64,000 nt of DNA from Synergistaceae bacterium (GTDB lineage Bacteria; Synergistota; Synergistia; Synergistales; Aminobacteriaceae): contig JAFSJJ010000013.1 of assembly GCA_017439345.1 (NCBI GenBank), forward strand, positions 1-64,000. Direction: 5' to 3'. The notes beneath the pieces are model-generated. The model saw nothing but the letters and a program-made list of their open reading frames with translations, searched no databases and had not been told where the DNA came from. Below are positions 1-64,000 of this stretch, piece by piece. The position numbers and the translations under genes were made by a program. Numbering within the stretch: the first letter of the stretch is position 1; each line of letters opens with the position of its first letter.

Positions 1-24
1 AGAGTCAGAGTCAGAGTCAGAGTC
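1..24 (+). repeat. AGAGTC hexamer microsatellite, four copies
   Basis: Four perfect copies of AGAGTC open the window. They lie in the open frame of the TPR protein that follows and encode alternating Glu-Ser. A six-base unit keeps frame, so copy-number change would lengthen or shorten an acidic linker without breaking the gene. The array may continue upstream of the window. Confidence 0.85.
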
Positions 25-382
25 TCAGGCTCATGAAGTAACCAGAGTTCCAATACAGATGACTCAGATTAAGGCAGGTGATGACGCGGCATTAACATTC
101 GAAGATTATTTACGGGAAGGCAACGAAGCATTTAATCTAGGCATATATAACTCTGCACTGAAAAATTTTTTTCGCGCACTTGAACTTGATGATAACGACT
201 CGCGCCCATATATCGGACTTGCAGGAGCTTACAGGGCAAAGGGTTTATATTTCGATGCAAAAAGGATTCTTGACGAAGCTATGATTATATTCAGAAAGAA
301 TCCAACGATTGAGACAGCACTAAAAATTTTAGAGGGGGACTCGAAACATGGCACTTGCAGCAAATGTAATCGCAGCAAATGA
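1..382 (+). CDS. TPR-repeat protein, 5' end outside window
   Basis: The frame is open from base 2 to the stop at 382, with no stop codon before the Met at 59. I therefore read this as the 3' end of a longer gene rather than a 107-residue protein starting at 59. The visible protein has a Glu-Ser linker and then about two TPR helices pairs (pattern G-N-x-A-F-x-x-G-x-Y-x-x-A-L-x-x-F, then Y-x-G-L-A-x-A-Y-R-A-K-G). TPRs are protein-binding scaffolds; no catalytic part is visible. The 3' end overlaps the LUD gene by 35 bases, suggesting translational coupling. Partner and function are unknown. Confidence 0.7.
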   Translation, partial: ESESESESQAHEVTRVPIQMTQIKAGDDAALTFEDYLREGNEAFNLGIYNSALKNFFRALELDDNDSRPYIGLAGAYRAKGLYFDAKRILDEAMIIFRKNPTIETALKILEGDSKHGTCSKCNRSK

Positions 383-989
383 AATTATCGGCAAAGATGC
401 AGTGAAGGCACTCGAACGGCGAGGCTTTGAGGCTGAATACGTCGCAACCGGTGAAGAAGCTTTGAAGCGGATTCTTGAGATCATTCCGGAAAATGCTTCT
501 GTGGGAATTCCCGGAACAATAACAGTCAGGGCAATCGGAGCACTTGACGCACTCCAGAAACGGGGGAACAAAGTCTTTCAGCACTGGGGACCGATGTCCA
601 AAGAAGAACGCAGGGCAGCAAGATTCAGAGAGAACGAAGCAGATGTATTCTTGACGAGCGCAAATGCTTTGACCAGAGACGGCGAGATAATCAACATTGA
701 CGGCACAGGGAATCGCGTGGCAGGAATGGCATGGGGAAACGGACTCGTTTTATTCGTGATAGGAATCAACAAACTTGCTTTTGACTTAACGGACGGCATC
801 AAGAGGGCAAGGGCTGCAACGATACCTAATGCAATAAGACAGAACGAAGAGACAGCTTGCGTTAAAGCAGGCCACTGCGTCAACTGCAGGGACGACAAGA
901 GCATGTGCAGGGCTTTATTAATTCTCGAACGTCCTTTGAAGGGCAGAGACTTTCACATAATCATAGTCGGTGAGAACTTAGGCTATTAA
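348..989 (+). CDS. LUD domain protein (LutC/YkgG-like)
   Basis: A 213-residue protein of the LUD (DUF162) family. It shows the typical N-terminal helix, the segment V-G-I-P-G-T-x-T-V-R, and the core S-A-N-A-L-T-R-D-G-E-I-I-N-I-D-G-T-G-N-R-V. LutC relatives take part in lactate oxidation with LutA and LutB, but neither is adjacent here, so the substrate is unknown. The C-terminus carries C-V-K-A-G-H-C-V-N-C and a further Cys (residues about 175-190), a cluster that could bind metal or an Fe-S centre. The start overlaps the TPR gene. A purine-rich GAGGGGG lies about 8 bases before the ATG. Confidence 0.85.
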   Translation: MALAANVIAANEIIGKDAVKALERRGFEAEYVATGEEALKRILEIIPENASVGIPGTITVRAIGALDALQKRGNKVFQHWGPMSKEERRAARFRENEADVFLTSANALTRDGEIINIDGTGNRVAGMAWGNGLVLFVIGINKLAFDLTDGIKRARAATIPNAIRQNEETACVKAGHCVNCRDDKSMCRALLILERPLKGRDFHIIIVGENLGY

Positions 990-1074
990 TATTTAATCAA
1001 GTCAGCGGGCTCAAGTAAAAACTCTCAAGGCTCGCTGATAAATTTTTTTAAGAGGTGCAAATTTTTTTATAATC

Positions 1075-2067
1075 ATGGAAAACAGAGACAAAATCGTAGT
1101 ATTACTCGCAGGAGGCAGGATAGTCCAGCGTCATGAAGAGCATGATGATCCGGAACTGACGAACGAAGAATTATATGCTCTTCTCCCTGAAGATATAAGA
1201 CAGCACGTAAACTTTCAGAAATGGAGCTTTCAGCCTGTATCGAATTATACTCTCAGAATGTACAGAGAACTTCTTGATATGATTCATACTTACGTCCACG
1301 ATGAGGGCGCACGGGGAGTCATAGTAACATGCGGCATTCAGGCAATTGCGGAGTTAGCTTACTTTGCTGATCTCGTCTGGGATTTGAATCCTCCTGTTAT
1401 ATTCACAGGCTCTATATTCAATGCAGGGACTCCCAACAGCGAGACTTCATTAAGATTGACTCAATCAATTAAGGCAGCTTTATCCGGAGCATGTACGGGC
1501 AAGGGAGCATTAATCTGCATTCAGGACTCTATTTACGCTCCTGCGGATGTCTTGAGAATATCGAACTTCAACAGGGCAGGACTCTTAGCATTCCCCGAAT
1601 CGCCTTTAGGAGTATTCTCTCAGCCTTCAGGAAGTTATATCTCTCTTAGATCGCCGAGACACAGATACGTTCAGAAAATGAATTCACCTATAGCGCGGAA
1701 TATTCCTGTTATAAATGCATCGTTAGGGGACAGCGATTTAATGTTAAAGGCTCTTCTTGATAAACGCTTCGAGGAACTTGACGGCCTTGTTGTGTCAGGA
1801 CTCGGTGACGGCGATGTGCCTTCGTCATGGGTGCCATTGCTTCGAAAAATTCTGCGTTCAGAGATTCCAATCGTGTTGACTTCAAGATACCCTGACGGTT
1901 TTGTTCAGGCGACAGAGAATTACGAGGGAAGTGCTGCCCAGCTTCTCGAAATGGGATTAATAGGCGGAGGAATGCTTTCACCCTATCAGGCAAGAATAAA
2001 ACTCGCTGTAGGACTCGCTGCCAATCTCAAGGGCGAAGAGTTAGCGAATTACATAACAGGTAAATAA
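1075..2067 (+). CDS. asparaginase-fold protein lacking catalytic residues
   Basis: 330 residues, the usual length and order of the bacterial asparaginase family. The fold signatures are recognisable, but the active site is not. The N-terminal T-G-G-T-I-A block is replaced by A-G-G-R-I-V, so Arg stands where the nucleophilic Thr should be. The second block, normally T-H-G-T-D-T-M-E-E-T-A-Y-F, reads T-C-G-I-Q-A-I-A-E-L-A-Y-F, losing the Thr-Asp pair. Late in the protein V-S-G-L-G-D-G-D-V-P keeps the G-x-G-x-G-N-x-P shape. It is followed after 2 bases by der. I expect a non-hydrolytic homologue, perhaps a binding protein; a different chemistry cannot be excluded. Confidence 0.8.
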   Translation: MENRDKIVVLLAGGRIVQRHEEHDDPELTNEELYALLPEDIRQHVNFQKWSFQPVSNYTLRMYRELLDMIHTYVHDEGARGVIVTCGIQAIAELAYFADLVWDLNPPVIFTGSIFNAGTPNSETSLRLTQSIKAALSGACTGKGALICIQDSIYAPADVLRISNFNRAGLLAFPESPLGVFSQPSGSYISLRSPRHRYVQKMNSPIARNIPVINASLGDSDLMLKALLDKRFEELDGLVVSGLGDGDVPSSWVPLLRKILRSEIPIVLTSRYPDGFVQATENYEGSAAQLLEMGLIGGGMLSPYQARIKLAVGLAANLKGEELANYITGK

Positions 2068-2069
2068 TC

Positions 2070-3404
2070 ATGTCAGGTATTATCGCAATAATAGGACGGC
2101 CTAACGCCGGCAAATCTTCACTGTTCAATAGATTAACTGAAAGCAAGAGCGCAATTGTTGACGACATGCCCGGAGTTACAAGAGATAGACTCTACGGTGA
2201 GGCTGCTTACAGGGGCAAAAGTTTCTATGTAATCGACACAGGCGGAATATTCGGCGAAGATTCTGAATTCAGCTCAGGAATAAAGGCTCACGTTGACGAA
2301 GCTGTGAAAGAATGCGACGTGATTATATTCTTACTGGACGGCCATGACGGCGTTACAAGCTCCGATGAGGAAATTGCAGAATTTATCAGGCGTGCTTCAG
2401 GAGGAAATAAACCCGTTATAGTTGCAATGAATAAACTTGATGACGTTAAGCACGATGACTTAGTTAATGATGCATACTCATTAGGCTTTGAGAATGTCGT
2501 TGCAGTCAGCGCACTTCATAAACGCAATCTTGATGAACTCGAAGATCTGATTATAAATTTACTCCCTGAAGATTACGGTGAAGAGGAGTCAGACTCAGAC
2601 GAAATAAGATTAGTCATAGCAGGTAAACCCAACGTAGGCAAATCGTCACTCTTGAATAAAATCACAGGTTCAGAACGTTCACTTGTGAGTCCAATCGCAG
2701 GAACTACACGAGATCCTGTAGACATGAAGATAAATCTTGAGGGTCAGGACTTCAGGATAATCGACACAGCAGGACTCAGGAGACGCGCTAAGTTTGACGG
2801 CGATTTGGAATATTATTCTTTCGTTAGGACTCTTGCTGCCGTTGACAGGTCGGACGTTGCTTTATTGTTAATGGACGCTAGGGAGCCTTGCACAGATCAG
2901 GACAAGAAGATTGCTGCTCATGTTGTGAGTAAAGGCAAAGGGTTAATTATCGTTCTGAATAAATGGGACTTAGTTACGAGTGAGAATAATAACAAAGCAG
3001 ATAAACTCGTTAAGAAAATCCGCGATGATATGCCGTTCTTAAATTTTGCTCCGGTTATATTTGCTTCGGCTCTTAATGGTCGGGGCGTGAACAAAATCAT
3101 TCAGACAGTCTTAACAGTGAATCAGAATCGACAAAAGCGTATTCCAACAAATATATTGAATCGTTTAATGCGTGATGTGTTAGCGTTTGATCGTCTTCCA
3201 TCTGACAAGAAGGGGCGTGCATTGAAAGTGTATTACTGCTCTCAGGCTGAGTCAGAACCTCCGACGTTTATATTTTTCGTGAATAATCCGGGACTCGTGA
3301 ATTCAAGTTTTGAGAACCACGTCAAGAATAAATTACGCGAACTAGAAGACTTCACAGGCTCACCGGTCAGGACGTTCTGGAGGGGGAAAGACAAGGAGGA
3401 GTGA
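2070..3404 (+). CDS. der: ribosome assembly GTPase Der (EngA)
   Basis: 444 residues with two consecutive GTPase domains and a C-terminal KH-like domain, the diagnostic Der layout. Domain 1 has the P-loop G-R-P-N-A-G-K-S (residues 8-15), D-T-G-G and N-K-L-D. Domain 2 has G-K-P-N-V-G-K-S-S (about 186), D-T-A-G-L-R and N-K-W-D. The KH-like part includes R-x-L-K-V-Y-Y-C-S-Q-A and P-P-T-F-I-F-F-V-N-N. It works in 50S subunit maturation in the cytoplasm. The start codon is 2 bases after the preceding stop, so translation is probably coupled. Confidence 0.97.
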   Translation: MSGIIAIIGRPNAGKSSLFNRLTESKSAIVDDMPGVTRDRLYGEAAYRGKSFYVIDTGGIFGEDSEFSSGIKAHVDEAVKECDVIIFLLDGHDGVTSSDEEIAEFIRRASGGNKPVIVAMNKLDDVKHDDLVNDAYSLGFENVVAVSALHKRNLDELEDLIINLLPEDYGEEESDSDEIRLVIAGKPNVGKSSLLNKITGSERSLVSPIAGTTRDPVDMKINLEGQDFRIIDTAGLRRRAKFDGDLEYYSFVRTLAAVDRSDVALLLMDAREPCTDQDKKIAAHVVSKGKGLIIVLNKWDLVTSENNNKADKLVKKIRDDMPFLNFAPVIFASALNGRGVNKIIQTVLTVNQNRQKRIPTNILNRLMRDVLAFDRLPSDKKGRALKVYYCSQAESEPPTFIFFVNNPGLVNSSFENHVKNKLRELEDFTGSPVRTFWRGKDKEE

Positions 3405-3407
3405 AGC

Positions 3408-3938
3408 ATGTTTTATGAGGTCATGCTTGAAGGGCTGAAAAAATTTGCGGGTGAAATAGTAGGAGTATTGCTGCTTGTTGCTGCGTGGCGTGTATTTCCC
3501 GGACTCCGTAAATTATTCGGGCAGTATGAGAGTCTCAAGTCAAAGCATCCTGCAATGAGTGATGAAGTATTTATAAGTTTGTGTAAGTTCGGTAATATTG
3601 CAGAAGTAGAAGAAGCCATAAAGAACGGTGCCAATGTCAACGCTAAGAAAAATGACGGCTGGACAGTTTTAATTTATGTCGCATGGGCAGGCTATACAGA
3701 AATAGCAGAACTGCTCATAAAACACGGTGCAGATGTCAACGTTAAGGACGATGACGGCAGGACGGCTTTAATATGGGCTGTATGGGCAGGCAACACAGAA
3801 ATAGCAGAACTGCTCATAAAACATGGTGCAGATGTCAACGCTAAGGACGATGACGGCAGGACGGCTTTAATGGAGGCTGCATGGGAAGGCAACACAGGAA
3901 TAGAAAAACTGCTGCGTTTTTACGGTGCGAAAAAATAA
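3408..3938 (+). CDS. membrane-anchored ankyrin-repeat protein
   Basis: 176 residues. A hydrophobic segment at about residues 14-30 is a likely membrane anchor or uncleaved signal. Ankyrin repeats of 33 residues fill the rest (pattern D-G-R-T-A-L-I-x-A-x-W-A-G-N-T-E-I-A-E-L-L followed by H-G-A-D-V-N). Two central repeats are almost identical at DNA level. It starts 3 bases after der. Ankyrin proteins bind other proteins; the partner is unknown. This is one of three unrelated-looking ankyrin genes in the window. Confidence 0.85.
   Translation: MFYEVMLEGLKKFAGEIVGVLLLVAAWRVFPGLRKLFGQYESLKSKHPAMSDEVFISLCKFGNIAEVEEAIKNGANVNAKKNDGWTVLIYVAWAGYTEIAELLIKHGADVNVKDDDGRTALIWAVWAGNTEIAELLIKHGADVNAKDDDGRTALMEAAWEGNTGIEKLLRFYGAKK
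3691..3888 (+). repeat. two 99-bp near-identical tandem repeats
   Basis: Units 3691-3789 and 3790-3888 are 99 bases each and differ at only a handful of positions. Each encodes one 33-residue ankyrin repeat. The near identity at third codon positions points to recent duplication or continuing homogenisation, so copy number may vary between strains. Confidence 0.85.
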
Positions 3939-3966
3939 TTTATCACAAGAGAGGAAAATCTATAAC

Positions 3967-5226
3967 ATGAAAAAATTTTTACTCGTAACATTAATGCTTG
4001 TAATATCTGCGTCGAGTGCTTACAGTGAAAGCCGCGTAACTTTGGCCGAACTCAAGGGAACTGTAGGCGTTCAAATGGAAGAATTTGTCAAACACGTAAT
4101 CACAGCTTCAGAGTCACGAAATGACTCGTTAATCATATTTCAGCTTGACACCCCCGGCGGCTTAGTCGAAGCTATGAGGGGCATAGTTCAATCAATACTG
4201 GCTTCGCGGGTTCCCGTTGCTGTCTGGATTCCTTCAGGGGGCAGGGCAGCGAGTGCAGGTGCGTTTATCGTTCAGGCTGCTCACGTTGCAATAATGTCTC
4301 AAGGCACGAACATAGGGGCTGCTCATCCTGTCTCAGCTTCGGGCGATGATGTCAAGGGCGACATGAACAAGAAAGTAGTGAATGATCTCAAGGCTCAAAT
4401 GCGCTCAGTAGTGCAGTTGCGAAATCGAAATCAATTCATAGCCGAGCAGATGATTGACGAGAGTATTTCACTCACAGCAGCAGAAGCACTCAAAGAGGGA
4501 GTTATTGATATTATCGCAAGTGATGTAACTTCATTGATTAAAGCAGTCTCAGGAAGACGCGTAAAAATCGGCTCAAGTTTCACGAATATAAATTTTGACG
4601 AGTCAATAAAAGTTTTGCGCGCTGATATGTCCTTCAGTGAGAAAATTATTCAGTTTGTATCAAGTCCCGAAATCGCATATTTATTATTATCCGGCGGAAT
4701 GATGGCTATATTCTTCGAGATAATCACACCGGGGGGCTTCATGCTTGGCACTGCTGGAGGAGTAATGCTCTTGTTAGGTGCAATAGGTCTCAAGATGCTG
4801 CCTTTCAACTGGGCCGGAGTCTTATTAATCATCGCAGGAGTTATCGTCATGGCTATAGACATTATAGCTGGAACTATGGGAGTATTGACTCTCTTGGGAC
4901 TGCCTGTGTTCTGTCTGGGAGGCGTATTCTTGTTCAGGGCACCGGGCGGCGAGCTTCTCAGCATTTCTCTATCATTCATTGCGGGAATTGCTATAGCTCT
5001 TGGAATATGCTTCGTGTTTATTGCATTCCTGATAGTGAAGGGCTTCAAGCGAAAAGTTACTACAGGACGTGCCGGAATGTTAGGACTTGAAGTGAAAATA
5101 ATTTCAGGGAGTCAAGTTCTCTGTCACGGCGAAATATGGCAGGCAAGATTTGAGTCAGAAATTGCACCAGGTGACTCAGGCATAGTGAAAGGCATTGACG
5201 GAATGACGTTAATAATCGGGAAATAA
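3967..5226 (+). CDS. NfeD-family membrane serine protease
   Basis: I choose ATG 3967 because it begins a clean signal peptide (K-K-F-L-L-V-T-L-M-L-V-I-S-A-S-S-A) and has a GAGAGG upstream; an earlier in-frame Met at 3925 lies inside the ankyrin gene. The ClpP-like domain has D-T-P-G-G-L-V-E-A, the Ser motif R-A-A-S-A-G-A-F and N-I-G-A-A-H-P-V, with a Lys-rich stretch (D-M-N-K-K-V-V-N-D) supplying the likely catalytic Lys. Four to five membrane segments and a C-terminal beta-barrel (NfeD domain) follow. Relatives cleave hydrophobic segments of stomatin-type proteins; the SPFH proteins HflK and HflC lie about 4 kb downstream, though in another unit. Confidence 0.9.
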   Translation: MKKFLLVTLMLVISASSAYSESRVTLAELKGTVGVQMEEFVKHVITASESRNDSLIIFQLDTPGGLVEAMRGIVQSILASRVPVAVWIPSGGRAASAGAFIVQAAHVAIMSQGTNIGAAHPVSASGDDVKGDMNKKVVNDLKAQMRSVVQLRNRNQFIAEQMIDESISLTAAEALKEGVIDIIASDVTSLIKAVSGRRVKIGSSFTNINFDESIKVLRADMSFSEKIIQFVSSPEIAYLLLSGGMMAIFFEIITPGGFMLGTAGGVMLLLGAIGLKMLPFNWAGVLLIIAGVIVMAIDIIAGTMGVLTLLGLPVFCLGGVFLFRAPGGELLSISLSFIAGIAIALGICFVFIAFLIVKGFKRKVTTGRAGMLGLEVKIISGSQVLCHGEIWQARFESEIAPGDSGIVKGIDGMTLIIGK

Positions 5227-5251
5227 AAAAACGCAGTGGGCTAACACTGCG
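5225..5251 (-). terminator. intrinsic terminator, probably for the DUF362 operon
   Basis: A perfect 7-bp stem CGCAGTG/CACTGCG (5232-5238 with 5245-5251) has a 6-base loop. Read on the minus strand it is followed by a run of seven T. On the plus strand there is no U-tract, so it mainly serves the leftward unit. The 186 bases between it and the DUF362 stop hold no gene I can support. Confidence 0.7.
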
Positions 5252-5437
5252 CGATAAGGGGAAGGATTCTGGTTTCGATGACGCAAGACCCGCGCAAACA
5301 CGTTATTTCTACTCTTACAAGGATAGAGCATACGGCCTGCGCCATTGAATTGCTTTAGCGTAAAAAACACACTCGAATATTTTATATTATTTTTGCAGAA
5401 ATACCAAATTTTTTTGCGTAATTCATGCCATGAAAAA

Positions 5438-6502
5438 TTAAAAACTTTCTGATATAGCCTTTGCACTCGGAGGACAGCCCTTAACGCAGGACTTAGCACC
5501 CGAACAGCATAACCCTACACCTAATGCATTCTCAGGCAGAATTTTCCCCTTCCAGCCTTGACCGATATAAATATTTTTGCGACGACCTGAACTATTCGCA
5601 TATAACGCACGAACAAGAGCAGCATAGCACGCACTGCACGCCGAATCTTCATGAACGTTTTTAATTAGGCCTGCTACTCTCCCCGAAGGTCTGGGATATT
5701 TCCCGGCATTCTCAGGACTGTTGAGGTTAATAATATCTTTATCAGTGAATGAAGTCGAACCTGCTCCGAAAGACTCAGCGATCCTGATATATTTCACGTC
5801 GTCTAGATCGAGTCCCATTAAGCTGCACCCGTAAGAGTCAATCTGAACAGGGTCAGTGCCTAAATACATTCTATTCGTGTGAACGGGATTCCCTCCCTCT
5901 TCAAAGTCTAAATCACCGCAAATGCTGTCAACTATAATTAATCCTGTCTTTAATGCTGCTCCCAGTGCTGCTATCGGTCTGGTTAAGCCTATCGCGTGAA
6001 AGCGTCTCTTTTCTCTATCAGGCAGGCACCCCTTGAGATTCTTTAGTGCGCATGTCATCACAGTCTGGCAATGACCTTTCAAGACAGGAAGATTAACGAG
6101 GAGTCCTGCATTCAAAGCACGTTCGCAGATTTCTATATTCCCGATCTGAGTATTAACTTTGCGAGTCTTATCGCGCTTCAAATCATAGAACGGGACGTTA
6201 TACTTCTTGCATACTTCATCATAGCCTGCCCGTTTCATTGCCCGTGAAGTGTCATCACCTACCCAGCTGCCTTCTATAACGCTAATATCTTTGACTCCGT
6301 TGTCGTGAAAATATTCTATGCAGCCCGATAATATCCCTGAGTGAGTCGTTGCTCCGTTGTCGGGTGAACCTGCTACTACAAGATTCGGCTTGAGTGCTAC
6401 ACTGCCTCCGGAGGGGACGAGGTTAATTGCGTTAGACTCCTCCAAAAGTTTTAGAGTCATCGCGTGAGTGTTATCACCGTAAATGTTATATATTCTGCTC
6501 AT
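5438..6502 (-). CDS. DUF362 family protein
   Basis: About 354 residues from ATG 6502, preferred because AAAGGAG lies at 6513-6519 and an earlier start would overlap the methyltransferase stop. DUF362 features are A-L-K-P-N-L-V near the N-terminus, V-I-E-G-S-W-V-G-D-D, L-P-V-L-K-G-H, and A-L-K-N-L-K-G-C-L-P. The C-terminal third has Cys clusters (S-A-C-S-A-C-Y and C-C-S-G-A-K-S-C-V-K-G-C-P-P), like the Fe-S or metal sites in the family. The molecular function of DUF362 is not settled. It follows the methyltransferase by 23 bases and is probably cotranscribed. Confidence 0.88.
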   Translation of the reverse strand: MSRIYNIYGDNTHAMTLKLLEESNAINLVPSGGSVALKPNLVVAGSPDNGATTHSGILSGCIEYFHDNGVKDISVIEGSWVGDDTSRAMKRAGYDEVCKKYNVPFYDLKRDKTRKVNTQIGNIEICERALNAGLLVNLPVLKGHCQTVMTCALKNLKGCLPDREKRRFHAIGLTRPIAALGAALKTGLIIVDSICGDLDFEEGGNPVHTNRMYLGTDPVQIDSYGCSLMGLDLDDVKYIRIAESFGAGSTSFTDKDIINLNSPENAGKYPRPSGRVAGLIKNVHEDSACSACYAALVRALYANSSGRRKNIYIGQGWKGKILPENALGVGLCCSGAKSCVKGCPPSAKAISESF

Positions 6503-6525
6503 GAATAAAATTCTCCTTTCGAGTA

Positions 6526-8229
6526 TCACAAGATAATAAATTCAGAATCAGGCGCGTAATGTTTTATTATCTGCTCAAAGTTTATCATTATGTTAGAGTC
6601 CCCGAAACACGAATCACGAAACAATATACATGAAGACTTCTTGTCTGCAATGTACTTCACGAGTTCTGAGTTTATATTCCCGTCAAAGCACGCAATGATT
6701 TCATTATCACCGTAATAGTGAACAGTGAAAGAATTTACACGCTCGCACGAATACTTCAACGACATGGAAAGGCCAAGCCCGGCAATCGTCCCGTAAAGCA
6801 AATCGAGTCCGTTTCTGTCAGGCTTGATATTCTCGATTAAGTCATCAAGCATTTCTTGAGTCAAATCTTCAGGAGTGAAATAAACGTTTCTATAATTCGA
6901 TGAGTCTACCCTCAGCACTCTAAAACCTGTATCACCTGATAAATTTTCACCGGCCCTGAGAATACGCTCTCTTCCAATGTCGCAAATAGTTTTATAACCG
7001 GCTTTGAACGCTTCACTTGATTCGCTGCAAAGTTCGGGAATTTGAATCATGATAAATTTTCGCGAGCCTCCGTCCTCATGATTAAGAATCATAACGGCGT
7101 GGGCAGTGGTGGAGGAGCCAGCAAAGAAGTCAAGAATTATAGAGTCATCATTAACGTTACTCATCTTCATTAAGCGCGTAATAAGTTCGTGTGATTTCGG
7201 GTAGTCGAACGGTATTTGTAATTTCTTGAGCGTGTCTGTTCCGTTGCTAATGTCATCAATCCATGTAGTATATTTTTTCGTGCGTTCTTCACCGTCAAGA
7301 GGTGCAAAAATTTTCTCGTAGGCAATCCATGAGCCGTTAGCCTGCTGTTGAAATTCGACTCGTCCGTCTTCAATCGCCTGCTTCATAGTGTCTTGACTCC
7401 ATCGCCAGCAACCTTCTTTTGTGTCTGATAACATCGGGTAAACATCGCTTCCGTCAGGTGCTTTGATTGCGTAAAACAAATTAGGTCTGTCTTCACGCCT
7501 GCTGTTAGTTCCCCACTTTCGTAATAATTGCGTCTTGTAGAATCTCTGCGCCTTGTTATCGTATTTCGGGTAGCTGTCATCTTGTTTGACTTGACCGCCT
7601 GCTATGAAAGAATTAGCGTTACTTGCATAACACAAAATGTACTCATGAATTACAGCAAAAAATTTACTGTCCTGCCGTCCGCTTCGTGCCTTCCATGCTA
7701 TCTGCGCAATAAAATTACTCTCGCCGAAAATCTCATCGCAAATCTTTCTCAAGTTCGCAGCTTCGTTATCATCAATCGAGATAAATATAACTCCGTCATC
7801 TGATAATAAATTTCTTGCAAGTTTTAATCTGGGATATATCATGCTCAGCCAGTCAGAATGAAAGCGCGGGTTAGCCCGTGAGTTCTCGCGGTAGTTATTC
7901 AGGGTGAAATTTCTTGCTCCTGACTCATCGAACAGGTTAAAACTTTCCTGACTCTCAAGTTCTGACTGTGAAAAATCATCGCGGTAAATAAAATCATGTC
8001 CTGTGTTATACGGGGGATCTATATAAATCATTTTGACTCGTTTCATGTAACTCTTCTGCAAAATCTTGAGTGCTTCGAGATTGTCGCCTTCGATATAAAG
8101 ATTCTGCGTTGTATCAAAATTTCTGCTCAATTCAGGGCATGGGCGCAGAGTTTTATCTGAAGGTCTTCCTGCTTCGATAACTGCCTCACGTTTACCCGGC
8201 CACGTAAGCTCGTATAATTCCTGACTCAT
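6526..8229 (-). CDS. type III-like site-specific DNA methyltransferase, orphan
   Basis: 567 residues with the beta-class order: catalytic motif IV D-P-P-Y-N-T-G at residues 71-77 precedes the SAM motif L-D-F-F-A-G-S-S-T at 366-374. The segment between, with W-K-A-R-S-G-R-Q-D and W-I-D-D-I-S-N-G-T, is typical of Mod proteins of type III systems that methylate adenine N6. The long variable middle is the target recognition region. No Res helicase-nuclease gene is adjacent on either side, so it looks solitary and could act in host methylation. The recognition sequence cannot be read from the protein. I see no simple repeat in the gene that would suggest phase variation. Confidence 0.9.
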   Translation of the reverse strand: MSQELYELTWPGKREAVIEAGRPSDKTLRPCPELSRNFDTTQNLYIEGDNLEALKILQKSYMKRVKMIYIDPPYNTGHDFIYRDDFSQSELESQESFNLFDESGARNFTLNNYRENSRANPRFHSDWLSMIYPRLKLARNLLSDDGVIFISIDDNEAANLRKICDEIFGESNFIAQIAWKARSGRQDSKFFAVIHEYILCYASNANSFIAGGQVKQDDSYPKYDNKAQRFYKTQLLRKWGTNSRREDRPNLFYAIKAPDGSDVYPMLSDTKEGCWRWSQDTMKQAIEDGRVEFQQQANGSWIAYEKIFAPLDGEERTKKYTTWIDDISNGTDTLKKLQIPFDYPKSHELITRLMKMSNVNDDSIILDFFAGSSTTAHAVMILNHEDGGSRKFIMIQIPELCSESSEAFKAGYKTICDIGRERILRAGENLSGDTGFRVLRVDSSNYRNVYFTPEDLTQEMLDDLIENIKPDRNGLDLLYGTIAGLGLSMSLKYSCERVNSFTVHYYGDNEIIACFDGNINSELVKYIADKKSSCILFRDSCFGDSNIMINFEQIIKHYAPDSEFIIL

Positions 8230-8331
8230 TGTTAATATAATCTCCCTGTTTTAGTGCTGTGATTAAATTTTATGAAGTAATTATATATAATAATCCCCGA
8301 TAAGATTTAAGAAGAGCGAGGCGTTATATTT

Positions 8332-9237
8332 ATGTTCTCAAAGTATCCAAAATTTTTAATTCCCGTTGCCGTAATATTAATCTTGGCCGCGTTAATCTCC
8401 CTTGACGGCTTCTATACAGTAGGCGAACAGGAGCAGGCAGTCATTACAATGTTCGGGACTATAGTGCGCACTGACTCGGCGGGGCTGTATTTCAAGATTC
8501 CATTTTTACAGCGAGTCCAAATCGTAGACATGACGACTCAGGGTTCAAGCATAGGCTACAAGACAGACTCTAAAGGCAGAAATACTTCACGAGAAGACGA
8601 AAGCGTTATGATTACGTCAGATTTTAATTTCGTGAACATAGATTTTTATCTTGAGTATAAAGTCTCTGATCCGGTCGCATATTTATATAACTCAGACAAC
8701 CCGGAGAGCATTTTACGAAACATGTTATTAGCGTGTATCCGCAGCACAGTCGCAGATTATCCCGTTGATGAAGTAATTACGACAGCAAAGAGTCAGATTC
8801 AAGCCTCAGTACGCGACAAATTGACAGAAATGTTATCTCAAAGCAATATAGGTCTTCAGTGTGTGAATTTAACCGTTCAGGACGCAGAACCTCCGACCGA
8901 GAAAATTATTCAGGCGTTCAAAGAAGTAGAGACAGCAAGACAGGCGCGCGAGACGATGATTAACAGTGCGAAAAAATATCGTTCGGAGCAGATACCTTCA
9001 GCAGATGCAAGGGCAGACCAGATTATTCAGAAGGCAGAAGCTGTGAAGTCCTCACGCATTGCAGAAGCTAACGGCCAGGCAGCGAGATTCAAGAATATTT
9101 ACGAGGAGTATAAAGCCTATCCGTTAATTACTAAGCAGAGATTATTTTATGAGACGCTGGAGAGCATTTTACCCGGAGCAAAAGTTATTATCACTGACGG
9201 TACTTCAAGTAATTTAATGCCGCTGGATAAATTTTGA
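8332..9237 (+). CDS. hflK: HflK-like SPFH protein
   Basis: 301 residues. An N-terminal membrane segment (residues 7-24) is followed by an SPFH/Band 7 domain (V-G-E-Q-E-Q-A-V-I-T-M-F-G, then A-G-L-Y-F-K-I-P-F). The C-terminal half carries the HflK signatures P-P-x-E-K-I-I-Q-A-F-K-E-V-E-T-A, a Lys/Ala-rich coiled coil, and the Y-K-A-Y-P-L-I-T-K-Q-R-L-F-Y end. HflK and HflC form a membrane cage around the FtsH protease and modulate it. Unusually, a TRAP-type binding protein separates it from hflC. Confidence 0.88.
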   Translation: MFSKYPKFLIPVAVILILAALISLDGFYTVGEQEQAVITMFGTIVRTDSAGLYFKIPFLQRVQIVDMTTQGSSIGYKTDSKGRNTSREDESVMITSDFNFVNIDFYLEYKVSDPVAYLYNSDNPESILRNMLLACIRSTVADYPVDEVITTAKSQIQASVRDKLTEMLSQSNIGLQCVNLTVQDAEPPTEKIIQAFKEVETARQARETMINSAKKYRSEQIPSADARADQIIQKAEAVKSSRIAEANGQAARFKNIYEEYKAYPLITKQRLFYETLESILPGAKVIITDGTSSNLMPLDKF

Positions 9238-9290
9238 TTTTATTCTAATAGTTATGATTAGGATTTTTAAGAAAGGGAAGTGATATTAAG

Positions 9291-10301
9291 ATGAGAAAAA
9301 ATATATTTATATTCACAGTGCTTGCGTTGTTATTTTTTCCGTATAGGTCTGACAGCCTTACACTTGTTTATTCGGATCATGAACCTTTAGGAAACATGAG
9401 GACAGCTTTTCTCAATGATGTATTTTTCAAGGCCGTAAAAGAATGCTCAGAAGGACAAATAGAAATTATGCCTCACTGGAATTCTGAAATCAGCACAGGT
9501 TATAACGCAGTAAAGATACTCAGGGAAGGACGCGAAGCACAAATAGCCGTTATAGTTCCTGAATACGCACCGAAAGAACTCCCGCTGCATCAGATATTTA
9601 AAAGTTTTCCTACAGGGCCGTACGGACAAAAGCAGGTTGAATTTTTCAGAAATGTATATAACGAAATCCCTGAGCTTATAAATGAACTCGAAGCAAATAA
9701 TTTACACGCAGTCTTTATTGCGACCGGCTATCCTGCTGCATTCTTCAGCGTCAGAAAGCTGGACGATCTTAATGACCTCAGGGGACAAAAATGGAGAAGC
9801 GCAAGTTTCTGGCACAAAGATTTTCTTGCCAATGCCGGAGCAGTCCCTGTAACTATGGCATGGGGGCAGGGAGTCTTTGAAGCTCTGGATAACGGGACAC
9901 TGGACGGCCTTATAGTGAATATAGACAGCGGATATGACATCAAGGCACATACAGCAGCACCGTATATTCTTACATCACAAAAATTATGGCTTGGTCATGA
10001 ATATATAATTGCAATGAATAAAAACGTGTGGGACAGCCTCGAAGCTTCAGAACGAAATGCTTTTGTCAGAGCCGCGGAAAGTTCTTACAGGATACTTGGC
10101 AGAACTATGAACGAAGCCTTTGCACGCCAGCTTGATATTTTGCGCTCGGACGGTGCTGTAATAAGAATAATGAGTGATGATGAAATTTCTTTCTGGGAAA
10201 AAATCACGGATTACAGAACTGTTCAGGATAAATATATTAATAACACTGAAGTAATGAATTCTGTACGCACTTACATGAAAAATTTTAAGGAGGCTGATTA
10301 A
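9291..10301 (+). CDS. TRAP-type (DctP) solute-binding protein, orphan
   Basis: 336 residues with a signal peptide (about residues 1-22). The DctP fold is shown by a Pro-rich F-P-T-G-P-Y-G-Q segment, D-L-R-G-Q-K-W-R-S (binding-site Arg), G-A-V-P-V-T-M-A-W-G-Q-G-V-F-E-A-L-D-N-G-T-L-D-G and G-H-E-Y-I-I-A-M-N-K. Such proteins deliver organic acids to DctQM permeases, but no DctQ or DctM gene is in the window. It sits between hflK and hflC, ending 3 bases before hflC. GAGTC/GACTC occurs once in 1011 bases, well below its neighbours, which suggests later insertion. The ligand is unknown. Confidence 0.88.
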   Translation: MRKNIFIFTVLALLFFPYRSDSLTLVYSDHEPLGNMRTAFLNDVFFKAVKECSEGQIEIMPHWNSEISTGYNAVKILREGREAQIAVIVPEYAPKELPLHQIFKSFPTGPYGQKQVEFFRNVYNEIPELINELEANNLHAVFIATGYPAAFFSVRKLDDLNDLRGQKWRSASFWHKDFLANAGAVPVTMAWGQGVFEALDNGTLDGLIVNIDSGYDIKAHTAAPYILTSQKLWLGHEYIIAMNKNVWDSLEASERNAFVRAAESSYRILGRTMNEAFARQLDILRSDGAVIRIMSDDEISFWEKITDYRTVQDKYINNTEVMNSVRTYMKNFKEAD

Positions 10302-10304
10302 TCA

Positions 10305-11210
10305 ATGAAAAAATTTGCACTCAAGGCAGTAGTTATATTTGCTGGAGTATTTATATTATTGACTCTTCCGTTCTCATTTTATATCGTCGGCCCTAACGAG
10401 TACGCAGCGTTGTTCAAGTTCGGCAAGATCGTATCAGTAACGGACGAACCGGGCATAAAATATAAACTCCCTCAAGTTCATACAGTAAGATATATTTCTA
10501 AGAAACTGCATTTATATGACATTCCGCGCTCAGGGGTAATCACTAAAGATAAGAAATCCATGATAGCAGACAATTATGTTACGTGGAGAGTTATTGATCC
10601 TGTGAAATATATTCAGTCCCTCAACGCAAACGAGTCCAGAGCACGCGAACGAATCGAAGCAGCTGTGTACAACGCAATCAAGAATGTAATCTCATCAATG
10701 ACTCAAGATGAAGTCATCGAAGCAAGAGGGGGCAGGCTCTCAACGAAGATAGCTGAAGACTCAAATTCAGATATAGGCATGTACGGAATAGCGATAGTAC
10801 AGACTGAGATTAAAGCCCTTGACTTACCCAACGACAACAAAGCCGCTGTCTATGAACGAATGATAAGCGAACGGCAGAACATAGCAGCACTCTACACGGC
10901 CGAAGGGAAATCAGAAGCTCAGAAGATTCGCAACAGGACTGACAGGGAGACGGCAATCAAGATAGCAAATGCCTCGCAAAGTTCTGATATATTAATCGCA
11001 GAGGGTGAAGCGTCTTACATGAAGATTTTGCAGACGGCGTACGACACTCCGGAGAAGGCAGAGTTCTATAATTTCTTGAGATCACTTGATGCCCTGAAGA
11101 AGTCTTTTGCTCCTGATAAAGATAATAAGAACGGCGAAAAGATTATCATTCTCGATAAGAACTCAGAGATAGGCAGATTGATTAACGGCTTTAACTTCAG
11201 CGGGAAGTAA
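10305..11210 (+). CDS. hflC: HflC-like SPFH protein
   Basis: 301 residues: membrane segment at about 6-24, then an SPFH domain (V-G-P-N-E-Y-A-A-L-F-K-F-G-K-I, P-G-I-K-Y-K-L-P) and a long coiled coil with the HflC-type A-E-G-K-S-E-A-Q-K-I-R-N-R-T-D-R-E-T and A-E-G-E-A-S-Y. Expected partner of HflK at 8332 in the FtsH-regulating complex. An AAGGAGG sits within the end of the TRAP gene, ahead of the ATG, so the three genes are probably cotranscribed. The terminator downstream serves the opposite strand more clearly. Confidence 0.88.
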   Translation: MKKFALKAVVIFAGVFILLTLPFSFYIVGPNEYAALFKFGKIVSVTDEPGIKYKLPQVHTVRYISKKLHLYDIPRSGVITKDKKSMIADNYVTWRVIDPVKYIQSLNANESRARERIEAAVYNAIKNVISSMTQDEVIEARGGRLSTKIAEDSNSDIGMYGIAIVQTEIKALDLPNDNKAAVYERMISERQNIAALYTAEGKSEAQKIRNRTDRETAIKIANASQSSDILIAEGEASYMKILQTAYDTPEKAEFYNFLRSLDALKKSFAPDKDNKNGEKIIILDKNSEIGRLINGFNFSGK

Positions 11211-11220
11211 ATTACTCACT

Positions 11221-11260
11221 AAAAAGAGTCAGAGAAAACTTTTTTGCATTCCCTGACTCT
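11221..11260 (-). terminator. terminator after tRNA-Pro
   Basis: AGAGTCAG (11225-11232) pairs with CTGACTCT (11253-11260). On the minus strand the stem is followed by a T run, so it ends the tRNA-Pro transcript and may also stop readthrough from hflC. Confidence 0.6.
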
Positions 11261-11279
11261 GTAATATTCTCGTTTAATG

Positions 11280-11355
11280 TCGGGGTGAGAGGATTCGAAC
11301 CTCCGGCCTCATGGACCCGAACCATGCGCGCTAAGCCAGACTGCGCTACACCCCG
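11280..11355 (-). tRNA. tRNA-Pro (anticodon CGG)
   Basis: The minus strand folds into a standard cloverleaf: acceptor CGGGGTG/CACCCCG with discriminator A, anticodon stem CATGG/CCATG and a 7-base loop TTCGGGT giving anticodon CGG, then T-stem GGAGG/CCTCT with TTCGAAT. The CCA end is not encoded. It reads the CCG proline codon. Confidence 0.95.
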
Positions 11356-11393
11356 TAAAATTTCTTAACTAGCGCATTCTATCACGCATATTG

Positions 11394-12635
11394 CTAATTC
11401 GTCAAATCTTCGCCCTCACTCGAGGCAACTACAGCACACACAGCAGTATCACCCATTACGTTAATGCATGTCCTTGCAGCGTCAAGAATAACGTCAATCC
11501 CTGCGACTAATGCAATACCCTCAATAGGAAGACCAACGCTCGTTAATACAAGTGTCAGCATGATTAACCCTGCACCGGGGACTCCAGCTGTGCCGATTGA
11601 AGCAAGGGTCGCGGTTACTACTATTCCTATCTGCATTTGAAGAGTCAACGGCACATTAAACGCTTGAGCAACGAACAGGGCGCAGACTCCCTGATATAAT
11701 GCAGTGCCGTCCATATTGATAGTAGCTCCTAAAGGCAGCACGAACGAGCTTACACCTTCAGATACGCCTAAATTATCGCGAACGTTTGAGAGTGTTACGG
11801 GCAGAGTCCCGGAGCTTGAACGCGTAACAAATGCCGTAATAGCTGCCTCCTGGACTCCCTTGAAATACCAGAACGGAGAACGCTTGCAGAACATCGAGAT
11901 CATTCCCGAGTAAACAAGCACAGCATGAATTATGCAGCCGATATACACAGCCGCGATTACTTTTGCGAACGGAGCGAGTATACTAACCCCGAACTTGGCC
12001 GCAGTCCCAGCAATCAAAGCAAAGACTCCATAAGGAGCAAACGACATGACCATATGAGTAACTTTGTACATGACTTCAGCAGCGTTTTCAAAGAAGTCTG
12101 ATATTTTTTTGCCTCGTTCACCGGCCATGATGCAGGCTACTCCGAAGAACAACGCGAAGACTATTATTTGCAGCATGTTTGCATTTACCATTGAAGCAAT
12201 CGGGTTAGTCGGGAATATATCAAGTATTACGTCAACGAGGGGCTTTGCTTCACGTGCGCTGGCCTGTAAGTTTCCGGGGATGTTCATTCCTATTCCGGGA
12301 TTGAATAAATTTCCGCAGGCAAGTCCTATCATGATAGCTACTGCTGTCGTTACGAGATATAAAGCAAGGGTCTTAATTCCTATACGTCCGAGCTTGTGAA
12401 TGTCTCCTACTGAAGCAGCTCCAGCTACAAGAGAAGAGAACACTAACGGAACTATGATCATCATTAAGAGCCTCAAGAATATTTTGCCGACCAGATCAAC
12501 AAACGGCATTACGTAATTGCTCAGGACTGACGAATTCGGAACTACAGGGCCGATGACGAACCCGAAAAGAATTCCAAGAATGAAACCTATAGAAATCTTC
12601 ACGAGTAAAGAAATTCCCTTTTTGCCTTCTGACAT
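11394..12635 (-). CDS. dicarboxylate/amino acid:cation symporter (DAACS family)
   Basis: 413 residues, eight-helix DAACS fold with two re-entrant loops. The Ser-rich loop T-R-S-S-S-G-T-L-P-V-T and the substrate/Na+ motif N-M-D-G-T-A-L-Y-Q-G are both present, followed by G-V-P-G-A-G-L-I-M-L. Family members take up glutamate, aspartate or C4 dicarboxylates with Na+ or H+; the exact substrate cannot be told from sequence. It lies alone between tRNA-Pro and purF on the same strand. Confidence 0.92.
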   Translation of the reverse strand: MSEGKKGISLLVKISIGFILGILFGFVIGPVVPNSSVLSNYVMPFVDLVGKIFLRLLMMIIVPLVFSSLVAGAASVGDIHKLGRIGIKTLALYLVTTAVAIMIGLACGNLFNPGIGMNIPGNLQASAREAKPLVDVILDIFPTNPIASMVNANMLQIIVFALFFGVACIMAGERGKKISDFFENAAEVMYKVTHMVMSFAPYGVFALIAGTAAKFGVSILAPFAKVIAAVYIGCIIHAVLVYSGMISMFCKRSPFWYFKGVQEAAITAFVTRSSSGTLPVTLSNVRDNLGVSEGVSSFVLPLGATINMDGTALYQGVCALFVAQAFNVPLTLQMQIGIVVTATLASIGTAGVPGAGLIMLTLVLTSVGLPIEGIALVAGIDVILDAARTCINVMGDTAVCAVVASSEGEDLTN

Positions 12636-12712
12636 GTTTAATTCACTCCTTAATTAAAATATTAATAATGAATCAAAAATTTTCCTGCAATTAAATTATA
12701 TACTACGAGGCA

Positions 12713-14089
12713 CTAATTAACCGGCACTTCCATTGGATATTTGCCGTCAAAACATGCCTTGCAGTACGTATCTTCACCGCAGACCTGCGATAAGCTCTCA
12801 AGACTCAAATAAGTAAGAGAGTCGGCTCCTAAGAATTCGCAGATCTCTTCAGGGGACTTCTGGACAGCAATTAATTTTTCTCTGTGAGGCGTATCGATTC
12901 CGAAATAGCACGAGTACTTTACTTCAGGTGAAGCAGCACACACATGAATTTCTTTAGCTCCTGAGTCCCGCAAATGACTCACTATGCCTCTAAGAGTCGT
13001 CCCTCGAACTATAGAGTCATCGATGATAATTAATCTTTTGCCGTTGATATTATGCTTTATCGTTGCAAGTTTGATTTTCACAGCAGCTTCTCTCTGCTCC
13101 TGAACAGGTAAAATGAAAGTCCGTCCCATGTATTTATTCTTTATGAGTCCCTCGCCGTATGGAATCCCGGACGCTTCAGCATAACCTATAGCAGCAGGTA
13201 TCCCGGAGTCAGGGACAGCCATAACTAAATCAGCTTCAATTTTTCTTTGTCCTGCTAACTTCATTCCGCACTGTCTCCGGAACTCGTAAACGCTAACTCC
13301 GTCAACAATTGAGTCAGGTCTTGCAAAATAAACCATCTCGAACACGCAGAGATTTTTTCTGCACCATCGCGAGGGTTCGATACTCTTTAAGCCTTCTTTA
13401 TCGATAATGACTATCTCGCCCGGTGTAACGTCCCTCACAAATTCTGCGTCTAATGCTTCAAGAGCACATGTTTCACTCGCAAGAATGTAGCCTGAATCAT
13501 CGTGAAATTTGCCGATACACAGGGGGTGCAGGCCGTAAGGGTCTCTAACGCCGATTAACTTATCATTTATCGTGATAACAAGAACGTACGCGCCTTTGAT
13601 TAAGCTCATAGCGTTTTTTATTCCTGCCTCGATTCCCCGTGAACCGTGCTGACATATTAGATTTAATATAGACTCTGAGTCGCTCGTTGTGTGAAAGATT
13701 ACGCCCTCATCTGTGAGCATTTCGCGTAGTGAGTCAGCGTTGATTAAATTTCCGTTGTGGGCAAGAGCTATTTCACCGAGCCTGCATGATGCTGCTAAAG
13801 GCTGGGCAGACCTGACGCTTCCGTCTCCTGCTGTAGAGTATCTTACATGACCGATTGCAATATTACCCGGCAAGCCCTCGAAAGTCTCACCCCTGAAGAC
13901 TTCTCCTGCGAGGCCGAGTCCCTTCTTGAGTTCCATGACTCCATTATGATTAGCGGCAATTCCTGCGCTTTCCTGTCCCCTGTGCTGCAGTGCGTATAAC
14001 CCGTAATAGACAAGCGGTGCAGCCTGTTTATTAACGTCGTTGCGATAGACTCCAATCACTCCGCATTCCTCGTGTATTTCGTCTGACAT
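12713..14089 (-). CDS. purF: amidophosphoribosyltransferase (PurF)
   Basis: 458 residues; first committed step of purine synthesis, transferring the glutamine amide to PRPP. The glutaminase nucleophile Cys is residue 9 in E-E-C-G-V-I-G, so an eight-residue propeptide would be removed. The PRPP motif is V-M-A-V-P-D-S-G followed by I-I-D-D-S-I-V-R-G-T-T. Cys residues placed as in the Bacillus-type enzyme (R-K-N-L-C, C-A-A-S-P, and Y-C-K-A-C near the end) suggest a 4Fe-4S cluster. It lies just after purC (9-base gap), so the two form a purine unit. Confidence 0.96.
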   Translation of the reverse strand: MSDEIHEECGVIGVYRNDVNKQAAPLVYYGLYALQHRGQESAGIAANHNGVMELKKGLGLAGEVFRGETFEGLPGNIAIGHVRYSTAGDGSVRSAQPLAASCRLGEIALAHNGNLINADSLREMLTDEGVIFHTTSDSESILNLICQHGSRGIEAGIKNAMSLIKGAYVLVITINDKLIGVRDPYGLHPLCIGKFHDDSGYILASETCALEALDAEFVRDVTPGEIVIIDKEGLKSIEPSRWCRKNLCVFEMVYFARPDSIVDGVSVYEFRRQCGMKLAGQRKIEADLVMAVPDSGIPAAIGYAEASGIPYGEGLIKNKYMGRTFILPVQEQREAAVKIKLATIKHNINGKRLIIIDDSIVRGTTLRGIVSHLRDSGAKEIHVCAASPEVKYSCYFGIDTPHREKLIAVQKSPEEICEFLGADSLTYLSLESLSQVCGEDTYCKACFDGKYPMEVPVN

Positions 14090-14098
14090 AGCAATAAA

Positions 14099-14815
14099 TT
14101 ATTGATTTATCCTGCTGAATATTTCCTGATAAGCCTCTTCGACTCCGCCCATGTCGCGCCTGAATCTGTCTTTGTCGAGCTTCTCATTTGTCTTAGCGTC
14201 CCAAAATCTGCAAGTATCCGGGGAAATCTCATCAGCTAAAATTATTTCGCCGTCCGGGAGTCTTCCTGCCTCGATCTTGAAGTCGATTAATTTGACTCCT
14301 ATACCTGCAAAGAACTCTTTCAAGACATCATTAATCTTATAGGCCATCGTGCGAATCTGTGCGAGTTCGTTTTCAGTTGCTACACCGAGTGCAATTATGT
14401 GCGAGTCATTAATTAACGGGTCATTGAGTGCGTCGTCCTTGAGCGAGAATTCAAGGGTCGGTGATAAAAGCTCTCTGCCTTCCTCGACTCCGTAACGTTT
14501 AGAGAATGAACCTGCGGCAACGTTGCGGATTATTATCTCAAGGGGGACGATCTTGACGGCTCTAACAAGTGTCTCACGGTCTGAGAGCTGCTCGACAAAA
14601 TGAGTTTTGACTCCTTTGCTCTCAAGAAGTCTGAACATTGCGTTGCTCATTTTATTATTGATAATGCCTTTGCCTGTGATAGTTCCGTGCTTGAGTCCGT
14701 TGAAGGCTGTTGCATCGTCCTTGTATTCGACAATGAAATAATCGGGGCTTGAGGTTGCAAAAACTTTCTTGGCCTTGCCCTCGTAGATTTGATTCAGTTT
14801 CTTGATGTCGTTCAT
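14099..14815 (-). CDS. purC: SAICAR synthetase (PurC)
   Basis: 238 residues, the normal length of bacterial PurC, which ligates aspartate to CAIR in purine synthesis. Recognised by the N-terminal Y-E-G-K-A-K, the segment [24 protein letters not shown] and [14 protein letters not shown]. It is the first gene of the purC-purF unit and is divergent from the RyR/TIR unit; about 100 bases between them must hold both promoters. Confidence 0.96.
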
Positions 14816-14917
14816 GAAACAAAATTCCTTTCGTGAAAAAAATGTGCGTTAATTATATACCAGTGAAAAACTTAATAGGTTATACTCTATGCAAATTTAA
14901 TCAGGAGGACTTGTGCG

Positions 14918-17900
14918 ATGCTATACCCGTTCGATAAATTTTGCAGGGACATTCACACACAATATACACGCGGAGGAGTTTACAGGCTTATAGAAATTTT
15001 GAAGGCAATAAACTCATTGACGGACTGCACAGAAAAAATTTGCCGGGACACTTTGCCGTCTGATTTGGAATTCGATGATACAACTTTTAGGCTTTCGATA
15101 ATTGATATTGACTCTATAGACGACTCACAGCTTCAAGATGAGAGAGATTATATTTACTCACTTGGAAAATTTATGTTTTACGCTTTGACGTGTGAAGATT
15201 ACGAACCTGAAGACTTCGAGAACATTAATGACTTTGCGAACTCTTCAAGACTTGTAAATTTTTCGCATATAGATTCAAAGCTCCGTGAGAAGATTATAGA
15301 CGTCCTGAATAAATGTCTTTGCGTTAAGTCAGCTAGATTCAAAAGTTGCTCTGAACTATCAGCCGCCTTGATAGAGATTCAATTAAAGCTGCCACTAATT
15401 GAAGCTGCACATATAGAATATAAACTCGATGAACATGCAGCACTCGATATAATAGTGCTGAACGCGTTATATTCACATCCGATTTATTCGCGAGGTATGA
15501 AGCAATGCATTAACGTCTTGATTAAAGGCTTTGATATTTACTCTCAGAAATTCCTTGATGCCTGCCTCCAGTGTGTCCAGTCTTTGAAGGAAAGATTAAG
15601 CGTTGTTGTTATTTATGACGACATCAGACAGAAGAGAGCTTATCTCAACGCAAGACCTGCCCTGAAAAATTTTTTTAACGTTGACGGTTCTATTAAAGAT
15701 AATAATCAAGACTCTTACGGAACTATAAATTTTTGCGATTCACTTGATGAATTAGATCTTATTTATGATTATGTGTTTATCGAGTCAGGCATTGAAGAAG
15801 CAGTTTCTTTCAGTGAAAGATTTGCTTCTAATGATTTACCGGAAATTTTTTATGTTGATGACTCTTATGAAATTTCGCAGAACGATACACCTTTTCATAT
15901 TCATGCAGTCAGAGTCAATCAGGATATTTTCTCCAGTGAAATAGAAGATATGGCTTTCAACGTTCATTTACTTTGGGTAAAGAATTGGAGCATTAGCTTT
16001 GACGAAATTTATGGGGAATTTATCAGCAGATATAATCATGTCTCGTGTGTCTCTAATGTCGTCTCAATGAAATATAAATTGCACAGTCTTAATATCTCTC
16101 TCAATGACATCAATAATATTGACTCAGCAGTCGAATTTTGCAGGATACTATCTAATAACGAACATGAACGCGAACGATTAATTTACTGCGAACACAAACG
16201 CTGGGTAACTGAGAAAATCTGCGCAGGGTGGGAAAATCTTCCTGTCGAGAAATGCATCAACGAACGTTCAACAAAGAATAACGAACGCAAACAGCATGTA
16301 TGCATAGTCAGAAGTCAGCCTAACCAGAAAATAATTACTGAATGGCAGGATAAAGTTTCAAAATGGAACAGTCAGGACATAAGCAATCTCGATGAGTTAG
16401 ACTCTATGTCAGTCAGACTTCACAGGCACTTCATGAAACTGGCGGAAAATGTAAATCTCAATGATATTAATTCACACTCTGAAGCACTGCGCTATATTCT
16501 CAGGGCAAGTCCTGATCTGTCGGTCTTATTTGAAGAATGGTATTCGTGTATGCTTGATATTTTCAACGGCAGATACATGAAGCAGGCTCAAAGCGTCAGG
16601 AATCGTATTTACTCGTATAAGAAATTCCGGGATAACTTTTTCTCAGGGATAAATAATCTTGACAATCTTGAATCAGAACACACAAAGATTAAAGCACTTG
16701 ACGAAGCAGAAAGACTTGAAAACACGTTCGCACCTGTCCTTGAGGCAATGAGATTCAGGGATTTCAAGAACGAAGATACTGTTTTAATCGATAACATACC
16801 GTTCATAATTACTTACAGGAGAAATATAACGCTTGCTGTGAGATATAATAACGCTCCCGATGACAAGAAAGCATTCTTTGAGAATATAGCTGCTGCTCTG
16901 GTAATTAATCCCGAAAAAATTATTTTCACGTGTGATGATCTCGAAGCGTGCAAAGAGTCTTTCACACATAAAGGACTTGAAGACTTAATCAAGAGAAAGG
17001 GACTCAGGTCAGAAATTGAATTTGTCAGTGAAGAAGATTTTGACAAACAGGCTTTGCAGTTATCGAGAAACGGAGCAGTTCAGGGCGATGACTTTATATT
17101 TAACTCAGAGAGCATGACATTTTTTATTTCACATGAAAGCATAAGCAGAATCAGCAAGACATTTAATTATATTCACAGGAAGCCTTTCTTGACAGTCCGT
17201 GATATTTTCGAGCAGTCCCGAAGCTCAGGAGGCAGTGAAAAGACTCGTTCGCCGGAATTTTTCAGGGACTATAAATTTTTATGGGAGCTTTATGACAAAG
17301 ATCATTATATCTGGAAAAAGTTATGCGGTCTTCTTGATAGTTACGTGAGAGAGCATGACATTGAAGCATCGTTTGAAGTTCAAGCGTTACCGGTCAGAAA
17401 TAAAAAGAATCCTGATAGACTCGTTTATATAATTCCGTTTGAATGTTTGAGAACTGCTGAATTTATAATTAACGAGCTTGCAAAATATCACGTCATCGAT
17501 GAACAGTCTAGACTCGAAAGTTTTACGTCTGATTCGTGCAGAGTCATTATTCCAGATTGCAGAGGTAACAGGCGCATTCTTGATAATATTTTCAGCGAGC
17601 TGGACTCATTAAGAAATCATGAGAGCTGGAGGAGCTACACGGTGAATTATATTGAACGCGGACAGAATAAAACGAGTCTCAAAATCTGCCGTGAAAATCT
17701 TGACGTAATCAACTGCAAAATAAATTTTACTCATGGCGAAGATTATAACGATATAATTACACGACTTCATGGACTTCTTGAGAAATTACGCAATAGGGGC
17801 TATATATTTGCTCCCGAAATTGATAATAGTGATTATTTATCGCTGACGTTCGGAACTAGACAAGCTCGCGATTTATTAACTCAGGCAGGCAGAATATTAG

Positions 17901-18274
17901 AGATCTGGGTCTATCACAAGGCTATAGAGTGTTCGGGCTTTGATGATGTTCTAAGCAGCTTTGAGCTTGACTGGGGAGAAGATAATAAACGCAACGAATT
18001 TGACTGCGTAATGACAAAGGGCTTCAGGACTCTTATTGTCGAATGCAAGGCAAGGACTAAACTAGAGCTTGAGTTCTACAGGGAATTTTATAACAAGTCT
18101 CAGGGCAAGGGCATAAACACAAAATTAATTCTCGCAGCAGATACCAGAGGCAGCAATGTTGACTCAAATAATGAAGTCATAAGGCAGGCTCTTAAACAAT
18201 TTGGAATTCACACGATTTACGAACGCGAAAAGATTCAGGATATAGGCAGCGAACTCTTGAAGTTTATTAATTAA
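14918..18274 (+). CDS. RyR-domain protein with Card1/DUF1887-like nuclease end
   Basis: 1118 residues; no close family recognised as a whole. Visible parts: residues 75-155 resemble the C-lobe of a protein kinase (Y-S-L-G-K-F-M-F-Y-A-L, ending K-S-A-R-F-K-S-C-S-E-L) without HRD or P-loop, so at most a pseudokinase remnant. Residues 225-330 look Rossmann-like. Residues 415-465 match an RyR domain (E-R-L-I-Y-C-E-H-K-R-W-V-T-E-K-I-C-A-G-W). The C-terminus (980-1118) has the PD-(D/E)xK pattern N-E-F-D (Asp1029) then I-V-E-C-K-A-R (Glu1042, Lys1044), as in DUF1887/Card1 nucleases. AGGAGG lies 9 bases before the ATG. The next gene starts one base after the stop. No cas genes are present, so a CRISPR role is not indicated. 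Likely a signal-activated nuclease effector in a defence unit (inference). Confidence 0.6.
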   Translation: MLYPFDKFCRDIHTQYTRGGVYRLIEILKAINSLTDCTEKICRDTLPSDLEFDDTTFRLSIIDIDSIDDSQLQDERDYIYSLGKFMFYALTCEDYEPEDFENINDFANSSRLVNFSHIDSKLREKIIDVLNKCLCVKSARFKSCSELSAALIEIQLKLPLIEAAHIEYKLDEHAALDIIVLNALYSHPIYSRGMKQCINVLIKGFDIYSQKFLDACLQCVQSLKERLSVVVIYDDIRQKRAYLNARPALKNFFNVDGSIKDNNQDSYGTINFCDSLDELDLIYDYVFIESGIEEAVSFSERFASNDLPEIFYVDDSYEISQNDTPFHIHAVRVNQDIFSSEIEDMAFNVHLLWVKNWSISFDEIYGEFISRYNHVSCVSNVVSMKYKLHSLNISLNDINNIDSAVEFCRILSNNEHERERLIYCEHKRWVTEKICAGWENLPVEKCINERSTKNNERKQHVCIVRSQPNQKIITEWQDKVSKWNSQDISNLDELDSMSVRLHRHFMKLAENVNLNDINSHSEALRYILRASPDLSVLFEEWYSCMLDIFNGRYMKQAQSVRNRIYSYKKFRDNFFSGINNLDNLESEHTKIKALDEAERLENTFAPVLEAMRFRDFKNEDTVLIDNIPFIITYRRNITLAVRYNNAPDDKKAFFENIAAALVINPEKIIFTCDDLEACKESFTHKGLEDLIKRKGLRSEIEFVSEEDFDKQALQLSRNGAVQGDDFIFNSESMTFFISHESISRISKTFNYIHRKPFLTVRDIFEQSRSSGGSEKTRSPEFFRDYKFLWELYDKDHYIWKKLCGLLDSYVREHDIEASFEVQALPVRNKKNPDRLVYIIPFECLRTAEFIINELAKYHVIDEQSRLESFTSDSCRVIIPDCRGNRRILDNIFSELDSLRNHESWRSYTVNYIERGQNKTSLKICRENLDVINCKINFTHGEDYNDIITRLHGLLEKLRNRGYIFAPEIDNSDYLSLTFGTRQARDLLTQAGRILEIWVYHKAIECSGFDDVLSSFELDWGEDNKRNEFDCVMTKGFRTLIVECKARTKLELEFYREFYNKSQGKGINTKLILAADTRGSNVDSNNEVIRQALKQFGIHTIYEREKIQDIGSELLKFIN

Positions 18275-18275
18275 C

Positions 18276-21200
18276 ATGTCAAAGATATTATACAGATTAC
18301 GAGACAAGAAAGAGTCTCTTCAGGGTAAGAATAAAATATATTTCTCGTGCAGTCCCAAAGATTTTGACTCGTGCTTTGATTTACTGTGTGAAGATATTTT
18401 TGCCTCTCAGAATTGCGCAGTCTTTTACGAGTCTGACATGGAAGGTGCTTATATTCGTGAAGAGCTAGAGTCAATTTTGCAGGATATGCAGCTATTTATC
18501 ATGCCTGTAACGAAAAATTTTCTCAGTCTGCCTTCAAGAGCACGCGACGTTGAATATAATATAGCCGTGAAATATAGAATTCCTGTGTTTCCTGTTTTAA
18601 TCGAAAAAGGTTTGGAAGCAGACTTCAAGAGCTTTAATAATTTTGCACCTGGACTTGGCGACTTGCAATTTATAGACAGGACAGAGTCAGACTCTACGTC
18701 AATGAGCTATCGTGAGAGATTATCGCGATCCCTTGCGTCAGTCCTTCAGGAAGATAATTTAAAGCAGAGAATCCGTTCAGCGTTTGATGCATATATATTT
18801 GTCAGCTACAGAAAGAAAGACAGAAGACAGGCACGTGAATTAATGTCAGTGATTCATAATATTCCGTTCTGTCAAGATATTGCTACATGGTACGATGAAT
18901 TTCTTGAACCTGGCGAAAACTGGAACGATAATATTGCCCGCGCAATGTCTAAAAGTGTACTCGTTGCCCTTGCAGTTAGTCCTAATTTAGCTGAACCCGA
19001 AAATTTTATAATCAAGCATGAATATCCCGATGCAGTTAAATCCGGTAAAATAATTCTGCCCGTTGAACTCGAGCCGTTAAAGAATATAGACATAGAAGCC
19101 CTGAATAAATTATTTGACGTAAAAGATATAAAGCAGCGTTTATTTTCGAGCATCTCTGCTCCTGTGAGCCAAAGCAAAATAGAGCAGACTCTAAAATTAT
19201 TATTGAGTCATACAGCACTTCAAGGCAGCAGAAGCCCCGAACATGATTACTTAATCGGCCTTGCATATCTCGGAGGCGTTGACGTTGACAGGAATCCCGG
19301 CCTCGCAAAGAGAATGATTCACATAGCAGCAGCTCAGGGACTCAGGGAAGCATTAAAGAAATTAGCAGACATGTACAGGTCAGGTGATGGAGTCGAACAC
19401 GATAACGGCAGGGCAGCATACTGGCAGCGCAAATATTCGGACTCAATGAGAAGGCTTTACGAGTCAGACAAGAATAACGAAAATTTATGCATGTTCATAG
19501 AGTCTCTTGAAACTCTTGGGCTTTATCTGAACGAGTCAGGGAATTACGAACGCGCTTTGAAATGCTTTAACGAGATATATAATTTTCATGACAACAGCAT
19601 TTATTTTTACAGGTCATGTCTATCAATCGGCAGTATTTTTCTTAACGCTCAGGCAAATTTTGACGAGGCAGAAAAATTTTATCTTGAAGCATTTAACTCT
19701 AACGACGAAAAAATTTTACTTCAGGCTCATCTAAATTTAGGCAGGATATACTTTGCACGCAGAGATTTTCTCAAGTCAGAGTCAGAATATATTCTTTCAG
19801 GAGAACACGGCAGCTTGACGGGAGATATTTACTCAGAACAGGGAGACTTTATCAGGGCGAGGGACTTTTACATGAAGGCACTTGCTTATTTCACAGAGTA
19901 TGAAGACAAAATCAATCTTGCAGAAATTTATATCAAACTCGGACTTAACGAACTTAACACTTTTAACCCTGCTGACTCTATAGACTGGTTCAATAAAGCA
20001 CTTGAGATTAATGCTAACTTGCCTGAGAAAAATATATTTGCTCTCTCGATCTTATACTGCTATGCAGGACGGGCAGCACTTGAACTCGGCAAAGGTTCTC
20101 TTGCAGAGGAAATTTTCAGGAAAGCTCAGGAATTCATAAAACAGTCAGAACTTATTCTTGATGATATTAATCTAACGAACTGGGAAGCGTTTTATGAAGT
20201 TAATAAAAGTTTTTGCGATCTGCACATTTACCGGAGAAATTTCCGTGACGCTAAAGATTTCTGCAATGAAGCCCTAAAAGTTTTGCGCATGGTTCCGGAA
20301 TACTTCAAGACAACTCACGCGTTCTGCAAAGTTTACGAGGCACTCGGCATAATCGAACACGAACAGAATAATTATGACGAGTCAGATTCAGAAGCTCGAA
20401 AATTTTTCATGAAAGCACTTGATTACACATCACAGAATAATAATGACAGAGCAGCAATCAACTTCAGACTCAAAAATTTTGTCAAAGCACTTGAAAGCAA
20501 AGATATATTAATCAAGGCTCAATGTTATATCAAGCTCGGCAGACCTGGTGAGGCCCTTGCGTTAGTTCAATTATTAAAGCACAAATATACTCAGTCAGTC
20601 CGAAAGATTTTATGCATGTGCTATGACGCTCTGAAAGATTATATTAATGCTTACGTGGTGAGTTCGGCTCTCGTGAAAGACTTCAAGAACGCAGATACAC
20701 TGACTCTTCACAAGAACATTTGCGAACATTTGGCAGACTATTTTTTCACTCAGGGTGATTGCGTCAAAGCAGGAAATTTCGCAAGAGAAGCACTCAAGAC
20801 TGACCGGGAACTTTATATAATCTGGACTCAGCTGGGCGAATACGGAAAGATTCATTATGATAAATTCACTCTTGATGATGACTGCGGACACAAATTCACG
20901 ACTGAGACAAAAATGCGCGCTTCACTCTTGAGATACGCCAAGACTTGTAAAGAGTACGCTGACTTAATGATGACCTGCATGAACTTTCAGGAGGCAGAGA
21001 ATTATTATTACATGTCATCAGGTGCATATAATATTTTGCTGTCAGAGTATGAACAAGTTGGCTTAATGAAATACAGAATAGAACATGACAAGGAAAAAAT
21101 ATCAGAGCTTGAAGCACTTATTAATGAGAATTATTTTATGGCAGAGAAGGCAAATATACATATTAATATTATTAATGACAGCAGTGTGAAAATTATCGAT

Positions 21201-21860
21201 GATCATCGCAGTGAGATTCTTTATAAAAGACTCGTGAAATATCTTAGAGTCTATTCGCGAAGGACATTAATTTACGCAAGTACAGGCTTAATGCAATATT
21301 CTCAATGGGAAGCACGTTATTATTATGTATGTTCGGCAGGTGCGTGTTCAAGTTTACTCGATGACTATAACACTAAAGATGACGGCGACATCAGGACTGC
21401 AATCAAAGCTCTTGAATGTTTGAGCATGGCACATTCTGATGATGATAAATTAGCATGTGAAGCATGTGATGAAGCATTGAGTTACTCTAAAGAACTTGCT
21501 CTCAGGACAAAGACTCTTGATGACAGAAAAATTCTGCTTAAATCTTATTGGCTTTGCGGTTATATTCACATGAACAAGACTCATCGTGAAATCATCCCGT
21601 CCTATACAAGAATTCATGAGTATTATACGCAGGCACTTGCTCTCAATGAGAAAATAAAACTTGAGTCAGGTCTTGACGTTATAGAGTCCTCATCGAGAAG
21701 CGCAGAGTTCTATCAAAGTTTTGGCTCAGTATGCTTTGAGCTTGGCCGCATCAACGACGCTGAAAAATTCTCACGAAAAGCAATATTTTTATCGCAAAAT
21801 AATTTTCGTGTCAGGGGAGCTGCGTTAATCAGTCTTGAAAGAATATTTTTACGTCAATAA
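18276..21860 (+). CDS. tandem-TIR protein with Sel1 and TPR repeats
   Basis: 1194 residues. TIR-like domain 1 spans about 18-110 (K-I-Y-F-S-C-S, Y-I-R-E-E-L, A-R-D-V-E-Y-N-I-A). TIR domain 2 spans about 170-265 (A-Y-I-F-V-S-Y-R-K-K-D, W-Y-D-E-F-L-E-P-G-E-N-W, I-I-K-H-E-Y-P-D-A-V). Glu93-Tyr and Glu249-Tyr fall at the same place in both and are candidates for the NAD-cleaving Glu. Sel1-type repeats follow (about 322-385) and TPRs fill 405-1190. TIR plus repeat scaffolds are common in antiphage sensors that make NAD-derived messengers or deplete NAD. Translation is probably coupled to the preceding RyR-nuclease gene. The 3' end overlaps the convergent ankyrin gene by 12 bases. Confidence 0.75.
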   Translation: MSKILYRLRDKKESLQGKNKIYFSCSPKDFDSCFDLLCEDIFASQNCAVFYESDMEGAYIREELESILQDMQLFIMPVTKNFLSLPSRARDVEYNIAVKYRIPVFPVLIEKGLEADFKSFNNFAPGLGDLQFIDRTESDSTSMSYRERLSRSLASVLQEDNLKQRIRSAFDAYIFVSYRKKDRRQARELMSVIHNIPFCQDIATWYDEFLEPGENWNDNIARAMSKSVLVALAVSPNLAEPENFIIKHEYPDAVKSGKIILPVELEPLKNIDIEALNKLFDVKDIKQRLFSSISAPVSQSKIEQTLKLLLSHTALQGSRSPEHDYLIGLAYLGGVDVDRNPGLAKRMIHIAAAQGLREALKKLADMYRSGDGVEHDNGRAAYWQRKYSDSMRRLYESDKNNENLCMFIESLETLGLYLNESGNYERALKCFNEIYNFHDNSIYFYRSCLSIGSIFLNAQANFDEAEKFYLEAFNSNDEKILLQAHLNLGRIYFARRDFLKSESEYILSGEHGSLTGDIYSEQGDFIRARDFYMKALAYFTEYEDKINLAEIYIKLGLNELNTFNPADSIDWFNKALEINANLPEKNIFALSILYCYAGRAALELGKGSLAEEIFRKAQEFIKQSELILDDINLTNWEAFYEVNKSFCDLHIYRRNFRDAKDFCNEALKVLRMVPEYFKTTHAFCKVYEALGIIEHEQNNYDESDSEARKFFMKALDYTSQNNNDRAAINFRLKNFVKALESKDILIKAQCYIKLGRPGEALALVQLLKHKYTQSVRKILCMCYDALKDYINAYVVSSALVKDFKNADTLTLHKNICEHLADYFFTQGDCVKAGNFAREALKTDRELYIIWTQLGEYGKIHYDKFTLDDDCGHKFTTETKMRASLLRYAKTCKEYADLMMTCMNFQEAENYYYMSSGAYNILLSEYEQVGLMKYRIEHDKEKISELEALINENYFMAEKANIHINIINDSSVKIIDDHRSEILYKRLVKYLRVYSRRTLIYASTGLMQYSQWEARYYYVCSAGACSSLLDDYNTKDDGDIRTAIKALECLSMAHSDDDKLACEACDEALSYSKELALRTKTLDDRKILLKSYWLCGYIHMNKTHREIIPSYTRIHEYYTQALALNEKIKLESGLDVIESSSRSAEFYQSFGSVCFELGRINDAEKFSRKAIFLSQNNFRVRGAALISLERIFLRQ

Positions 21861-23171
21861 ATTTATTATTTCCCAGTCCCATGTTTCAGGAGAGTGCCAA
21901 TCTTTATACATTTCGAGGGCGGTCATCATGTGATGGTCGTCCTTTGGTTTTACATCTGCACCGTGATTGACTAATTCTTTTATTATTTCTCTTGAACAGC
22001 CCAGATTATTATACTGTGCTGCCCTCATTAAAGCCGTCTGCTTTGACTCTGTAATCTTTGCGTTAGGATTTGCTCCTGACTCTAATAATGTTTTGACTAC
22101 TTCATGATGATTATGATCTGAAGCTGCTATCAGTGCCGTAACTCCTGATTTATCTCTTGCGTTTACGTCTGCACCTTCTGAGAGCAAATATTTTATTACG
22201 CTTAACGTGTTATGAGCCGCCGCGATTATTAACGGTGTCCTGCCTGAGTCATCGCGCGAGTCTATATAAGCTCCGAACGTTATTAATTCTTGAATGACTC
22301 TTTCTGAGCAGTTTTCAGCAGCATAAAATATTAATTTCTCCGGGTCTGCCCTGTGCATTAGTAAATAGTGAACGAGTTCCGGCGAGTCGTATTTCAGTGC
22401 AATTGATAATTTCTCCTGCAAGCTGTCTTGATAATTCATGCTTCGTTCAGGTGCAATATTCTTGATCTCTGAGCCTGCTTCAAGCAGTAATTTTATAATT
22501 TCAGAATGTGAATGTGATTCAAGTGCAATGTCTAGAGCAGTCATTATATTATCATAGTATTTATGCTGTGCGTTAGAGTCTGCTCCGGCTTCGAGTAAAA
22601 TTTTCACGGCTTGAACGGACTCTTCTGAAGGTTCGTAGCTTAGGAACAAAATATTTATATCATCGCCGAATATTATATTAATATCTTCCATGAGTCTTGA
22701 GTCTTCAACTATGACATAAAAGTTTTCGTGCTGTGATTCACATGCTTCACGTATACGAAATATTTTATCTTTGAGATATTGCAGACTCAAAATGTAATAA
22801 ACGCCGTCAATTTTACTAAAATTTTTCGTGAGTTCTATTCGTCCTCCCCAGCCCGATGCTGCCATCAACGGAGTCCAGTTTGATTCAGGAGGGTTGACTT
22901 GAGCACCTGCTTCTAATAATAATTTTATAATCTCCGGTGAATTCGTAATTGCTGTTAGAGTCTTCAATATATCTTTGTCAGAGCATATTAATTCGCCGAT
23001 TATCTTTGCAGTCTTTGCATTAGTGTTAGACCATGAAAATTTTTGTATCGCACTGATTGAACATGCACGAATGAGGGCCTCGTTAAGTTCTGCCTGTGAG
23101 AGTCCTGAACTCAAAGAAAGTTTTACACGTTCTATGCTGCCTGATTCAATTGCGTTGATTAATTCACTCAT
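21849..23171 (-). CDS. ankyrin-repeat protein
   Basis: 440 residues, no signal peptide or membrane segment seen. N-terminal ankyrin-like units, a middle region with fewer clear repeats (about 125-200), then six or more canonical 33-residue repeats (D-S-G-R-T-P-L-I-I-A-A-A-H-N and D-K-S-G-V-T-A-L-I-A-A-S-D-H-N). It converges on the TIR gene with a 12-base overlap and is divergent from copA. Its own reading direction argues against simple coexpression with the TIR/RyR pair, but adjacency could still be functional. Cytoplasmic protein-binding role inferred. Confidence 0.85.
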   Translation of the reverse strand: MSELINAIESGSIERVKLSLSSGLSQAELNEALIRACSISAIQKFSWSNTNAKTAKIIGELICSDKDILKTLTAITNSPEIIKLLLEAGAQVNPPESNWTPLMAASGWGGRIELTKNFSKIDGVYYILSLQYLKDKIFRIREACESQHENFYVIVEDSRLMEDINIIFGDDINILFLSYEPSEESVQAVKILLEAGADSNAQHKYYDNIMTALDIALESHSHSEIIKLLLEAGSEIKNIAPERSMNYQDSLQEKLSIALKYDSPELVHYLLMHRADPEKLIFYAAENCSERVIQELITFGAYIDSRDDSGRTPLIIAAAHNTLSVIKYLLSEGADVNARDKSGVTALIAASDHNHHEVVKTLLESGANPNAKITESKQTALMRAAQYNNLGCSREIIKELVNHGADVKPKDDHHMMTALEMYKDWHSPETWDWEIINLLT

Positions 23172-23230
23172 AAAAATTTTTGCTCCTTGAATATATAATA
23201 AAACAAAAAAGGTTGTGAAAATTTTTAGTC

Positions 23231-25453
23231 ATGTCCGAACACTATAATATAACAGGTATGAGCTGTGCAGCATGTTCTGCAAGAGTCGAAAGGGTCGTTA
23301 AGAAATTACCGGGCGTAACTTCATGCGCTGTGAGTCTCTTGACTAACTCGATGACAGTAGAAGGCACGGCCAAGAGTCAGGATATTATCGCAGCAGTTGA
23401 GAAGGCAGGATACGGAGCAAGCCTTAACGTTCCCAAACAGGAAGCGCAAAATACTTCGCAGGATGATAACGCATTAACTGACAAAGAGACTCCGATTTTG
23501 AAACGCAGATTAATTTACTCGTTAATATTTCTCGCTATCTTGATGTATTTCTCGATGGGTCATAGCATGTTAAATTTGCCTCTTCCTGAGTTCTTTATTG
23601 ATAATCACGTTGCCTTAGGACTCGCGCAATTATTATTAGCTGCAATCATCATGATAATCAATCAGAAATTTTTTATATCAGGTTTCAGCACGTTAATTCA
23701 CTTTGCCCCTAACATGGACACTCTTGTTGCAATGGGTTCATTTGCCTCGTTCGCATGGAGCGTATTTGTTCTCTTCATGATGACTAGGACTCACACATTC
23801 ACGACTCACGATTTCTATTTTGAGTCAGCAGGAATGATCTTAACTCTAATAACAGTCGGCAAGATGTTAGAAGCTAAATCCAAAGGCAGGACTACGGACG
23901 CTCTTAAAGGGTTAATGAAACTTGCTCCCAAGACAGCGACGATAATACGCAACAATCAAGAAATCACTGTTCCTATTGAGCAGGTTCAAAGAGGCAGCAT
24001 ATTTGTTGTCAGACCTGGCGAGAATATTCCCGTTGATGGAATCGTTATAGAAGGAAACAGCGCAGTGAACGAGTCGGTGTTGACAGGTGAAAGCATTCCC
24101 GTTGATAAAGCTCCGGGTGATTGGGTATCGGCGGCAACGGTCAATCAATCGGGTTTCATGAAGTGCGAGGCTGCAAGAGTCGGCCAAGATACAACGTTAT
24201 CGCAAATAATAAAAATGGTAAGCGATGCTTCAGCGGGTAAAGCTCCTGTTGCAAAAATAGCTGATAGGGTCTGCGGAGTCTTCGTTCCTGCTGTAATATT
24301 AATCGCAGTTATAACTGTCATAGGCTGGCTCATTGCCGGTAAGTCTTTCGGAGCTGCACTCTCTTACGGAATTGCTGTACTCGTTATAAGCTGTCCATGT
24401 GCTTTAGGACTCGCTACACCTGTTGCAATCATGGTCGCTAACGGAATGGGAGCGAGGAACGGAATATTATTCAAGACCGCTGAGTCTCTCGAACAGGCCG
24501 GGAAAATTAATATAGCTGCACTCGATAAAACAGGAACTATAACGAGCGGTGAACCTAAAGTTACGGATATAATATCAGATAATCGCGAAGAGTTATTGAC
24601 TCTTGCATACTCACTTGAGGCCAAGAGCGAACACCCCCTAGCTAAAGCAGTCGTTGAATTTGCAAAGACTGAAGGCGTTACCCTTGAGGACGTTACGGAC
24701 TTTCATGCACTGCCGGGAAATGGACTCAGCGCAAAAATTAATGACAGCGATATAACAGGGGGCAGCGTTAAATTCATTCGTGAAAAGTTTGCAGTAAGTG
24801 ATGAATATATCTCTCAATCCGAGAAATTAGCAGGTGAAGGCAAGACTCCGTTAATGTTCGTGAAAGATAATGACTTGCTGGGAATAATAGCCGTTGCAGA
24901 TACGATTAAGCCGGAAAGTTCTCAGGCAGTCAAAGAGCTTCAATCAATGGGAATCAGAGTCGTAATGCTCACAGGAGACAACGAACGAACAGCAAAGGCT
25001 ATAGGCTCTCAGGCAGGAGTCGATGATGTCATCGCAGGAGTGTTGCCAGACGGCAAAGAAAGCGTTATTCGCAAACTTCAGGAGTCAGGACGAGTCGCAA
25101 TGGTAGGGGACGGAATAAATGACGCTCCGGCATTAACTCGCGCTGATACAGGAATAGCAATCGGTGCAGGAACTGACGTAGCAATTGATGCCGCTGATGT
25201 TGTCTTAATGAAGAGCAATCTGCTTGATGTCCCTGCTGCTGTGAGGCTTTCAAGAGCTGCGTTGAGAAATATTCACCAGAATTTATTTTGGGCCTTTGTC
25301 TACAATGTTATAGGCATTCCGTTAGCTGCTGGACTCTGGGGCTTGAAGCTCGATCCAATGTTCGGAGCTGCTGCAATGAGTCTCTCAAGTTTCTGCGTAG
25401 TAACTAATGCATTGAGACTGAATTTATTTAATATTTACGGGAGAAAGAAATAA
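23231..25453 (+). CDS. copA: copper-exporting P1B-type ATPase
   Basis: 740 residues. One N-terminal HMA domain with M-S-C-A-A-C (Cys12, Cys15), then the P1B core: A-domain T-G-E-S-I-P, the metal-channel S-C-P-C-A-L-G, phosphorylation site D-K-T-G-T and hinge [10 protein letters not shown]. The CPC motif and single CxxC domain indicate Cu(I) (or Ag(I)) export from the cytoplasm. Divergent from the ankyrin gene. A small exported protein starts 1 base after its stop and overlaps nhaC, suggesting one transcript. Confidence 0.95.
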
Positions 25454-25454
25454 T

Positions 25455-25895
25455 ATGAGAATAATGAAGCGCGTAATAATATTCTGTGCGTTAATTCTTG
25501 TGAGTTCGTGTGCATGGGCAGAAATTCATGAGTTCAAATATTTTTATATCGACATTCCTGAAGGCTGGAGCGTCAAAGAAGACGGAGTTACGATTAACAT
25601 TAAAGCAGATGACAATTCAGCGTCTCTCATGATTAGAGCAGATTCTCTTAACGGTGAATCACTCGACAAACTTGCGGCTGAATTTGCAAATGAACTCGGA
25701 GCCGGTATCGTGAACGTTGACTCAGAAGATGATTATATATTTGAGTTTCAGGACGTTGAGAAGCAGGCAATACTGACTGGCGGTGATGACGAAGATTTTT
25801 ACATGCTGATAGCAGCGTCAGGCTTTGAGCAGACTGTAGAACCTGAAAGCGGCGATGTGTTATTAAATATTCTTGACTCACTTGAAATGAAATGA
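25455..25895 (+). CDS. small exported protein of unknown function
   Basis: 146 residues with a clear signal peptide (V-I-I-F-C-A-L-I-L-V-S-S-C-A-W-A, cleavage probably after residue 22). The mature part is acidic and rich in beta strands, with F-Y-I-D-I-P-E-G-W-S-V, a pattern common in small periplasmic or surface domains of the PsbP/DUF type. I do not recognise a specific family. It sits directly after copA and overlaps nhaC by 4 bases (ATGA), so it belongs to the same transcript; a role in metal or envelope stress is only a guess. Confidence 0.75.
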   Translation: MRIMKRVIIFCALILVSSCAWAEIHEFKYFYIDIPEGWSVKEDGVTINIKADDNSASLMIRADSLNGESLDKLAAEFANELGAGIVNVDSEDDYIFEFQDVEKQAILTGGDDEDFYMLIAASGFEQTVEPESGDVLLNILDSLEMK

Positions 25896-27220
25896 TTCCA
25901 GCGTTCATATTATTTATTGCTGCATTAATTCTTGTGTTATATTTCGGTCTTCCTATGAGCCTCGCAATGTTCGCGGGGTTCATTATATTTCTTGCACTGG
26001 GACTCGTTCGCGGTCATAGACTCAAAGATTTATTAATATACTCATTCAACGGCGCAAAGGATTCATTAATCGTAGTTCGTGTAATGCTCGTGATAGGAAT
26101 CTTAACTGGCCTATGGAGGAGTTCCGGGACATTCGCAATTCTGACAGCGTGGGGACTTCGAGTCATCACTCCTGATTTATTTATTCTCGCAGCTTTTATA
26201 TTATCGTGTATATTATCTTATGCATTGGGAACTTCATTCGGGACAGTAAGCACTCTTGGAATAGCATTAATCACCCTTGCACGGAGCGGAGGAGCTGACC
26301 CCCTAATCACTGCCGGAGCTGTCATGTCAGGGATTCATTTCGGGGACAGGGGTTCGCCGTCGTCATCGTGTCTGCATCTTGTAACTTCTTTAACCGGCAC
26401 AAATCCATATGACAACGTAAAAAATTTCATGAAGTCTGCATTAATCCCGTTAGTAATCTCGTTAATATTTTATGCTGTGCTGTCTTACATGAATCCGTTA
26501 CAGGGCTTTAATGACAACACGCTCAACGAATTAGACTCAGCCTTTAACTTGAGTCCAGTTATAATAATTCCTGCTGTAATAATGCTCGTGCTTCCATTAG
26601 TTCAAGTCAATATTTTCATTGCGTTTCTTGCTAGTATCATTGCTGCGTTCGTGTGTTCGATATTCATTCAGGACATGACTATAACAAATGCTTTATCGTG
26701 CGCTCTTAACGGTTATCATGACTCGGAAGGCATACGAGTCTTATTCAACGGCGGAGGCTTGACTTCAATGATTGAGACATCGTTAGCGTTAATATTTTCA
26801 GGGACGTTCTTGGGAATATTCGAGGGTACGGGAATGCTTGAAGGACTTCATGAGAAAATTTCGGTTCACATAAAGACTTTCGGGGCGTATCCTGTTATAT
26901 TAGTTAATGGTACAATTGCGAACTCGTTATTTTGCAATCAGACAGTCGGAGTATTAATGACCTCGCAGATCATGAAGAAGCCTTATCTTGATAATAATAT
27001 GAGCATGAAGACTCTTGCGTGGGACTTGGCCGACTCCACAGTGATAACTGCGCCGTTAATTCCGTGGTGCATGGCGTGCTATTTTCCGTTGAACGTAATG
27101 AATGAAAGTTTTTACGCGTTGATTTACTCGTGCTACTTGTATTTGATTCCATTGTGCAGACTCATAAAAAAATTCCCCCCAGTCACTGAGACCAGAGGGA
27201 AAAATATAAATTACTCGTGA
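25892..27220 (+). CDS. nhaC: NhaC-family Na+/H+ antiporter
   Basis: 442 residues with about 11-12 membrane helices. The family pattern is seen in L-G-T-S-F-G-T-V-S-T-L-G-I-A-L and H-F-G-D-R-G-S-P-S-S-S, and later N-G-T-I-A-N-S-L-F-C-N-Q-T. NhaC proteins exchange Na+ for H+, some for malate/lactate. Start overlaps the preceding gene (ATGA). Its last codons overlap a terminator hairpin and its stop codon overlaps the serpin stop region on the other strand. Confidence 0.85.
   Translation: MIPAFILFIAALILVLYFGLPMSLAMFAGFIIFLALGLVRGHRLKDLLIYSFNGAKDSLIVVRVMLVIGILTGLWRSSGTFAILTAWGLRVITPDLFILAAFILSCILSYALGTSFGTVSTLGIALITLARSGGADPLITAGAVMSGIHFGDRGSPSSSCLHLVTSLTGTNPYDNVKNFMKSALIPLVISLIFYAVLSYMNPLQGFNDNTLNELDSAFNLSPVIIIPAVIMLVLPLVQVNIFIAFLASIIAAFVCSIFIQDMTITNALSCALNGYHDSEGIRVLFNGGGLTSMIETSLALIFSGTFLGIFEGTGMLEGLHEKISVHIKTFGAYPVILVNGTIANSLFCNQTVGVLMTSQIMKKPYLDNNMSMKTLAWDLADSTVITAPLIPWCMACYFPLNVMNESFYALIYSCYLYLIPLCRLIKKFPPVTETRGKNINYS
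27166..27201 (-). terminator. terminator of the serpin transcript
   Basis: TTCCC (27173-27177) with GGGAA (27197-27201), extended by GTC/GAC inside, makes a hairpin. On the minus strand it ends in seven T. It lies inside the 3' coding end of nhaC, an economical convergent arrangement. Confidence 0.65.
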
Positions 27221-28377
27221 AAAGTTTGTCTTCCCATGAATAAAATAGTGTCTGTATTGCCGTCAACGATAAAATAAATAAACGGTCTGTCAGCGTGAAA
27301 TTCTGCCTTAGGAAGCTCAACAGGCATTGCTGCTGTCGCCCTGACCATCGTTATAGCTGTAGCTGCTGCTGCTTCGGTCTTCTTCTCGTCAACATCAATA
27401 AAAGTCTTGTGAATGATCGAATCAATCTTTAACTTCTCGTCCTGAGTAATTCCTGAGAAGTCTGCAAAGTTACTGAACGCTAATTTGACTCCAAGTTTCT
27501 CAAATAAATTTTTAAGTTCATAGCTCTCTTCAGTCTTGAATTTCGGAAGCCACAAATCAACTTCGTAGCGTGAAAGACTCTGAGTCAATTTCGCGAATCT
27601 TTCCGGAGTCAAGTCTTCGAGTCCCGTCTTGCCTTCAGGAGGGAGAATTACCAGCATTGACATTCTGCCTTCATAAGGGAGCTTGATAATCTTAGTTCCG
27701 TTTGATTCAGCGTAAAGAAATTTGTTATATTGCATCATCATGGGAACTTTGATTTTATTTCCGAACGAGTCAAAATCTTTGTCTTGAGTCTTCTTCTCGT
27801 TGAATTCCCTTGACCACTTAGCATTGAAGTACACAGCGTTAGTCAATATCATTTGGGTATCGGGCAGAACTTTAGCAAGTAAATCATTAATCCTGCCGTT
27901 AGTCTTTCCGCTAACCCAGTCGTTAATAATTTTTCGCGAACCTTCTGAATTATTCTTGAAGTCGAGTTCAGCTGCCGAGCTTTTATAACGTTCAGAGAGA
28001 GTCAACTCATAATAACTCTTGAGAGTCAGACCTTCACGAAGCCACACGCGGTTTGCAGAAGTTATTGCTTTGTCTGATTCAAGCTGTGTTATGAAGTCTC
28101 CTAGAGCCTTGTGAAAGTTTGAGTCAAATTTCATGACGCTGCTAATTTCTTTTGCTGTACTTCCTGCCGAACCTGCATAGGCCATCCCGAACGCTGTTAT
28201 TATGCTGTAGGGTGAGAAGAAAAAGTTATTACCCTTTGAGGAGCTTTCGATTAATTTTGCTGCATTCAATGCGAAAGTATTTATGCTCTCTTGAACTTCA
28301 CCAGCTGCGAAGGACTGAGACGCAAGACTAAGAATTAACACAAGAGAGAACGCAATTTTTACGAGTCTGATTAACAT
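27211..28377 (-). CDS. secreted serpin (serine protease inhibitor)
   Basis: 388 residues, full serpin length, with a signal peptide (cleavage near Ala24). Family blocks: F-S-P-Y-S-I, N-A-V-Y-F-N-A-K-W, and the C-terminal H-A-D-R-P-F-I-Y-F-I. The reactive-loop hinge is E-K-K-T-E-A-A-A-A-T (residues about 331-340), with Thr at P14 and the run of Ala needed for loop insertion, so it should be inhibitory. P15, usually Gly, is Lys. The scissile bond is around V-R-A-T; the P1 residue (Arg or Ala) is uncertain by one position. Bacterial serpins in gut species block host or competitor proteases. Monocistronic with its own terminator. Confidence 0.95.
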   Translation of the reverse strand: MLIRLVKIAFSLVLILSLASQSFAAGEVQESINTFALNAAKLIESSSKGNNFFFSPYSIITAFGMAYAGSAGSTAKEISSVMKFDSNFHKALGDFITQLESDKAITSANRVWLREGLTLKSYYELTLSERYKSSAAELDFKNNSEGSRKIINDWVSGKTNGRINDLLAKVLPDTQMILTNAVYFNAKWSREFNEKKTQDKDFDSFGNKIKVPMMMQYNKFLYAESNGTKIIKLPYEGRMSMLVILPPEGKTGLEDLTPERFAKLTQSLSRYEVDLWLPKFKTEESYELKNLFEKLGVKLAFSNFADFSGITQDEKLKIDSIIHKTFIDVDEKKTEAAAATAITMVRATAAMPVELPKAEFHADRPFIYFIVDGNTDTILFMGRQTFHE

Positions 28378-28434
28378 ACTTAAATTAACACCTCCTGAAC
28401 GTGATTATATAATTTTGCGTGAAAGAATTATGAA

Positions 28435-29925
28435 TTATATAACGCTCTTGAAGGCTGCTTCTGCTCCGTCAGCGCGAATCTTCTTGAGATCCTTCACGAC
28501 TTCTGCTTCAAGTCCTGCAATCTGAGTCAAGTCCTGGCCCCACATGTCTTTATTTGTTAAGACTGCGTGAACGAGCTGCTCCGGTGAGTCGTCTTTATGT
28601 GCAAAGTAAAATTCTAATGCCCAGCGGTCGTCACTGATTGTGTAAGAATTTTTCTCACGTTTGCAGACGAGGCCCTTCTCGTTGAGTTCCTGAATATCGC
28701 TTGAGTAAAACGCTATGTAAGCTGCAAGACTCATAGTTAAGCACGGAGGCAGAGTCTTTTTCTCCTCGACATACTCTAACAAGCTCGGCATGTTACGGGC
28801 GCGCCACTTTGATGTTGAGTTAAGGGAAATGCTCATTAATTCGTGATTGACGAACGGGTTATTGAATCTGTCCTCAACAGCTGCTGCGAATTCGTTCAAA
28901 TCTTTCTTATCAAGAGGCAGAGTAGGAATTATCTCATCATAGAGCATCTTGTTCATGAAGCCTTTAATCGTATCGTTGTGCATACAGTCTCTAACAATAT
29001 CAAAGCCTGCTAAGTAAGCTCCGGGAACGAATCCAGTGTGAGCACCGTTGAGAATTCTTACTTTGCGTTTCTTGTATGGCGTTACATCAGGGACAACGTG
29101 AACGGGGACTCCTGCTTTCTTGAACGGGAGTTTGTCCTCAAGTTCTGCGGGGCCTTCGATAACCCAGACTCCGAAGACTTCTCCGACATCGAGCAAATTA
29201 TCTTCATAGCCGTTGACTTTGTTGAGTGCTTCAAGTTCTTTGGGATCTCTAATTCTGCCGGGAACGATTCGGTCTACCAGAGTCGAGCAGAAAATATTTT
29301 TCTCGTTGACCCATTTTTTGAAAGCGTCATCGAGTCCCCATGAAGCAATATACTTGTTCACGCAGTTTAATAACTCTTTGCCGTTGTTGTCGATTAACTC
29401 ACAGCTCAGGATAACGAGACCGCCTAAACCTGCCTTGAACCTCTCGTATAATACTCGTGTTAATTTTGCAGGGAATGACGACGGGGGGACTTCATCGAAT
29501 TTGCTTGCTTCGTCGTAAACTATTCCTGCTTCAGTCGTGTTGCTTACTACGATTTCAAGATCAGGACTCTTCGCGAGTTCCAAGACTTTTGCCCAGCCTT
29601 CAGGAGCATAGGGATTCAAAGCTCTGCTGCAAGATGATATGACGCGCTTTAAGTCTACTTTGCTGCCCTTCTCGCTGCCCCGTAAATAAAGAGTGTAGAG
29701 TCCTTCCTGCTGATTAATCATGTCCGATAAACCCGAAGCTATGGGCTGAACAAGGACTGCTTTACCGTTGAAGCCTGCCTTCTCGTTTGCAACGTCAAAG
29801 AAGTAATCAACGAATGCGCGTAAGAAATTCCCCTCGCCGAACTGCATAATTTTCTCAGGAGCATTGCGGAGGATAAAACCGTTATAGCCTGACTTGGCCA
29901 AGACATCATAATTTAAGAGTGCCAT
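28435..29925 (-). CDS. uxaB: tagaturonate reductase
   Basis: 496 residues, mannitol dehydrogenase family, matching tagaturonate reductase: N-terminal Q-F-G-E-G-N-F-L-R-A-F-V-D, then S-N-T-T-E-A-G-I, and the C-terminal domain signature K-V-R-I-L-N-G-A-H-T-G. It reduces tagaturonate to altronate with NADH in hexuronate (galacturonate) breakdown. No uxaA, uxaC or kdg gene is nearby. RBS AAAGGAGAAA lies ahead of the ATG. Confidence 0.88.
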   Translation of the reverse strand: MALLNYDVLAKSGYNGFILRNAPEKIMQFGEGNFLRAFVDYFFDVANEKAGFNGKAVLVQPIASGLSDMINQQEGLYTLYLRGSEKGSKVDLKRVISSCSRALNPYAPEGWAKVLELAKSPDLEIVVSNTTEAGIVYDEASKFDEVPPSSFPAKLTRVLYERFKAGLGGLVILSCELIDNNGKELLNCVNKYIASWGLDDAFKKWVNEKNIFCSTLVDRIVPGRIRDPKELEALNKVNGYEDNLLDVGEVFGVWVIEGPAELEDKLPFKKAGVPVHVVPDVTPYKKRKVRILNGAHTGFVPGAYLAGFDIVRDCMHNDTIKGFMNKMLYDEIIPTLPLDKKDLNEFAAAVEDRFNNPFVNHELMSISLNSTSKWRARNMPSLLEYVEEKKTLPPCLTMSLAAYIAFYSSDIQELNEKGLVCKREKNSYTISDDRWALEFYFAHKDDSPEQLVHAVLTNKDMWGQDLTQIAGLEAEVVKDLKKIRADGAEAAFKSVI

Positions 29926-30014
29926 AAAAAAATATTTCTCCTTTCGTGATTCAAAAATTTGGATTAAAATATATTAACATAAATTCTTTATCATGAATTA
30001 CGTAAGATTACTCC

Positions 30015-30046
30015 TTGACAAATCCCCCCCCCAGTTCTAGTACAAT
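30015..30046 (+). promoter_or_regulatory. promoter with C9 tract in the spacer
   Basis: A perfect -35 TTGACA (30015-30020) is separated by 20 bases from TACAAT (30041-30046). The spacer contains nine consecutive C (30024-30032). Twenty bases is too long for good sigma-70 recognition; loss of three C would give 17. Such homopolymer spacers vary by slippage in phase-variable genes of other bacteria. The expressed gene would be the small membrane protein at 30080. Confidence 0.55.
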
Positions 30047-30079
30047 TTGCTTATATATTAATCTCAGGGAGTGGATTTC

Positions 30080-30307
30080 ATGAAGATTATTGTTCCGTTA
30101 TTGATTGTTATTGCAGTATGTGCGATTAACCCTGCTTTTGTAGGAAGGCTGCTTATAGGAGCTATTTTGGGTGCTATTTCCTTTGGTATCCTTTGTCACG
30201 GTGAAAGTGTACAACTTATTATTGCCGGAGCTGTCATTGGTGCGCTTGTATGTGGATTCGGCGGAATTGAGAAAGTGCAAGAAGTGTTATATATCCTAAC
30301 GAACTAA
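30080..30307 (+). CDS. small hydrophobic membrane protein
   Basis: 75 residues from ATG 30080, chosen over the GTG nine bases earlier because AGGGAG sits 8 bases before it. Three hydrophobic stretches (about residues 2-17, 21-38 and 44-62) with Gly-rich turns. No family recognised. It follows the C9 promoter and is followed by a decayed copy of the alsT 3' end. Confidence 0.55.
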   Translation: MKIIVPLLIVIAVCAINPAFVGRLLIGAILGAISFGILCHGESVQLIIAGAVIGALVCGFGGIEKVQEVLYILTN

Positions 30308-30309
30308 TA

Positions 30310-30590
30310 AAAATATCCTTCTGAACTCTAACTCTAAATTAGAATCAGGAGGGTAAAATTTTTAATTACTATAACGCAACCGCAAGAATTCCAAGAATTA
30401 CGGAAATAAAGCCTAATAAAGTCTATCTCTTGTAAGCTGGGATAAGTCCGAGAATTATGGCCCTGAACCAAACATAACTATCTGTCCGAAGAATGCTGCC
30501 ATGCCGATAAATATACTCAGCTTTAGCTGCTAACACCTTATGAGCCTTTGATAATGTCTTGTCGTCCGGTACTCCGAATTTCTCGTCATA
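30310..30590 (-). pseudogene. decayed copy of the alsT 3' end and terminator
   Basis: This stretch aligns base by base with 32685-32981, the 3' end of the intact alanine/glycine symporter plus its terminator, in the same orientation. It includes long near-exact runs around ACCGCAAGAATT and CCAAACATAACT, but has a deletion of about two dozen bases near 30515 and many substitutions. Homology stops abruptly at TCGTCATA (30590 versus 32981). It cannot encode a protein. The two copies bracket the radical SAM genes as direct repeats. Confidence 0.85.
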
Positions 30591-30847
30591 CACCCTGCGG
30601 AATGTACTTTAATTCTTTTGCGCCTGAACTAGTAGACCCGTATGCTGACGGCAACAGGAGAATTGATGCTGCTATGTGCGTTAAGATAATTAATCGCGAA
30701 GTTGTCCATAATCTTTATCTGTTCGCAGTTCGTGTGTAATATACATATTATCAGTGAATTTCGCGTTATTTTTATAGAGAACCGCCGGCTTCATGAAAGT
30801 AATAAACTATAGCAAATTTCGTTATAAAAGAATAAAAAAAGTGAGGC
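30591..30847. other. intergenic stretch without a supported gene
   Basis: Between the symporter remnant and the radical SAM genes. One 63-codon open frame crosses the remnant boundary (30548-30739), so it is not a natural gene start. I see no RNA fold or repeat I can name. A GTGAGG just before 30854 is a weak ribosome site for the next gene. Confidence 0.5.
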
Positions 30848-30853
30848 TTGAAC

Positions 30854-31728
30854 ATGCATTTTTCAGGAGGAATCAACCGCCCGCCGTATGAAAAGACAGA
30901 TGGATATTTACAGACAACAGAAGGGTGTTCTCATAATCACTGCTTGTTCTGTACATATTTCAAGAAGCAGAAATTCAGAAAGTCAACCATAGAAGAGATC
31001 GAGGCTGATATTAAGGAGATACCGCAATATTTCGGCACTCCTAAACGTATATTTTTGCAGGGAGCGGACGGCTTTGCTGCGGATTATGATGTACTGATGA
31101 AGACGGCAGAACTGCTGCATAAATATGTTCCGTCTGTGGAGACAATCAGCGGTTATGCCCGTATCGATAATTTTTACGATAAGACAGAAGAACAGCTCCG
31201 GAATATGGCATCTGTAGGCTTCTCCGATCCATATATTGGCGTTGAATCTGGTGATGACGTTGTCCTGAAACGAATAAATAAAGGTTATACTTCAGCACAG
31301 GCGCGGGAGCAGTTAGAAAAAATCAATGCGTGTCTTTCATCGTCAATTTTCTGAACGGAGCAGGAGGTCATGAATATGGTCTTGCCAACGCTCAGAGGAC
31401 GGCAGAACTTTATAGCGGGCTTAATCCTACGATGGTTAATACTTCTATGATGACGATTGTACCGGGTACTCCGCTGTACAGGGCAGTAGAAAAAGGACTT
31501 TATACGGAATTAACTGAAATGGAAAAACTTGAAGAGATTCATGAGTTTGTACGGTGTCTGACTAATGATACGATTTTCATGAATGAACACGCTTCTAACC
31601 TGTTCCATGTGAAGTGCCGTATCCCTGAGGCAAAAGAAGAGCTGCTGGCCTATATTCGTAAGTTCATGGAAGAAAGCAATGAAAGTAAGCTGCGGCAATA
31701 TCGCGAAATGGTTACACGTGCATTTTAA
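30854..31728 (+). pseudogene. radical SAM protein gene, broken by a small deletion
   Basis: Part 1 (30854-31354) has the radical SAM motif C-S-H-N-H-C-L-F-C (CxxxCxxC-like spacing C-x4-C-x2-C) and G-Y-A-R-I-D and Y-I-G-V-E-S-G. Part 2 (about 31330-31728) continues the fold in another frame (F-I-V-N-F-L-N-G-A-G-G, then N-P-T-M-V, I-V-P-G-T-P-L-Y). Comparison with the intact neighbour suggests about 16 bases, encoding the A-G-I segment, are missing near 31329. Domain conservation on both sides implies recent inactivation. Function of the family is unknown. Confidence 0.75.
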
Positions 31729-31749
31729 TTTTTGATTGGAGGAGTAAAA

Positions 31750-32640
31750 ATGAAATATAACGGTACAATTTACCGTCCGCCGGTAGAAGCTAGTACTTTT
31801 CTGCTGCCGATTACAGAAGGCTGCACTCATAACAGCTGCACTTTCTGCAACATGTATAAGGACGTTCCTTTCAGAATGATTTCACTAAGTGAGGTTGAAG
31901 AATATCTGAAGGAAACAAAGCAAAATTATGAAAGGTACTGTGAGAAAATTCAGCGAGTCTATCTAGTCGGCGCAGATCCATTTGCATTGTCTGCAATAAG
32001 GCTTTTAGAACGAATCGATCTCATAAAAAAGTATCTGCCAAACACAAAAGTCATTACCATGTATGCCCGGACGGATAATATCGCCTCAAAGTCTGATGAC
32101 GATTTGAAAGCCCTGAAGGAAGCAGGCGTTGACGACCTATATATCGGGGTGGAATGCGGTCTAAATGATGTACTTGATAATCTGAACAAAGGATACTCAG
32201 CGAACGAAACTCGGAAACAATGCCTTCGCCTGAATACCGCCGGGATTCAACACTGTGATCTTCTTATGCTTGGGACGGCTGGTAAAGGTCGCGGACTGGA
32301 ATGCGCCAGAGCCTCTGCAGCACTGGAAAACGAGATAAAGCCGCATAAGATTCTCATCAACACTATGTCTGCTTTCGTGGGAACACAACTTGACGAAGAT
32401 ATACGAACAGGTAAATTTCTTCCGGCTTCTGAAAAGGAAAACTTAGAGGAAGAGCGGGAATTTCTTATTAAACTAGATTTGCCGGAGTGTTATTTCTGGG
32501 CATTACATCCTCTTGATTCCGTGAAGATTGAAGGCGTGCTTGGAGATGAGAAACAGCAAATGCTTGATGCCTTAACATGGAGCATTGACCATGTAAAAGA
32601 AGACGCTATTAACCGGACTTCAAGAGTCGGCACACTGTAA
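31750..32640 (+). CDS. radical SAM protein
   Basis: About 296 residues from ATG 31750, which has GGAGGAG upstream. It carries C-T-H-N-S-C-T-F-C near residue 25 (C-x4-C-x2-C), binding the 4Fe-4S cluster for SAM cleavage, plus M-Y-A-R-T-D-N and L-Y-I-G-V-E-C-G. It is a diverged paralogue of the broken gene before it, 21 bases away. No added Fe-S domain or substrate clue. Codon use and the near absence of GAGTC/GACTC differ from the rest of the window, suggesting acquisition. Confidence 0.85.
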   Translation: MKYNGTIYRPPVEASTFLLPITEGCTHNSCTFCNMYKDVPFRMISLSEVEEYLKETKQNYERYCEKIQRVYLVGADPFALSAIRLLERIDLIKKYLPNTKVITMYARTDNIASKSDDDLKALKEAGVDDLYIGVECGLNDVLDNLNKGYSANETRKQCLRLNTAGIQHCDLLMLGTAGKGRGLECARASAALENEIKPHKILINTMSAFVGTQLDEDIRTGKFLPASEKENLEEEREFLIKLDLPECYFWALHPLDSVKIEGVLGDEKQQMLDALTWSIDHVKEDAINRTSRVGTL

Positions 32641-32681
32641 TCTGTGTTCTTAAGGAATGGAGAAAATTTTAGTCAAGGCAT

Positions 32682-32720
32682 AAAAAATACCCTCCTGACT
32701 CTAAATCAGAATCGTGAGGG
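32682..32720 (-). terminator. terminator of alsT
   Basis: CCCTC (32690-32694) pairs with GAGGG (32716-32720), with further pairing inside (TGA-CTC with GA-TCA type contacts). The minus-strand product ends in six T. The same hairpin, decayed, is found at 30310-30355. Confidence 0.65.
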
Positions 32721-32735
32721 CAAAATTTTTAATTA

Positions 32736-34382
32736 CTATAACGCAACCGCAAGAACTCCAAGAATTACGGAAATAAAGCCGAGTAACGTCTGTCTCTTGT
32801 AAGCTGAAATAAGTCCGAGAATTATAGCACCTGAACCAAACATAACTGTCTGTCCAAAGAATGCTGCCATGCCCATAGCTACGCCGATAACTCCGACTAT
32901 GATGTATTCAGCCTTTGCTACTAAGACCTTCTGAGCCTTTGACAATGCCCTGTCGTCAGGTACTCCGAATCTTTCGTCATAGTCATCAACAATGCGCTTT
33001 AACGTTGCCGAGAGAATTAACAGGCCTATCAAGTTGGGAAGTGCCATAAGTCCGTTCAGAGTGTCCGAAATATCCCAAATATTATTCAAGAACTGGTTGC
33101 CTTCCGCACCTACAAACTGAGCACCGGCTGCACCGATTAAGACCATTGCGATCCATAAGATTTTCATTAGGGGCTTGCACCAGACTCCGAATAAGTACGT
33201 TACTGCTGTCTCAGCGTACCAGTACCAGCCGAGTATAGTCGTGAATGCGAATAATAATAATCCTATTGATAATATATATTTTCCGGGTGTCCCGAGTGCG
33301 CTCTCGAATGCCTTGAGTGTAAGCTGTGCTCCGGTCAAGTCGGGTGAACCTGTTAAAGTCCCTGTTACCATGATAACAAGTCCTGTCATAGTGCATATAA
33401 TAATCGTGTCCATGAAGACTTCGAATATTCCATAGAAGCCCTGCTGTACCGGGTGCTCAACGTTTGCCGTAGCGTGAACCATAGGCGCAGAACCCATACC
33501 TGCTTCATTAGAGAATACGCCTCTTGCAATGCCTCTTTGAACAGCTTCTTTTACGCCCCAGCCTGCCAATGCCCCTGGTAAAGTCTCTAAAGGATCGTTG
33601 AATGCAAGATGTAAAGCGTTCGAAATTGCTCCGGGGATCATTTCAGCATTTAAGACAAGGACATATACAGAACCTGCGATGTAAAAAATTGCCATGAAGG
33701 GAACTACTAAAGTCGTAACAGTTGAAAGACTCTTTAAGCCTCCGATTATGACAAGAGCTACGAGAATTGCTATAGCGATTCCTGTATAAAGATGATCGAT
33801 ACCCCAGCCCATTGAGATAGCTTCTGCCGCCGAGTTTGCCTGAGTCGCTGCACCGATTCCAAATGAAGCTAAGAAAGCAAATAAAGCAAAGAGTATAGCT
33901 AATAACTTTCCAAAGAAAGAACCTGCCCTGCCTAAGACTTCACCTGCACCGTTCTCAAGAATATACATAGTGCCTCCGCGCCAGTCTCCGTGAGCGTCTT
34001 TCTGTCTGTAGTGAACTGCTAATGTAACTTCAGCAAATTTTGTACACATGCCGAATATTGCAGAAATTAACATCCAGACCAGAGCACCGGGTCCGCCTAA
34101 GTGAAGAGCTGTAGCAACACCTGCAACGTTACCTGTTCCGACTGTGGCTGCCATTGCCGTAGCCATTGCCGCAAATGATGATATTGATTTATCCTCGTCT
34201 GACTTCTTCCTGAAGCTGAAGACTTCTGATAAAGCCTGAAAGAAATATCTAAACTGAGGAAGACCTAACAAGAGCGTTAAATAAACTCCTGTGCCTACGA
34301 GTAATATTAAAACGGGAGCTCCCCAGACAAAGCTGTTGACAATCCCGTTGTAGTGCATGATTGTGTCCATTATGTTCTGCAT
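32736..34382 (-). CDS. alsT: Na+:alanine/glycine symporter (AGCS family)
   Basis: About 548 residues from ATG 34382, which has AGGAG twelve bases upstream; a GTG at 34394 is too close to that site. AGCS blocks include G-T-G-N-V-A-G-V-A-T-A, G-G-P-G-A-L-V-W-M, and F-S-N-E-A-G-M-G-S-A-P. Family members import alanine or glycine with Na+. A glycine riboswitch and glycine reductase genes follow within 1.2 kb on the other strand, so glycine uptake is attractive here. About 10-11 membrane helices. Confidence 0.93.
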   Translation of the reverse strand: MQNIMDTIMHYNGIVNSFVWGAPVLILLVGTGVYLTLLLGLPQFRYFFQALSEVFSFRKKSDEDKSISSFAAMATAMAATVGTGNVAGVATALHLGGPGALVWMLISAIFGMCTKFAEVTLAVHYRQKDAHGDWRGGTMYILENGAGEVLGRAGSFFGKLLAILFALFAFLASFGIGAATQANSAAEAISMGWGIDHLYTGIAIAILVALVIIGGLKSLSTVTTLVVPFMAIFYIAGSVYVLVLNAEMIPGAISNALHLAFNDPLETLPGALAGWGVKEAVQRGIARGVFSNEAGMGSAPMVHATANVEHPVQQGFYGIFEVFMDTIIICTMTGLVIMVTGTLTGSPDLTGAQLTLKAFESALGTPGKYILSIGLLLFAFTTILGWYWYAETAVTYLFGVWCKPLMKILWIAMVLIGAAGAQFVGAEGNQFLNNIWDISDTLNGLMALPNLIGLLILSATLKRIVDDYDERFGVPDDRALSKAQKVLVAKAEYIIVGVIGVAMGMAAFFGQTVMFGSGAIILGLISAYKRQTLLGFISVILGVLAVAL

Positions 34383-34469
34383 TCTTAATGACACTCTCCT
34401 TCTTTATGATAAATGCAAAAGTGCAAAAATTTTCGCTATATTATACACAGATTTATTTTTCGCGCAAAA

Positions 34470-35504
34470 TTACCAGTAAGGCCGAAGCCATTTATCACTC
34501 CTGCCGAGCCTCTCGAATGCCTTTGTCCCTTTGACCTGCGAATTTCCTCCCAGCCATCCAAGAGCATAATCAACAGCTTTATTGCCGTTATTATCACGTA
34601 TAGTTACGTCAGCTCCTGAGTCAATGAAGAGATTCACTATATCAGCAGTATTAAATTCAGCAGCGTACATTAAGGCAGTTCTCCCGGAGTCATCGCGTGT
34701 ATTAATGCCTGGTTTGTTACTCTTGAAAGCTAATGAAGCCTCGCCGGTGTAAAACTCTTTGAGAATGACTCTTGTTATCTCGATGTTCTTGTTATATTTC
34801 GCAGCGTACATTAATGAATTCATGCCGTCCGAATTTCTGAGAGCAGCATTTGCTCCGGACTCGATAAGCGCACTTACTGTTTCAGGAGTCGTGCTTTCAT
34901 GATTAATAACTTTCATTAAGAGAGTCTCGTTATTATTCTCGTCCCTGTAATTAATATCTGCGCCGGATTTCACAAGCTCATTTACTATTGCAGTCTTCAA
35001 TGTGTCTGCTTTCATGGTGATTAGTGCGTTGTTGAGAATTGCTTGATCAAAATTTTTCTGAAGTATTATGCTCAGAATTTCCGGATCATTTCTGATTAAC
35101 GCGTAGTGAAGCATTTTCTCATTAATATAAGCTCCTGAGTCAACGAGAAACTTTACGGCTTCGGGTGAATTCCCTGCTATTGCGTAAGTTAAAGCTGTGT
35201 CGCCGTCATAGTCTTTAGTATTTATGATTTCTCCTGCCTTGAGAAGTCTTGCTATCTCGTTAATAGACTCTTTGTGAGCTGCTTCCATTAAGACAGTTAT
35301 TGAAGAGGCTCGTCTTCGCTGTAAATCTTCGTCAGCCTGCCTGCCGTTGTCGTCCTTCCACCATTGATAGACTTTGTAAGCGACATCGATTAAAACTTTT
35401 CCGCCTTCAATTACGATAACCGGGTCAACTGAGTATACGGGGCTTGCACTCGACATGATAAAGCATATAACGCATAACAGCAAAAATTTTTTATGACTCT
35501 TCAT
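34470..35504 (-). CDS. exported ankyrin-repeat protein
   Basis: 344 residues with a signal peptide (F-L-L-L-C-V-I-C-F-I-M-S-S-A-S-P, cleavage near residue 25). A short linker is followed by about eight ankyrin repeats from residue 68 (D-G-D-T-A-L-T-Y-A-I, D-S-G-R-T-A-L-M-Y-A-A-E-F-N). Secretion to periplasm or surface is predicted. It is divergent from the glycine riboswitch transcript. Confidence 0.87.
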   Translation of the reverse strand: MKSHKKFLLLCVICFIMSSASPVYSVDPVIVIEGGKVLIDVAYKVYQWWKDDNGRQADEDLQRRRASSITVLMEAAHKESINEIARLLKAGEIINTKDYDGDTALTYAIAGNSPEAVKFLVDSGAYINEKMLHYALIRNDPEILSIILQKNFDQAILNNALITMKADTLKTAIVNELVKSGADINYRDENNNETLLMKVINHESTTPETVSALIESGANAALRNSDGMNSLMYAAKYNKNIEITRVILKEFYTGEASLAFKSNKPGINTRDDSGRTALMYAAEFNTADIVNLFIDSGADVTIRDNNGNKAVDYALGWLGGNSQVKGTKAFERLGRSDKWLRPYW

Positions 35505-35574
35505 AATAATAAATGCCTCCGAACGTTAATAAAAAATCTTTACGGTGATTATAACAAGAATTAGTAATTTTTCG

Positions 35575-35602
35575 TTGACGATAAAATTTATGCAAGTATA
35601 AT
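35575..35602 (+). promoter_or_regulatory. sigma-70 promoter of the glycine reductase cluster
   Basis: TTGACG (35575-35580), 16-base spacer, TATAAT (35597-35602). Transcription would begin near 35609, placing the whole glycine aptamer in the leader. Confidence 0.75.
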
Positions 35603-35629
35603 ATTTCGCATTATAAATACACAAACCCT

Positions 35630-35746
35630 GAATGAAGGATACATGAGAGAGCCGCTAAATCACTCACTCAAGGCCGCCGAAGGGGCAAACACTTGCGAAA
35701 CTCTCAGGCAAAAGAATTGTATCCCGACAGGACTCTGAAACCTGCA
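35630..35746 (+). promoter_or_regulatory. glycine riboswitch (single aptamer)
   Basis: The conserved core is visible: ATGAGAGAGC, then GCCGAAGGGGCAA, CTCTCAGGCAAAAG, and GGACTCTGAAACC at the end. AGGATAC (35636-35642) pairs with GTATCC (35719-35724). Only one aptamer is seen, not the common tandem pair. Located 60 bases before grdX. A switch that turns on with glycine would fit a glycine-degrading operon. Confidence 0.92.
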
Positions 35747-35805
35747 TAATTTAATCACTCATCAACGGCAACAGAGAAATGAAATAATATCAGGAGGGGT
35801 TAAAC

Positions 35806-36222
35806 ATGTTCACGCTCATCACGAATAACAAAGACTTAGCGGGTCACGTCTCATCAGCAGAATTCATTGACTCTTCAGCTCTTGGTGTCTTGATTCACGT
35901 TCGGAGTCTCGTTCACTTGGGCAGCAAAATTTTAACTCATCCTCTTTGCGGTAATCTCAGGCCAAGTCATCAGCCATTTAGATCTATAATCATCGACAGA
36001 CAGACAGGGCTTGTAGATTTGGAATCCCTCACGTTAATTGAAGAAGCTGTTCACGTATATGAATCATGCAAGTTAATTACTCCTCAAGAACTCGATAAAG
36101 CAAGGCGTGCTGATTATGCGTATATTGACTCGCAGTTAATGAGGGAAAGTCTCGAGCAGTACAGGTTAATTAATAAGAATCAAGATGACCTGAATCCTGC
36201 TCCGTTGTTAGTTGTTAATTAA
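35806..36222 (+). CDS. grdX: GrdX protein
   Basis: 138 residues matching GrdX, the small protein that opens many glycine reductase operons; its role is unsettled. Seen: H-P-L-C-G-N-L-R-P, P-F-R-S-I-I, and a C-terminal helix. AGGAGG at 35793 region precedes the ATG. It lies under the glycine riboswitch and 21 bases before grdE. Confidence 0.88.
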   Translation: MFTLITNNKDLAGHVSSAEFIDSSALGVLIHVRSLVHLGSKILTHPLCGNLRPSHQPFRSIIIDRQTGLVDLESLTLIEEAVHVYESCKLITPQELDKARRADYAYIDSQLMRESLEQYRLINKNQDDLNPAPLLVVN

Positions 36223-36243
36223 TTAAAGGAGGTAAATTAATTC

Positions 36244-37536
36244 ATGAAGCTGGAACTTCACAGACTTAACGTGAAAAGTCTCAAGTTCGGAGACAAAACC
36301 GGCTTTGCTGATGGAGTCTTAACCGTCAACAAGGCTGAATTACTCGCTTTGATTTCAGAAGATGAATTACTCGGCAAAAATCTCGATGTTGATTTAGCCA
36401 TGCCGGGTGAAAAGACTCGAATTATGCCCGTCAAAGATGTCATTGAGCCAAGATACAAGCTCGAAGGCAAAGGACAAGTATTTCCCGGAATGATCAGCGA
36501 TGTTGAAACAGTAGGAGAAGGCAAGACCCTTGTTTTATCGGGAGCAGCTGTCCTTACAGCAGGGAAACTCGTACGCTTCCAGGAAGGCATTATCGATATG
36601 TCAGGACCGGGCGCAGAGTACACACCGTATTCAAAGACTTGCAATGTAGCTCTTGTGTTAGAACCTGCCGACCCTAACATGGACAAACATGATTATGAGA
36701 AGGCGTGCAGACTCGCAGGACTCAAAACTGCTGCATATCTTGCCAAGTCATGCGCTGATGCTAAACCGGATGAGATTCAGACCTACGAGATGCCCAATAT
36801 TCGCGAGGCAATGAATTCACTTCCAGGACTTCCCAAAGTAGGCTATTTATACATGCTTCAGACTCAGGGATTATTACACGACACGTATTTATATGGAGTC
36901 GACGTTAAGAAAATTCTGCCTACTATTATTTCACCGCTTGAAGTCATGGACGGCGCGATTGTTTCAGGCAACTGCGTATCAGCCTGCGACAAGAACAGCA
37001 CTTACTCTCACCAGAATAACCCGGTTATAGCAGACATGTTGAAGCGTCACGGTAAAGATTTCAACTTTGCAGCAGTAATCGTTACTAATGAGAATGTTAC
37101 CCTTGCAGATAAGAGACGCAGCTCAAGTTATGCAACGAAATTAGCAGGAATGCTCGGACTTGACGGACTCGTTATCACTGAAGAGGGATTCGGCAATCCT
37201 GACGCAGATTTAATTATGAACTGCTGGAAGGCTGAGAGATTAGGGATCAAGACAGCGTTACTTACAGACGAGTACGCAGGCCAGGACGGTGCAAGCCAGT
37301 CATTAGCGGACTCATGTCCCGAAGGCAATGCTTGTGTTACGGCAGGCAATGCTAATGAAGTTATCGTGCTTCCTCCTATGGATAAAGTTATCGGCTACGC
37401 TGAAGAGGCTAATATCATCGCAGGAGGCTGGAACGGTTCACTTGCTGAGGACGGAACTATCACAGTAGAGCTTCAGGCAATCACCGGAGCAACGAGCGAG
37501 CTTGGCTATACGAAACTCGGAGCTTACACGCTGTAA
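36244..37536 (+). CDS. grdE: glycine/sarcosine/betaine reductase component B, GrdE-type
   Basis: 430 residues. In this family the proprotein is cut at an Asn-Cys bond, and the Cys becomes a pyruvoyl group that binds the substrate amine. The site is visible as S-G-N-C-V-S-A-C-D-K-N with Cys at residue 244. Together with GrdB it forms the substrate-specific component B of glycine reductase, which feeds selenoprotein A. Sarcosine (GrdG) and betaine (GrdI) paralogues look similar, but the glycine riboswitch and neighbouring GrdB favour glycine. AAAGGAGG precedes the ATG. Confidence 0.93.
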   Translation: MKLELHRLNVKSLKFGDKTGFADGVLTVNKAELLALISEDELLGKNLDVDLAMPGEKTRIMPVKDVIEPRYKLEGKGQVFPGMISDVETVGEGKTLVLSGAAVLTAGKLVRFQEGIIDMSGPGAEYTPYSKTCNVALVLEPADPNMDKHDYEKACRLAGLKTAAYLAKSCADAKPDEIQTYEMPNIREAMNSLPGLPKVGYLYMLQTQGLLHDTYLYGVDVKKILPTIISPLEVMDGAIVSGNCVSACDKNSTYSHQNNPVIADMLKRHGKDFNFAAVIVTNENVTLADKRRSSSYATKLAGMLGLDGLVITEEGFGNPDADLIMNCWKAERLGIKTALLTDEYAGQDGASQSLADSCPEGNACVTAGNANEVIVLPPMDKVIGYAEEANIIAGGWNGSLAEDGTITVELQAITGATSELGYTKLGAYTL

Positions 37537-37563
37537 TAATTAATAATAAGAGAGGTGAGAAAA

Positions 37564-38868
37564 ATGGCGTTTAAAGTTGTGCATTATATTAACCAGTTTT
37601 ATGCAGGTATAGGCGGAGAAGAGAAAGCTGACTACATGCCCGAAGTCCGTGAAGCTGTAGTAGGTCCCGGAATGGCGTTAAAAGCTGCTCTCAAGGGTGA
37701 AGCCGAAATCGTAGCAACGATAATTTGCGGAGACTCATATTTTGCCTCGAACATGGACGAAGCTACGAAGACTATACTTGACATGATTCGCAAGTATCAG
37801 CCTGATGCATTTATCGCAGGGCCTGCCTTCAATGCCGGACGTTACGGAACTGCCTGCGGAGCTATGTGCGCTGCTGTAGCTAAAGAGTTCAATATCCCGG
37901 TAATAAGCGGAATGTATCCCGAAAATCCCGGCGTCGAAATGTATAAAAAATTTGCCTGGATAATTCAGACTCCGGACAGTGCTGCAGGAATGAGAAAAGC
38001 TGTTCCCGCAATGGCTGCTCTTGCATTAAAGCTCTTGAAGGGTGAGGCAGTCGGCAAACCTGAAGCAGAAGGCTATATCGAGCGCGGTATTCGTAAAAAT
38101 ATGTTCTATGAGAAGCTCGCTGCTGAAAGATGCGTTGACATGTTCATAAAGAAGCTCAAGGGTGAAGAGTTCGAGACAGAGTACAAAATGCCCGTGTTCG
38201 ACAGAGTAGACCCTCAGCCCGCAGTCAAAGATTTAGCCCATGCAACTATAGCTCTTGTTACATCAGGCGGAATTTGTCCGAAGGGGAATCCTGACCACAT
38301 CGAGGCATCAAGCGCAAGTAAATTCGGCGAGTATGACATCACAGGAGTCCAGGACTTGACCAGCGAGACTCATTGCACAGCTCACGGAGGCTATGACGCT
38401 ACATATGCTGATCAGGACGCAGACAGGGTATTGCCTGTTGACGTTATGAGAGATTTAGAACGCGAGGGAGTCATCGGCAAACTTCATAACAAGTTCTATG
38501 CAACAGTAGGAAACGGAACGAGCGTCGCCAATGCAAAGAAGTTCGGTGCTGAAATCGTAAAGAGACTCGTAGCTGACGGAGTCACGGCAGTAATATTAAC
38601 TTCAACCTGAGGCACTTGTACTCGTTGCGGTGCAACGATGGTTAAGGAAATTGAGCGCATGTTACCAGTTGTTCATATGTGTACGATAGTCCCGATCTCT
38701 CAGACTGTAGGAGCAAATAGAATCGTCCCGACGATAGCTATTCCTCATCCTTTGGGAGATCCAACGAAGACTCCAGAAGAAGAAAAAGTTATCAGGCGCA
38801 GACTCGTTGAGAAGGCACTCCGGGCACTTCAGACGGAGATAACAGAGCAGACGGTCTTCACGGATTAA
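37564..38868 (+). CDS. grdB: selenoprotein GrdB, read through UGA 38608-38610
   Basis: 434 residues when the TGA at 38608 is read as selenocysteine (residue 349). The sequence round it is T-S-T-Sec-G-T-C-T-R-C-G-A-T, the GrdB active site. Frame and family similarity continue after it (V-H-M-C-T-I-V-P-I-S, I-P-H-P-L-G-D-P), and a stem-loop lies just downstream. Length is normal for GrdB. I start at ATG 37564, which has GAGAGGTGA upstream. Sec forms the catalytic selenol that attacks the pyruvoyl-bound glycine. tRNA-Sec and yedE/yedF lie 4-6 kb away. grdA, grdC and grdD are absent here. Confidence 0.95.
38608..38637 (+). promoter_or_regulatory. selenocysteine codon and bacterial SECIS hairpin
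   Basis: UGA at 38608-38610 is followed after 12 bases by a perfect stem CGTTGC/GCAACG (38623-38628 with 38632-38637) closed by GGT. A short stem with a GU-containing loop at this distance is the form recognised by bacterial SelB. Confidence 0.85.
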
Positions 38869-38903
38869 TCGTTAATAAAGAATAATATATAATACTGAAA
38901 ATA

Positions 38904-38940
38904 AAATGCCCTCCCGCAGAAATGTGAGAGGGTTTATTTA
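38904..38940. terminator. bidirectional terminator after grdB
   Basis: CCCTC (38909-38913) pairs with GAGGG (38928-38932). T-rich bases follow on the plus strand and an A-rich run precedes it, so it can end both grdB and the ferritin operon transcript. It shows that grdB is the last gene of its unit. Confidence 0.65.
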
Positions 38941-38958
38941 TGTAATTAACTAATTAAC

Positions 38959-39414
38959 TTACAGCTGAGACTGATACCAGTATGTTTTGCCTACTTTCTC
39001 GATTAACTCAAGCTGCTGTTCGCCCCAGTACATGTCTTCTTCTTCGTCCTGGTAATACTCTTTGAGAATATCAAACGTCGTGTAATCTTCTCTTGCTGCC
39101 TCGACTAACTCTGCAAGCCATGCAAGGCCGTCTTTGGAAACTTGAAGATCATACTTCACGAACTCAATAGGATCTTTGCAGACCGGAGCTTCTTTCTTGG
39201 CCTCGATTTTGACTTCACCGCCGAGATCAAGAATCCTGTCAGCACACTTGACCACATAGCTGCGTTCTTCCTTTGCGTGTTCTGCATACTTGTCTGCGAG
39301 CTTAGAGAATCCCTGAGCAGCGAATATCCTTGAGTGAATCTCGTGTCCGTCTGCCTGCTGTGCTAAGTCCGTTACGATAACCTGAAGACCTGCTAAAACT
39401 TTTGCTTTATCCAT
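38959..39414 (-). CDS. ferritin-like diiron-fold protein
   Basis: 151 residues in a four-helix ferritin/bacterioferritin pattern. The bacterioferritin ligand set is only partly kept: E-E-R-S-Y stands where E-x-x-H is expected (His to Tyr), and D-E-E-E-D-M-Y-W replaces D-E-E-x-H (His to Asp). Iron oxidation may therefore be altered or absent. It is the last gene of a redox operon and has AGGAGG ahead of its ATG. Confidence 0.78.
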   Translation of the reverse strand: MDKAKVLAGLQVIVTDLAQQADGHEIHSRIFAAQGFSKLADKYAEHAKEERSYVVKCADRILDLGGEVKIEAKKEAPVCKDPIEFVKYDLQVSKDGLAWLAELVEAAREDYTTFDILKEYYQDEEEDMYWGEQQLELIEKVGKTYWYQSQL

Positions 39415-39430
39415 AATAATTTATTACCTC

Positions 39431-40274
39431 CTAGAAAAATATTTCCGGCTCAAGTCGTTTTTCTGCTGCCTGGCCGAATGATTGCATTATGTCAGCTACT
39501 TGATTGCTTGTTGATTTAATTGCGTGCTTAGGACAACGATTAATACATCCCCAGCAGCCAATGCATTTGTCGAGATCAAACGTCTTTGACTCTATATCAA
39601 TTGCATCAACAGGACAGTTTCTCACGCAAGTTTTACACTTTATGCACTCATCTGAAATGATTTTCTCTTTGCAGTCTCTTGTTGCAGTCTCTTGGCAGTG
39701 AGTAAGGCTCGTTCCTGTGAGTCTCCCTGTAAGCTATGACTTGATTGCCAAGCTCCCACGATGACCAGTTAGTTTTCGGGAGTTTATGAAGAGTCAAATC
39801 GCCGCTCATAATCTTTTCGTATGCCTTCGTGATAAAGTCCTTCATGATTTCTTTATCGTGAGGGTCAGGCCGTCCTTTTGCTATTGAAGCCTTCATTGAG
39901 TGCCTTGCTATGAATGCCCCCAAAGCTGAGACTTTGAAGCCGCTTTTCTCTGCACGTTCTAGCATTTCGTTTAATGCAATACCGTAATAACCGTTGCCGT
40001 ACGTTACAAAGCCTATGAACGGAGTATTATCAGCTTCGAGACAGTTAAACAGCTCATCAGACAACGTGAATAATTTTCCTGCTGTCATACTTCCCATAAT
40101 AACGAGTTCGTCAGCGTTGAACTTGTATTTTTTCTTTCTGCTCTCTGACGTAAGCAAGCTGTGAGTCTCAATAGGCAAGTTCTTATCTTTGAGACAGTCT
40201 GCCATGAACTTTATGATTTTCTCCGTTGAACCGCTCGGACTGAAATATATTAAGTGTAACTTTTTTATTTCCAT
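39431..40274 (-). pseudogene. flavodoxin-ferredoxin fusion (EFR1-like), frameshifted
   Basis: The upstream part (39648-40274) is a flavodoxin domain starting I-Y-F-S-P-S-G-S-T. The downstream part (39431-39690) encodes two 4Fe-4S motifs (C-I-K-C-K-T-C-V-R-N-C-P and C-I-G-C-W-G-C-I-N-R-C-P) in another frame. A 13-base tandem duplication at 39668-39693 explains the shift; removing one copy restores a single frame of about 270 residues, normal for EFR1-type proteins. The intact protein would pass electrons between flavin and Fe-S partners. Neighbours are a flavin reductase and a nitroreductase. Confidence 0.85.
39668..39693 (-). repeat. 13-bp tandem duplication causing a frameshift
   Basis: Two 13-base units, 39668-39680 and 39681-39693, identical at 12 of 13 positions. 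Thirteen is not a multiple of three, so two copies break the flavodoxin-ferredoxin gene and one copy restores it. Confidence 0.85.
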
Positions 40275-40277
40275 GAG

Positions 40278-40802
40278 TCAGTTCCTCTTGTCTATAACGT
40301 CAATAACTTCACCGATAAATTCATAGTGAGTCGGATGCTTATGCTTCGTGTAGAATTCCTGAACTTCCGGTACAAGATGTTCAAAGTTAAACTGCTCCCA
40401 GTAAAGTTTTCTGCAAATGAAAGTCAAGTTAGCCTCGTTGAATATCACCGTGCCTGAGTGTTCACTTGGAGTCAGTGAGGTCAACGCAAATTTATCTGTA
40501 TCACGTTTTGACTTCGAGCCGAGAATTGCTAAATCTCTTCTATATTTCATGTCAAAGAATGACACTGAGAAATTTTCATGCTTGAGCAGGTAATCAGCAG
40601 TGTATCTCAAGGGATTAACGTAAATCGTAATTATCGGCCGTGATTCGTTAGGAAGTCCCCAGATCTCGCCCATTGACCCCCAGCCTATTGTGCAGCCGTC
40701 AAAGTCAGAGAGAGTCCCAGCTGCTGCAAGTCCCCATTCTTTGTCGAATATATTGAAGGCTTCATACTTTTTGCTTCTGAATTCCATATTATTATTATTC
40801 AC
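40278..40802 (-). CDS. flavin reductase family protein
   Basis: 174 residues of the FMN-binding split-barrel type. Seen: N-E-S-R-P-I-I-T-I-Y-V-N-P-L-R-Y-T, F-S-V-S-F-F-D, and a run G-S-K-S-K-R-D-T-D-K-F typical of the family. Members bind FMN and act as flavin reductases or flavoprotein electron carriers. Starts inside the stop of the nitroreductase gene (4-base overlap), with the flavodoxin gene 3 bases after it. Confidence 0.82.
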   Translation of the reverse strand: MNNNNMEFRSKKYEAFNIFDKEWGLAAAGTLSDFDGCTIGWGSMGEIWGLPNESRPIITIYVNPLRYTADYLLKHENFSVSFFDMKYRRDLAILGSKSKRDTDKFALTSLTPSEHSGTVIFNEANLTFICRKLYWEQFNFEHLVPEVQEFYTKHKHPTHYEFIGEVIDVIDKRN

Positions 40803-41365
40803 TTCACGTAAGACACAGGGATAAACTCAGGCTTTACTTTGCGTTCAGGAAGAGGCGAGTCAGGGTAGCCAATAATAACCGAAGCAAGAGCATCATAACC
40901 TTCCGGGATACCTACAGCTTTCTTGACATCAGGACGGTTTGCCATCGCTACAACAGTCGTGTTGATTCCACAGCTGGCGAGTCCTAATTCAGTTGCCTGA
41001 AGTTCCATGTTCTCGATAATAGAGCCTACGTTCCAGAATAAATTATTATTCATTAACTTTGCTTGAGAATTCGTGCTCTCGTCATATTTCACACCTGAAA
41101 GAATTATCCAGACAGGAGCATTATATAAATACGGTCTGGGCATCTTTATAGCTGCGTCGGGTCTTGCGAAAATCTCATCGGCTGCATCTTCGGCCAAGTT
41201 CATAGCGTCTTTATTCGTTACGACTGACAAATGAAGTTTATGAAAATGTACAATCGGAGCTAACAGGGCTGCATCAAGTATTTTCTGGATCGCAGAGTCA
41301 TCGGGCATTCTGTCATTATATTTGCGTGTTGAGACTCTGTGAGTCAATACTTTTTCGAGTTCCAT
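40799..41365 (-). CDS. nitroreductase family protein
   Basis: About 188 residues from ATG 41365 (TGAGG lies 6 bases before; a GTG at 41377 is an alternative). Typical R-x-S-T-R-K-Y N-terminus, then G-S-I-I-E-N-M-E-L-Q-A-T-E-L-G-L-A-S-C-G-I and V-I-I-G-Y-P. FMN-dependent NAD(P)H reductase of unknown substrate. Fourth from the promoter end of the operon controlled in all likelihood by HxlR. Confidence 0.85.
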   Translation of the reverse strand: MELEKVLTHRVSTRKYNDRMPDDSAIQKILDAALLAPIVHFHKLHLSVVTNKDAMNLAEDAADEIFARPDAAIKMPRPYLYNAPVWIILSGVKYDESTNSQAKLMNNNLFWNVGSIIENMELQATELGLASCGINTTVVAMANRPDVKKAVGIPEGYDALASVIIGYPDSPLPERKVKPEFIPVSYVK

Positions 41366-41380
41366 AGCAAGCCTCACAAG

Positions 41381-42103
41381 TTAATCGAGCTTCATAATTA
41401 TATTCTCTTCAAGATTCTTGTAGCCTTCAGGTGTATGAGTCGATAAATAAATTGTCGGGTGATTCTTTATGAACTCGCGGACTCTGTTCAAAGTATCGCG
41501 GGCTGCCTCTAAGTCCTCGAACACCACAGAGAGCTTATTGCGCTTTAATGCAGTATCGTTATAAGTAACGTCGCCGTGCATCATGTAATAGACTCCGTCC
41601 TTCTCTGCAATAATAATGCTGTTGCCCTTAGTGTGTCCTCTTGCCTTGATGAAGTAAACTCCGTCAGCGATCTTCTGGCAGTGTTCGAAATTGTGATATG
41701 CTCCGTCAGTGTATTCGCACCTGATAATATTTTCGCCTGTTAATTTCAATGCGTCCGCGTCTTCAGGGCCGATGTAAATTTTTGCGTTCGGGAATGATTT
41801 TAGCTCGCCTGTGTGATCGGGGTGCTTGTGAGTCACGAGAATCTTTGAGACCTGCTCAGGTTCGTAGCCTAATGTTTTAAGCGCGGGGATATAATCATTA
41901 ACTTTGTCGTAGCCTTTGAACGGTGTCTCCGGTGAAAGACCTGTATCAACGAGAATTATTTCACTGCCCGTATCAATCAAGAAGTTCTGAAGACTCGCGG
42001 GGTACGTTACATCATGACTGCCGTCTGCCTTGTTCTCTCCGCCGAAAAGGAATTGTTCGTTAAATTCGCCGTTGTCATAGAGTTTTACTACTTTGATTTC
42101 CAT
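41381..42103 (-). CDS. metallo-beta-lactamase fold hydrolase
   Basis: 240 residues. Metal motif T-H-K-H-P-D-H-T-G (His92, His94, Asp96, His97), later G-H-T-K-G-N-S and H-G-D-V. Closest in shape to AttM/AiiA-like lactonases, but function could be any lactone or ester hydrolase. First gene of the redox operon, with AGGAGGG ahead of the ATG, divergent from the HxlR regulator. Confidence 0.82.
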   Translation of the reverse strand: MEIKVVKLYDNGEFNEQFLFGGENKADGSHDVTYPASLQNFLIDTGSEIILVDTGLSPETPFKGYDKVNDYIPALKTLGYEPEQVSKILVTHKHPDHTGELKSFPNAKIYIGPEDADALKLTGENIIRCEYTDGAYHNFEHCQKIADGVYFIKARGHTKGNSIIIAEKDGVYYMMHGDVTYNDTALKRNKLSVVFEDLEAARDTLNRVREFIKNHPTIYLSTHTPEGYKNLEENIIMKLD

Positions 42104-42234
42104 GATAAATTTTACCCTCCTGAAAAGAATTAGTGTGCCTGATTATAATTTTTGTGATATAAATAAACAAGAACGCACTTTTTGTGTATATGGTACAGAA
42201 AATATATTTATGAATCAGGAAGGAATTTTTTTAC

Positions 42235-42597
42235 ATGCCGAAAAATAATTTATGTCCGTTGAAGCATCTTGCAAACACTTTCGGAGGCAAATGGAAGCTG
42301 CCTATAATCTGCATTCTATCAGCTGATGAGTTCATGCCCAAACGCTATAGTGTAATCAAACGAAAATTAGGCAGGATCACAAACGTAATGCTGGCACGTT
42401 CTCTCAGGGAGCTTGAAGAGTCAGGCCTCGTTCATAGAGAGCAGTATAACGAGATTCCCCCTAGAGTCGAATATTCACTGACTGAGCAGGGCAAAGAGAC
42501 TCTTTCATTCTTGAGTCACGCAGCTCAATGGGCAGTTAAGGATATGAAGCGCAGAAAGATTAATGCTTATTGTGAAAAATGCGTTATTGTCGATTAA
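42235..42597 (+). CDS. HxlR-family transcriptional regulator
   Basis: 120 residues with the winged-helix HxlR pattern: C-P-L-K at residue 6 region, F-G-G-K-W-K-L-P-I-I, then R-S-L-R-E-L-E-E-S-G-L-V-H-R, and Y-S-L-T-E-Q-G-K. A Cys near the N-terminus is the usual sensor for electrophiles or redox. It is divergent from the MBL-nitroreductase-flavodoxin operon at a 130-base spacing, so that operon is the likely target. Confidence 0.88.
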   Translation: MPKNNLCPLKHLANTFGGKWKLPIICILSADEFMPKRYSVIKRKLGRITNVMLARSLRELEESGLVHREQYNEIPPRVEYSLTEQGKETLSFLSHAAQWAVKDMKRRKINAYCEKCVIVD

Positions 42598-42817
42598 ATT
42601 TTTCATTAGTGAAATGCGTATATGATTTGTAATAAAATATGTTATTCATAAAAAATTTTTTCGGAGCATAAATATTCATGACATGACAAGATTATAACGG
42701 CGCGGAGTGCTTCACTATACATCATGAAAATCTTTCGCCTTCTTTATTATATTTATCACGAGTGAAGGAGGCTGAGAGTTTATATTAATATTTAATCAGG
42801 AGGTCTAAATTTTCATC

Positions 42818-43891
42818 ATGGACAAAGTTTTAACGTCCCGTCAAGGCCCGTGGATCGCTGGAGGTTTAATCGGGCTTATCGCAGTTGCATTGGCTCACTT
42901 CGGCAACCCCGGCAATATGGGTTTCTGCGTCGCATGTTTCACCAGAGACATCGCAGGAGCTTTAGGTTTTCACAGAGCAGGCGTTGTGCAATATATCAGG
43001 CCTGAAATTCCCGGATTCATTCTCGGCTCGTTCTTATCAGCTTTAATCTTTCGCGAGTATTCACCAAGAGGCGGCTCATCACCGGCAGTAAGATTCGGTC
43101 TTGGAGTCTTTGCCATGTTAGGAGCATTAGTATTCTTAGGCTGTCCGTGGAGGGCTTATCTTCGAGTATCAGGCGGAGACTGGAACGCACTTTACGGAGT
43201 CGGAGGCCTAATAGTAGGAATCTTTATAGGCATTATATTTTTATGGAACGGCTTTAGTCTCGGAGCGTCTGAGTCAAATCCCAAAGCAGCAGGACTCGTC
43301 ATGCCATTAATAGCAATTGCGTTACTTGCATTATTATTCATGGCTCCAAAGTTCGGCGACAATGCACCGGTTTTCTTCTCAGAGAAGGGGCCCGGCTCTC
43401 AACATGCACCGGCGTTAATGGCTCTCGCAACAGGCTTGTTAGTAGGATGGCTTGCACAGCGTTCAAGATTCTGCACAGTCGGAGCAGTTCGTGATTTCCT
43501 GATGATGGGTGATGCTTATTTACTGAAGGGAATTATTGCTTTCATGATTACGGCTTTCGCGGCAAATTACGCTCTCGGAACATTCAAGCCCGGCTTTGAA
43601 GGTCAACCTGTCGCACACAGCGATCAACTTTGGAACTTTCTCGGCATGGTCTTATCAGGTTTAGCGTTCACTCTCGCAGGAGGCTGCCCCGGCCGTCAGT
43701 TAATTATGGCAGGCGAAGGGGACTCAGACGCAGGGATATTCGTAATCGGAATGCTTACAGGTGCGGCGATTGCTCATAATTTCTCAGCAGCTTCTTCAGG
43801 AGCAGGCATAGGGCCTATGGGAATGCACGTAACTATTATAGGGCTTGTATTCTGCGTGTTAGTCGGCATATTATCAAGGGACAGGGGGTAA
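42818..43891 (+). CDS. yedE: YedE-type membrane protein, putative selenium transporter
   Basis: 357 residues with about nine membrane helices in two halves of the YeeE/YedE fold. Each half has a Cys motif in a G-F-C-V-A-C and R-F-C-T-V-G setting, plus G-C-P-W-R and G-G-C-P-G-R, which bind sulfur or selenium intermediates in relatives. In anaerobes this form next to YedF and Sec genes is linked to selenium uptake. AGGAGG lies before the ATG, and the 220-base leader has a possible stem (42710-42716 with 42761-42767). Confidence 0.9.
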   Translation: MDKVLTSRQGPWIAGGLIGLIAVALAHFGNPGNMGFCVACFTRDIAGALGFHRAGVVQYIRPEIPGFILGSFLSALIFREYSPRGGSSPAVRFGLGVFAMLGALVFLGCPWRAYLRVSGGDWNALYGVGGLIVGIFIGIIFLWNGFSLGASESNPKAAGLVMPLIAIALLALLFMAPKFGDNAPVFFSEKGPGSQHAPALMALATGLLVGWLAQRSRFCTVGAVRDFLMMGDAYLLKGIIAFMITAFAANYALGTFKPGFEGQPVAHSDQLWNFLGMVLSGLAFTLAGGCPGRQLIMAGEGDSDAGIFVIGMLTGAAIAHNFSAASSGAGIGPMGMHVTIIGLVFCVLVGILSRDRG

Positions 43892-43897
43892 ACTTTC

Positions 43898-44119
43898 ATG
43901 AGCGATGTTATCACGGTAAATGCTAAGGGCTTCTCATGTCCTCAGCCTGTTATGATGACTAAGAAGGCGTTATCAGGACTCGAGTCTGGTCATGTTGAGA
44001 TTCTCGTTGACACAGCGACTTCAAGAAACAACGTATCACGATTTGCAGAGAACAAAGGCTGGCGCGTTGACGTTGAAGAACTCGACGACGGAGGCTTCAG
44101 AGTCATTCTTGAGAAATAG
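43898..44119 (+). CDS. yedF: YedF (SirA/TusA-like) selenium-associated protein
   Basis: 73 residues. TusA fold with the C-P-Q-P motif (K-G-F-S-C-P-Q-P-V-M) whose Cys carries persulfide or selenide. Six bases after yedE, so cotranscribed. In selenium-using anaerobes it probably hands on the chalcogen for selenophosphate synthesis. A terminator hairpin follows at 44134. Confidence 0.88.
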   Translation: MSDVITVNAKGFSCPQPVMMTKKALSGLESGHVEILVDTATSRNNVSRFAENKGWRVDVEELDDGGFRVILEK

Positions 44120-44133
44120 AGAGTAAATATAAA

Positions 44134-44167
44134 TCCCTGCTGCCAGATATAAACTCGACAACAGGGA
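44134..44167. terminator. hairpin between yedF and tRNA-Sec
   Basis: TCCCTGCTG (44134-44142) pairs with CAACAGGGA (44159-44167), one G-U pair, loop about 16 bases. A T-rich stretch follows on the minus strand. Convergent location suits termination of yedEF and of selC. Confidence 0.55.
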
Positions 44168-44184
44168 CATTATTTGCGATATTA

Positions 44185-44282
44185 TGGCGGAAGTGTGTGG
44201 GGATCGAACCCACCAGAGACAGCTTAGACCGCCCCTCACCGGGTTTGAAGCCCGGGCCCGTCACCAGACAAATCTCACTTCC
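44185..44282 (-). tRNA. selC: tRNA-Sec (anticodon TCA)
   Basis: 98 bases on the minus strand including encoded CCA. The anticodon loop CTTCAAA gives TCA, in a stem CCGGG/CCCGG. A long variable arm, extended acceptor-T stack (GGAAGTG with CACTTCC) and G discriminator are typical. Reads UGA as selenocysteine, needed for grdB. selA, selB and selD are not in the window. Confidence 0.95.
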
Positions 44283-44355
44283 GGTTAAGAGTTAATGCAA
44301 TGTGCATTATAATTTATTAATCGCAAAAAATCTATTGAGAATATAAATTTTTATC

Positions 44356-45405
44356 ATGAAACTTTACAGAATTTTATTTGAACGAGTCTTTGATCCTATT
44401 GCACTGTATCGAGTCCAGGATGACATGATTATTTTCGTTGACGTTAATCCTGCGTATGAACGTGTCATGAAGTTATCCCGCGAAGATCTCATAGGCAAAA
44501 CTTTTAGTGAAGTCTGGCCGAACGCCGAGTCAAGATGGTCAAGCGTCATAACAGAATGCCTCAAACATAACAAGACAGCTCACTGCATCGGTGAAAGCAT
44601 TGACGTTAACAGCTACTTTGAAGCTATTGCGTTCCCTATTCAGCCTGATATGGCAGCTGTAATATTTCTCGACAGGACGAAATTAAAACGTTCGGATAAT
44701 GCACTCAAGCGAAGACAGAAGCAGTTACAGGCACTGGCAGCAAAGCTCACTATCACAGAAGAAGAGACGAGACGAAATATAGCGTCGGATTTACATGACA
44801 GACTCGGCTATGAATTGATTTCACAGCTTAGAACTTTGCGGGAGATTGACTCAAAACTTGACTCAGGAAATATTATCAAGGACTCTATTAATGAACTCAT
44901 AAAAACGACTCAAAATATTATCGCCGAAAATAGAAGCCTCATATTTGAACTCAGTCCCCCAGTCTTGAAAGAAGCAGGCTTGAACCCGGCACTTGAAGAG
45001 CTTGCAAAGAATATATTAGCTCCTAATAAAATTCAGTGGCACATAATCACCAAAGGCAGCGCGGACGAATTCAAAGCCGATGACTCAGTGTGCATTATTC
45101 TCTATCGAATGGCAAGAGAATTATTAATCAATGCAGTAAAACATTCGGGAGCTTCAAACGTAAATATTATTATTAACAGAAAGCCTGAAATTATCACGGT
45201 CGCAATCGAAGACAACGGAGCAGGAATGTTCGGGAGCAGCAATAAAGGCTTCGGACTGTTCAGCATACGTGAAAGACTTCTTGCACTCGGCGGAAATTTT
45301 AAAATCATCTCGGAGCAGGGTAAAGGCTTAATGGCTGTCATGACCTGCCCCCTAAAATTAAAGAATGGAGAAATCTTAAATGGCAGCGAGAATATTATTA
45401 GCTGA
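44356..45405 (+). CDS. soluble PAS-domain histidine kinase, NarX-like
   Basis: 349 residues, no membrane segment. N-terminal PAS domain (residues 5-105), short coiled coil, then HisKA_3 with phospho-acceptor His147 in S-D-L-H-D-R-L-G and a HATPase with E-L-L-I-N-A-V-K-H-S and D-N-G-A-G-M. A cytoplasmic signal, perhaps redox or a selenium-related ligand, would act on PAS. Overlaps the response regulator by 26 bases. Confidence 0.88.
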   Translation: MKLYRILFERVFDPIALYRVQDDMIIFVDVNPAYERVMKLSREDLIGKTFSEVWPNAESRWSSVITECLKHNKTAHCIGESIDVNSYFEAIAFPIQPDMAAVIFLDRTKLKRSDNALKRRQKQLQALAAKLTITEEETRRNIASDLHDRLGYELISQLRTLREIDSKLDSGNIIKDSINELIKTTQNIIAENRSLIFELSPPVLKEAGLNPALEELAKNILAPNKIQWHIITKGSADEFKADDSVCIILYRMARELLINAVKHSGASNVNIIINRKPEIITVAIEDNGAGMFGSSNKGFGLFSIRERLLALGGNFKIISEQGKGLMAVMTCPLKLKNGEILNGSENIIS

Positions 45406-46024
45406 CGATCACAAATTATTCATTGAAGGACTCGCAGAACTAATCAGAAAACGCCCTGATATAGAACTTGCAGGACAAGCTAAGGACGGCTTGAAAGCTA
45501 TCGAACAGGCAGAGAAATTAAAACCTGATGTTATCTTGATGGATATATCTATGCCGGATCTTAATGGGATTAAGGCAGCAAAGCAGATATTCGCAAAAAA
45601 TCCTGACTCTAATATAAAAATTATCATGCTCTCAATGTACAACAGCCGTGAATTAATAGTCGAGAGTCTCAGGGCAGGTGCTCAGGGCTATATCTTGAAA
45701 GAGTGCAGCTCTGAAGAGTTATACGAGGCAATCAAGACTGTCATGATGGGAAATTATTATATTGCAAGATCATCACTTGCAGTCATGGTAGAAGATTACT
45801 TGCGCTTACTCAAGGCAGACGAGAGAAACTCAGCGCGCTTATTGTCAGAACGTGAGCGGGAAGTGTTAAAGCTGTTAGCAGAAGGCAAGAACGCTAAAGA
45901 AATTGCTTACGACTTATCAATCAGCAAGAACACTGTAGACGTTCACCGAAGGCACATAATGGAGAAGACAGGATGCTCAAGCATGGCAGGACTTGTACGC
46001 TACGCAATAAGGGAGGGTTATTAA
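45380..46024 (+). CDS. NarL/FixJ-type response regulator
   Basis: 214 residues. Receiver domain with phospho-acceptor Asp55 (V-I-L-M-D-I-S-M-P) and a LuxR-type helix-turn-helix (L-S-E-R-E-R-E-V-L-K-L-L-A-E-G-K, T-V-D-V-H-R). Partner of the overlapping kinase. Position between selC/yedEF and a desulfurase suggests control of sulfur/selenium genes, but no operator can be shown. Confidence 0.9.
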   Translation: MAARILLADDHKLFIEGLAELIRKRPDIELAGQAKDGLKAIEQAEKLKPDVILMDISMPDLNGIKAAKQIFAKNPDSNIKIIMLSMYNSRELIVESLRAGAQGYILKECSSEELYEAIKTVMMGNYYIARSSLAVMVEDYLRLLKADERNSARLLSEREREVLKLLAEGKNAKEIAYDLSISKNTVDVHRRHIMEKTGCSSMAGLVRYAIREGY

Positions 46025-46025
46025 T

Positions 46026-47201
46026 ATGGCTGTATATCTCAACAACGCTGCGACTACTTGGCCGAAGCCTGAATGTGTTCCGGAAGCTATGAGCATGTTT
46101 ATCACTCAAGGGGGCGCGAACTCATCACGGGGGACTTCATCGAAGCGCGATATGTCGACTATGAATTTGATTCTTGACTGCCGAATGAAGCTGGCTGAAT
46201 TTTTCGGAGGCTATGATAATCTTAACCCGTTATTCGTAACTTTCACTATGAATATAACTGAAGCAATTAATGTAGTCCTGCACGGATTCTTGAAGCCCGG
46301 CATGAGAGTCTTGACATCTTCAATGGAACATAATGCAGTTATGAGGCCTTTGCGCGCTCTTGAGTCAAAAGGAGTCAATCTCGATATTCTTTACGCTGAC
46401 CCGTTAGGACTCCTTCACCCTGAAGATTTAATCAGCAAGTTAAGTGAGTCACGTTATGACTTAGCGATATTCTCACACGCAAGCAACGTATCAGGGACGC
46501 TTCAGCCAATAAACGAACTCGCAGAGATTTGCAGAGATCATAAATTGCCCCTAGTTCTTGATACAGCACAGACAGCAGGGTTAATCAAGTTAAATGCTAG
46601 TGAACTTGGACTCGCAGCCCTATGCTTCACCGGCCACAAAGGCTTAATGGGTCCTCAGGGTACAGGCGGGATAATCTGGGAGCCTGAATTTGCCTCTCAA
46701 GTCGAACCGTTCATAACAGGAGGCACAGGGAGCTATTCTCATCTTGAAGTTCAGCCCGAAGACATGCCTGATAAATTTGAGTCAGGTACTCCGAATCTGC
46801 CGGGAATTGCAGGACTCAACGCTGCTCTTGACTGGCTTACTGAGACGGGAATAAATAATATTGCGAATAAAGAATACGAGTCAGACTCATATTTTCTTGA
46901 GAAGCTAAAGACTCTCGATGAGAGAATAATATTATCAGGAATGCAGGACATGAATAAACGAGTCTCAGTGTTTGCGTTGAACGTTGAGGGACTCGACAAT
47001 GGGATTCTAGCTGATGAGTTATCTATTGCAGGCTTCGAGACAAGGCCGGGACTTCACTGCGCACCGATTGCACACAAGACTTTAAACACTTTTCCTCAAG
47101 GGGCATTAAGAGTCTCGCCGGGATATTTCACGACTCATGAAGAGATTGATTCTTTCATTGAGGCACTAAGAGAAATAATAAATCAGCCATGTACAAGATA
47201 G
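46026..47201 (+). CDS. cysteine desulfurase-like PLP enzyme (class V aminotransferase)
   Basis: 391 residues of the group that accompanies selenium genes. PLP Lys205 in F-T-G-H-K-G-L-M-G-P-Q-G, and Cys345 in G-L-H-C-A-P-I-A-H-K that could carry the persulfide or selenide. It begins 1 base after the response regulator gene. It most likely supplies sulfur or selenium from Cys or Sec; which is not decidable here. The 3' end overlaps the broken methyltransferase by 13 bases. Confidence 0.88.
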   Translation: MAVYLNNAATTWPKPECVPEAMSMFITQGGANSSRGTSSKRDMSTMNLILDCRMKLAEFFGGYDNLNPLFVTFTMNITEAINVVLHGFLKPGMRVLTSSMEHNAVMRPLRALESKGVNLDILYADPLGLLHPEDLISKLSESRYDLAIFSHASNVSGTLQPINELAEICRDHKLPLVLDTAQTAGLIKLNASELGLAALCFTGHKGLMGPQGTGGIIWEPEFASQVEPFITGGTGSYSHLEVQPEDMPDKFESGTPNLPGIAGLNAALDWLTETGINNIANKEYESDSYFLEKLKTLDERIILSGMQDMNKRVSVFALNVEGLDNGILADELSIAGFETRPGLHCAPIAHKTLNTFPQGALRVSPGYFTTHEEIDSFIEALREIINQPCTR

Positions 47202-47937
47202 ACGAGATAAAAGATTCATTTATCTGCGGAGATGCTGTAAATGAAATGCAAAATATTCCTGACAAGAGCATTGACTTAGTTATAACTTCACCGCCGTATA
47301 ATCTCAAGAACTCAACGGGCAACGGCATGAAAAACGGAAGCTGCGGAAAGTGGGCTAATGCTGCGTTAATCAAAGGCTACTCGACTTACGATGACAACAT
47401 GCCATATGATGATTATGTCAGGTGGCAGCGGGAATGTTTAACAGAAATGATGAGGTTAATCAATGACGAGGGAGCAATATTCTATAATCACAAGTGGCGC
47501 GTTCAAAAGGGACTGCTTCAGGATAGACGCGAAATAATAGAAGGCTTCCCTGTGAGGCAGATAATTATCTGGAAGAGAAAAGGAGGCATTAATTTTAATC
47601 CCGGATATTTTCTGCCTACGTATGAAGTGATTTATCTCATCGCTAAACCTGCATTCAGGCTCGCACCTCATGCTAATTCTTTCGGCGATGTGTGGGAGTT
47701 CCCTCAAGAAATGAATAATAAACATCCTGCTCCGTTCCCTACGGCTTTGATTGAGCGAATAATCTCAAGTACGAACGCAAAAATTATTTTGGATCCCTTC
47801 ATGGGTTCAGGCACTACAGCAATTGAGCAAAGAGACTTAATCGAAACTTTATAGGCATAGAGATTGCGCCGGAGTACTGCGAGATGTCAAAGGAAAGATT
47901 ATCATGTTCACAAAGAGAACTCTTACTGCCGCTTTAG
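47189..47937 (+). pseudogene. type II DNA methyltransferase (beta class), frameshifted
   Basis: Frame 1 (47189-47854) holds catalytic T-S-P-P-Y-N-L near residue 32 and SAM motif D-P-F-M-G-S-G-T-T, then stops early. The true C-terminus continues in another frame: A-K-R-L-N-R-N-F-I-G-I-E-I-A-P-E-Y-C-E ending at 47937. Losing one base near 47825 explains it. S-P-P-Y with a late motif I suggests N4-cytosine or N6-adenine methylation. The start overlaps the desulfurase gene. Partner restriction gene follows and is also broken. Confidence 0.85.
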
Positions 47938-48494
47938 AGAAAATAAGAAATGTGGGCTGGATTAAGAGTCACCGTAATATTAACAATGACGGTGCAGTCG
48001 GGAACACGCTCGAAGATTTGCTGGGTATCTCAGAAAATAATTTGCCGCTTCCTAATGCTGCCGAATGGTAATTAAAGACTCAAAGAAAGAGTACTTCAGC
48101 CCTGTTAACTTTATTTCATTTAGAGCCTTCGCCAAGAGCATTGCACATAGTTGACTATTTATTATTGCATTACGGCTGGAGACATAAGGAAGCCGGGAAA
48201 AAATATCCTGAGAGCGAGAAAAGTTTTAGGCAGACTTTATGTTACAGGCAGCCTACTCTAGGGAACTGCTTTTACATCACAGCTGACGTAAAGAAAGAAA
48301 GCGTAGAATATTTTTACAGGTACTCAGATATTGCTCAATTATCAGGCTTTACTCTTGAAAGATTTCTGCTCAACATCAGAGAACGAAATATTTTCATAGA
48401 CTTTGACGCACGATCAGGCCACAATCACGGCACAAAGTTTAGAATTATGCAAAATGCTATACCGCTCTTATATGAAAACGTCAAGTATATATAA
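47904..48494 (+). pseudogene. MvaI/BcnI-family restriction endonuclease, nonsense mutation
   Basis: Starting at ATG 47904 the frame runs to a TAA at 48069, then continues in the same frame to 48494. Around the stop it reads A-A-E-W-stop-L-K-T-Q-R followed by S-A-L-L-T-L-F-H-L-E-P-S-P-R, then Y-G-W-R-H-K-E-A-G-K-K-Y-P, the MvaI/BcnI family core. GAA to TAA would change the expected Glu of the E-x-K catalytic pair into a stop. The family cuts CC(W/S)GG-type sites. Total length about 196 codons, a bit short. Overlaps the methyltransferase end, as in a compact RM unit. Confidence 0.82.
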
Positions 48495-48498
48495 CAAA

Positions 48499-48535
48499 AC
48501 AGAGTCCCCCGCAAAACATAAACAGGAGACTCTGA
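48499..48535. terminator. convergent terminator hairpin before plsY
   Basis: CAGAGTC (near 48501) pairs with GACTCTG (near 48530), loop about 20 bases, lying between the restriction remnant and the plsY stop. T-rich bases on both sides suit either direction. Confidence 0.5.
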
Positions 48536-48540
48536 ATTTA

Positions 48541-49185
48541 TTATCTCTTACTCTTAGGTGTATATTTATTCTCCGTTCCCTTGATCATTCTCGCTATGTT
48601 CGTCCTATGTCTGAACACGCACAGGGCAGCAAGTATCGCAGCTAATATAATAAACTCTTTCGGAGCATGTAACATAGCAAAGCACACAGGCATAGCAGCA
48701 AGAGACAACATCGAGGCAAGAGACACATAACGGGTCAGCCATCTCACAGCATACCAGACAGCACCGCATAGAAGCACTACTGCAAACGAGTTATAAGGCC
48801 AGATAAAAAATAACGTCCCGTAAGTCGTAGCGACTCCCTTGCCGCCTTTGAACTTGAGCCAGACAGGATAATTATGACCGATTACTACAGCAAGAGCAGA
48901 TACAGCAGCTATTATTATTTGCTCCTCAGGTTCAGCGATATGCGCAGCCAGTAACAAAGCAAATGCTCCCTTCAACATATCTACTATTGCAGTGAACCAT
49001 GACCACCCCGCACCCATTGCCCGGCCGACGTTAGTAGCTCCGATTGCACCTGAGCCTATAGTCCTGATGTCGAGTCCGTCGCGTTTGCCTGATGAGTCCT
49101 TGTGAAATAATTTCGTTACTACGTAGCCCGTAGGAAATGAGCCTATTAAATACGAAACTATAGCCCATAAAATAATACTTCTCAT
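48541..49185 (-). CDS. plsY: glycerol-3-phosphate acyltransferase PlsY
   Basis: 214 residues, multi-spanning. PlsY signatures: Y-L-I-G-S-F-P-T-G, G-S-G-A-I-G-A-T-N-V-G-R, and G-H-N-Y-P-V-W-L-K-F-K-G-G-K-G-V-A. Transfers an acyl group from acyl phosphate to glycerol-3-phosphate in the membrane, starting phospholipid synthesis. First of the leftward group read from 54304 only by strand; its own spacing to the RelA-like gene is 27 bases. Confidence 0.95.
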   Translation of the reverse strand: MRSIILWAIVSYLIGSFPTGYVVTKLFHKDSSGKRDGLDIRTIGSGAIGATNVGRAMGAGWSWFTAIVDMLKGAFALLLAAHIAEPEEQIIIAAVSALAVVIGHNYPVWLKFKGGKGVATTYGTLFFIWPYNSFAVVLLCGAVWYAVRWLTRYVSLASMLSLAAMPVCFAMLHAPKEFIILAAILAALCVFRHRTNIARMIKGTENKYTPKSKR

Positions 49186-49211
49186 TTAAATATTTACCCC
49201 CTTAATAAAAT

Positions 49212-50285
49212 TTATTCAGTGCCTGATATTCTGTCCGAGCCCTTCTTGATATTCAATTTCACGAGGTCTTTTTCTTTCAGGTCATCCCACTTGAAATTTA
49301 ACACGAGTAAGAACAACGCTGAGAAAGGATCCATGCGCCAGTTTGCTTTTTTCTTGAACGTATCATGAATAGTACGCAGCTGCCTGACTCCCTTATTATC
49401 AGATTCCATGTCAGCAAGAAATTTCTTGACTTCCGAAAGAGTATCAATGCCCGCAACTCGTAATATATTGCATAGATAATTAAAGCTCTCACGCAAATAA
49501 TCAGCACTCGGTGTGAACTCAGGAAAGCCTGCACTTACTGCCGCAGCGTTCCATTTACCCAAAATAGAAGGATCATCACGAAATAAGTTATAAAGCTCCT
49601 CATCAGTAAATAATTTCTCCGCATCAAGTGAAGCACTCTTAGCCTTTCCGATTTGATTCGGGGGAACTAATAAAGCCTCGTCCTTAATTTCGTTGCGCAA
49701 CGACAAGAAGCCCTGATCAGCCTTCTCAAGCAATGCAGCCAGCAATACAAGTTCACGGGTTAATTTCTTCTCTGAGAGACTTCCGACAGTCTGATTAACT
49801 TTCGGGAATATCGTCGCCCATGCCTCTTGAAGCATAGTACGTAATTCAAGCCTGAAGCTCAAATTTCTATACTTCATCCATTCACGGAGACCAGCTCTTA
49901 TATGTGAAAGCGATAATATATACACTACAGCAGGATAGCCGAATCTATATGGATCCTCAAGACCGCTTGAAGGCACCGAACGCGACGAGTCTATAGCAAA
50001 CTCGCTCTTGATAACTTCCTCAATTTTCAGGACATCTTCAGGGAATCTCAGCAAGACTCTAACTGTTACGAGGTCGACTCCTGATAATTCGTTCTCTTCA
50101 AGTGATGAGAGCAGCGTCAATAATTCCGCAGGAGGTTTCGCCCAGCCCTCGATAGCATAAAACTCTACGCCCTCAAGCTCGACTAAGTCCTGAATCAAAT
50201 TCCTGATTCGAGTCGCGTATTCCTCATAGAGTGAGAGGCTCTCTACATATTTTATTCCTATTTCATCGATTCTGCGTTTGTCCAT
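49212..50285 (-). CDS. RelA/SpoT-like nucleotidyltransferase-fold protein
   Basis: About 357 residues from ATG 50285 (a TTG nine bases earlier is possible; no strong ribosome site is seen). Residues 45-185 resemble a (p)ppGpp synthetase domain: V-E-F-Y-A-I-E-G-W-A-K-P, L-V-T-V-R-V-L-L-R-F, F-G-Y-P-A-V-V-Y-I-L-S-L, and L-E-L-R-T-M-L-Q-E-A-W-A. The usual R-x-K-x-x-x-S and D-x-x-G-x-R catalytic signatures are degraded, so activity is doubtful. The C-terminal half is a helical region without a known domain. Confidence 0.65.
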   Translation of the reverse strand: MDKRRIDEIGIKYVESLSLYEEYATRIRNLIQDLVELEGVEFYAIEGWAKPPAELLTLLSSLEENELSGVDLVTVRVLLRFPEDVLKIEEVIKSEFAIDSSRSVPSSGLEDPYRFGYPAVVYILSLSHIRAGLREWMKYRNLSFRLELRTMLQEAWATIFPKVNQTVGSLSEKKLTRELVLLAALLEKADQGFLSLRNEIKDEALLVPPNQIGKAKSASLDAEKLFTDEELYNLFRDDPSILGKWNAAAVSAGFPEFTPSADYLRESFNYLCNILRVAGIDTLSEVKKFLADMESDNKGVRQLRTIHDTFKKKANWRMDPFSALFLLVLNFKWDDLKEKDLVKLNIKKGSDRISGTE

Positions 50286-50300
50286 AATGCGCAAATTTTA

Positions 50301-51281
50301 TCATAATGAAATTATTTCACGAGTCAGATTATCAAGCTGAACGCGAGAGTCTTCAGGAACATCACGAGGCTTCACGGGGGCGAGCCATGAGTCGCGAATT
50401 AAAGGCACTCCGGACTGAGAAGCAAATTCGCTGACTTTGACATCATAAGGCATTAACGCTAACGGAGTCCCGAATATTCTCGACAAGACTCCAAAATGAA
50501 GACGCATTCCCACTGCACACAAAGCACGACTCCAGAGTTCTTGAGCCTGAGAAAAACTCTTAACGCGAATAATTTCCTTTACCGGCAAGAGCTTTAACGC
50601 TGACTCATCTTCACTTGACAAAGCAGCACCGATATAATTATTATTTATGTGAGGCAGCAATATCTTCACGAACCTTTCAAGCTCACGGCACGGACGCAGA
50701 TTTACTAATACATTTACTAATACATTTTCACCCGATAAACTCTCACGCTTCAACGAGTCAGACTCCCTTGCAAGAGTCATAACTATGTCAGATCCAAGCA
50801 CAATATTTTTGCAGCCTAGAGACTCAGCAAGAGCAAAAGACTCATCATCGCGGACGTGAATTTTTTTGCAGAGTCTTAACGCATTTCCCGTAAATAATTT
50901 CGCAAGACGTGAATTAAGACTCCCTATTGACTGGCCAAGAGCAGAGACTCGAACTCCTAAGAGACTTGCAAGCCTCACGACTCCCCAGTAATATATGCAG
51001 CTCTTAACGCTCGTAACGTCCTGAAAGAGTCCTCCGCCGCCGAGTATTAAATTCTCACTTGACTTCAGAGCGCAAATCACTTCACGAAGACTCCAGCGAT
51101 TCACACTATCAACGCAGAAATTTTCGCGAGTCTCATCAGGATTATTTGACAGCACGATTACTTTTTCACGTTCGAGACCGGCTCGACTCAGACTCTCAAG
51201 ACATGCCGTTAATAAAAGCTCATCGCCGAGATTATTAAAACCGTAATAGCCAAGTAACGCAGCTTTATATTTTCTGCTCAT
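50301..51281 (-). CDS. csaB: polysaccharide pyruvyl transferase CsaB
   Basis: 326 residues. N-terminal G-Y-Y-G-F-N-N-L-G-D-E, then G-G-G-G-L-F-Q-D and R-D-D-E-S; late R-L-H-F-G-V-L-S. CsaB adds pyruvate to a cell-wall polymer, making the anchor for SLH-type surface proteins. Overlaps the DUF5693 gene by 4 bases, a known pairing in anaerobes. Confidence 0.92.
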   Translation of the reverse strand: MSRKYKAALLGYYGFNNLGDELLLTACLESLSRAGLEREKVIVLSNNPDETRENFCVDSVNRWSLREVICALKSSENLILGGGGLFQDVTSVKSCIYYWGVVRLASLLGVRVSALGQSIGSLNSRLAKLFTGNALRLCKKIHVRDDESFALAESLGCKNIVLGSDIVMTLARESDSLKRESLSGENVLVNVLVNLRPCRELERFVKILLPHINNNYIGAALSSEDESALKLLPVKEIIRVKSFSQAQELWSRALCAVGMRLHFGVLSRIFGTPLALMPYDVKVSEFASQSGVPLIRDSWLAPVKPRDVPEDSRVQLDNLTREIISL

Positions 51282-53143
51282 GAGATCACAGGCTTAATCA
51301 ACTTCAAGCACGGAATAACTACGAACTTAACGAGTAAAACAACAACTGCACCGAATATTAATCCCGTCCAGAGTCCATTAAATTCACGCAATAAAATCAT
51401 CATTAGAGGCGTATGGAAATGACAGAAGCTGTTAATCACTGACGAGAAACCCAATGCGACTCCTATTCTGAAAATTTCCCGATAGCGGGCAAATAATTTC
51501 TTGCTGACCAGAAAATTTAATAATAATAATGAAGGATAACCGATAAAGACTTCTCGAGTTCTTGGCCGTGCAATTAAGAGCCTTTCAAGTGTATCGCGGA
51601 TTCTTGCCTCAAAGCCCGGAATAAATGCAACGTTGCCGCTCCGGAAAATTATCAAGCCGACTCCAGCTAACAGAACGCCTATTAAGACAAGTTCACCCCA
51701 AAGCGGAGGACGTGAGAGAAATTCTATTAACGACTCAGGATGAATGCGCCTCTTGAGATCATGCAATAACACCATCACAGGAGGCAGGATTAACGTAAAT
51801 TTGACTCCTGAGAAAGTCTGCAATCTTAACATGTAGCTCGTAACACTGAAGAACGAAGCTAAAGCAAGTCCCCCTGTTACAGCAAAGACAAACGCATACA
51901 GCAAATTTCTATTCTTTCCTGAGTCCATTGCCATTAACGAAGCCTCAACAGCTATCAACGGAGCAGCAATCGCGCCTGCTAATCTCGAGACGATTGCAAC
52001 TTTCCAGACTGCAAGAGCAAGCACTACACAAGCAGCTATAAACAACGCATTAATCTTAGAGTCAACACGCAGACCCATTCTGACGAGATAAGCATATAAC
52101 GACAACACAAGCATTACTGACAAAGCAAACGCTGCAAATATATTCGTGTTCAATTTATCATCTGCAAAGACTGCGCGGGGCATCGACATATTAAAGCCTC
52201 TTGATGTAAGCTCGTCCGACAAAATTTTCACTTCATTAGCAAAGTCATTAAATACAAATTCTGAACTCGTAGGAGGAGCAGTACGCAATAATAATAATCT
52301 CACTGAACGTTCAACAGCTGCCCGGACAAGTCTATCACGCAATGCACTTCTCGTTATACGCCTTGCAGACATCTCTTCATTCGTAACGCTGTGAAGGGGA
52401 ATGAGAAGGGGAGAAGTCAGCCTGTTTAGTGCAGGTTCGCCTAACTGTTTCGAGAACTCTACGATTGCAAGCGGTAATTTAAGCTCGTGGGCAGTCTTAG
52501 CGAGTGTGCTTACATCGGGATAACCTGAGACAATCTCGCCGGCAGGAGTAAACACAGCAACATTATATTTCTCGTGAACTCTCTTTAACATGATTGCAGC
52601 TCTGTCCGACAAATGACCCGGTGAAGGTGCAGGCCTGTAATATATCGGAAGGTTGTTGCGTTTGGCAGCTTCGAGACCGTCAATATCAGGGAGAATTCCG
52701 GCAGTCTTTAGCACGTTAAACATCATGGGAACGAATAAATCACCTGAATCACTTGACTCATCAACAGCAAATCTGACTCTGAGCCACTCATTAAGCAAAT
52801 CTTTATAGGGACTTCCAGGCATTATAGTTATCATAGTGCCTTCTATGCCCCGTTCGGGAAATTTTGCCTCTTTGAGTTCAGCCTGTCCGACTCCGTGAGT
52901 GATATTGTCCCCTGTGAGTTCACTGACCATTAAGCCCCTGACTCCGTTCTTGATTAAGAGCTGTATTGCATCATCAACTTCAAGTCCTGCGTTCTTGGCG
53001 AGTCCTGCGACTTCACGATAATCTGCAATGATAGCGAGATTCTGATTATCACGTTCGAGTCTCACACGCTTAACGAGTCCATATGAAGCACATGAAATCA
53101 CGAACGCAAATAATATAATCGTCAATAAAAATTTTCGTGTCAT
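51278..53143 (-). CDS. DUF5693 family membrane protein
   Basis: 621 residues. N-terminal membrane anchor (5-22), a large extracytoplasmic region (23-330) with a TIM-barrel-like glycosidase feel, then about seven membrane helices (335-615). Belongs to the DUF5693 group, commonly next to csaB; exact function unknown, probably surface-polymer assembly. First gene of the csaB unit. Confidence 0.85.
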   Translation of the reverse strand: MTRKFLLTIILFAFVISCASYGLVKRVRLERDNQNLAIIADYREVAGLAKNAGLEVDDAIQLLIKNGVRGLMVSELTGDNITHGVGQAELKEAKFPERGIEGTMITIMPGSPYKDLLNEWLRVRFAVDESSDSGDLFVPMMFNVLKTAGILPDIDGLEAAKRNNLPIYYRPAPSPGHLSDRAAIMLKRVHEKYNVAVFTPAGEIVSGYPDVSTLAKTAHELKLPLAIVEFSKQLGEPALNRLTSPLLIPLHSVTNEEMSARRITRSALRDRLVRAAVERSVRLLLLRTAPPTSSEFVFNDFANEVKILSDELTSRGFNMSMPRAVFADDKLNTNIFAAFALSVMLVLSLYAYLVRMGLRVDSKINALFIAACVVLALAVWKVAIVSRLAGAIAAPLIAVEASLMAMDSGKNRNLLYAFVFAVTGGLALASFFSVTSYMLRLQTFSGVKFTLILPPVMVLLHDLKRRIHPESLIEFLSRPPLWGELVLIGVLLAGVGLIIFRSGNVAFIPGFEARIRDTLERLLIARPRTREVFIGYPSLLLLNFLVSKKLFARYREIFRIGVALGFSSVINSFCHFHTPLMMILLREFNGLWTGLIFGAVVVLLVKFVVIPCLKLIKPVIS

Positions 53144-53170
53144 ATAATAAATTCTCCTGTGAAAAAATTT

Positions 53171-54304
53171 TTAGGGGAATTGTAACACTCTATTTAACTC
53201 TTTTGACATGTCTGGATTATCTAATAATAATTCGTAGAGCTGTGATGCTTTATATTCGACCTGAGCAAAAAATTTCTCGTGATTAGTCTTTGCCTGATTC
53301 AGACTCGTTATTATTCTGATTCGCGACTTGCTTTTACACTCCCTGAGAAGCTCCCGGCCAAGTGAGTTAAACGCTAAGACCCTTGCATAAGGCACACCCA
53401 GCCTCATGAAGCCTTGAGTCTCGTAACGATTCAGATTCAATAATATATAAATGAGTCTCCGTCTGATATGTGATCGCGTATATCTTGCACAAACGCACCG
53501 TCCTATAAAGTCATCAAGATCGTGCGAGTGAATCCAGTTCTTGAGAAAGAGATTCTCTATGCCTTCGTCAATGCAGTAAATCTTTCGCAGGTCATCAGCA
53601 CTAGTTCTGATAAAGATATTTTGCAGCAGGCTCCAAAGTTTGGACTCGTTTGCATGTTCTGACTCTGATAATATTTTTCTCGAGTAATCCGGCATCATGT
53701 CGAGATTATGACTCAGGTCTTCACGAATCAATTTGCTTTTATAGACTCCTTCACGTCTTACAGCAAGAGTCTTCATATTGTAATTATGCTTCCTGATATT
53801 AAGAATATACGATGCTGCGAGCATGTTATTAGGCTTCGAGATGAAATCATGACTGCCCGGCAGAATCTCATCCAGTGATAAAGAACTTGCCTTGCTGAAT
53901 GAAGCTCCCATTGAAAGCTCCCTCTTGAGTGACTCTCTATGACTCTCACTGAGCATGACATCGACGAGTGAATTTATATCGAAGTCCGTATCTTCCATAC
54001 CGAACGCCAGAGTATCAGCAAGTCCCGTGAGTCCCATTAAGTTCACTGCCCCCCTTGAGAAGTCCTGAGCAGCACTGCATGAGAACAAGAACGGTAACTC
54101 AAGCACTAAATCAACTCCTGACTCTATTGCCATTCGTGAGCGCGTGAACTTGTCAACGAGTGAAGGACTCCCCCTTTGAGTGAATGCTGACGATAAAACT
54201 ATAACGAGTCCTGATGATTGACTCTTTGCGAACTTGATTAATCTTTCATGGCCTTTGTGTAACGGGTTGAGTTCTGCAATGACTGCGCAAATAATTTTAA
54301 TCAC
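53171..54304 (-). CDS. tmcAL: tRNA(Met) cytidine acetate ligase TmcAL
   Basis: 377 residues. Nucleotidyltransferase fold with A-E-L-N-P-L-H-K-G-H near the N-terminus and F-S-C-S-A-A-Q-D-F-S-R-G-A-V-N-L. TmcAL acetylates the wobble cytidine of elongator tRNA-Met using acetate and ATP. Divergent from the Rpn nuclease gene (47-base gap). Confidence 0.9.
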   Translation of the reverse strand: MIKIICAVIAELNPLHKGHERLIKFAKSQSSGLVIVLSSAFTQRGSPSLVDKFTRSRMAIESGVDLVLELPFLFSCSAAQDFSRGAVNLMGLTGLADTLAFGMEDTDFDINSLVDVMLSESHRESLKRELSMGASFSKASSLSLDEILPGSHDFISKPNNMLAASYILNIRKHNYNMKTLAVRREGVYKSKLIREDLSHNLDMMPDYSRKILSESEHANESKLWSLLQNIFIRTSADDLRKIYCIDEGIENLFLKNWIHSHDLDDFIGRCVCARYTRSHIRRRLIYILLNLNRYETQGFMRLGVPYARVLAFNSLGRELLRECKSKSRIRIITSLNQAKTNHEKFFAQVEYKASQLYELLLDNPDMSKELNRVLQFP

Positions 54305-54351
54305 CTCTCATTAAGATATAATAATACACACGATATAAAGGGGGTGACAGC

Positions 54352-55170
54352 TTGCGTGTTGATTACATAAACAGAGAGCAGTTTATCGAGGCTAACCAGA
54401 ACACTTTAACATTAATGGATGACCGTTTCATGAAGTTGTGTCTTGACGGCAATATACCATGTGTGCAGGCGATGATTAATCACATTATCGATAAAAATTT
54501 AACTGTGATAGAGACTCATGCTCAGAAGGAATATAAAAGCCTTCACCGTTCAATAGCAATCGATGTGTACGCAAGGGACTCTGATGGGAAAATCTACGAC
54601 ATCGAGATCCAGAATGACTCTTCAGAAGCGACGGCCAGGCGTGCAAGGTTTCACGGTTCATTGATGGACTCTCATCATCTTGACGAGAGCACGGACTTTG
54701 AGAAGCTCCCGGAGACTTACGTTATCTTTATAACTCGTGAAGATGTCCTGAAGCACAATAAGAGCATGTACACAATTAATCGCTATATTGAGGGACTGAA
54801 CGAGCCGTTCAATGATGGTCTTCATATAGTGTACGTGAACTGTTCGGCCGAAGACGACGGCAGCAAAGTATGGAAGTTAATTCACGATATGATATGCCCT
54901 GACCCTGCAAAGATGTTTATTCAGGAGTTAGCGGACAGAGTAGGATTTTTCAAGACAACAAAGAAAGGAAGAGAACAAATGAGTGATTGGTTTTCCGATT
55001 ACGAAAAGATTGTTGCTCAGCGTGAAAGGAAGCGCGTTAGGCAACAAGAGAGAGAAAGTATTGCACTCAGTCTCCTCAATCTCGGCAAAATGACTCTTGA
55101 GGAAATTGCCAGCTGTAGTAAGTTAGCTTTACCGGAAGTTACAAAACTGGCAGCCCGCCTCAAAGCATAG
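54352..55170 (+). CDS. Rpn-family PD-(D/E)xK nuclease/putative transposase
   Basis: 272 residues from TTG 54352, placed by GGGGGTGA five bases upstream. The nuclease core shows Asp71 (S-I-A-I-D-V-Y-A) and E-I-Q (Glu85, Gln87). Rpn proteins cut DNA and promote RecA-independent recombination. A charged helix and a C-terminal HTH-like tail (M-T-L-E-E-I-A-S-C-S-K-L-A) follow. The next gene repeats that tail. Confidence 0.85.
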   Translation: MRVDYINREQFIEANQNTLTLMDDRFMKLCLDGNIPCVQAMINHIIDKNLTVIETHAQKEYKSLHRSIAIDVYARDSDGKIYDIEIQNDSSEATARRARFHGSLMDSHHLDESTDFEKLPETYVIFITREDVLKHNKSMYTINRYIEGLNEPFNDGLHIVYVNCSAEDDGSKVWKLIHDMICPDPAKMFIQELADRVGFFKTTKKGREQMSDWFSDYEKIVAQRERKRVRQQERESIALSLLNLGKMTLEEIASCSKLALPEVTKLAARLKA

Positions 55171-55184
55171 AAGGAGGTTACAGT

Positions 55185-55514
55185 ATGCAGGATAATCAAC
55201 AGAACACACAGGGTAGTTCGTCTCGTGAGATCAAACTCTTGCAGTTAATTCACGATCTCAACTGTCCTGACCCTGACAAAATGTTTATTCCGGAACTCGC
55301 AGAACGCGTGAGATATTTCAAGCAGACTAAGGAAGGACAAAAAGAAATGAGCGATTGGTTCGCAAACTATGAAAACATTGCAATTCAGCGCACGAAAGAA
55401 AATATTGCAGTCAACTTAATCAAATTGAACAAGCTGACTCTTGAGGAAATTGCACAGGTAACCGAACTCACACTGAATGACGTTCAAAGCCTAGCTCAGA
55501 CCCTCAAACCGTAA
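55185..55514 (+). CDS. Rpn C-terminal paralogue lacking the nuclease
   Basis: 109 residues that align with the last ~110 residues of the preceding Rpn protein: L-I-H-D-L-N-C-P-D-P-D-K-M-F-I, M-S-D-W-F-A-N-Y-E, L-T-L-E-E-I-A-Q-V-T. It has its own AAGGAGG and ATG, so it is a true gene, born by partial duplication. It could modulate the full-length protein by competing for partners (inference). Confidence 0.78.
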   Translation: MQDNQQNTQGSSSREIKLLQLIHDLNCPDPDKMFIPELAERVRYFKQTKEGQKEMSDWFANYENIAIQRTKENIAVNLIKLNKLTLEEIAQVTELTLNDVQSLAQTLKP

Positions 55515-55543
55515 AGAAATTTTCATCGCGCAAAAATTAAGTA

Positions 55544-55573
55544 TTGCAAAATATGTGTTTTTACGTGTATAAT
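55544..55573 (+). promoter_or_regulatory. promoter of the surface protein gene
   Basis: TTGCAA (55544-55549), 18-base spacer, TATAAT (55568-55573). Transcription from near 55580 gives a leader of about 340 bases before the surface protein start. Confidence 0.6.
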
Positions 55574-55712
55574 TCCCACTGTTACGGCGTACCCGGTTTC
55601 ACAGGCTGTATTAACTTCTGCGTAAGTTCTGCCGATATTATTTATGCATTCAGGGGGTGCGCTCGACAACAGCCATTCATAACGAATGCAAATCTATTTA
55701 GGAGGTGCTCTA

Positions 55713-55832
55713 TTGAGTTGCGCTGTAGTAGTCTTTGTGAGTGATATTCTACGTTTGCGGCCTGCTCTCTTAAGGGAAGGAAACAGGTCGTATGCAGGCG
55801 GAGAGTCTGCACTTTATCAGCGGGAAGGATAA
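55713..55832 (+). CDS. possible leader peptide in the surface-protein 5' UTR
   Basis: A 39-codon frame from TTG 55713 to TAA 55830-55832, preceded at about 5 bases by GGAGGTG. No family recognised. It may be a regulatory leader peptide, or chance in a structured RNA. The stretch 55515-55915 otherwise holds the promoter and possible hairpins (for example TGCAG with CTGCA near 55793-55810). Confidence 0.3.
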   Translation: MSCAVVVFVSDILRLRPALLREGNRSYAGGESALYQREG

Positions 55833-55921
55833 CGGTAGAGAACTAGATTTTATGTCCGTGTAACACTGCGGGCAGAGTTTTATTATTTGTTTACATATAT
55901 TATGTAAGGAGGAAAATGATT

Positions 55922-58066
55922 TTGAAAAGAACATTGCGTGTTTTATTTCTGGCAGTCTTGGCGATGACTCTGATGGCTTCAGTGGCCTTCGCAAAGAATT
56001 TCTCAGCAGATGTTAAATTTAATGGTACAGCTAAAACTGTTGAGATTACAATTCAAGCAGGTGGTAGTGAAAATGTTGAAATAACTATTGAACCTGTTAG
56101 TAAGTGTAAAACAGTGAAATTTGTATTAGACACTGTAAGCTCAGATGTTACGTTTGAACCGGTTTCACCTCTTACAACTAGATCTATGGATAAGTGCTTC
56201 TCAGCAGACGTGAAAGTTAAAGTTGCAACTACTGCTAAAGCTGGAAAAGCTATAATTACTGTTAAGGCACAGAGTGGAGATAATGGTGTTGTTATCTCTA
56301 GCGGAGATCAGACAATAGTTGTAACAGTTACGGCAGCTGAAACAAAGGTCGCCTCACCTGACATCGAATCAATATCCGTAGACTCCGATGAGGTAACCGT
56401 TGCAGTTGATGGAACAGCTACCGTCACAGCTACGATCAAAATCTCAGGCGATAATTCGTACAGGCTCACTTCATCAGACATAACTGTAACTCCTGAAGAC
56501 GAAAACATTGTAAAGGTAACAAATATCGGTACTCCTGAATCTGCTGACGGAGGTAAGACGTTCACGGTAGAAATTACTGTAACAGGTTTAGCAGCAGGCA
56601 GCACTGATGTAACAGTCGCGGTCAATAATTCAAAAGAGTTTAAGGATACTACTGCTACCGGCACATTTAAGGCTATCGTAACCGAAGACGACAGCGGCAG
56701 TACATCAACCTTCAGGTGGAGCGATACCGAAGACCTTCAGGAAGCTGACGTGGTACTCTACGTTGACTCAAAGGGCGAAGTTGTAGTATCTAAGGACTTT
56801 GCAGTAACTCTTAAAGTTCCTTCAGACTATGACCCTTCTACAGTTACTTTTGTAGTGCTTGATGAAGATGGTGAGGAGTATGCATTTGATAACTGGGAAG
56901 TTACCGATGACGGCGGCAGCAAGACAGACTCCACTGATATTTACGAGTACGTGTTGACGTTTACACCCTCTGCTTCACAGGATAAAGCATCATACACCAT
57001 GTACGCAGAAGTTGAGGATGATGATGGAAATACTGTTTCAACTGACAAAATCGCTTTCACAGTTGCAGTACTTGTGTCCACTGACGCAACGACAGAAGAC
57101 ACCACCTACACGCTCAAGATGGAAGAGCCTGAAGTCAGTGCAACAGAGCTCAAGCAGGGCGAGAAGGCAACTGTAACGATCGCAGTTACTCCTATGAGAG
57201 CGACCGGCACATACACATTCAGCTATGACGGCGACGATGAGACATTTGACGTTACTGAAGCAGACGAAGCTCAGGACACATCAGCTCAGACTAACTATGT
57301 AACCTACACGCTTCAGCCCGACATCAATGCAACAGCAGGTTCTTACACGTTCACATTCACTGTAGCATCAGGCGATGAGCAGACAGTAAGCGCAGAGGTA
57401 CCCTTCACAGTTTCATCACTTGACCTTAGCACCATGAGTGATTCCGAGAGAGCAGAATTCATCAAGAACAACCCTGCTCCTGCACCTGAAGTGTCCGGCA
57501 GTGGGCTGGGCGGATCACTTAGCGGAACAGTTAAGTTCACGATGACTTCAAAGTGGCCGGTTCATCCGAGAGGCTGGTTAGTGAAGTTCTACAACGGCAC
57601 CACATTCTTCGACTGGCTTATGAGCTTAATGAGATGGCTTGTCGGCGGTGAGGAATACTCAGCTAACGAATCAGCGTTAATCTCAGTACTCGGCATGATC
57701 GCAGAAGAGGACAACGCAGGCGCAATTCAGACGGATGCATCAACGGACAGCAAGTCAGCAGAGTACACGATGGAAGTTGACGACGTTGCAGCAGGCGGAC
57801 TTGCAAACGGTACAGATTACGGCGTAAAACCTGCAATCATTCCTGCAGCTTACTATGATTACATTGATGGTACGAACGTAACTTCAGAGGACGCAGCTTC
57901 CGAGACTGAGGACTCCATCGGAACTATCACAGGTACAACTGGCGGTGGCGGTGGCGGCTCTACTGACGAGATATTACCTGGTTCAAGCGGCGGATGCGAT
58001 GCAGGCTTCGGCACATTAGCACTTGCTTTAGCAGCAACGTTATTCTTAAGTAAAAAGCGTTCATAA
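55922..58066 (+). CDS. Synergist-CTERM surface protein
   Basis: About 714 residues. ATG 55916 is only 3 bases from AGGAGG, so TTG 55922 at 9 bases is the better start. Signal peptide (R-V-L-F-L-A-V-L-A-M-T-L-M-A-S-V-A-F-A), then Ig-like beta domains very rich in Thr, Val, Asp and Glu, a Gly-rich stretch, and the C-terminal sorting signal G-G-C-D-A-G-F-G, hydrophobic helix, K-K-R. This tail (Synergist-CTERM) targets proteins to the surface by a dedicated sorting route in Synergistota. Likely a structural or adhesive surface protein. Followed by a strong terminator. Confidence 0.9.
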   Translation: MKRTLRVLFLAVLAMTLMASVAFAKNFSADVKFNGTAKTVEITIQAGGSENVEITIEPVSKCKTVKFVLDTVSSDVTFEPVSPLTTRSMDKCFSADVKVKVATTAKAGKAIITVKAQSGDNGVVISSGDQTIVVTVTAAETKVASPDIESISVDSDEVTVAVDGTATVTATIKISGDNSYRLTSSDITVTPEDENIVKVTNIGTPESADGGKTFTVEITVTGLAAGSTDVTVAVNNSKEFKDTTATGTFKAIVTEDDSGSTSTFRWSDTEDLQEADVVLYVDSKGEVVVSKDFAVTLKVPSDYDPSTVTFVVLDEDGEEYAFDNWEVTDDGGSKTDSTDIYEYVLTFTPSASQDKASYTMYAEVEDDDGNTVSTDKIAFTVAVLVSTDATTEDTTYTLKMEEPEVSATELKQGEKATVTIAVTPMRATGTYTFSYDGDDETFDVTEADEAQDTSAQTNYVTYTLQPDINATAGSYTFTFTVASGDEQTVSAEVPFTVSSLDLSTMSDSERAEFIKNNPAPAPEVSGSGLGGSLSGTVKFTMTSKWPVHPRGWLVKFYNGTTFFDWLMSLMRWLVGGEEYSANESALISVLGMIAEEDNAGAIQTDASTDSKSAEYTMEVDDVAAGGLANGTDYGVKPAIIPAAYYDYIDGTNVTSEDAASETEDSIGTITGTTGGGGGGSTDEILPGSSGGCDAGFGTLALALAATLFLSKKRS

Positions 58067-58110
58067 AGACTGAACAGCAATCCTTTATAGAGCACTTAGG
58101 CAGAAGAAAT

Positions 58111-58139
58111 GCTCCGGAGTTATCTCCGGGGCTTTTTTT
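58111..58139 (+). terminator. strong terminator after the surface protein
   Basis: GCTCCGGAG (58111-58119) pairs with CTCCGGGGC (58124-58132), loop of four, followed by seven T. Confidence 0.85.
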
Positions 58140-58153
58140 ATTGAGGTGATACA

Positions 58154-58750
58154 GTGAAATTTTCTTTACCAGTCAGTGAGCAGGATTTAGAGCGCAATTA
58201 TCAAGTTATCATGAGCGAAATAGATTCGTTGTCGTTGCAAAGAGTCCCTGACGTAATCAAGCATTGGCCGGAGTTCGTAGAGTCTGCCGGTTCGTGGGAG
58301 TGCCTTAGAGACCTTCATGTTATGCTGTTCGGAGGGTTATTCACGTTCGCAGGAGAATTCAGGACCCGCAATATATCTAAAGGGAGCTTCAGGTTCGCAA
58401 ACTGCATGTTTCTTGAGTCAAACGTGCCTTTAATCGCAGCCATGAGTCAGAAAACTTTTGATGAGATTCTAGCGAAGTATATCGAGATGAATATAGCTCA
58501 CCCGTTCAGAGAAGGAAACGGCCGGGCAATGAGGCTGTGGCTTGATGCAATGCTTGAGCGCGAACTTGATACCCGAATCAATTGGCAGAAAATCTCTAGT
58601 GAAGAATATCTTTCTGCGATGTCAAGAAGTCCTGTGAATTCCCTTGAGCTTGCAGTCTTGCTAAAGTCCTCGTTCATTGACTCTGACTCATTGAGTGATA
58701 ACGCGTTCTTTATGTCGTGTGTGTCTGCTTCGTATAGTTATGAGCTATAA
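58154..58750 (+). CDS. Fic-domain protein
   Basis: 198 residues. Full Fic motif H-P-F-R-E-G-N-G-R at 116-124, with F-A-G-E-F-R-T-R-N-I upstream. Fic proteins transfer AMP or another group to target hydroxyls. I see no S/T-x-x-x-E-G/N inhibitory helix in it and no antitoxin gene next to it, so its control is unclear. Starts 14 bases after the surface-protein terminator. Confidence 0.88.
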   Translation: MKFSLPVSEQDLERNYQVIMSEIDSLSLQRVPDVIKHWPEFVESAGSWECLRDLHVMLFGGLFTFAGEFRTRNISKGSFRFANCMFLESNVPLIAAMSQKTFDEILAKYIEMNIAHPFREGNGRAMRLWLDAMLERELDTRINWQKISSEEYLSAMSRSPVNSLELAVLLKSSFIDSDSLSDNAFFMSCVSASYSYEL

Positions 58751-58793
58751 TACTTGAAATAAAATTTTTACTCGAGAGGCTTTATATTTACTC

Positions 58794-59402
58794 ATGATAG
58801 CGATAATAAATTACGGCGTTGGCAATTTGTTTTCTCTTGAGAGTTCGTTCAATGCCATAAATCAGGACGTTAGAGTTATCACAAATCCTGATGACCTAAA
58901 GAATTACGACCGGATAATTCTGCCCGGTGTCGGAGCGTTTGAAGATGCTGCGAAAAAATTATTTGCGTCCGGAATGGCTGGCCCTTTGATTGAAGCTGCT
59001 CACAGCGGGAAGCCTGTACTTGGAATTTGCTTAGGAATGCAGTTATTGTTCACGGCAAGTTACGAGTTCGGATTACACAAGGGACTTGATTTAATTCCCG
59101 GCTCAGTGCGTGCGATAAGTGAAGTTATTCCGGAAGGCTTAAAGATTCCTCAAATGGGCTGGAACGCGTTAAATCTCGCGGGTCATGACGGCATATTCAA
59201 GAATACTCCTGATTATTCACATGTGTATTTCGTGCATTCGTATTATGCTGTCTGTGATGAGAAATTCATAACTGCAAGGACTGAATACGGAGCGGACTTG
59301 ACTGCGGCTGTTCAGAACAAGAATATTTACGGAGTCCAGTTTCACCCCGAGAAGAGCGGCTCTGCTGGTCTTGATATACTGCGTGCGTTCTGTGAGGTGT
59401 AA
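58794..59402 (+). CDS. hisH: imidazole glycerol phosphate synthase glutaminase HisH
   Basis: 202 residues. Class I glutamine amidotransferase with nucleophile in G-I-C-L-G-M-Q and triad His/Glu in F-H-P-E-K. Supplies ammonia to HisF in histidine synthesis. First of the run hisH-hisA-hisF; hisG, hisD, hisB and hisC are elsewhere. Confidence 0.95.
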   Translation: MIAIINYGVGNLFSLESSFNAINQDVRVITNPDDLKNYDRIILPGVGAFEDAAKKLFASGMAGPLIEAAHSGKPVLGICLGMQLLFTASYEFGLHKGLDLIPGSVRAISEVIPEGLKIPQMGWNALNLAGHDGIFKNTPDYSHVYFVHSYYAVCDEKFITARTEYGADLTAAVQNKNIYGVQFHPEKSGSAGLDILRAFCEV

Positions 59403-59408
59403 GACTCA

Positions 59409-60125
59409 ATGAAGATTTTACCTGCAATAGATTTGTTCGAGTCTCAGGCTGTGCGATTACTCAAGGGCGACTATAACGCAATGACTGTGTATGACTCTAA
59501 TCCTGTGAATACTGCGTTAAAGTTTCGTGATTCCGGTGCAGAATGGATTCACATTGTCGATCTTGAAGGAGCGAGGAGCGGCGAACCTGTTAATCTTGAT
59601 GTGATTATGAGCATTCGTTCAGAGTCAAAGCTCAAGTGTGAAGTCGGCGGAGGCATTCGTGATATTGCTGCGATCAAGAAATATATTGACTCAGGAGTAG
59701 AACGCGTAATCTTGGGAACTGCGGCAGTCAGCAATATAGAACTCGTCCGTGAGTCAGTGAGTCAATTCGGTGAAAGAATTGCAGTCGGTGTTGACATTCG
59801 AGACGGCAGAGTCTCAATCAAGGGCTGGCAGGAAGATTCGGGGCTTGATGCTTTCGATTTCTGCAAGACTCTTCAGGATTTAGGAGTCAAGTTCATCATC
59901 TGCACTGACATATCACGCGACGGAGCTATGAGAGGCACCAACAGGAATTTATATCGAGAATTATCGCGAAGATTTGAAGTTAATATAATTGCGTCAGGAG
60001 GAGTCAGCACCCTTGATGACGTGAAGGCACTTGCGGAGCTTAATATTTACGGTGCGATAATAGGCAAAGCGTATTACACAGGAGCAATAAATATTTCAGA
60101 AGCAATCGAGGCAGCAAAATCATGA
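59409..60125 (+). CDS. hisA: ProFAR isomerase HisA
   Basis: 238 residues, (beta/alpha)8 barrel. N-terminal P-A-I-D-L-F, catalytic Asp in V-D-I-R-D-G, and C-terminal phosphate loops I-A-S-G-G-V and I-I-G-K-A. Isomerises ProFAR to PRFAR. Overlaps hisF by 4 bases. Confidence 0.95.
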   Translation: MKILPAIDLFESQAVRLLKGDYNAMTVYDSNPVNTALKFRDSGAEWIHIVDLEGARSGEPVNLDVIMSIRSESKLKCEVGGGIRDIAAIKKYIDSGVERVILGTAAVSNIELVRESVSQFGERIAVGVDIRDGRVSIKGWQEDSGLDAFDFCKTLQDLGVKFIICTDISRDGAMRGTNRNLYRELSRRFEVNIIASGGVSTLDDVKALAELNIYGAIIGKAYYTGAINISEAIEAAKS

Positions 60126-60880
60126 TTACTAAGAGAATTATTCCGTGTTTAGATGTTCGTAACGGCAGAGTCGTTAAGGGCGTGAACTTTCAGGGCTTGA
60201 ACGATGTCAACTCGCCTGTTGAGCTTGCAAAGTTTTATTCTGATAACGGAGCAGACGAGCTTGTATTTTACGACATAACGGCTTCTTCAGACGGACGCAA
60301 GATTTTCACTGATATATTGCGTGAGACAGCCAGAAATGTATTTATCCCTTTGACAGTCGGCGGAGGAATTTCGAGCGTTAAAGACTTTGAAAGAGTCCTC
60401 TCATGCGGAGCTGACAAAGTTAGCGTTAATACCGGAGCTATTAATAATCCCGGTTTAATTCCCGAAGCTGCTAGATTGTACGGTTCTCAATGCGTTGTTA
60501 TATCTGCTGATGTCAAGAAAGTCGGAGGCGCGTTTCATGTCTTTGCACGAGGCGGGCGCGATGATACGAATATAGAGGCAGTGAGCTGGATAAAACGCTG
60601 TGTCGATAACGGAGCCGGTGAAGTCGTGTTAAACTCGATTGATACTGACGGAGTCAAGAAAGGCTTTGATCTCGAAATGTTAAAGGCAGTGTGTGATGTC
60701 GTGAATGTCCCTGTTGTTGCCTCAGGGGGAGCAGGCTGCATTGAAGACTTTATCACCCTGTTTAAAACTTTGCCCCGTGTCGATGCCGGATTAGCAGCTT
60801 CTATCTTTCATTTCGGCGAGGTCAGCATACGGGACTTGAAGCAGAGAATGCACGATGAAAATATTTTAGCGAGGTTGTAA
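60122..60880 (+). CDS. hisF: imidazole glycerol phosphate synthase cyclase HisF
   Basis: 252 residues, barrel fold. P-C-L-D-V-R-N-G-R-V-V-K-G at the N-terminus, S-A-D-V-K (second catalytic Asp), and V-A-S-G-G-A-G. Makes imidazole glycerol phosphate and AICAR with HisH ammonia. Followed after 4 bases by the antitoxin gene. Confidence 0.96.
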   Translation: MITKRIIPCLDVRNGRVVKGVNFQGLNDVNSPVELAKFYSDNGADELVFYDITASSDGRKIFTDILRETARNVFIPLTVGGGISSVKDFERVLSCGADKVSVNTGAINNPGLIPEAARLYGSQCVVISADVKKVGGAFHVFARGGRDDTNIEAVSWIKRCVDNGAGEVVLNSIDTDGVKKGFDLEMLKAVCDVVNVPVVASGGAGCIEDFITLFKTLPRVDAGLAASIFHFGEVSIRDLKQRMHDENILARL

Positions 60881-60884
60881 TTAC

Positions 60885-61100
60885 ATGAATAACACTATAC
60901 AAACAGGCAATATAATTCTTGATATGGAACTCTCATTACTTACTGAGCAGGAACTTTCGGACTTAGCGAAATATGCCCGTTATCTCAGGTGGTCTCGAAG
61001 CTGGGCGGACGCTCCTCTAACAGATGAAGAAGAAGCAGGCTTGAAGCAGGGACGCGAGGACATGAAAAACGGCGATTTTATGACACTCTCTGAGCTTTAA
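60885..61100 (+). CDS. RelB/DUF2281-like antitoxin
   Basis: 71 residues; an N-terminal helix and an acidic C-terminal part (P-L-T-D-E-E-E-A-G-L-K-Q-G-R) typical of small antitoxins that neutralise RelE/ParE toxins. It starts 4 bases after hisF and 3 bases before the broken toxin, inside the his gene cluster. Confidence 0.7.
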   Translation: MNNTIQTGNIILDMELSLLTEQELSDLAKYARYLRWSRSWADAPLTDEEEAGLKQGREDMKNGDFMTLSEL

Positions 61101-61103
61101 GCA

Positions 61104-61357
61104 ATGTGGGCAGTTCGTATTGATAAGTCGGTCGATAAACGTTTGAAGCGCATTCCTAACCCTGATAATAAACGGATAAAGCAGGCTCTTTTAATCTTCA
61201 GGATAAACCGGAGCAGCTTGACATTAAGCCCCTTGAAGGCCGGGACTGTTACAGGCTTAGAGTCGGTGACTGGCGTTTAATCATGGATATTGACGAGGAG
61301 AACAAAATTTTTTCTGTCTACACATTAGCACCGCGCGGAGACGTTTACAAGAAATAA
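61104..61357 (+). pseudogene. RelE/ParE-family toxin, one-base frameshift
   Basis: Starts M-W-A-V-R-I-D-K-S-V-D-K-R-L-K-R-I in one frame, and ends in another with P-L-E-G-R-D-C-Y-R-L-R-V-G-D-W-R-L-I, then D-V-Y-K-K and TAA at 61355. This is the RelE/ParE fold. Loss of one T from a T run near 61190 explains the shift: five T restore a single frame. The antitoxin before it is intact. RelE members cleave mRNA at the ribosome; this copy should be inactive. Confidence 0.82.
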
Positions 61358-61371
61358 AGGAGAAATAAATT

Positions 61372-62025
61372 ATGCTTGATATTAATGATCTAAAATTTGA
61401 TTCACGAGGCTTAATACCTGCAATAGTAATTAATGATGACTCAGGAGAAGTGTTAATGCTTGCTTACATGAATCGTGAGAGCCTGAAAATTTCCCTTGAG
61501 AAAAAATTAACTTGCTTCTGGAGTCGTTCGCGTCAAGAGTTATGGCTCAAGGGAGAGACCAGCGGCAACTATCAGCACATAAAGCAAATCAAGGCAGACT
61601 GCGATAGAGATACCCTGTTAATTTACGTCAAACCGGACGGCCCGGCGTGTCATTTGGGTAATGATTCGTGCTTCGTTGATGACCTTATGCCCCGTGAGAG
61701 TGAATCACACGAGAAATTTACACTTTGCGGACTCATGGACTTAATCAAAGGCCGTAAGAGTGAACCCGTTGAAGGCTCTTACACTTCATATTTATTTGCT
61801 AAGGGACTCGATAAGATTCTAAAGAAGATCGGCGAGGAAAGCTCTGAAGTTATCATTGCTGCCAAGAACGACAAGAAAGAAGCTATTTACGAAATTTCAG
61901 ATTTAGTTTATCACATGCTTGTATTGATGGCCGAAATGAATATAGATATAAAAGATATTCTCAAGGAGCTTGCTTCACGTCATGTTATAGACAAGAAAGT
62001 TAAGCAGGAGAAGATGACTTCATGA
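61372..62025 (+). CDS. hisIE: bifunctional HisI-HisE
   Basis: 217 residues. N-terminal phosphoribosyl-AMP cyclohydrolase ([17 protein letters not shown], and C-D-x-D metal residues) and C-terminal phosphoribosyl-ATP pyrophosphatase ([17 protein letters not shown]). Second and third steps of histidine synthesis. Overlaps the PHP phosphatase gene by 4 bases. Confidence 0.95.
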
Positions 62026-62798
62026 TATTATCTGATTTCCATACTCACACATGTTTTTGCGATGGTCATGACAAGCCCGAAGATGTAGTACTCAAGGCAA
62101 TATCGCTCGGAATGCAGAAATTAGGCTTCTCCGGACACTCTTACACGCCTTTTGATGAGGAACCCTGCATGTCAGTTCTTAACACTGAGAGATATAAAAT
62201 TGAGATAGCAAGACTTAAGCGCGAATATAAAGACAAGATTCAAATCTTTTGCGGAGTCGAGCAGGATTATTACTCTGAGTTAAGCACAAGTGATTATGAT
62301 TTTGTCATAGGCTCAGTTCATTATATTAACGTGAACGGCAGATATTATCATGTTGACAGCAGTCCTGAAATGTTAAGGGCTTTGATTCATGAATGCAATG
62401 ATGATGTTTACTCGATGTGCGAGAAATATTTTGCCCTTGTCTCTGATGTAGTTAATAAAACAGGAGCAAACATTATCGGACACTTTGACTTAATCACGAA
62501 ACTTAATGATAAATATAATTTCTTTGACGAGAGTAATTCACGTTATATTCATGCCTGGAAGAGTTCAGCTGATAATTTATTGCGTACCGGCAGGCCTTTC
62601 GAGATCAACACAGGAGCAATATCACGGGGCTATAAGACTGTGCCTTATCCATCGCGGGAAATATTAGAGTATATAGCTGCTCATAACGGAAAAGTTATAT
62701 TATCGAGCGACTCTCATGATAAAGCAAACTTGATGTATAAATTCAGTGAGTGTGAAGCACTTGCTGACTCTCTTGGCCTGAAGATTATAGAATTATGA
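62022..62798 (+). CDS. histidinol-phosphatase, PHP family
   Basis: 258 residues. PHP metal motifs D-F-H-T-H-T near the N-terminus, G-V-E-Q-D-Y and G-H-F-D-L-I, ending S-S-D-S-H. Fits HisK-type histidinol phosphate phosphatase and completes the local histidine genes. Overlaps cbiF by 4 bases. Confidence 0.88.
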
Positions 62799-63550
62799 TT
62801 TACTTTATCGGAGCAGGTCCCGGAGCTGTTGACTTAATCACAGTCAGAGGCGCAGAAATATTATCTCGTTCAGGAATGATTATCTATGCAGGTTCGCTGG
62901 TGAATTATGAGCTCGTGAAAAAGTATGCTTGTGATAATTGCGAAATCTATAACAGCGCAGGAATGACTCTTAACGAAATTATAGAAAAGTTAATCTCAGG
63001 ACATAAACGAGGCTTGATAGTATCTAGGCTTCATTCAGGAGACCCTGCTTTATACGGAGCAGTTCGCGAGCAGATTAATATCTTGAGTGAAAAAAATATT
63101 CCCTTTGAGATAATTCCCGGAGTCAGTTCACTGTTTGCAGCGTCGGCAGCTCTTAAATGCGAGTACATGATTCCGGAAGTTAGCCAGACCCTAATAATCA
63201 CGAGGCTTGAAGGGCGGACTCCTGTTTCTGATAGAGAGAGCATAAAATCTCTTGCCGGGCATAATGCTTCAATGGCAGTGTTTCTCTCAGCGTCAATGAT
63301 TGATAAAGTATGCAGTGAGTTAATTGCGGGAGGCTGTGACTCAGAAACACCGGCAGTAATTATCTATAAAGCGTCTTGGCCTGATGAGAGAATTATACGA
63401 GGGACGTTAAAGACTCTTCCGGAGCTTGCAAGAGAGTCAAGAATTAATAAATCTGCGTTAATCTTAGTCGGCGAATTCTTGAGTGATAATATTAATTTCG
63501 CGAAGTCAAGACTCTATGACGAAAACTTTTCACATGAATTCAGGAAATAA
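62795..63550 (+). CDS. cbiF: cobalt-precorrin-4 methyltransferase CbiF
   Basis: 251 residues. SAM-binding G-A-G-P-G-A-V-D-L-I at the start, the Y-A-G-S-L-V segment, and I-V-S-R-L-H-S-G-D-P-A-L-Y-G-A. Methylates C-11 of the corrin ring in B12 synthesis. Start overlaps the phosphatase stop, linking his and cobalamin genes in one transcript. cbiG follows. Confidence 0.93.
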   Translation: MIYFIGAGPGAVDLITVRGAEILSRSGMIIYAGSLVNYELVKKYACDNCEIYNSAGMTLNEIIEKLISGHKRGLIVSRLHSGDPALYGAVREQINILSEKNIPFEIIPGVSSLFAASAALKCEYMIPEVSQTLIITRLEGRTPVSDRESIKSLAGHNASMAVFLSASMIDKVCSELIAGGCDSETPAVIIYKASWPDERIIRGTLKTLPELARESRINKSALILVGEFLSDNINFAKSRLYDENFSHEFRK

Positions 63551-64000
63551 TATAGTCATCGCTGCTTTTACTCTGAACGGGATAAATCTTGCATTGAGGC
63601 TCTCAAGTTATCTTGACGCAAGAGTCTTTGTTCCTGAGAGATTTATTAGCGTGAATTCGAGGCTTGAATTGATTTCAGGTTCTCTCAGTGAATGGTCAGG
63701 GAAATTCTTTCACGAGTCCAGAGCGTTAATCTTTATATCATCATGCGGAATAGCAGTCAGGGCAATAGCAAAGCATGTAACGAGCAAGACTCATGATCCT
63801 GCAGTTATAGTGATTGACGAGTCAGGAAAATATATCATTCCCATTTTATCAGGCCACATCGGGGGAGCTAATGAACTTGCAAATAAAATCTCTAGCTTCA
63901 TTAACGAGTCTCAAGCTATAATCACGACAGCAACGGACTTGAATAATATAATCGCTCCTGACACATGGGCAGTTAATAATAATTGCGTAATCGAGAACCC
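63534..64000 (+). CDS. cbiG: cobalt-precorrin-5A hydrolase CbiG, 3' end outside window
   Basis: The frame from ATG 63534 stays open to the window edge (about 155 residues seen). It shows I-S-S-C-G-I-A-V-R-A-I-A, then D-P-A-V-I-V-I-D and L-S-G-H-I-G-G-A-N-E-L-A, the CbiG core. It opens the ring lactone after CbiF in anaerobic cobalamin synthesis. It overlaps the end of cbiF by 17 bases. Confidence 0.9.
   Translation, partial: MNSGNNIVIAAFTLNGINLALRLSSYLDARVFVPERFISVNSRLELISGSLSEWSGKFFHESRALIFISSCGIAVRAIAKHVTSKTHDPAVIVIDESGKYIIPILSGHIGGANELANKISSFINESQAIITTATDLNNIIAPDTWAVNNNCVIEN

Follow-up and report, generated by a model that had tools for sequence, protein, structure and literature searches.

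Site-specific integration into the 3' ends of genes is known from genomic islands, which lie at the ends of tRNA genes. The locus described here, part of a stretch of 64,000 nucleotides ("the window") from a Synergistaceae genome, resembles such islands in that an insert sits at the 3' end of a gene and that end is repeated on either side of it. Unlike them, it has no integrase, its repeat of about 290 bases belongs to a protein gene and is decaying, and a second carrier of the inserted genes, the congener G017, has no such repeat. The nearest described processes are homology-facilitated illegitimate recombination, in which foreign DNA joins by one homologous and one non-homologous end (PMC3240628), and transformation-induced merodiploidy, with repeat-bordered duplications of 100–900 kb (PMC3784515). 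The locus shares with the first the joining of foreign DNA to the chromosome with no need of a transposase (PMC3240628); it differs in that the resident homologous stretch was doubled around the insert, with alsT homology at both ends in the one genome and no deletion seen. Like the second, it would be a case of DNA uptake yielding direct duplications around the incoming DNA (PMC3784515), whereas the duplicated piece here is a gene end of only about 290 bases.

We conclude that a two-gene radical SAM unit from a gut clade that crosses phyla very probably entered at the alsT 3' end once this species had split from G018, the nearest sampled relative by alsT (95% amino acid identity). As horizontal transfer the event is ordinary; the scar it left is unusual and informative. 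The features of the locus are collected in Table 1.

Table 1. Features around the alsT 3' end, in window coordinates.
Feature	Position	Strand	Evidence
Tagaturonate reductase gene, left neighbour	28435..29925	-	NCBIfam NF002969, E 8e-174; synteny
Native intergenic DNA, aligns with the empty site of G016 to ~30023	29926..30023	.	Alignment
Promoter-like site preceding the small ORF, located at the left limit of the unshared DNA	30015..30046	+	Sequence; pattern search
Orphan hydrophobic small ORF, 75 aa	30080..30307	+	
Relic: decayed duplicate of the alsT 3' end with its terminator	30309..30590	-	Alignment, tree, codon-position counts
Terminator-like hairpin retained by the relic	30314..30355	+	-16.4 kcal/mol, z -4.4
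Orphan spacer upstream of rSAM1	30591..30832	+	No match in 60 other genomes, including G017
rSAM1, broken radical SAM gene	30854..31728	+	Pfam PF04055, E 2.5e-14, first part
rSAM2, intact radical SAM gene, 296 aa	31750..32640	+	Pfam PF04055, E 3.7e-16
Gap of 42 bases from the rSAM2 stop to the alsT terminator, closing the unshared DNA on the right	32641..32682	.	
alsT terminator, hairpin ~32690-32720	32683..32735	-	Hairpin computation
alsT, sodium:alanine symporter, intact; 3' end is the live repeat copy	32736..34394	-	NCBIfam TIGR00835, E 4.5e-131

The stretches 30309–30590 and 32683–32981 are diverged direct copies of each other in the same orientation. Local alignment joins them across gaps of 7, 1, 12 and 11 bases, the gapless blocks being 90, 94 and 84% identical; a search of the whole 2.54 Mb genome returns the match at 82% identity with gaps (E 9.5e-80) and a copy number of two, with no third. 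Both agree with the first-pass annotation, which had 30310–30590 repeating the alsT 3' end plus terminator at 32685–32981. The left copy carries a nonsense codon and a 1-base deletion; it has lost 23 bases and, in the terminator region, gained 7. A tree built on alsT 3' ends makes it sister to the window's own alsT (95/90), with both falling within the split from G018 (98/97); over 219 aligned coding columns it is 88% identical to that alsT, 81% to the alsT of G018 and 66% to that of G017. With G018 as outgroup, the changes at codon positions 1/2/3 number 3/5/7 in the relic, as would be expected in the absence of selection, and 1/0/7 in the live copy, as would be expected of a working gene; by this pattern the left copy was a non-functional duplicate of the species' own alsT end from about its origin. 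The relic thus arose from the resident alsT later than the separation from G018, and its coding part has decayed neutrally while its putative terminator hairpin persists. What had been taken for an old copy of alsT is indeed decayed, and the tree places it as the gene's own duplicate, neither older nor foreign.

In three congeneric species (G018, G016 and G003) synteny places the tagaturonate reductase gene immediately next to the 3' end of alsT, the reductase gene and the alsT terminator being separated by some tens to about 140 bases. The empty site that had been proposed as a check is thus present in relatives and, together with the non-Synergistota gene clade described below, supports the original reading of an acquired segment at the end of alsT. 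By comparison with these sites, the DNA that the window does not share, in the one genome representing its species, runs from about 30024 to 32682, further than first annotated, and comprises the small ORF with its promoter-like site, the relic, the orphan spacer, the radical SAM pair and the final 42 bases. Since the small ORF is also missing from the empty sites, a single addition is not enough: a second one, or else a rearrangement, is needed as well.

The clade to which the radical SAM genes belong is carried by only two of the 188 Synergistota genomes, the window's own and G017. A public genome collection holds 18 loci with relatives at 65–86% identity, the next best match standing at 37%; their labels as metagenome-assembled genomes (MAGs) read Lachnospiraceae, Selenomonadaceae or Quinella, Ruminococcus, Desulfovibrio, Anaerolineaceae, Coriobacteriales and Victivallales, so that the donor phyla are MAG labels, among which there may be mis-binned contigs. 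Most of the titles name rumen, abomasum or another ruminant source, including the RUG and RGIG prefixes, which we take to denote ruminant-derived genome series. The ancestry check suggested for the radical SAM genes therefore came out, in distribution and in trees, on the side of a source in other phyla. The two genes occur together, in either order, in all carriers except on incomplete contigs, and in Lachnospiraceae, Anaerolineaceae and Ruminococcus a third paralogue lies upstream. Neighbours in the other carriers include a TetR or ArsR regulator, nitroreductase, FMN reductase and NADH:flavin oxidoreductase. Neither six-frame comparison nor Pfam turned up anything in the spacer at 30591–30853, and we rejected the idea that it is what is left of a regulator gene (TetR or ArsR) or of a third radical SAM gene. 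Across a range of 34–63% the G+C content of the pair tracks that of its host, from which it follows that many of the transfers are old. A search of the literature found nothing on this gene pair.

The pair in G017 occupies a different locus, between a carboxymuconolactone-decarboxylase-like gene and a MerR gene, directly behind a terminator and between convergent genes; this landing site is empty in at least four congeners (L157, L158, L161 and L163) and in the window's genome (L160). The rSAM2 genes of the window and G017 are sisters in the tree (100/99). Between the two genomes dS is 0.44 for rSAM2 and 0.51 for rSAM1 against 1.26 for alsT, and because the values for the pair lie well below that for alsT, the pair was not inherited vertically from the common ancestor. 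The dN/dS of about 0.08 shows that selection acted on both radical SAM genes over the greater part of this divergence. The unit common to both runs from about 20 bases before rSAM1 through the rSAM2 stop codon; outside it the flanks of the two copies retain no homology, and the G017 pair has neither a flanking repeat nor a piece of alsT. Given this sister copy elsewhere, a single lineage of the pair came into the genus, and it was inserted there on two or more occasions. The lesions also differ: G017 lacks 153 bases of rSAM1 and has an in-frame stop in rSAM2, so the pair is decaying independently in the two genomes.

As to how the insertion at alsT may have come about, the small ORF would first have faced alsT and used its bidirectional terminator. 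The relic hairpin begins 7 bases 3' of the small ORF's stop codon, a position that would fit such sharing before the insertion, and its computed energy on the forward strand is lower than that of the live copy (-16.4 against -12.0 kcal/mol). The T run of the relic hairpin starts a few bases late and a consensus terminator scan did not list it; the shared terminator is for that reason a step that we infer. The incoming DNA would then have joined the alsT 3' region with duplication of about 280–300 bases, by a staggered break, a template switch, or a single crossover with a molecule bearing an alsT end. The right copy would thereby preserve alsT and its terminator and the left copy the terminator of the facing small ORF; with the end of alsT duplicated, both facing genes retain a terminator and alsT stays whole. 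By its position, the alsT terminator also serves rSAM2 on the opposite strand.

Around the locus (ORFs of 26000–38000) there is no integrase or transposase, nor is there one in G017, and neither terminal repeats nor a short target duplication were found, the 281-base alsT repeat being the sole flanking repeat. The pair has no relative among viral contigs and only distant ones, all under 40% identity, among plasmids and phages, and a mobile carrier was rejected on these grounds. Insertion at a tRNA was likewise discarded, the window's only tRNAs lying at 11279 and 44185. Integration by a single crossover, from a circle on which the radical SAM pair already lay beside the 3' end of an alsT gene, is, we think, rather unlikely: the layout of homology, insert and homology in direct orientation is just what such an event would leave, but the relic derives from this species' own alsT and from no donor's, the G017 copy has no alsT piece, and plasmids and phages offer no relative above 40% identity.

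The order of relic, insert and alsT would also result if alsT had first been duplicated in tandem and the left copy had later lost its 5' part to the radical SAM DNA, which took its place, and the congener G013 does have a tandem second alsT (contig C81, 597–2237 and 2308–3720). We nevertheless hold this to be unlikely, as no alsT 5' remnant is found in 30591–32682, one more deletion is required, and nothing in the relic points to a time under selection other than the one it shares with the live copy. The first-pass annotation had offered such a duplication as its alternative; no remnant of a complete second alsT was found to support it. That the relic's alsT end came in with the insert from another Synergistota species is improbable; the sister copy in G017 does make transfer between Synergistota likely for the radical SAM genes themselves, but the grouping of the relic with the window's alsT and its identities to the three species stand against this origin, and on the alsT 3'-end tree we rejected a xenolog from another species. 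Very doubtful, too, is a mobile unit without enzymes of its own, extending from the rSAM1 ribosome-binding site to the rSAM2 stop, that moves between phyla in the guts of ruminants and enters the terminators of facing genes time and again because some joining mechanism acts there. An assembly artefact behind the repeat or the broken rSAM1 frame is very unlikely: the genome is in 46 contigs and a single 7-base deletion could be an error, but between the repeat copies there are indels and a difference of about 18%, the locus lies on a contig of 131,825 bases, and G017, an independent genome, shows other lesions in the same genes.

Insertion of the radical SAM pair by transfer, which we prefer, brought in two genes of which one is now broken. 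rSAM1 is split into the frames 30848–31354 and 31330–31728 by a deletion of 7 bases at about 31330 relative to its relatives; of the two radical SAM genes first annotated, rSAM2 (alternative start TTG at 31732) has proved intact and rSAM1 has not. The first part of rSAM1 scores 54.2 bits against PF04055 and rSAM2 60.2 bits, with a gathering cut-off of 29.5, while neither reaches any NCBIfam family at its cut-off. The cysteines that bind the 4Fe-4S cluster of radical SAM enzymes are usually spaced CX3CX2C. In rSAM2 the motif is CX4CX2C, its three cysteines (C25, C30 and C33) being invariant in 35 sequences, and the PF04055 match together with these cysteines, in their variant spacing, identifies both proteins as putative members of the superfamily. 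A structure model (pLDDT 91) predicts a partial TIM barrel, which, with the three invariant cysteines, is shared with the radical SAM superfamily (PF04055). The nearest solved folds are MgmA, AprD4, Elp3, MiaB/MtaB and HydE, from which the pair differs in the cysteine spacing, and in having no auxiliary domain; its identity to any solved structure is 12–18%. The regulators and flavin-dependent reductases beside its relatives suggest a conditional redox or detoxification role for the pair; the benefit would have been conditional on account of these neighbours, and would since have been lost, rSAM1 being broken.

In base composition the radical SAM pair (42.8% G+C) matches the window (42.5%), and composition thus gives no hint that the pair arrived recently, the missing GAGTC/GACTC sites excepted. 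Only two such sites, at 31955 and 32624, fall within 30024–32682, a density of 0.75 per kb against 6.72 per kb in the rest of the window, where a dense 1020-base stretch near 50201 holds 22. The longest gap in the window free of these sites, 2257 bases, spans 29698–31955, the second-longest being 1081 bases. The depletion reported earlier for the radical SAM genes holds in its count of two, although it begins further left than those genes.

The locus offers a clean example of gene uptake that can be dated, in the Synergistota, a phylum that has received little study, with empty sites at both landing places, a scar dated by a gene-end copy that decays neutrally, and the same pair eroding separately in two species. 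The more general point is the spread across phyla in ruminant guts of an uncharacterised radical SAM pair, common to bacteria under six or more phylum labels, whose neighbouring regulators and flavin-dependent reductases suggest a function, conditional detoxification or redox, that is open to test.

Finally, the small ORF has no relatives in 60 other genomes, nor in collections of phage, plasmid or viral contigs. The promoter-like site before it consists of TTGACA, a 20-base spacer with nine C, and TACAAT. An inverted 7-base pair, CCTTGAC/GTCAAGG, beside both edges of the unshared stretch was set aside as occurring at about chance level, one copy being the TTGAC of this promoter-like site. Tracts of at least eight C are found in promoter-like contexts across the genus, including that upstream of this small ORF; such poly-C tracts inside promoter-like sites are a separate lead, which may be worth more than the insertion itself.

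The site upstream of the small orphan ORF belongs to a recurrent pattern, in which a TTGAC box is followed by a tract of at least seven C and then by a TANNNT box; our pattern search recovered it in 22 of 43 congeneric genomes, and the reversed pattern, used as a control, gave a single match. Despite variable tract length, the total spacing between the −35 and −10 boxes is 20 in 19/31 C-tract sites. The downstream genes frequently encode small proteins that are glycine-rich or secreted membrane proteins, a GTPase, and proteins that we labeled DUF697-like by eye. These sites are candidate phase-variable promoters, or a candidate separate promoter/operator class.

As for C-tracts in general, the genome of the window (G000) has 193 overlapping CCCCCCCC matches and, by estimate, roughly 60 tracts of 8–14 C. 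Reading their context (G000, L198–L247), we found TTAC[GT] within 30 bases after the tract in 19 of the 31 tracts read, versus 2/31 when a control stretch located farther downstream was read. The surroundings of the tracts are thus conserved even without the TTGAC box.

Location of the C-tract sites and the tRNA gene
Feature	Location	Basis or detail
C-tract promoter-like site	window 30015–30046	pattern search
C-tract promoter-like sites, G000	C2:111423, C20:4004, C33:5933, C36:43307	pattern search
C-tract promoter-like sites, further loci	L168–L197	pattern search
tRNA-Sec gene	window 44185–44282	anticodon tca

Separate exchange of the two radical SAM genes is suggested by Desulfovibrio, where they fall on differing branches (L077, L080, and L081 compared with other carriers): rSAM2 is near the Lachnospiraceae type, while rSAM1 is in a different branch, common to Victivallales and one Selenomonadaceae.

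Among the 5-mers of the whole window, GAGTC/GACTC shows the strongest over-representation (414 observed, 104 expected from base composition). Around alsT (L003–L022), the count per 4.6 kb ranges from 0–1 sites in the compared genomes G020, G009, and G024 to 16–18 in G000, G017, G018, and G006; restriction-modification, or some other bias in sequence, might underlie such large differences among congeners. One congener, G013, carries two tandem alsT copies (C81:597–3720, L016), the second without the C-terminal part. Finally, because of its tRNA-Sec gene, the organism probably makes selenoproteins.
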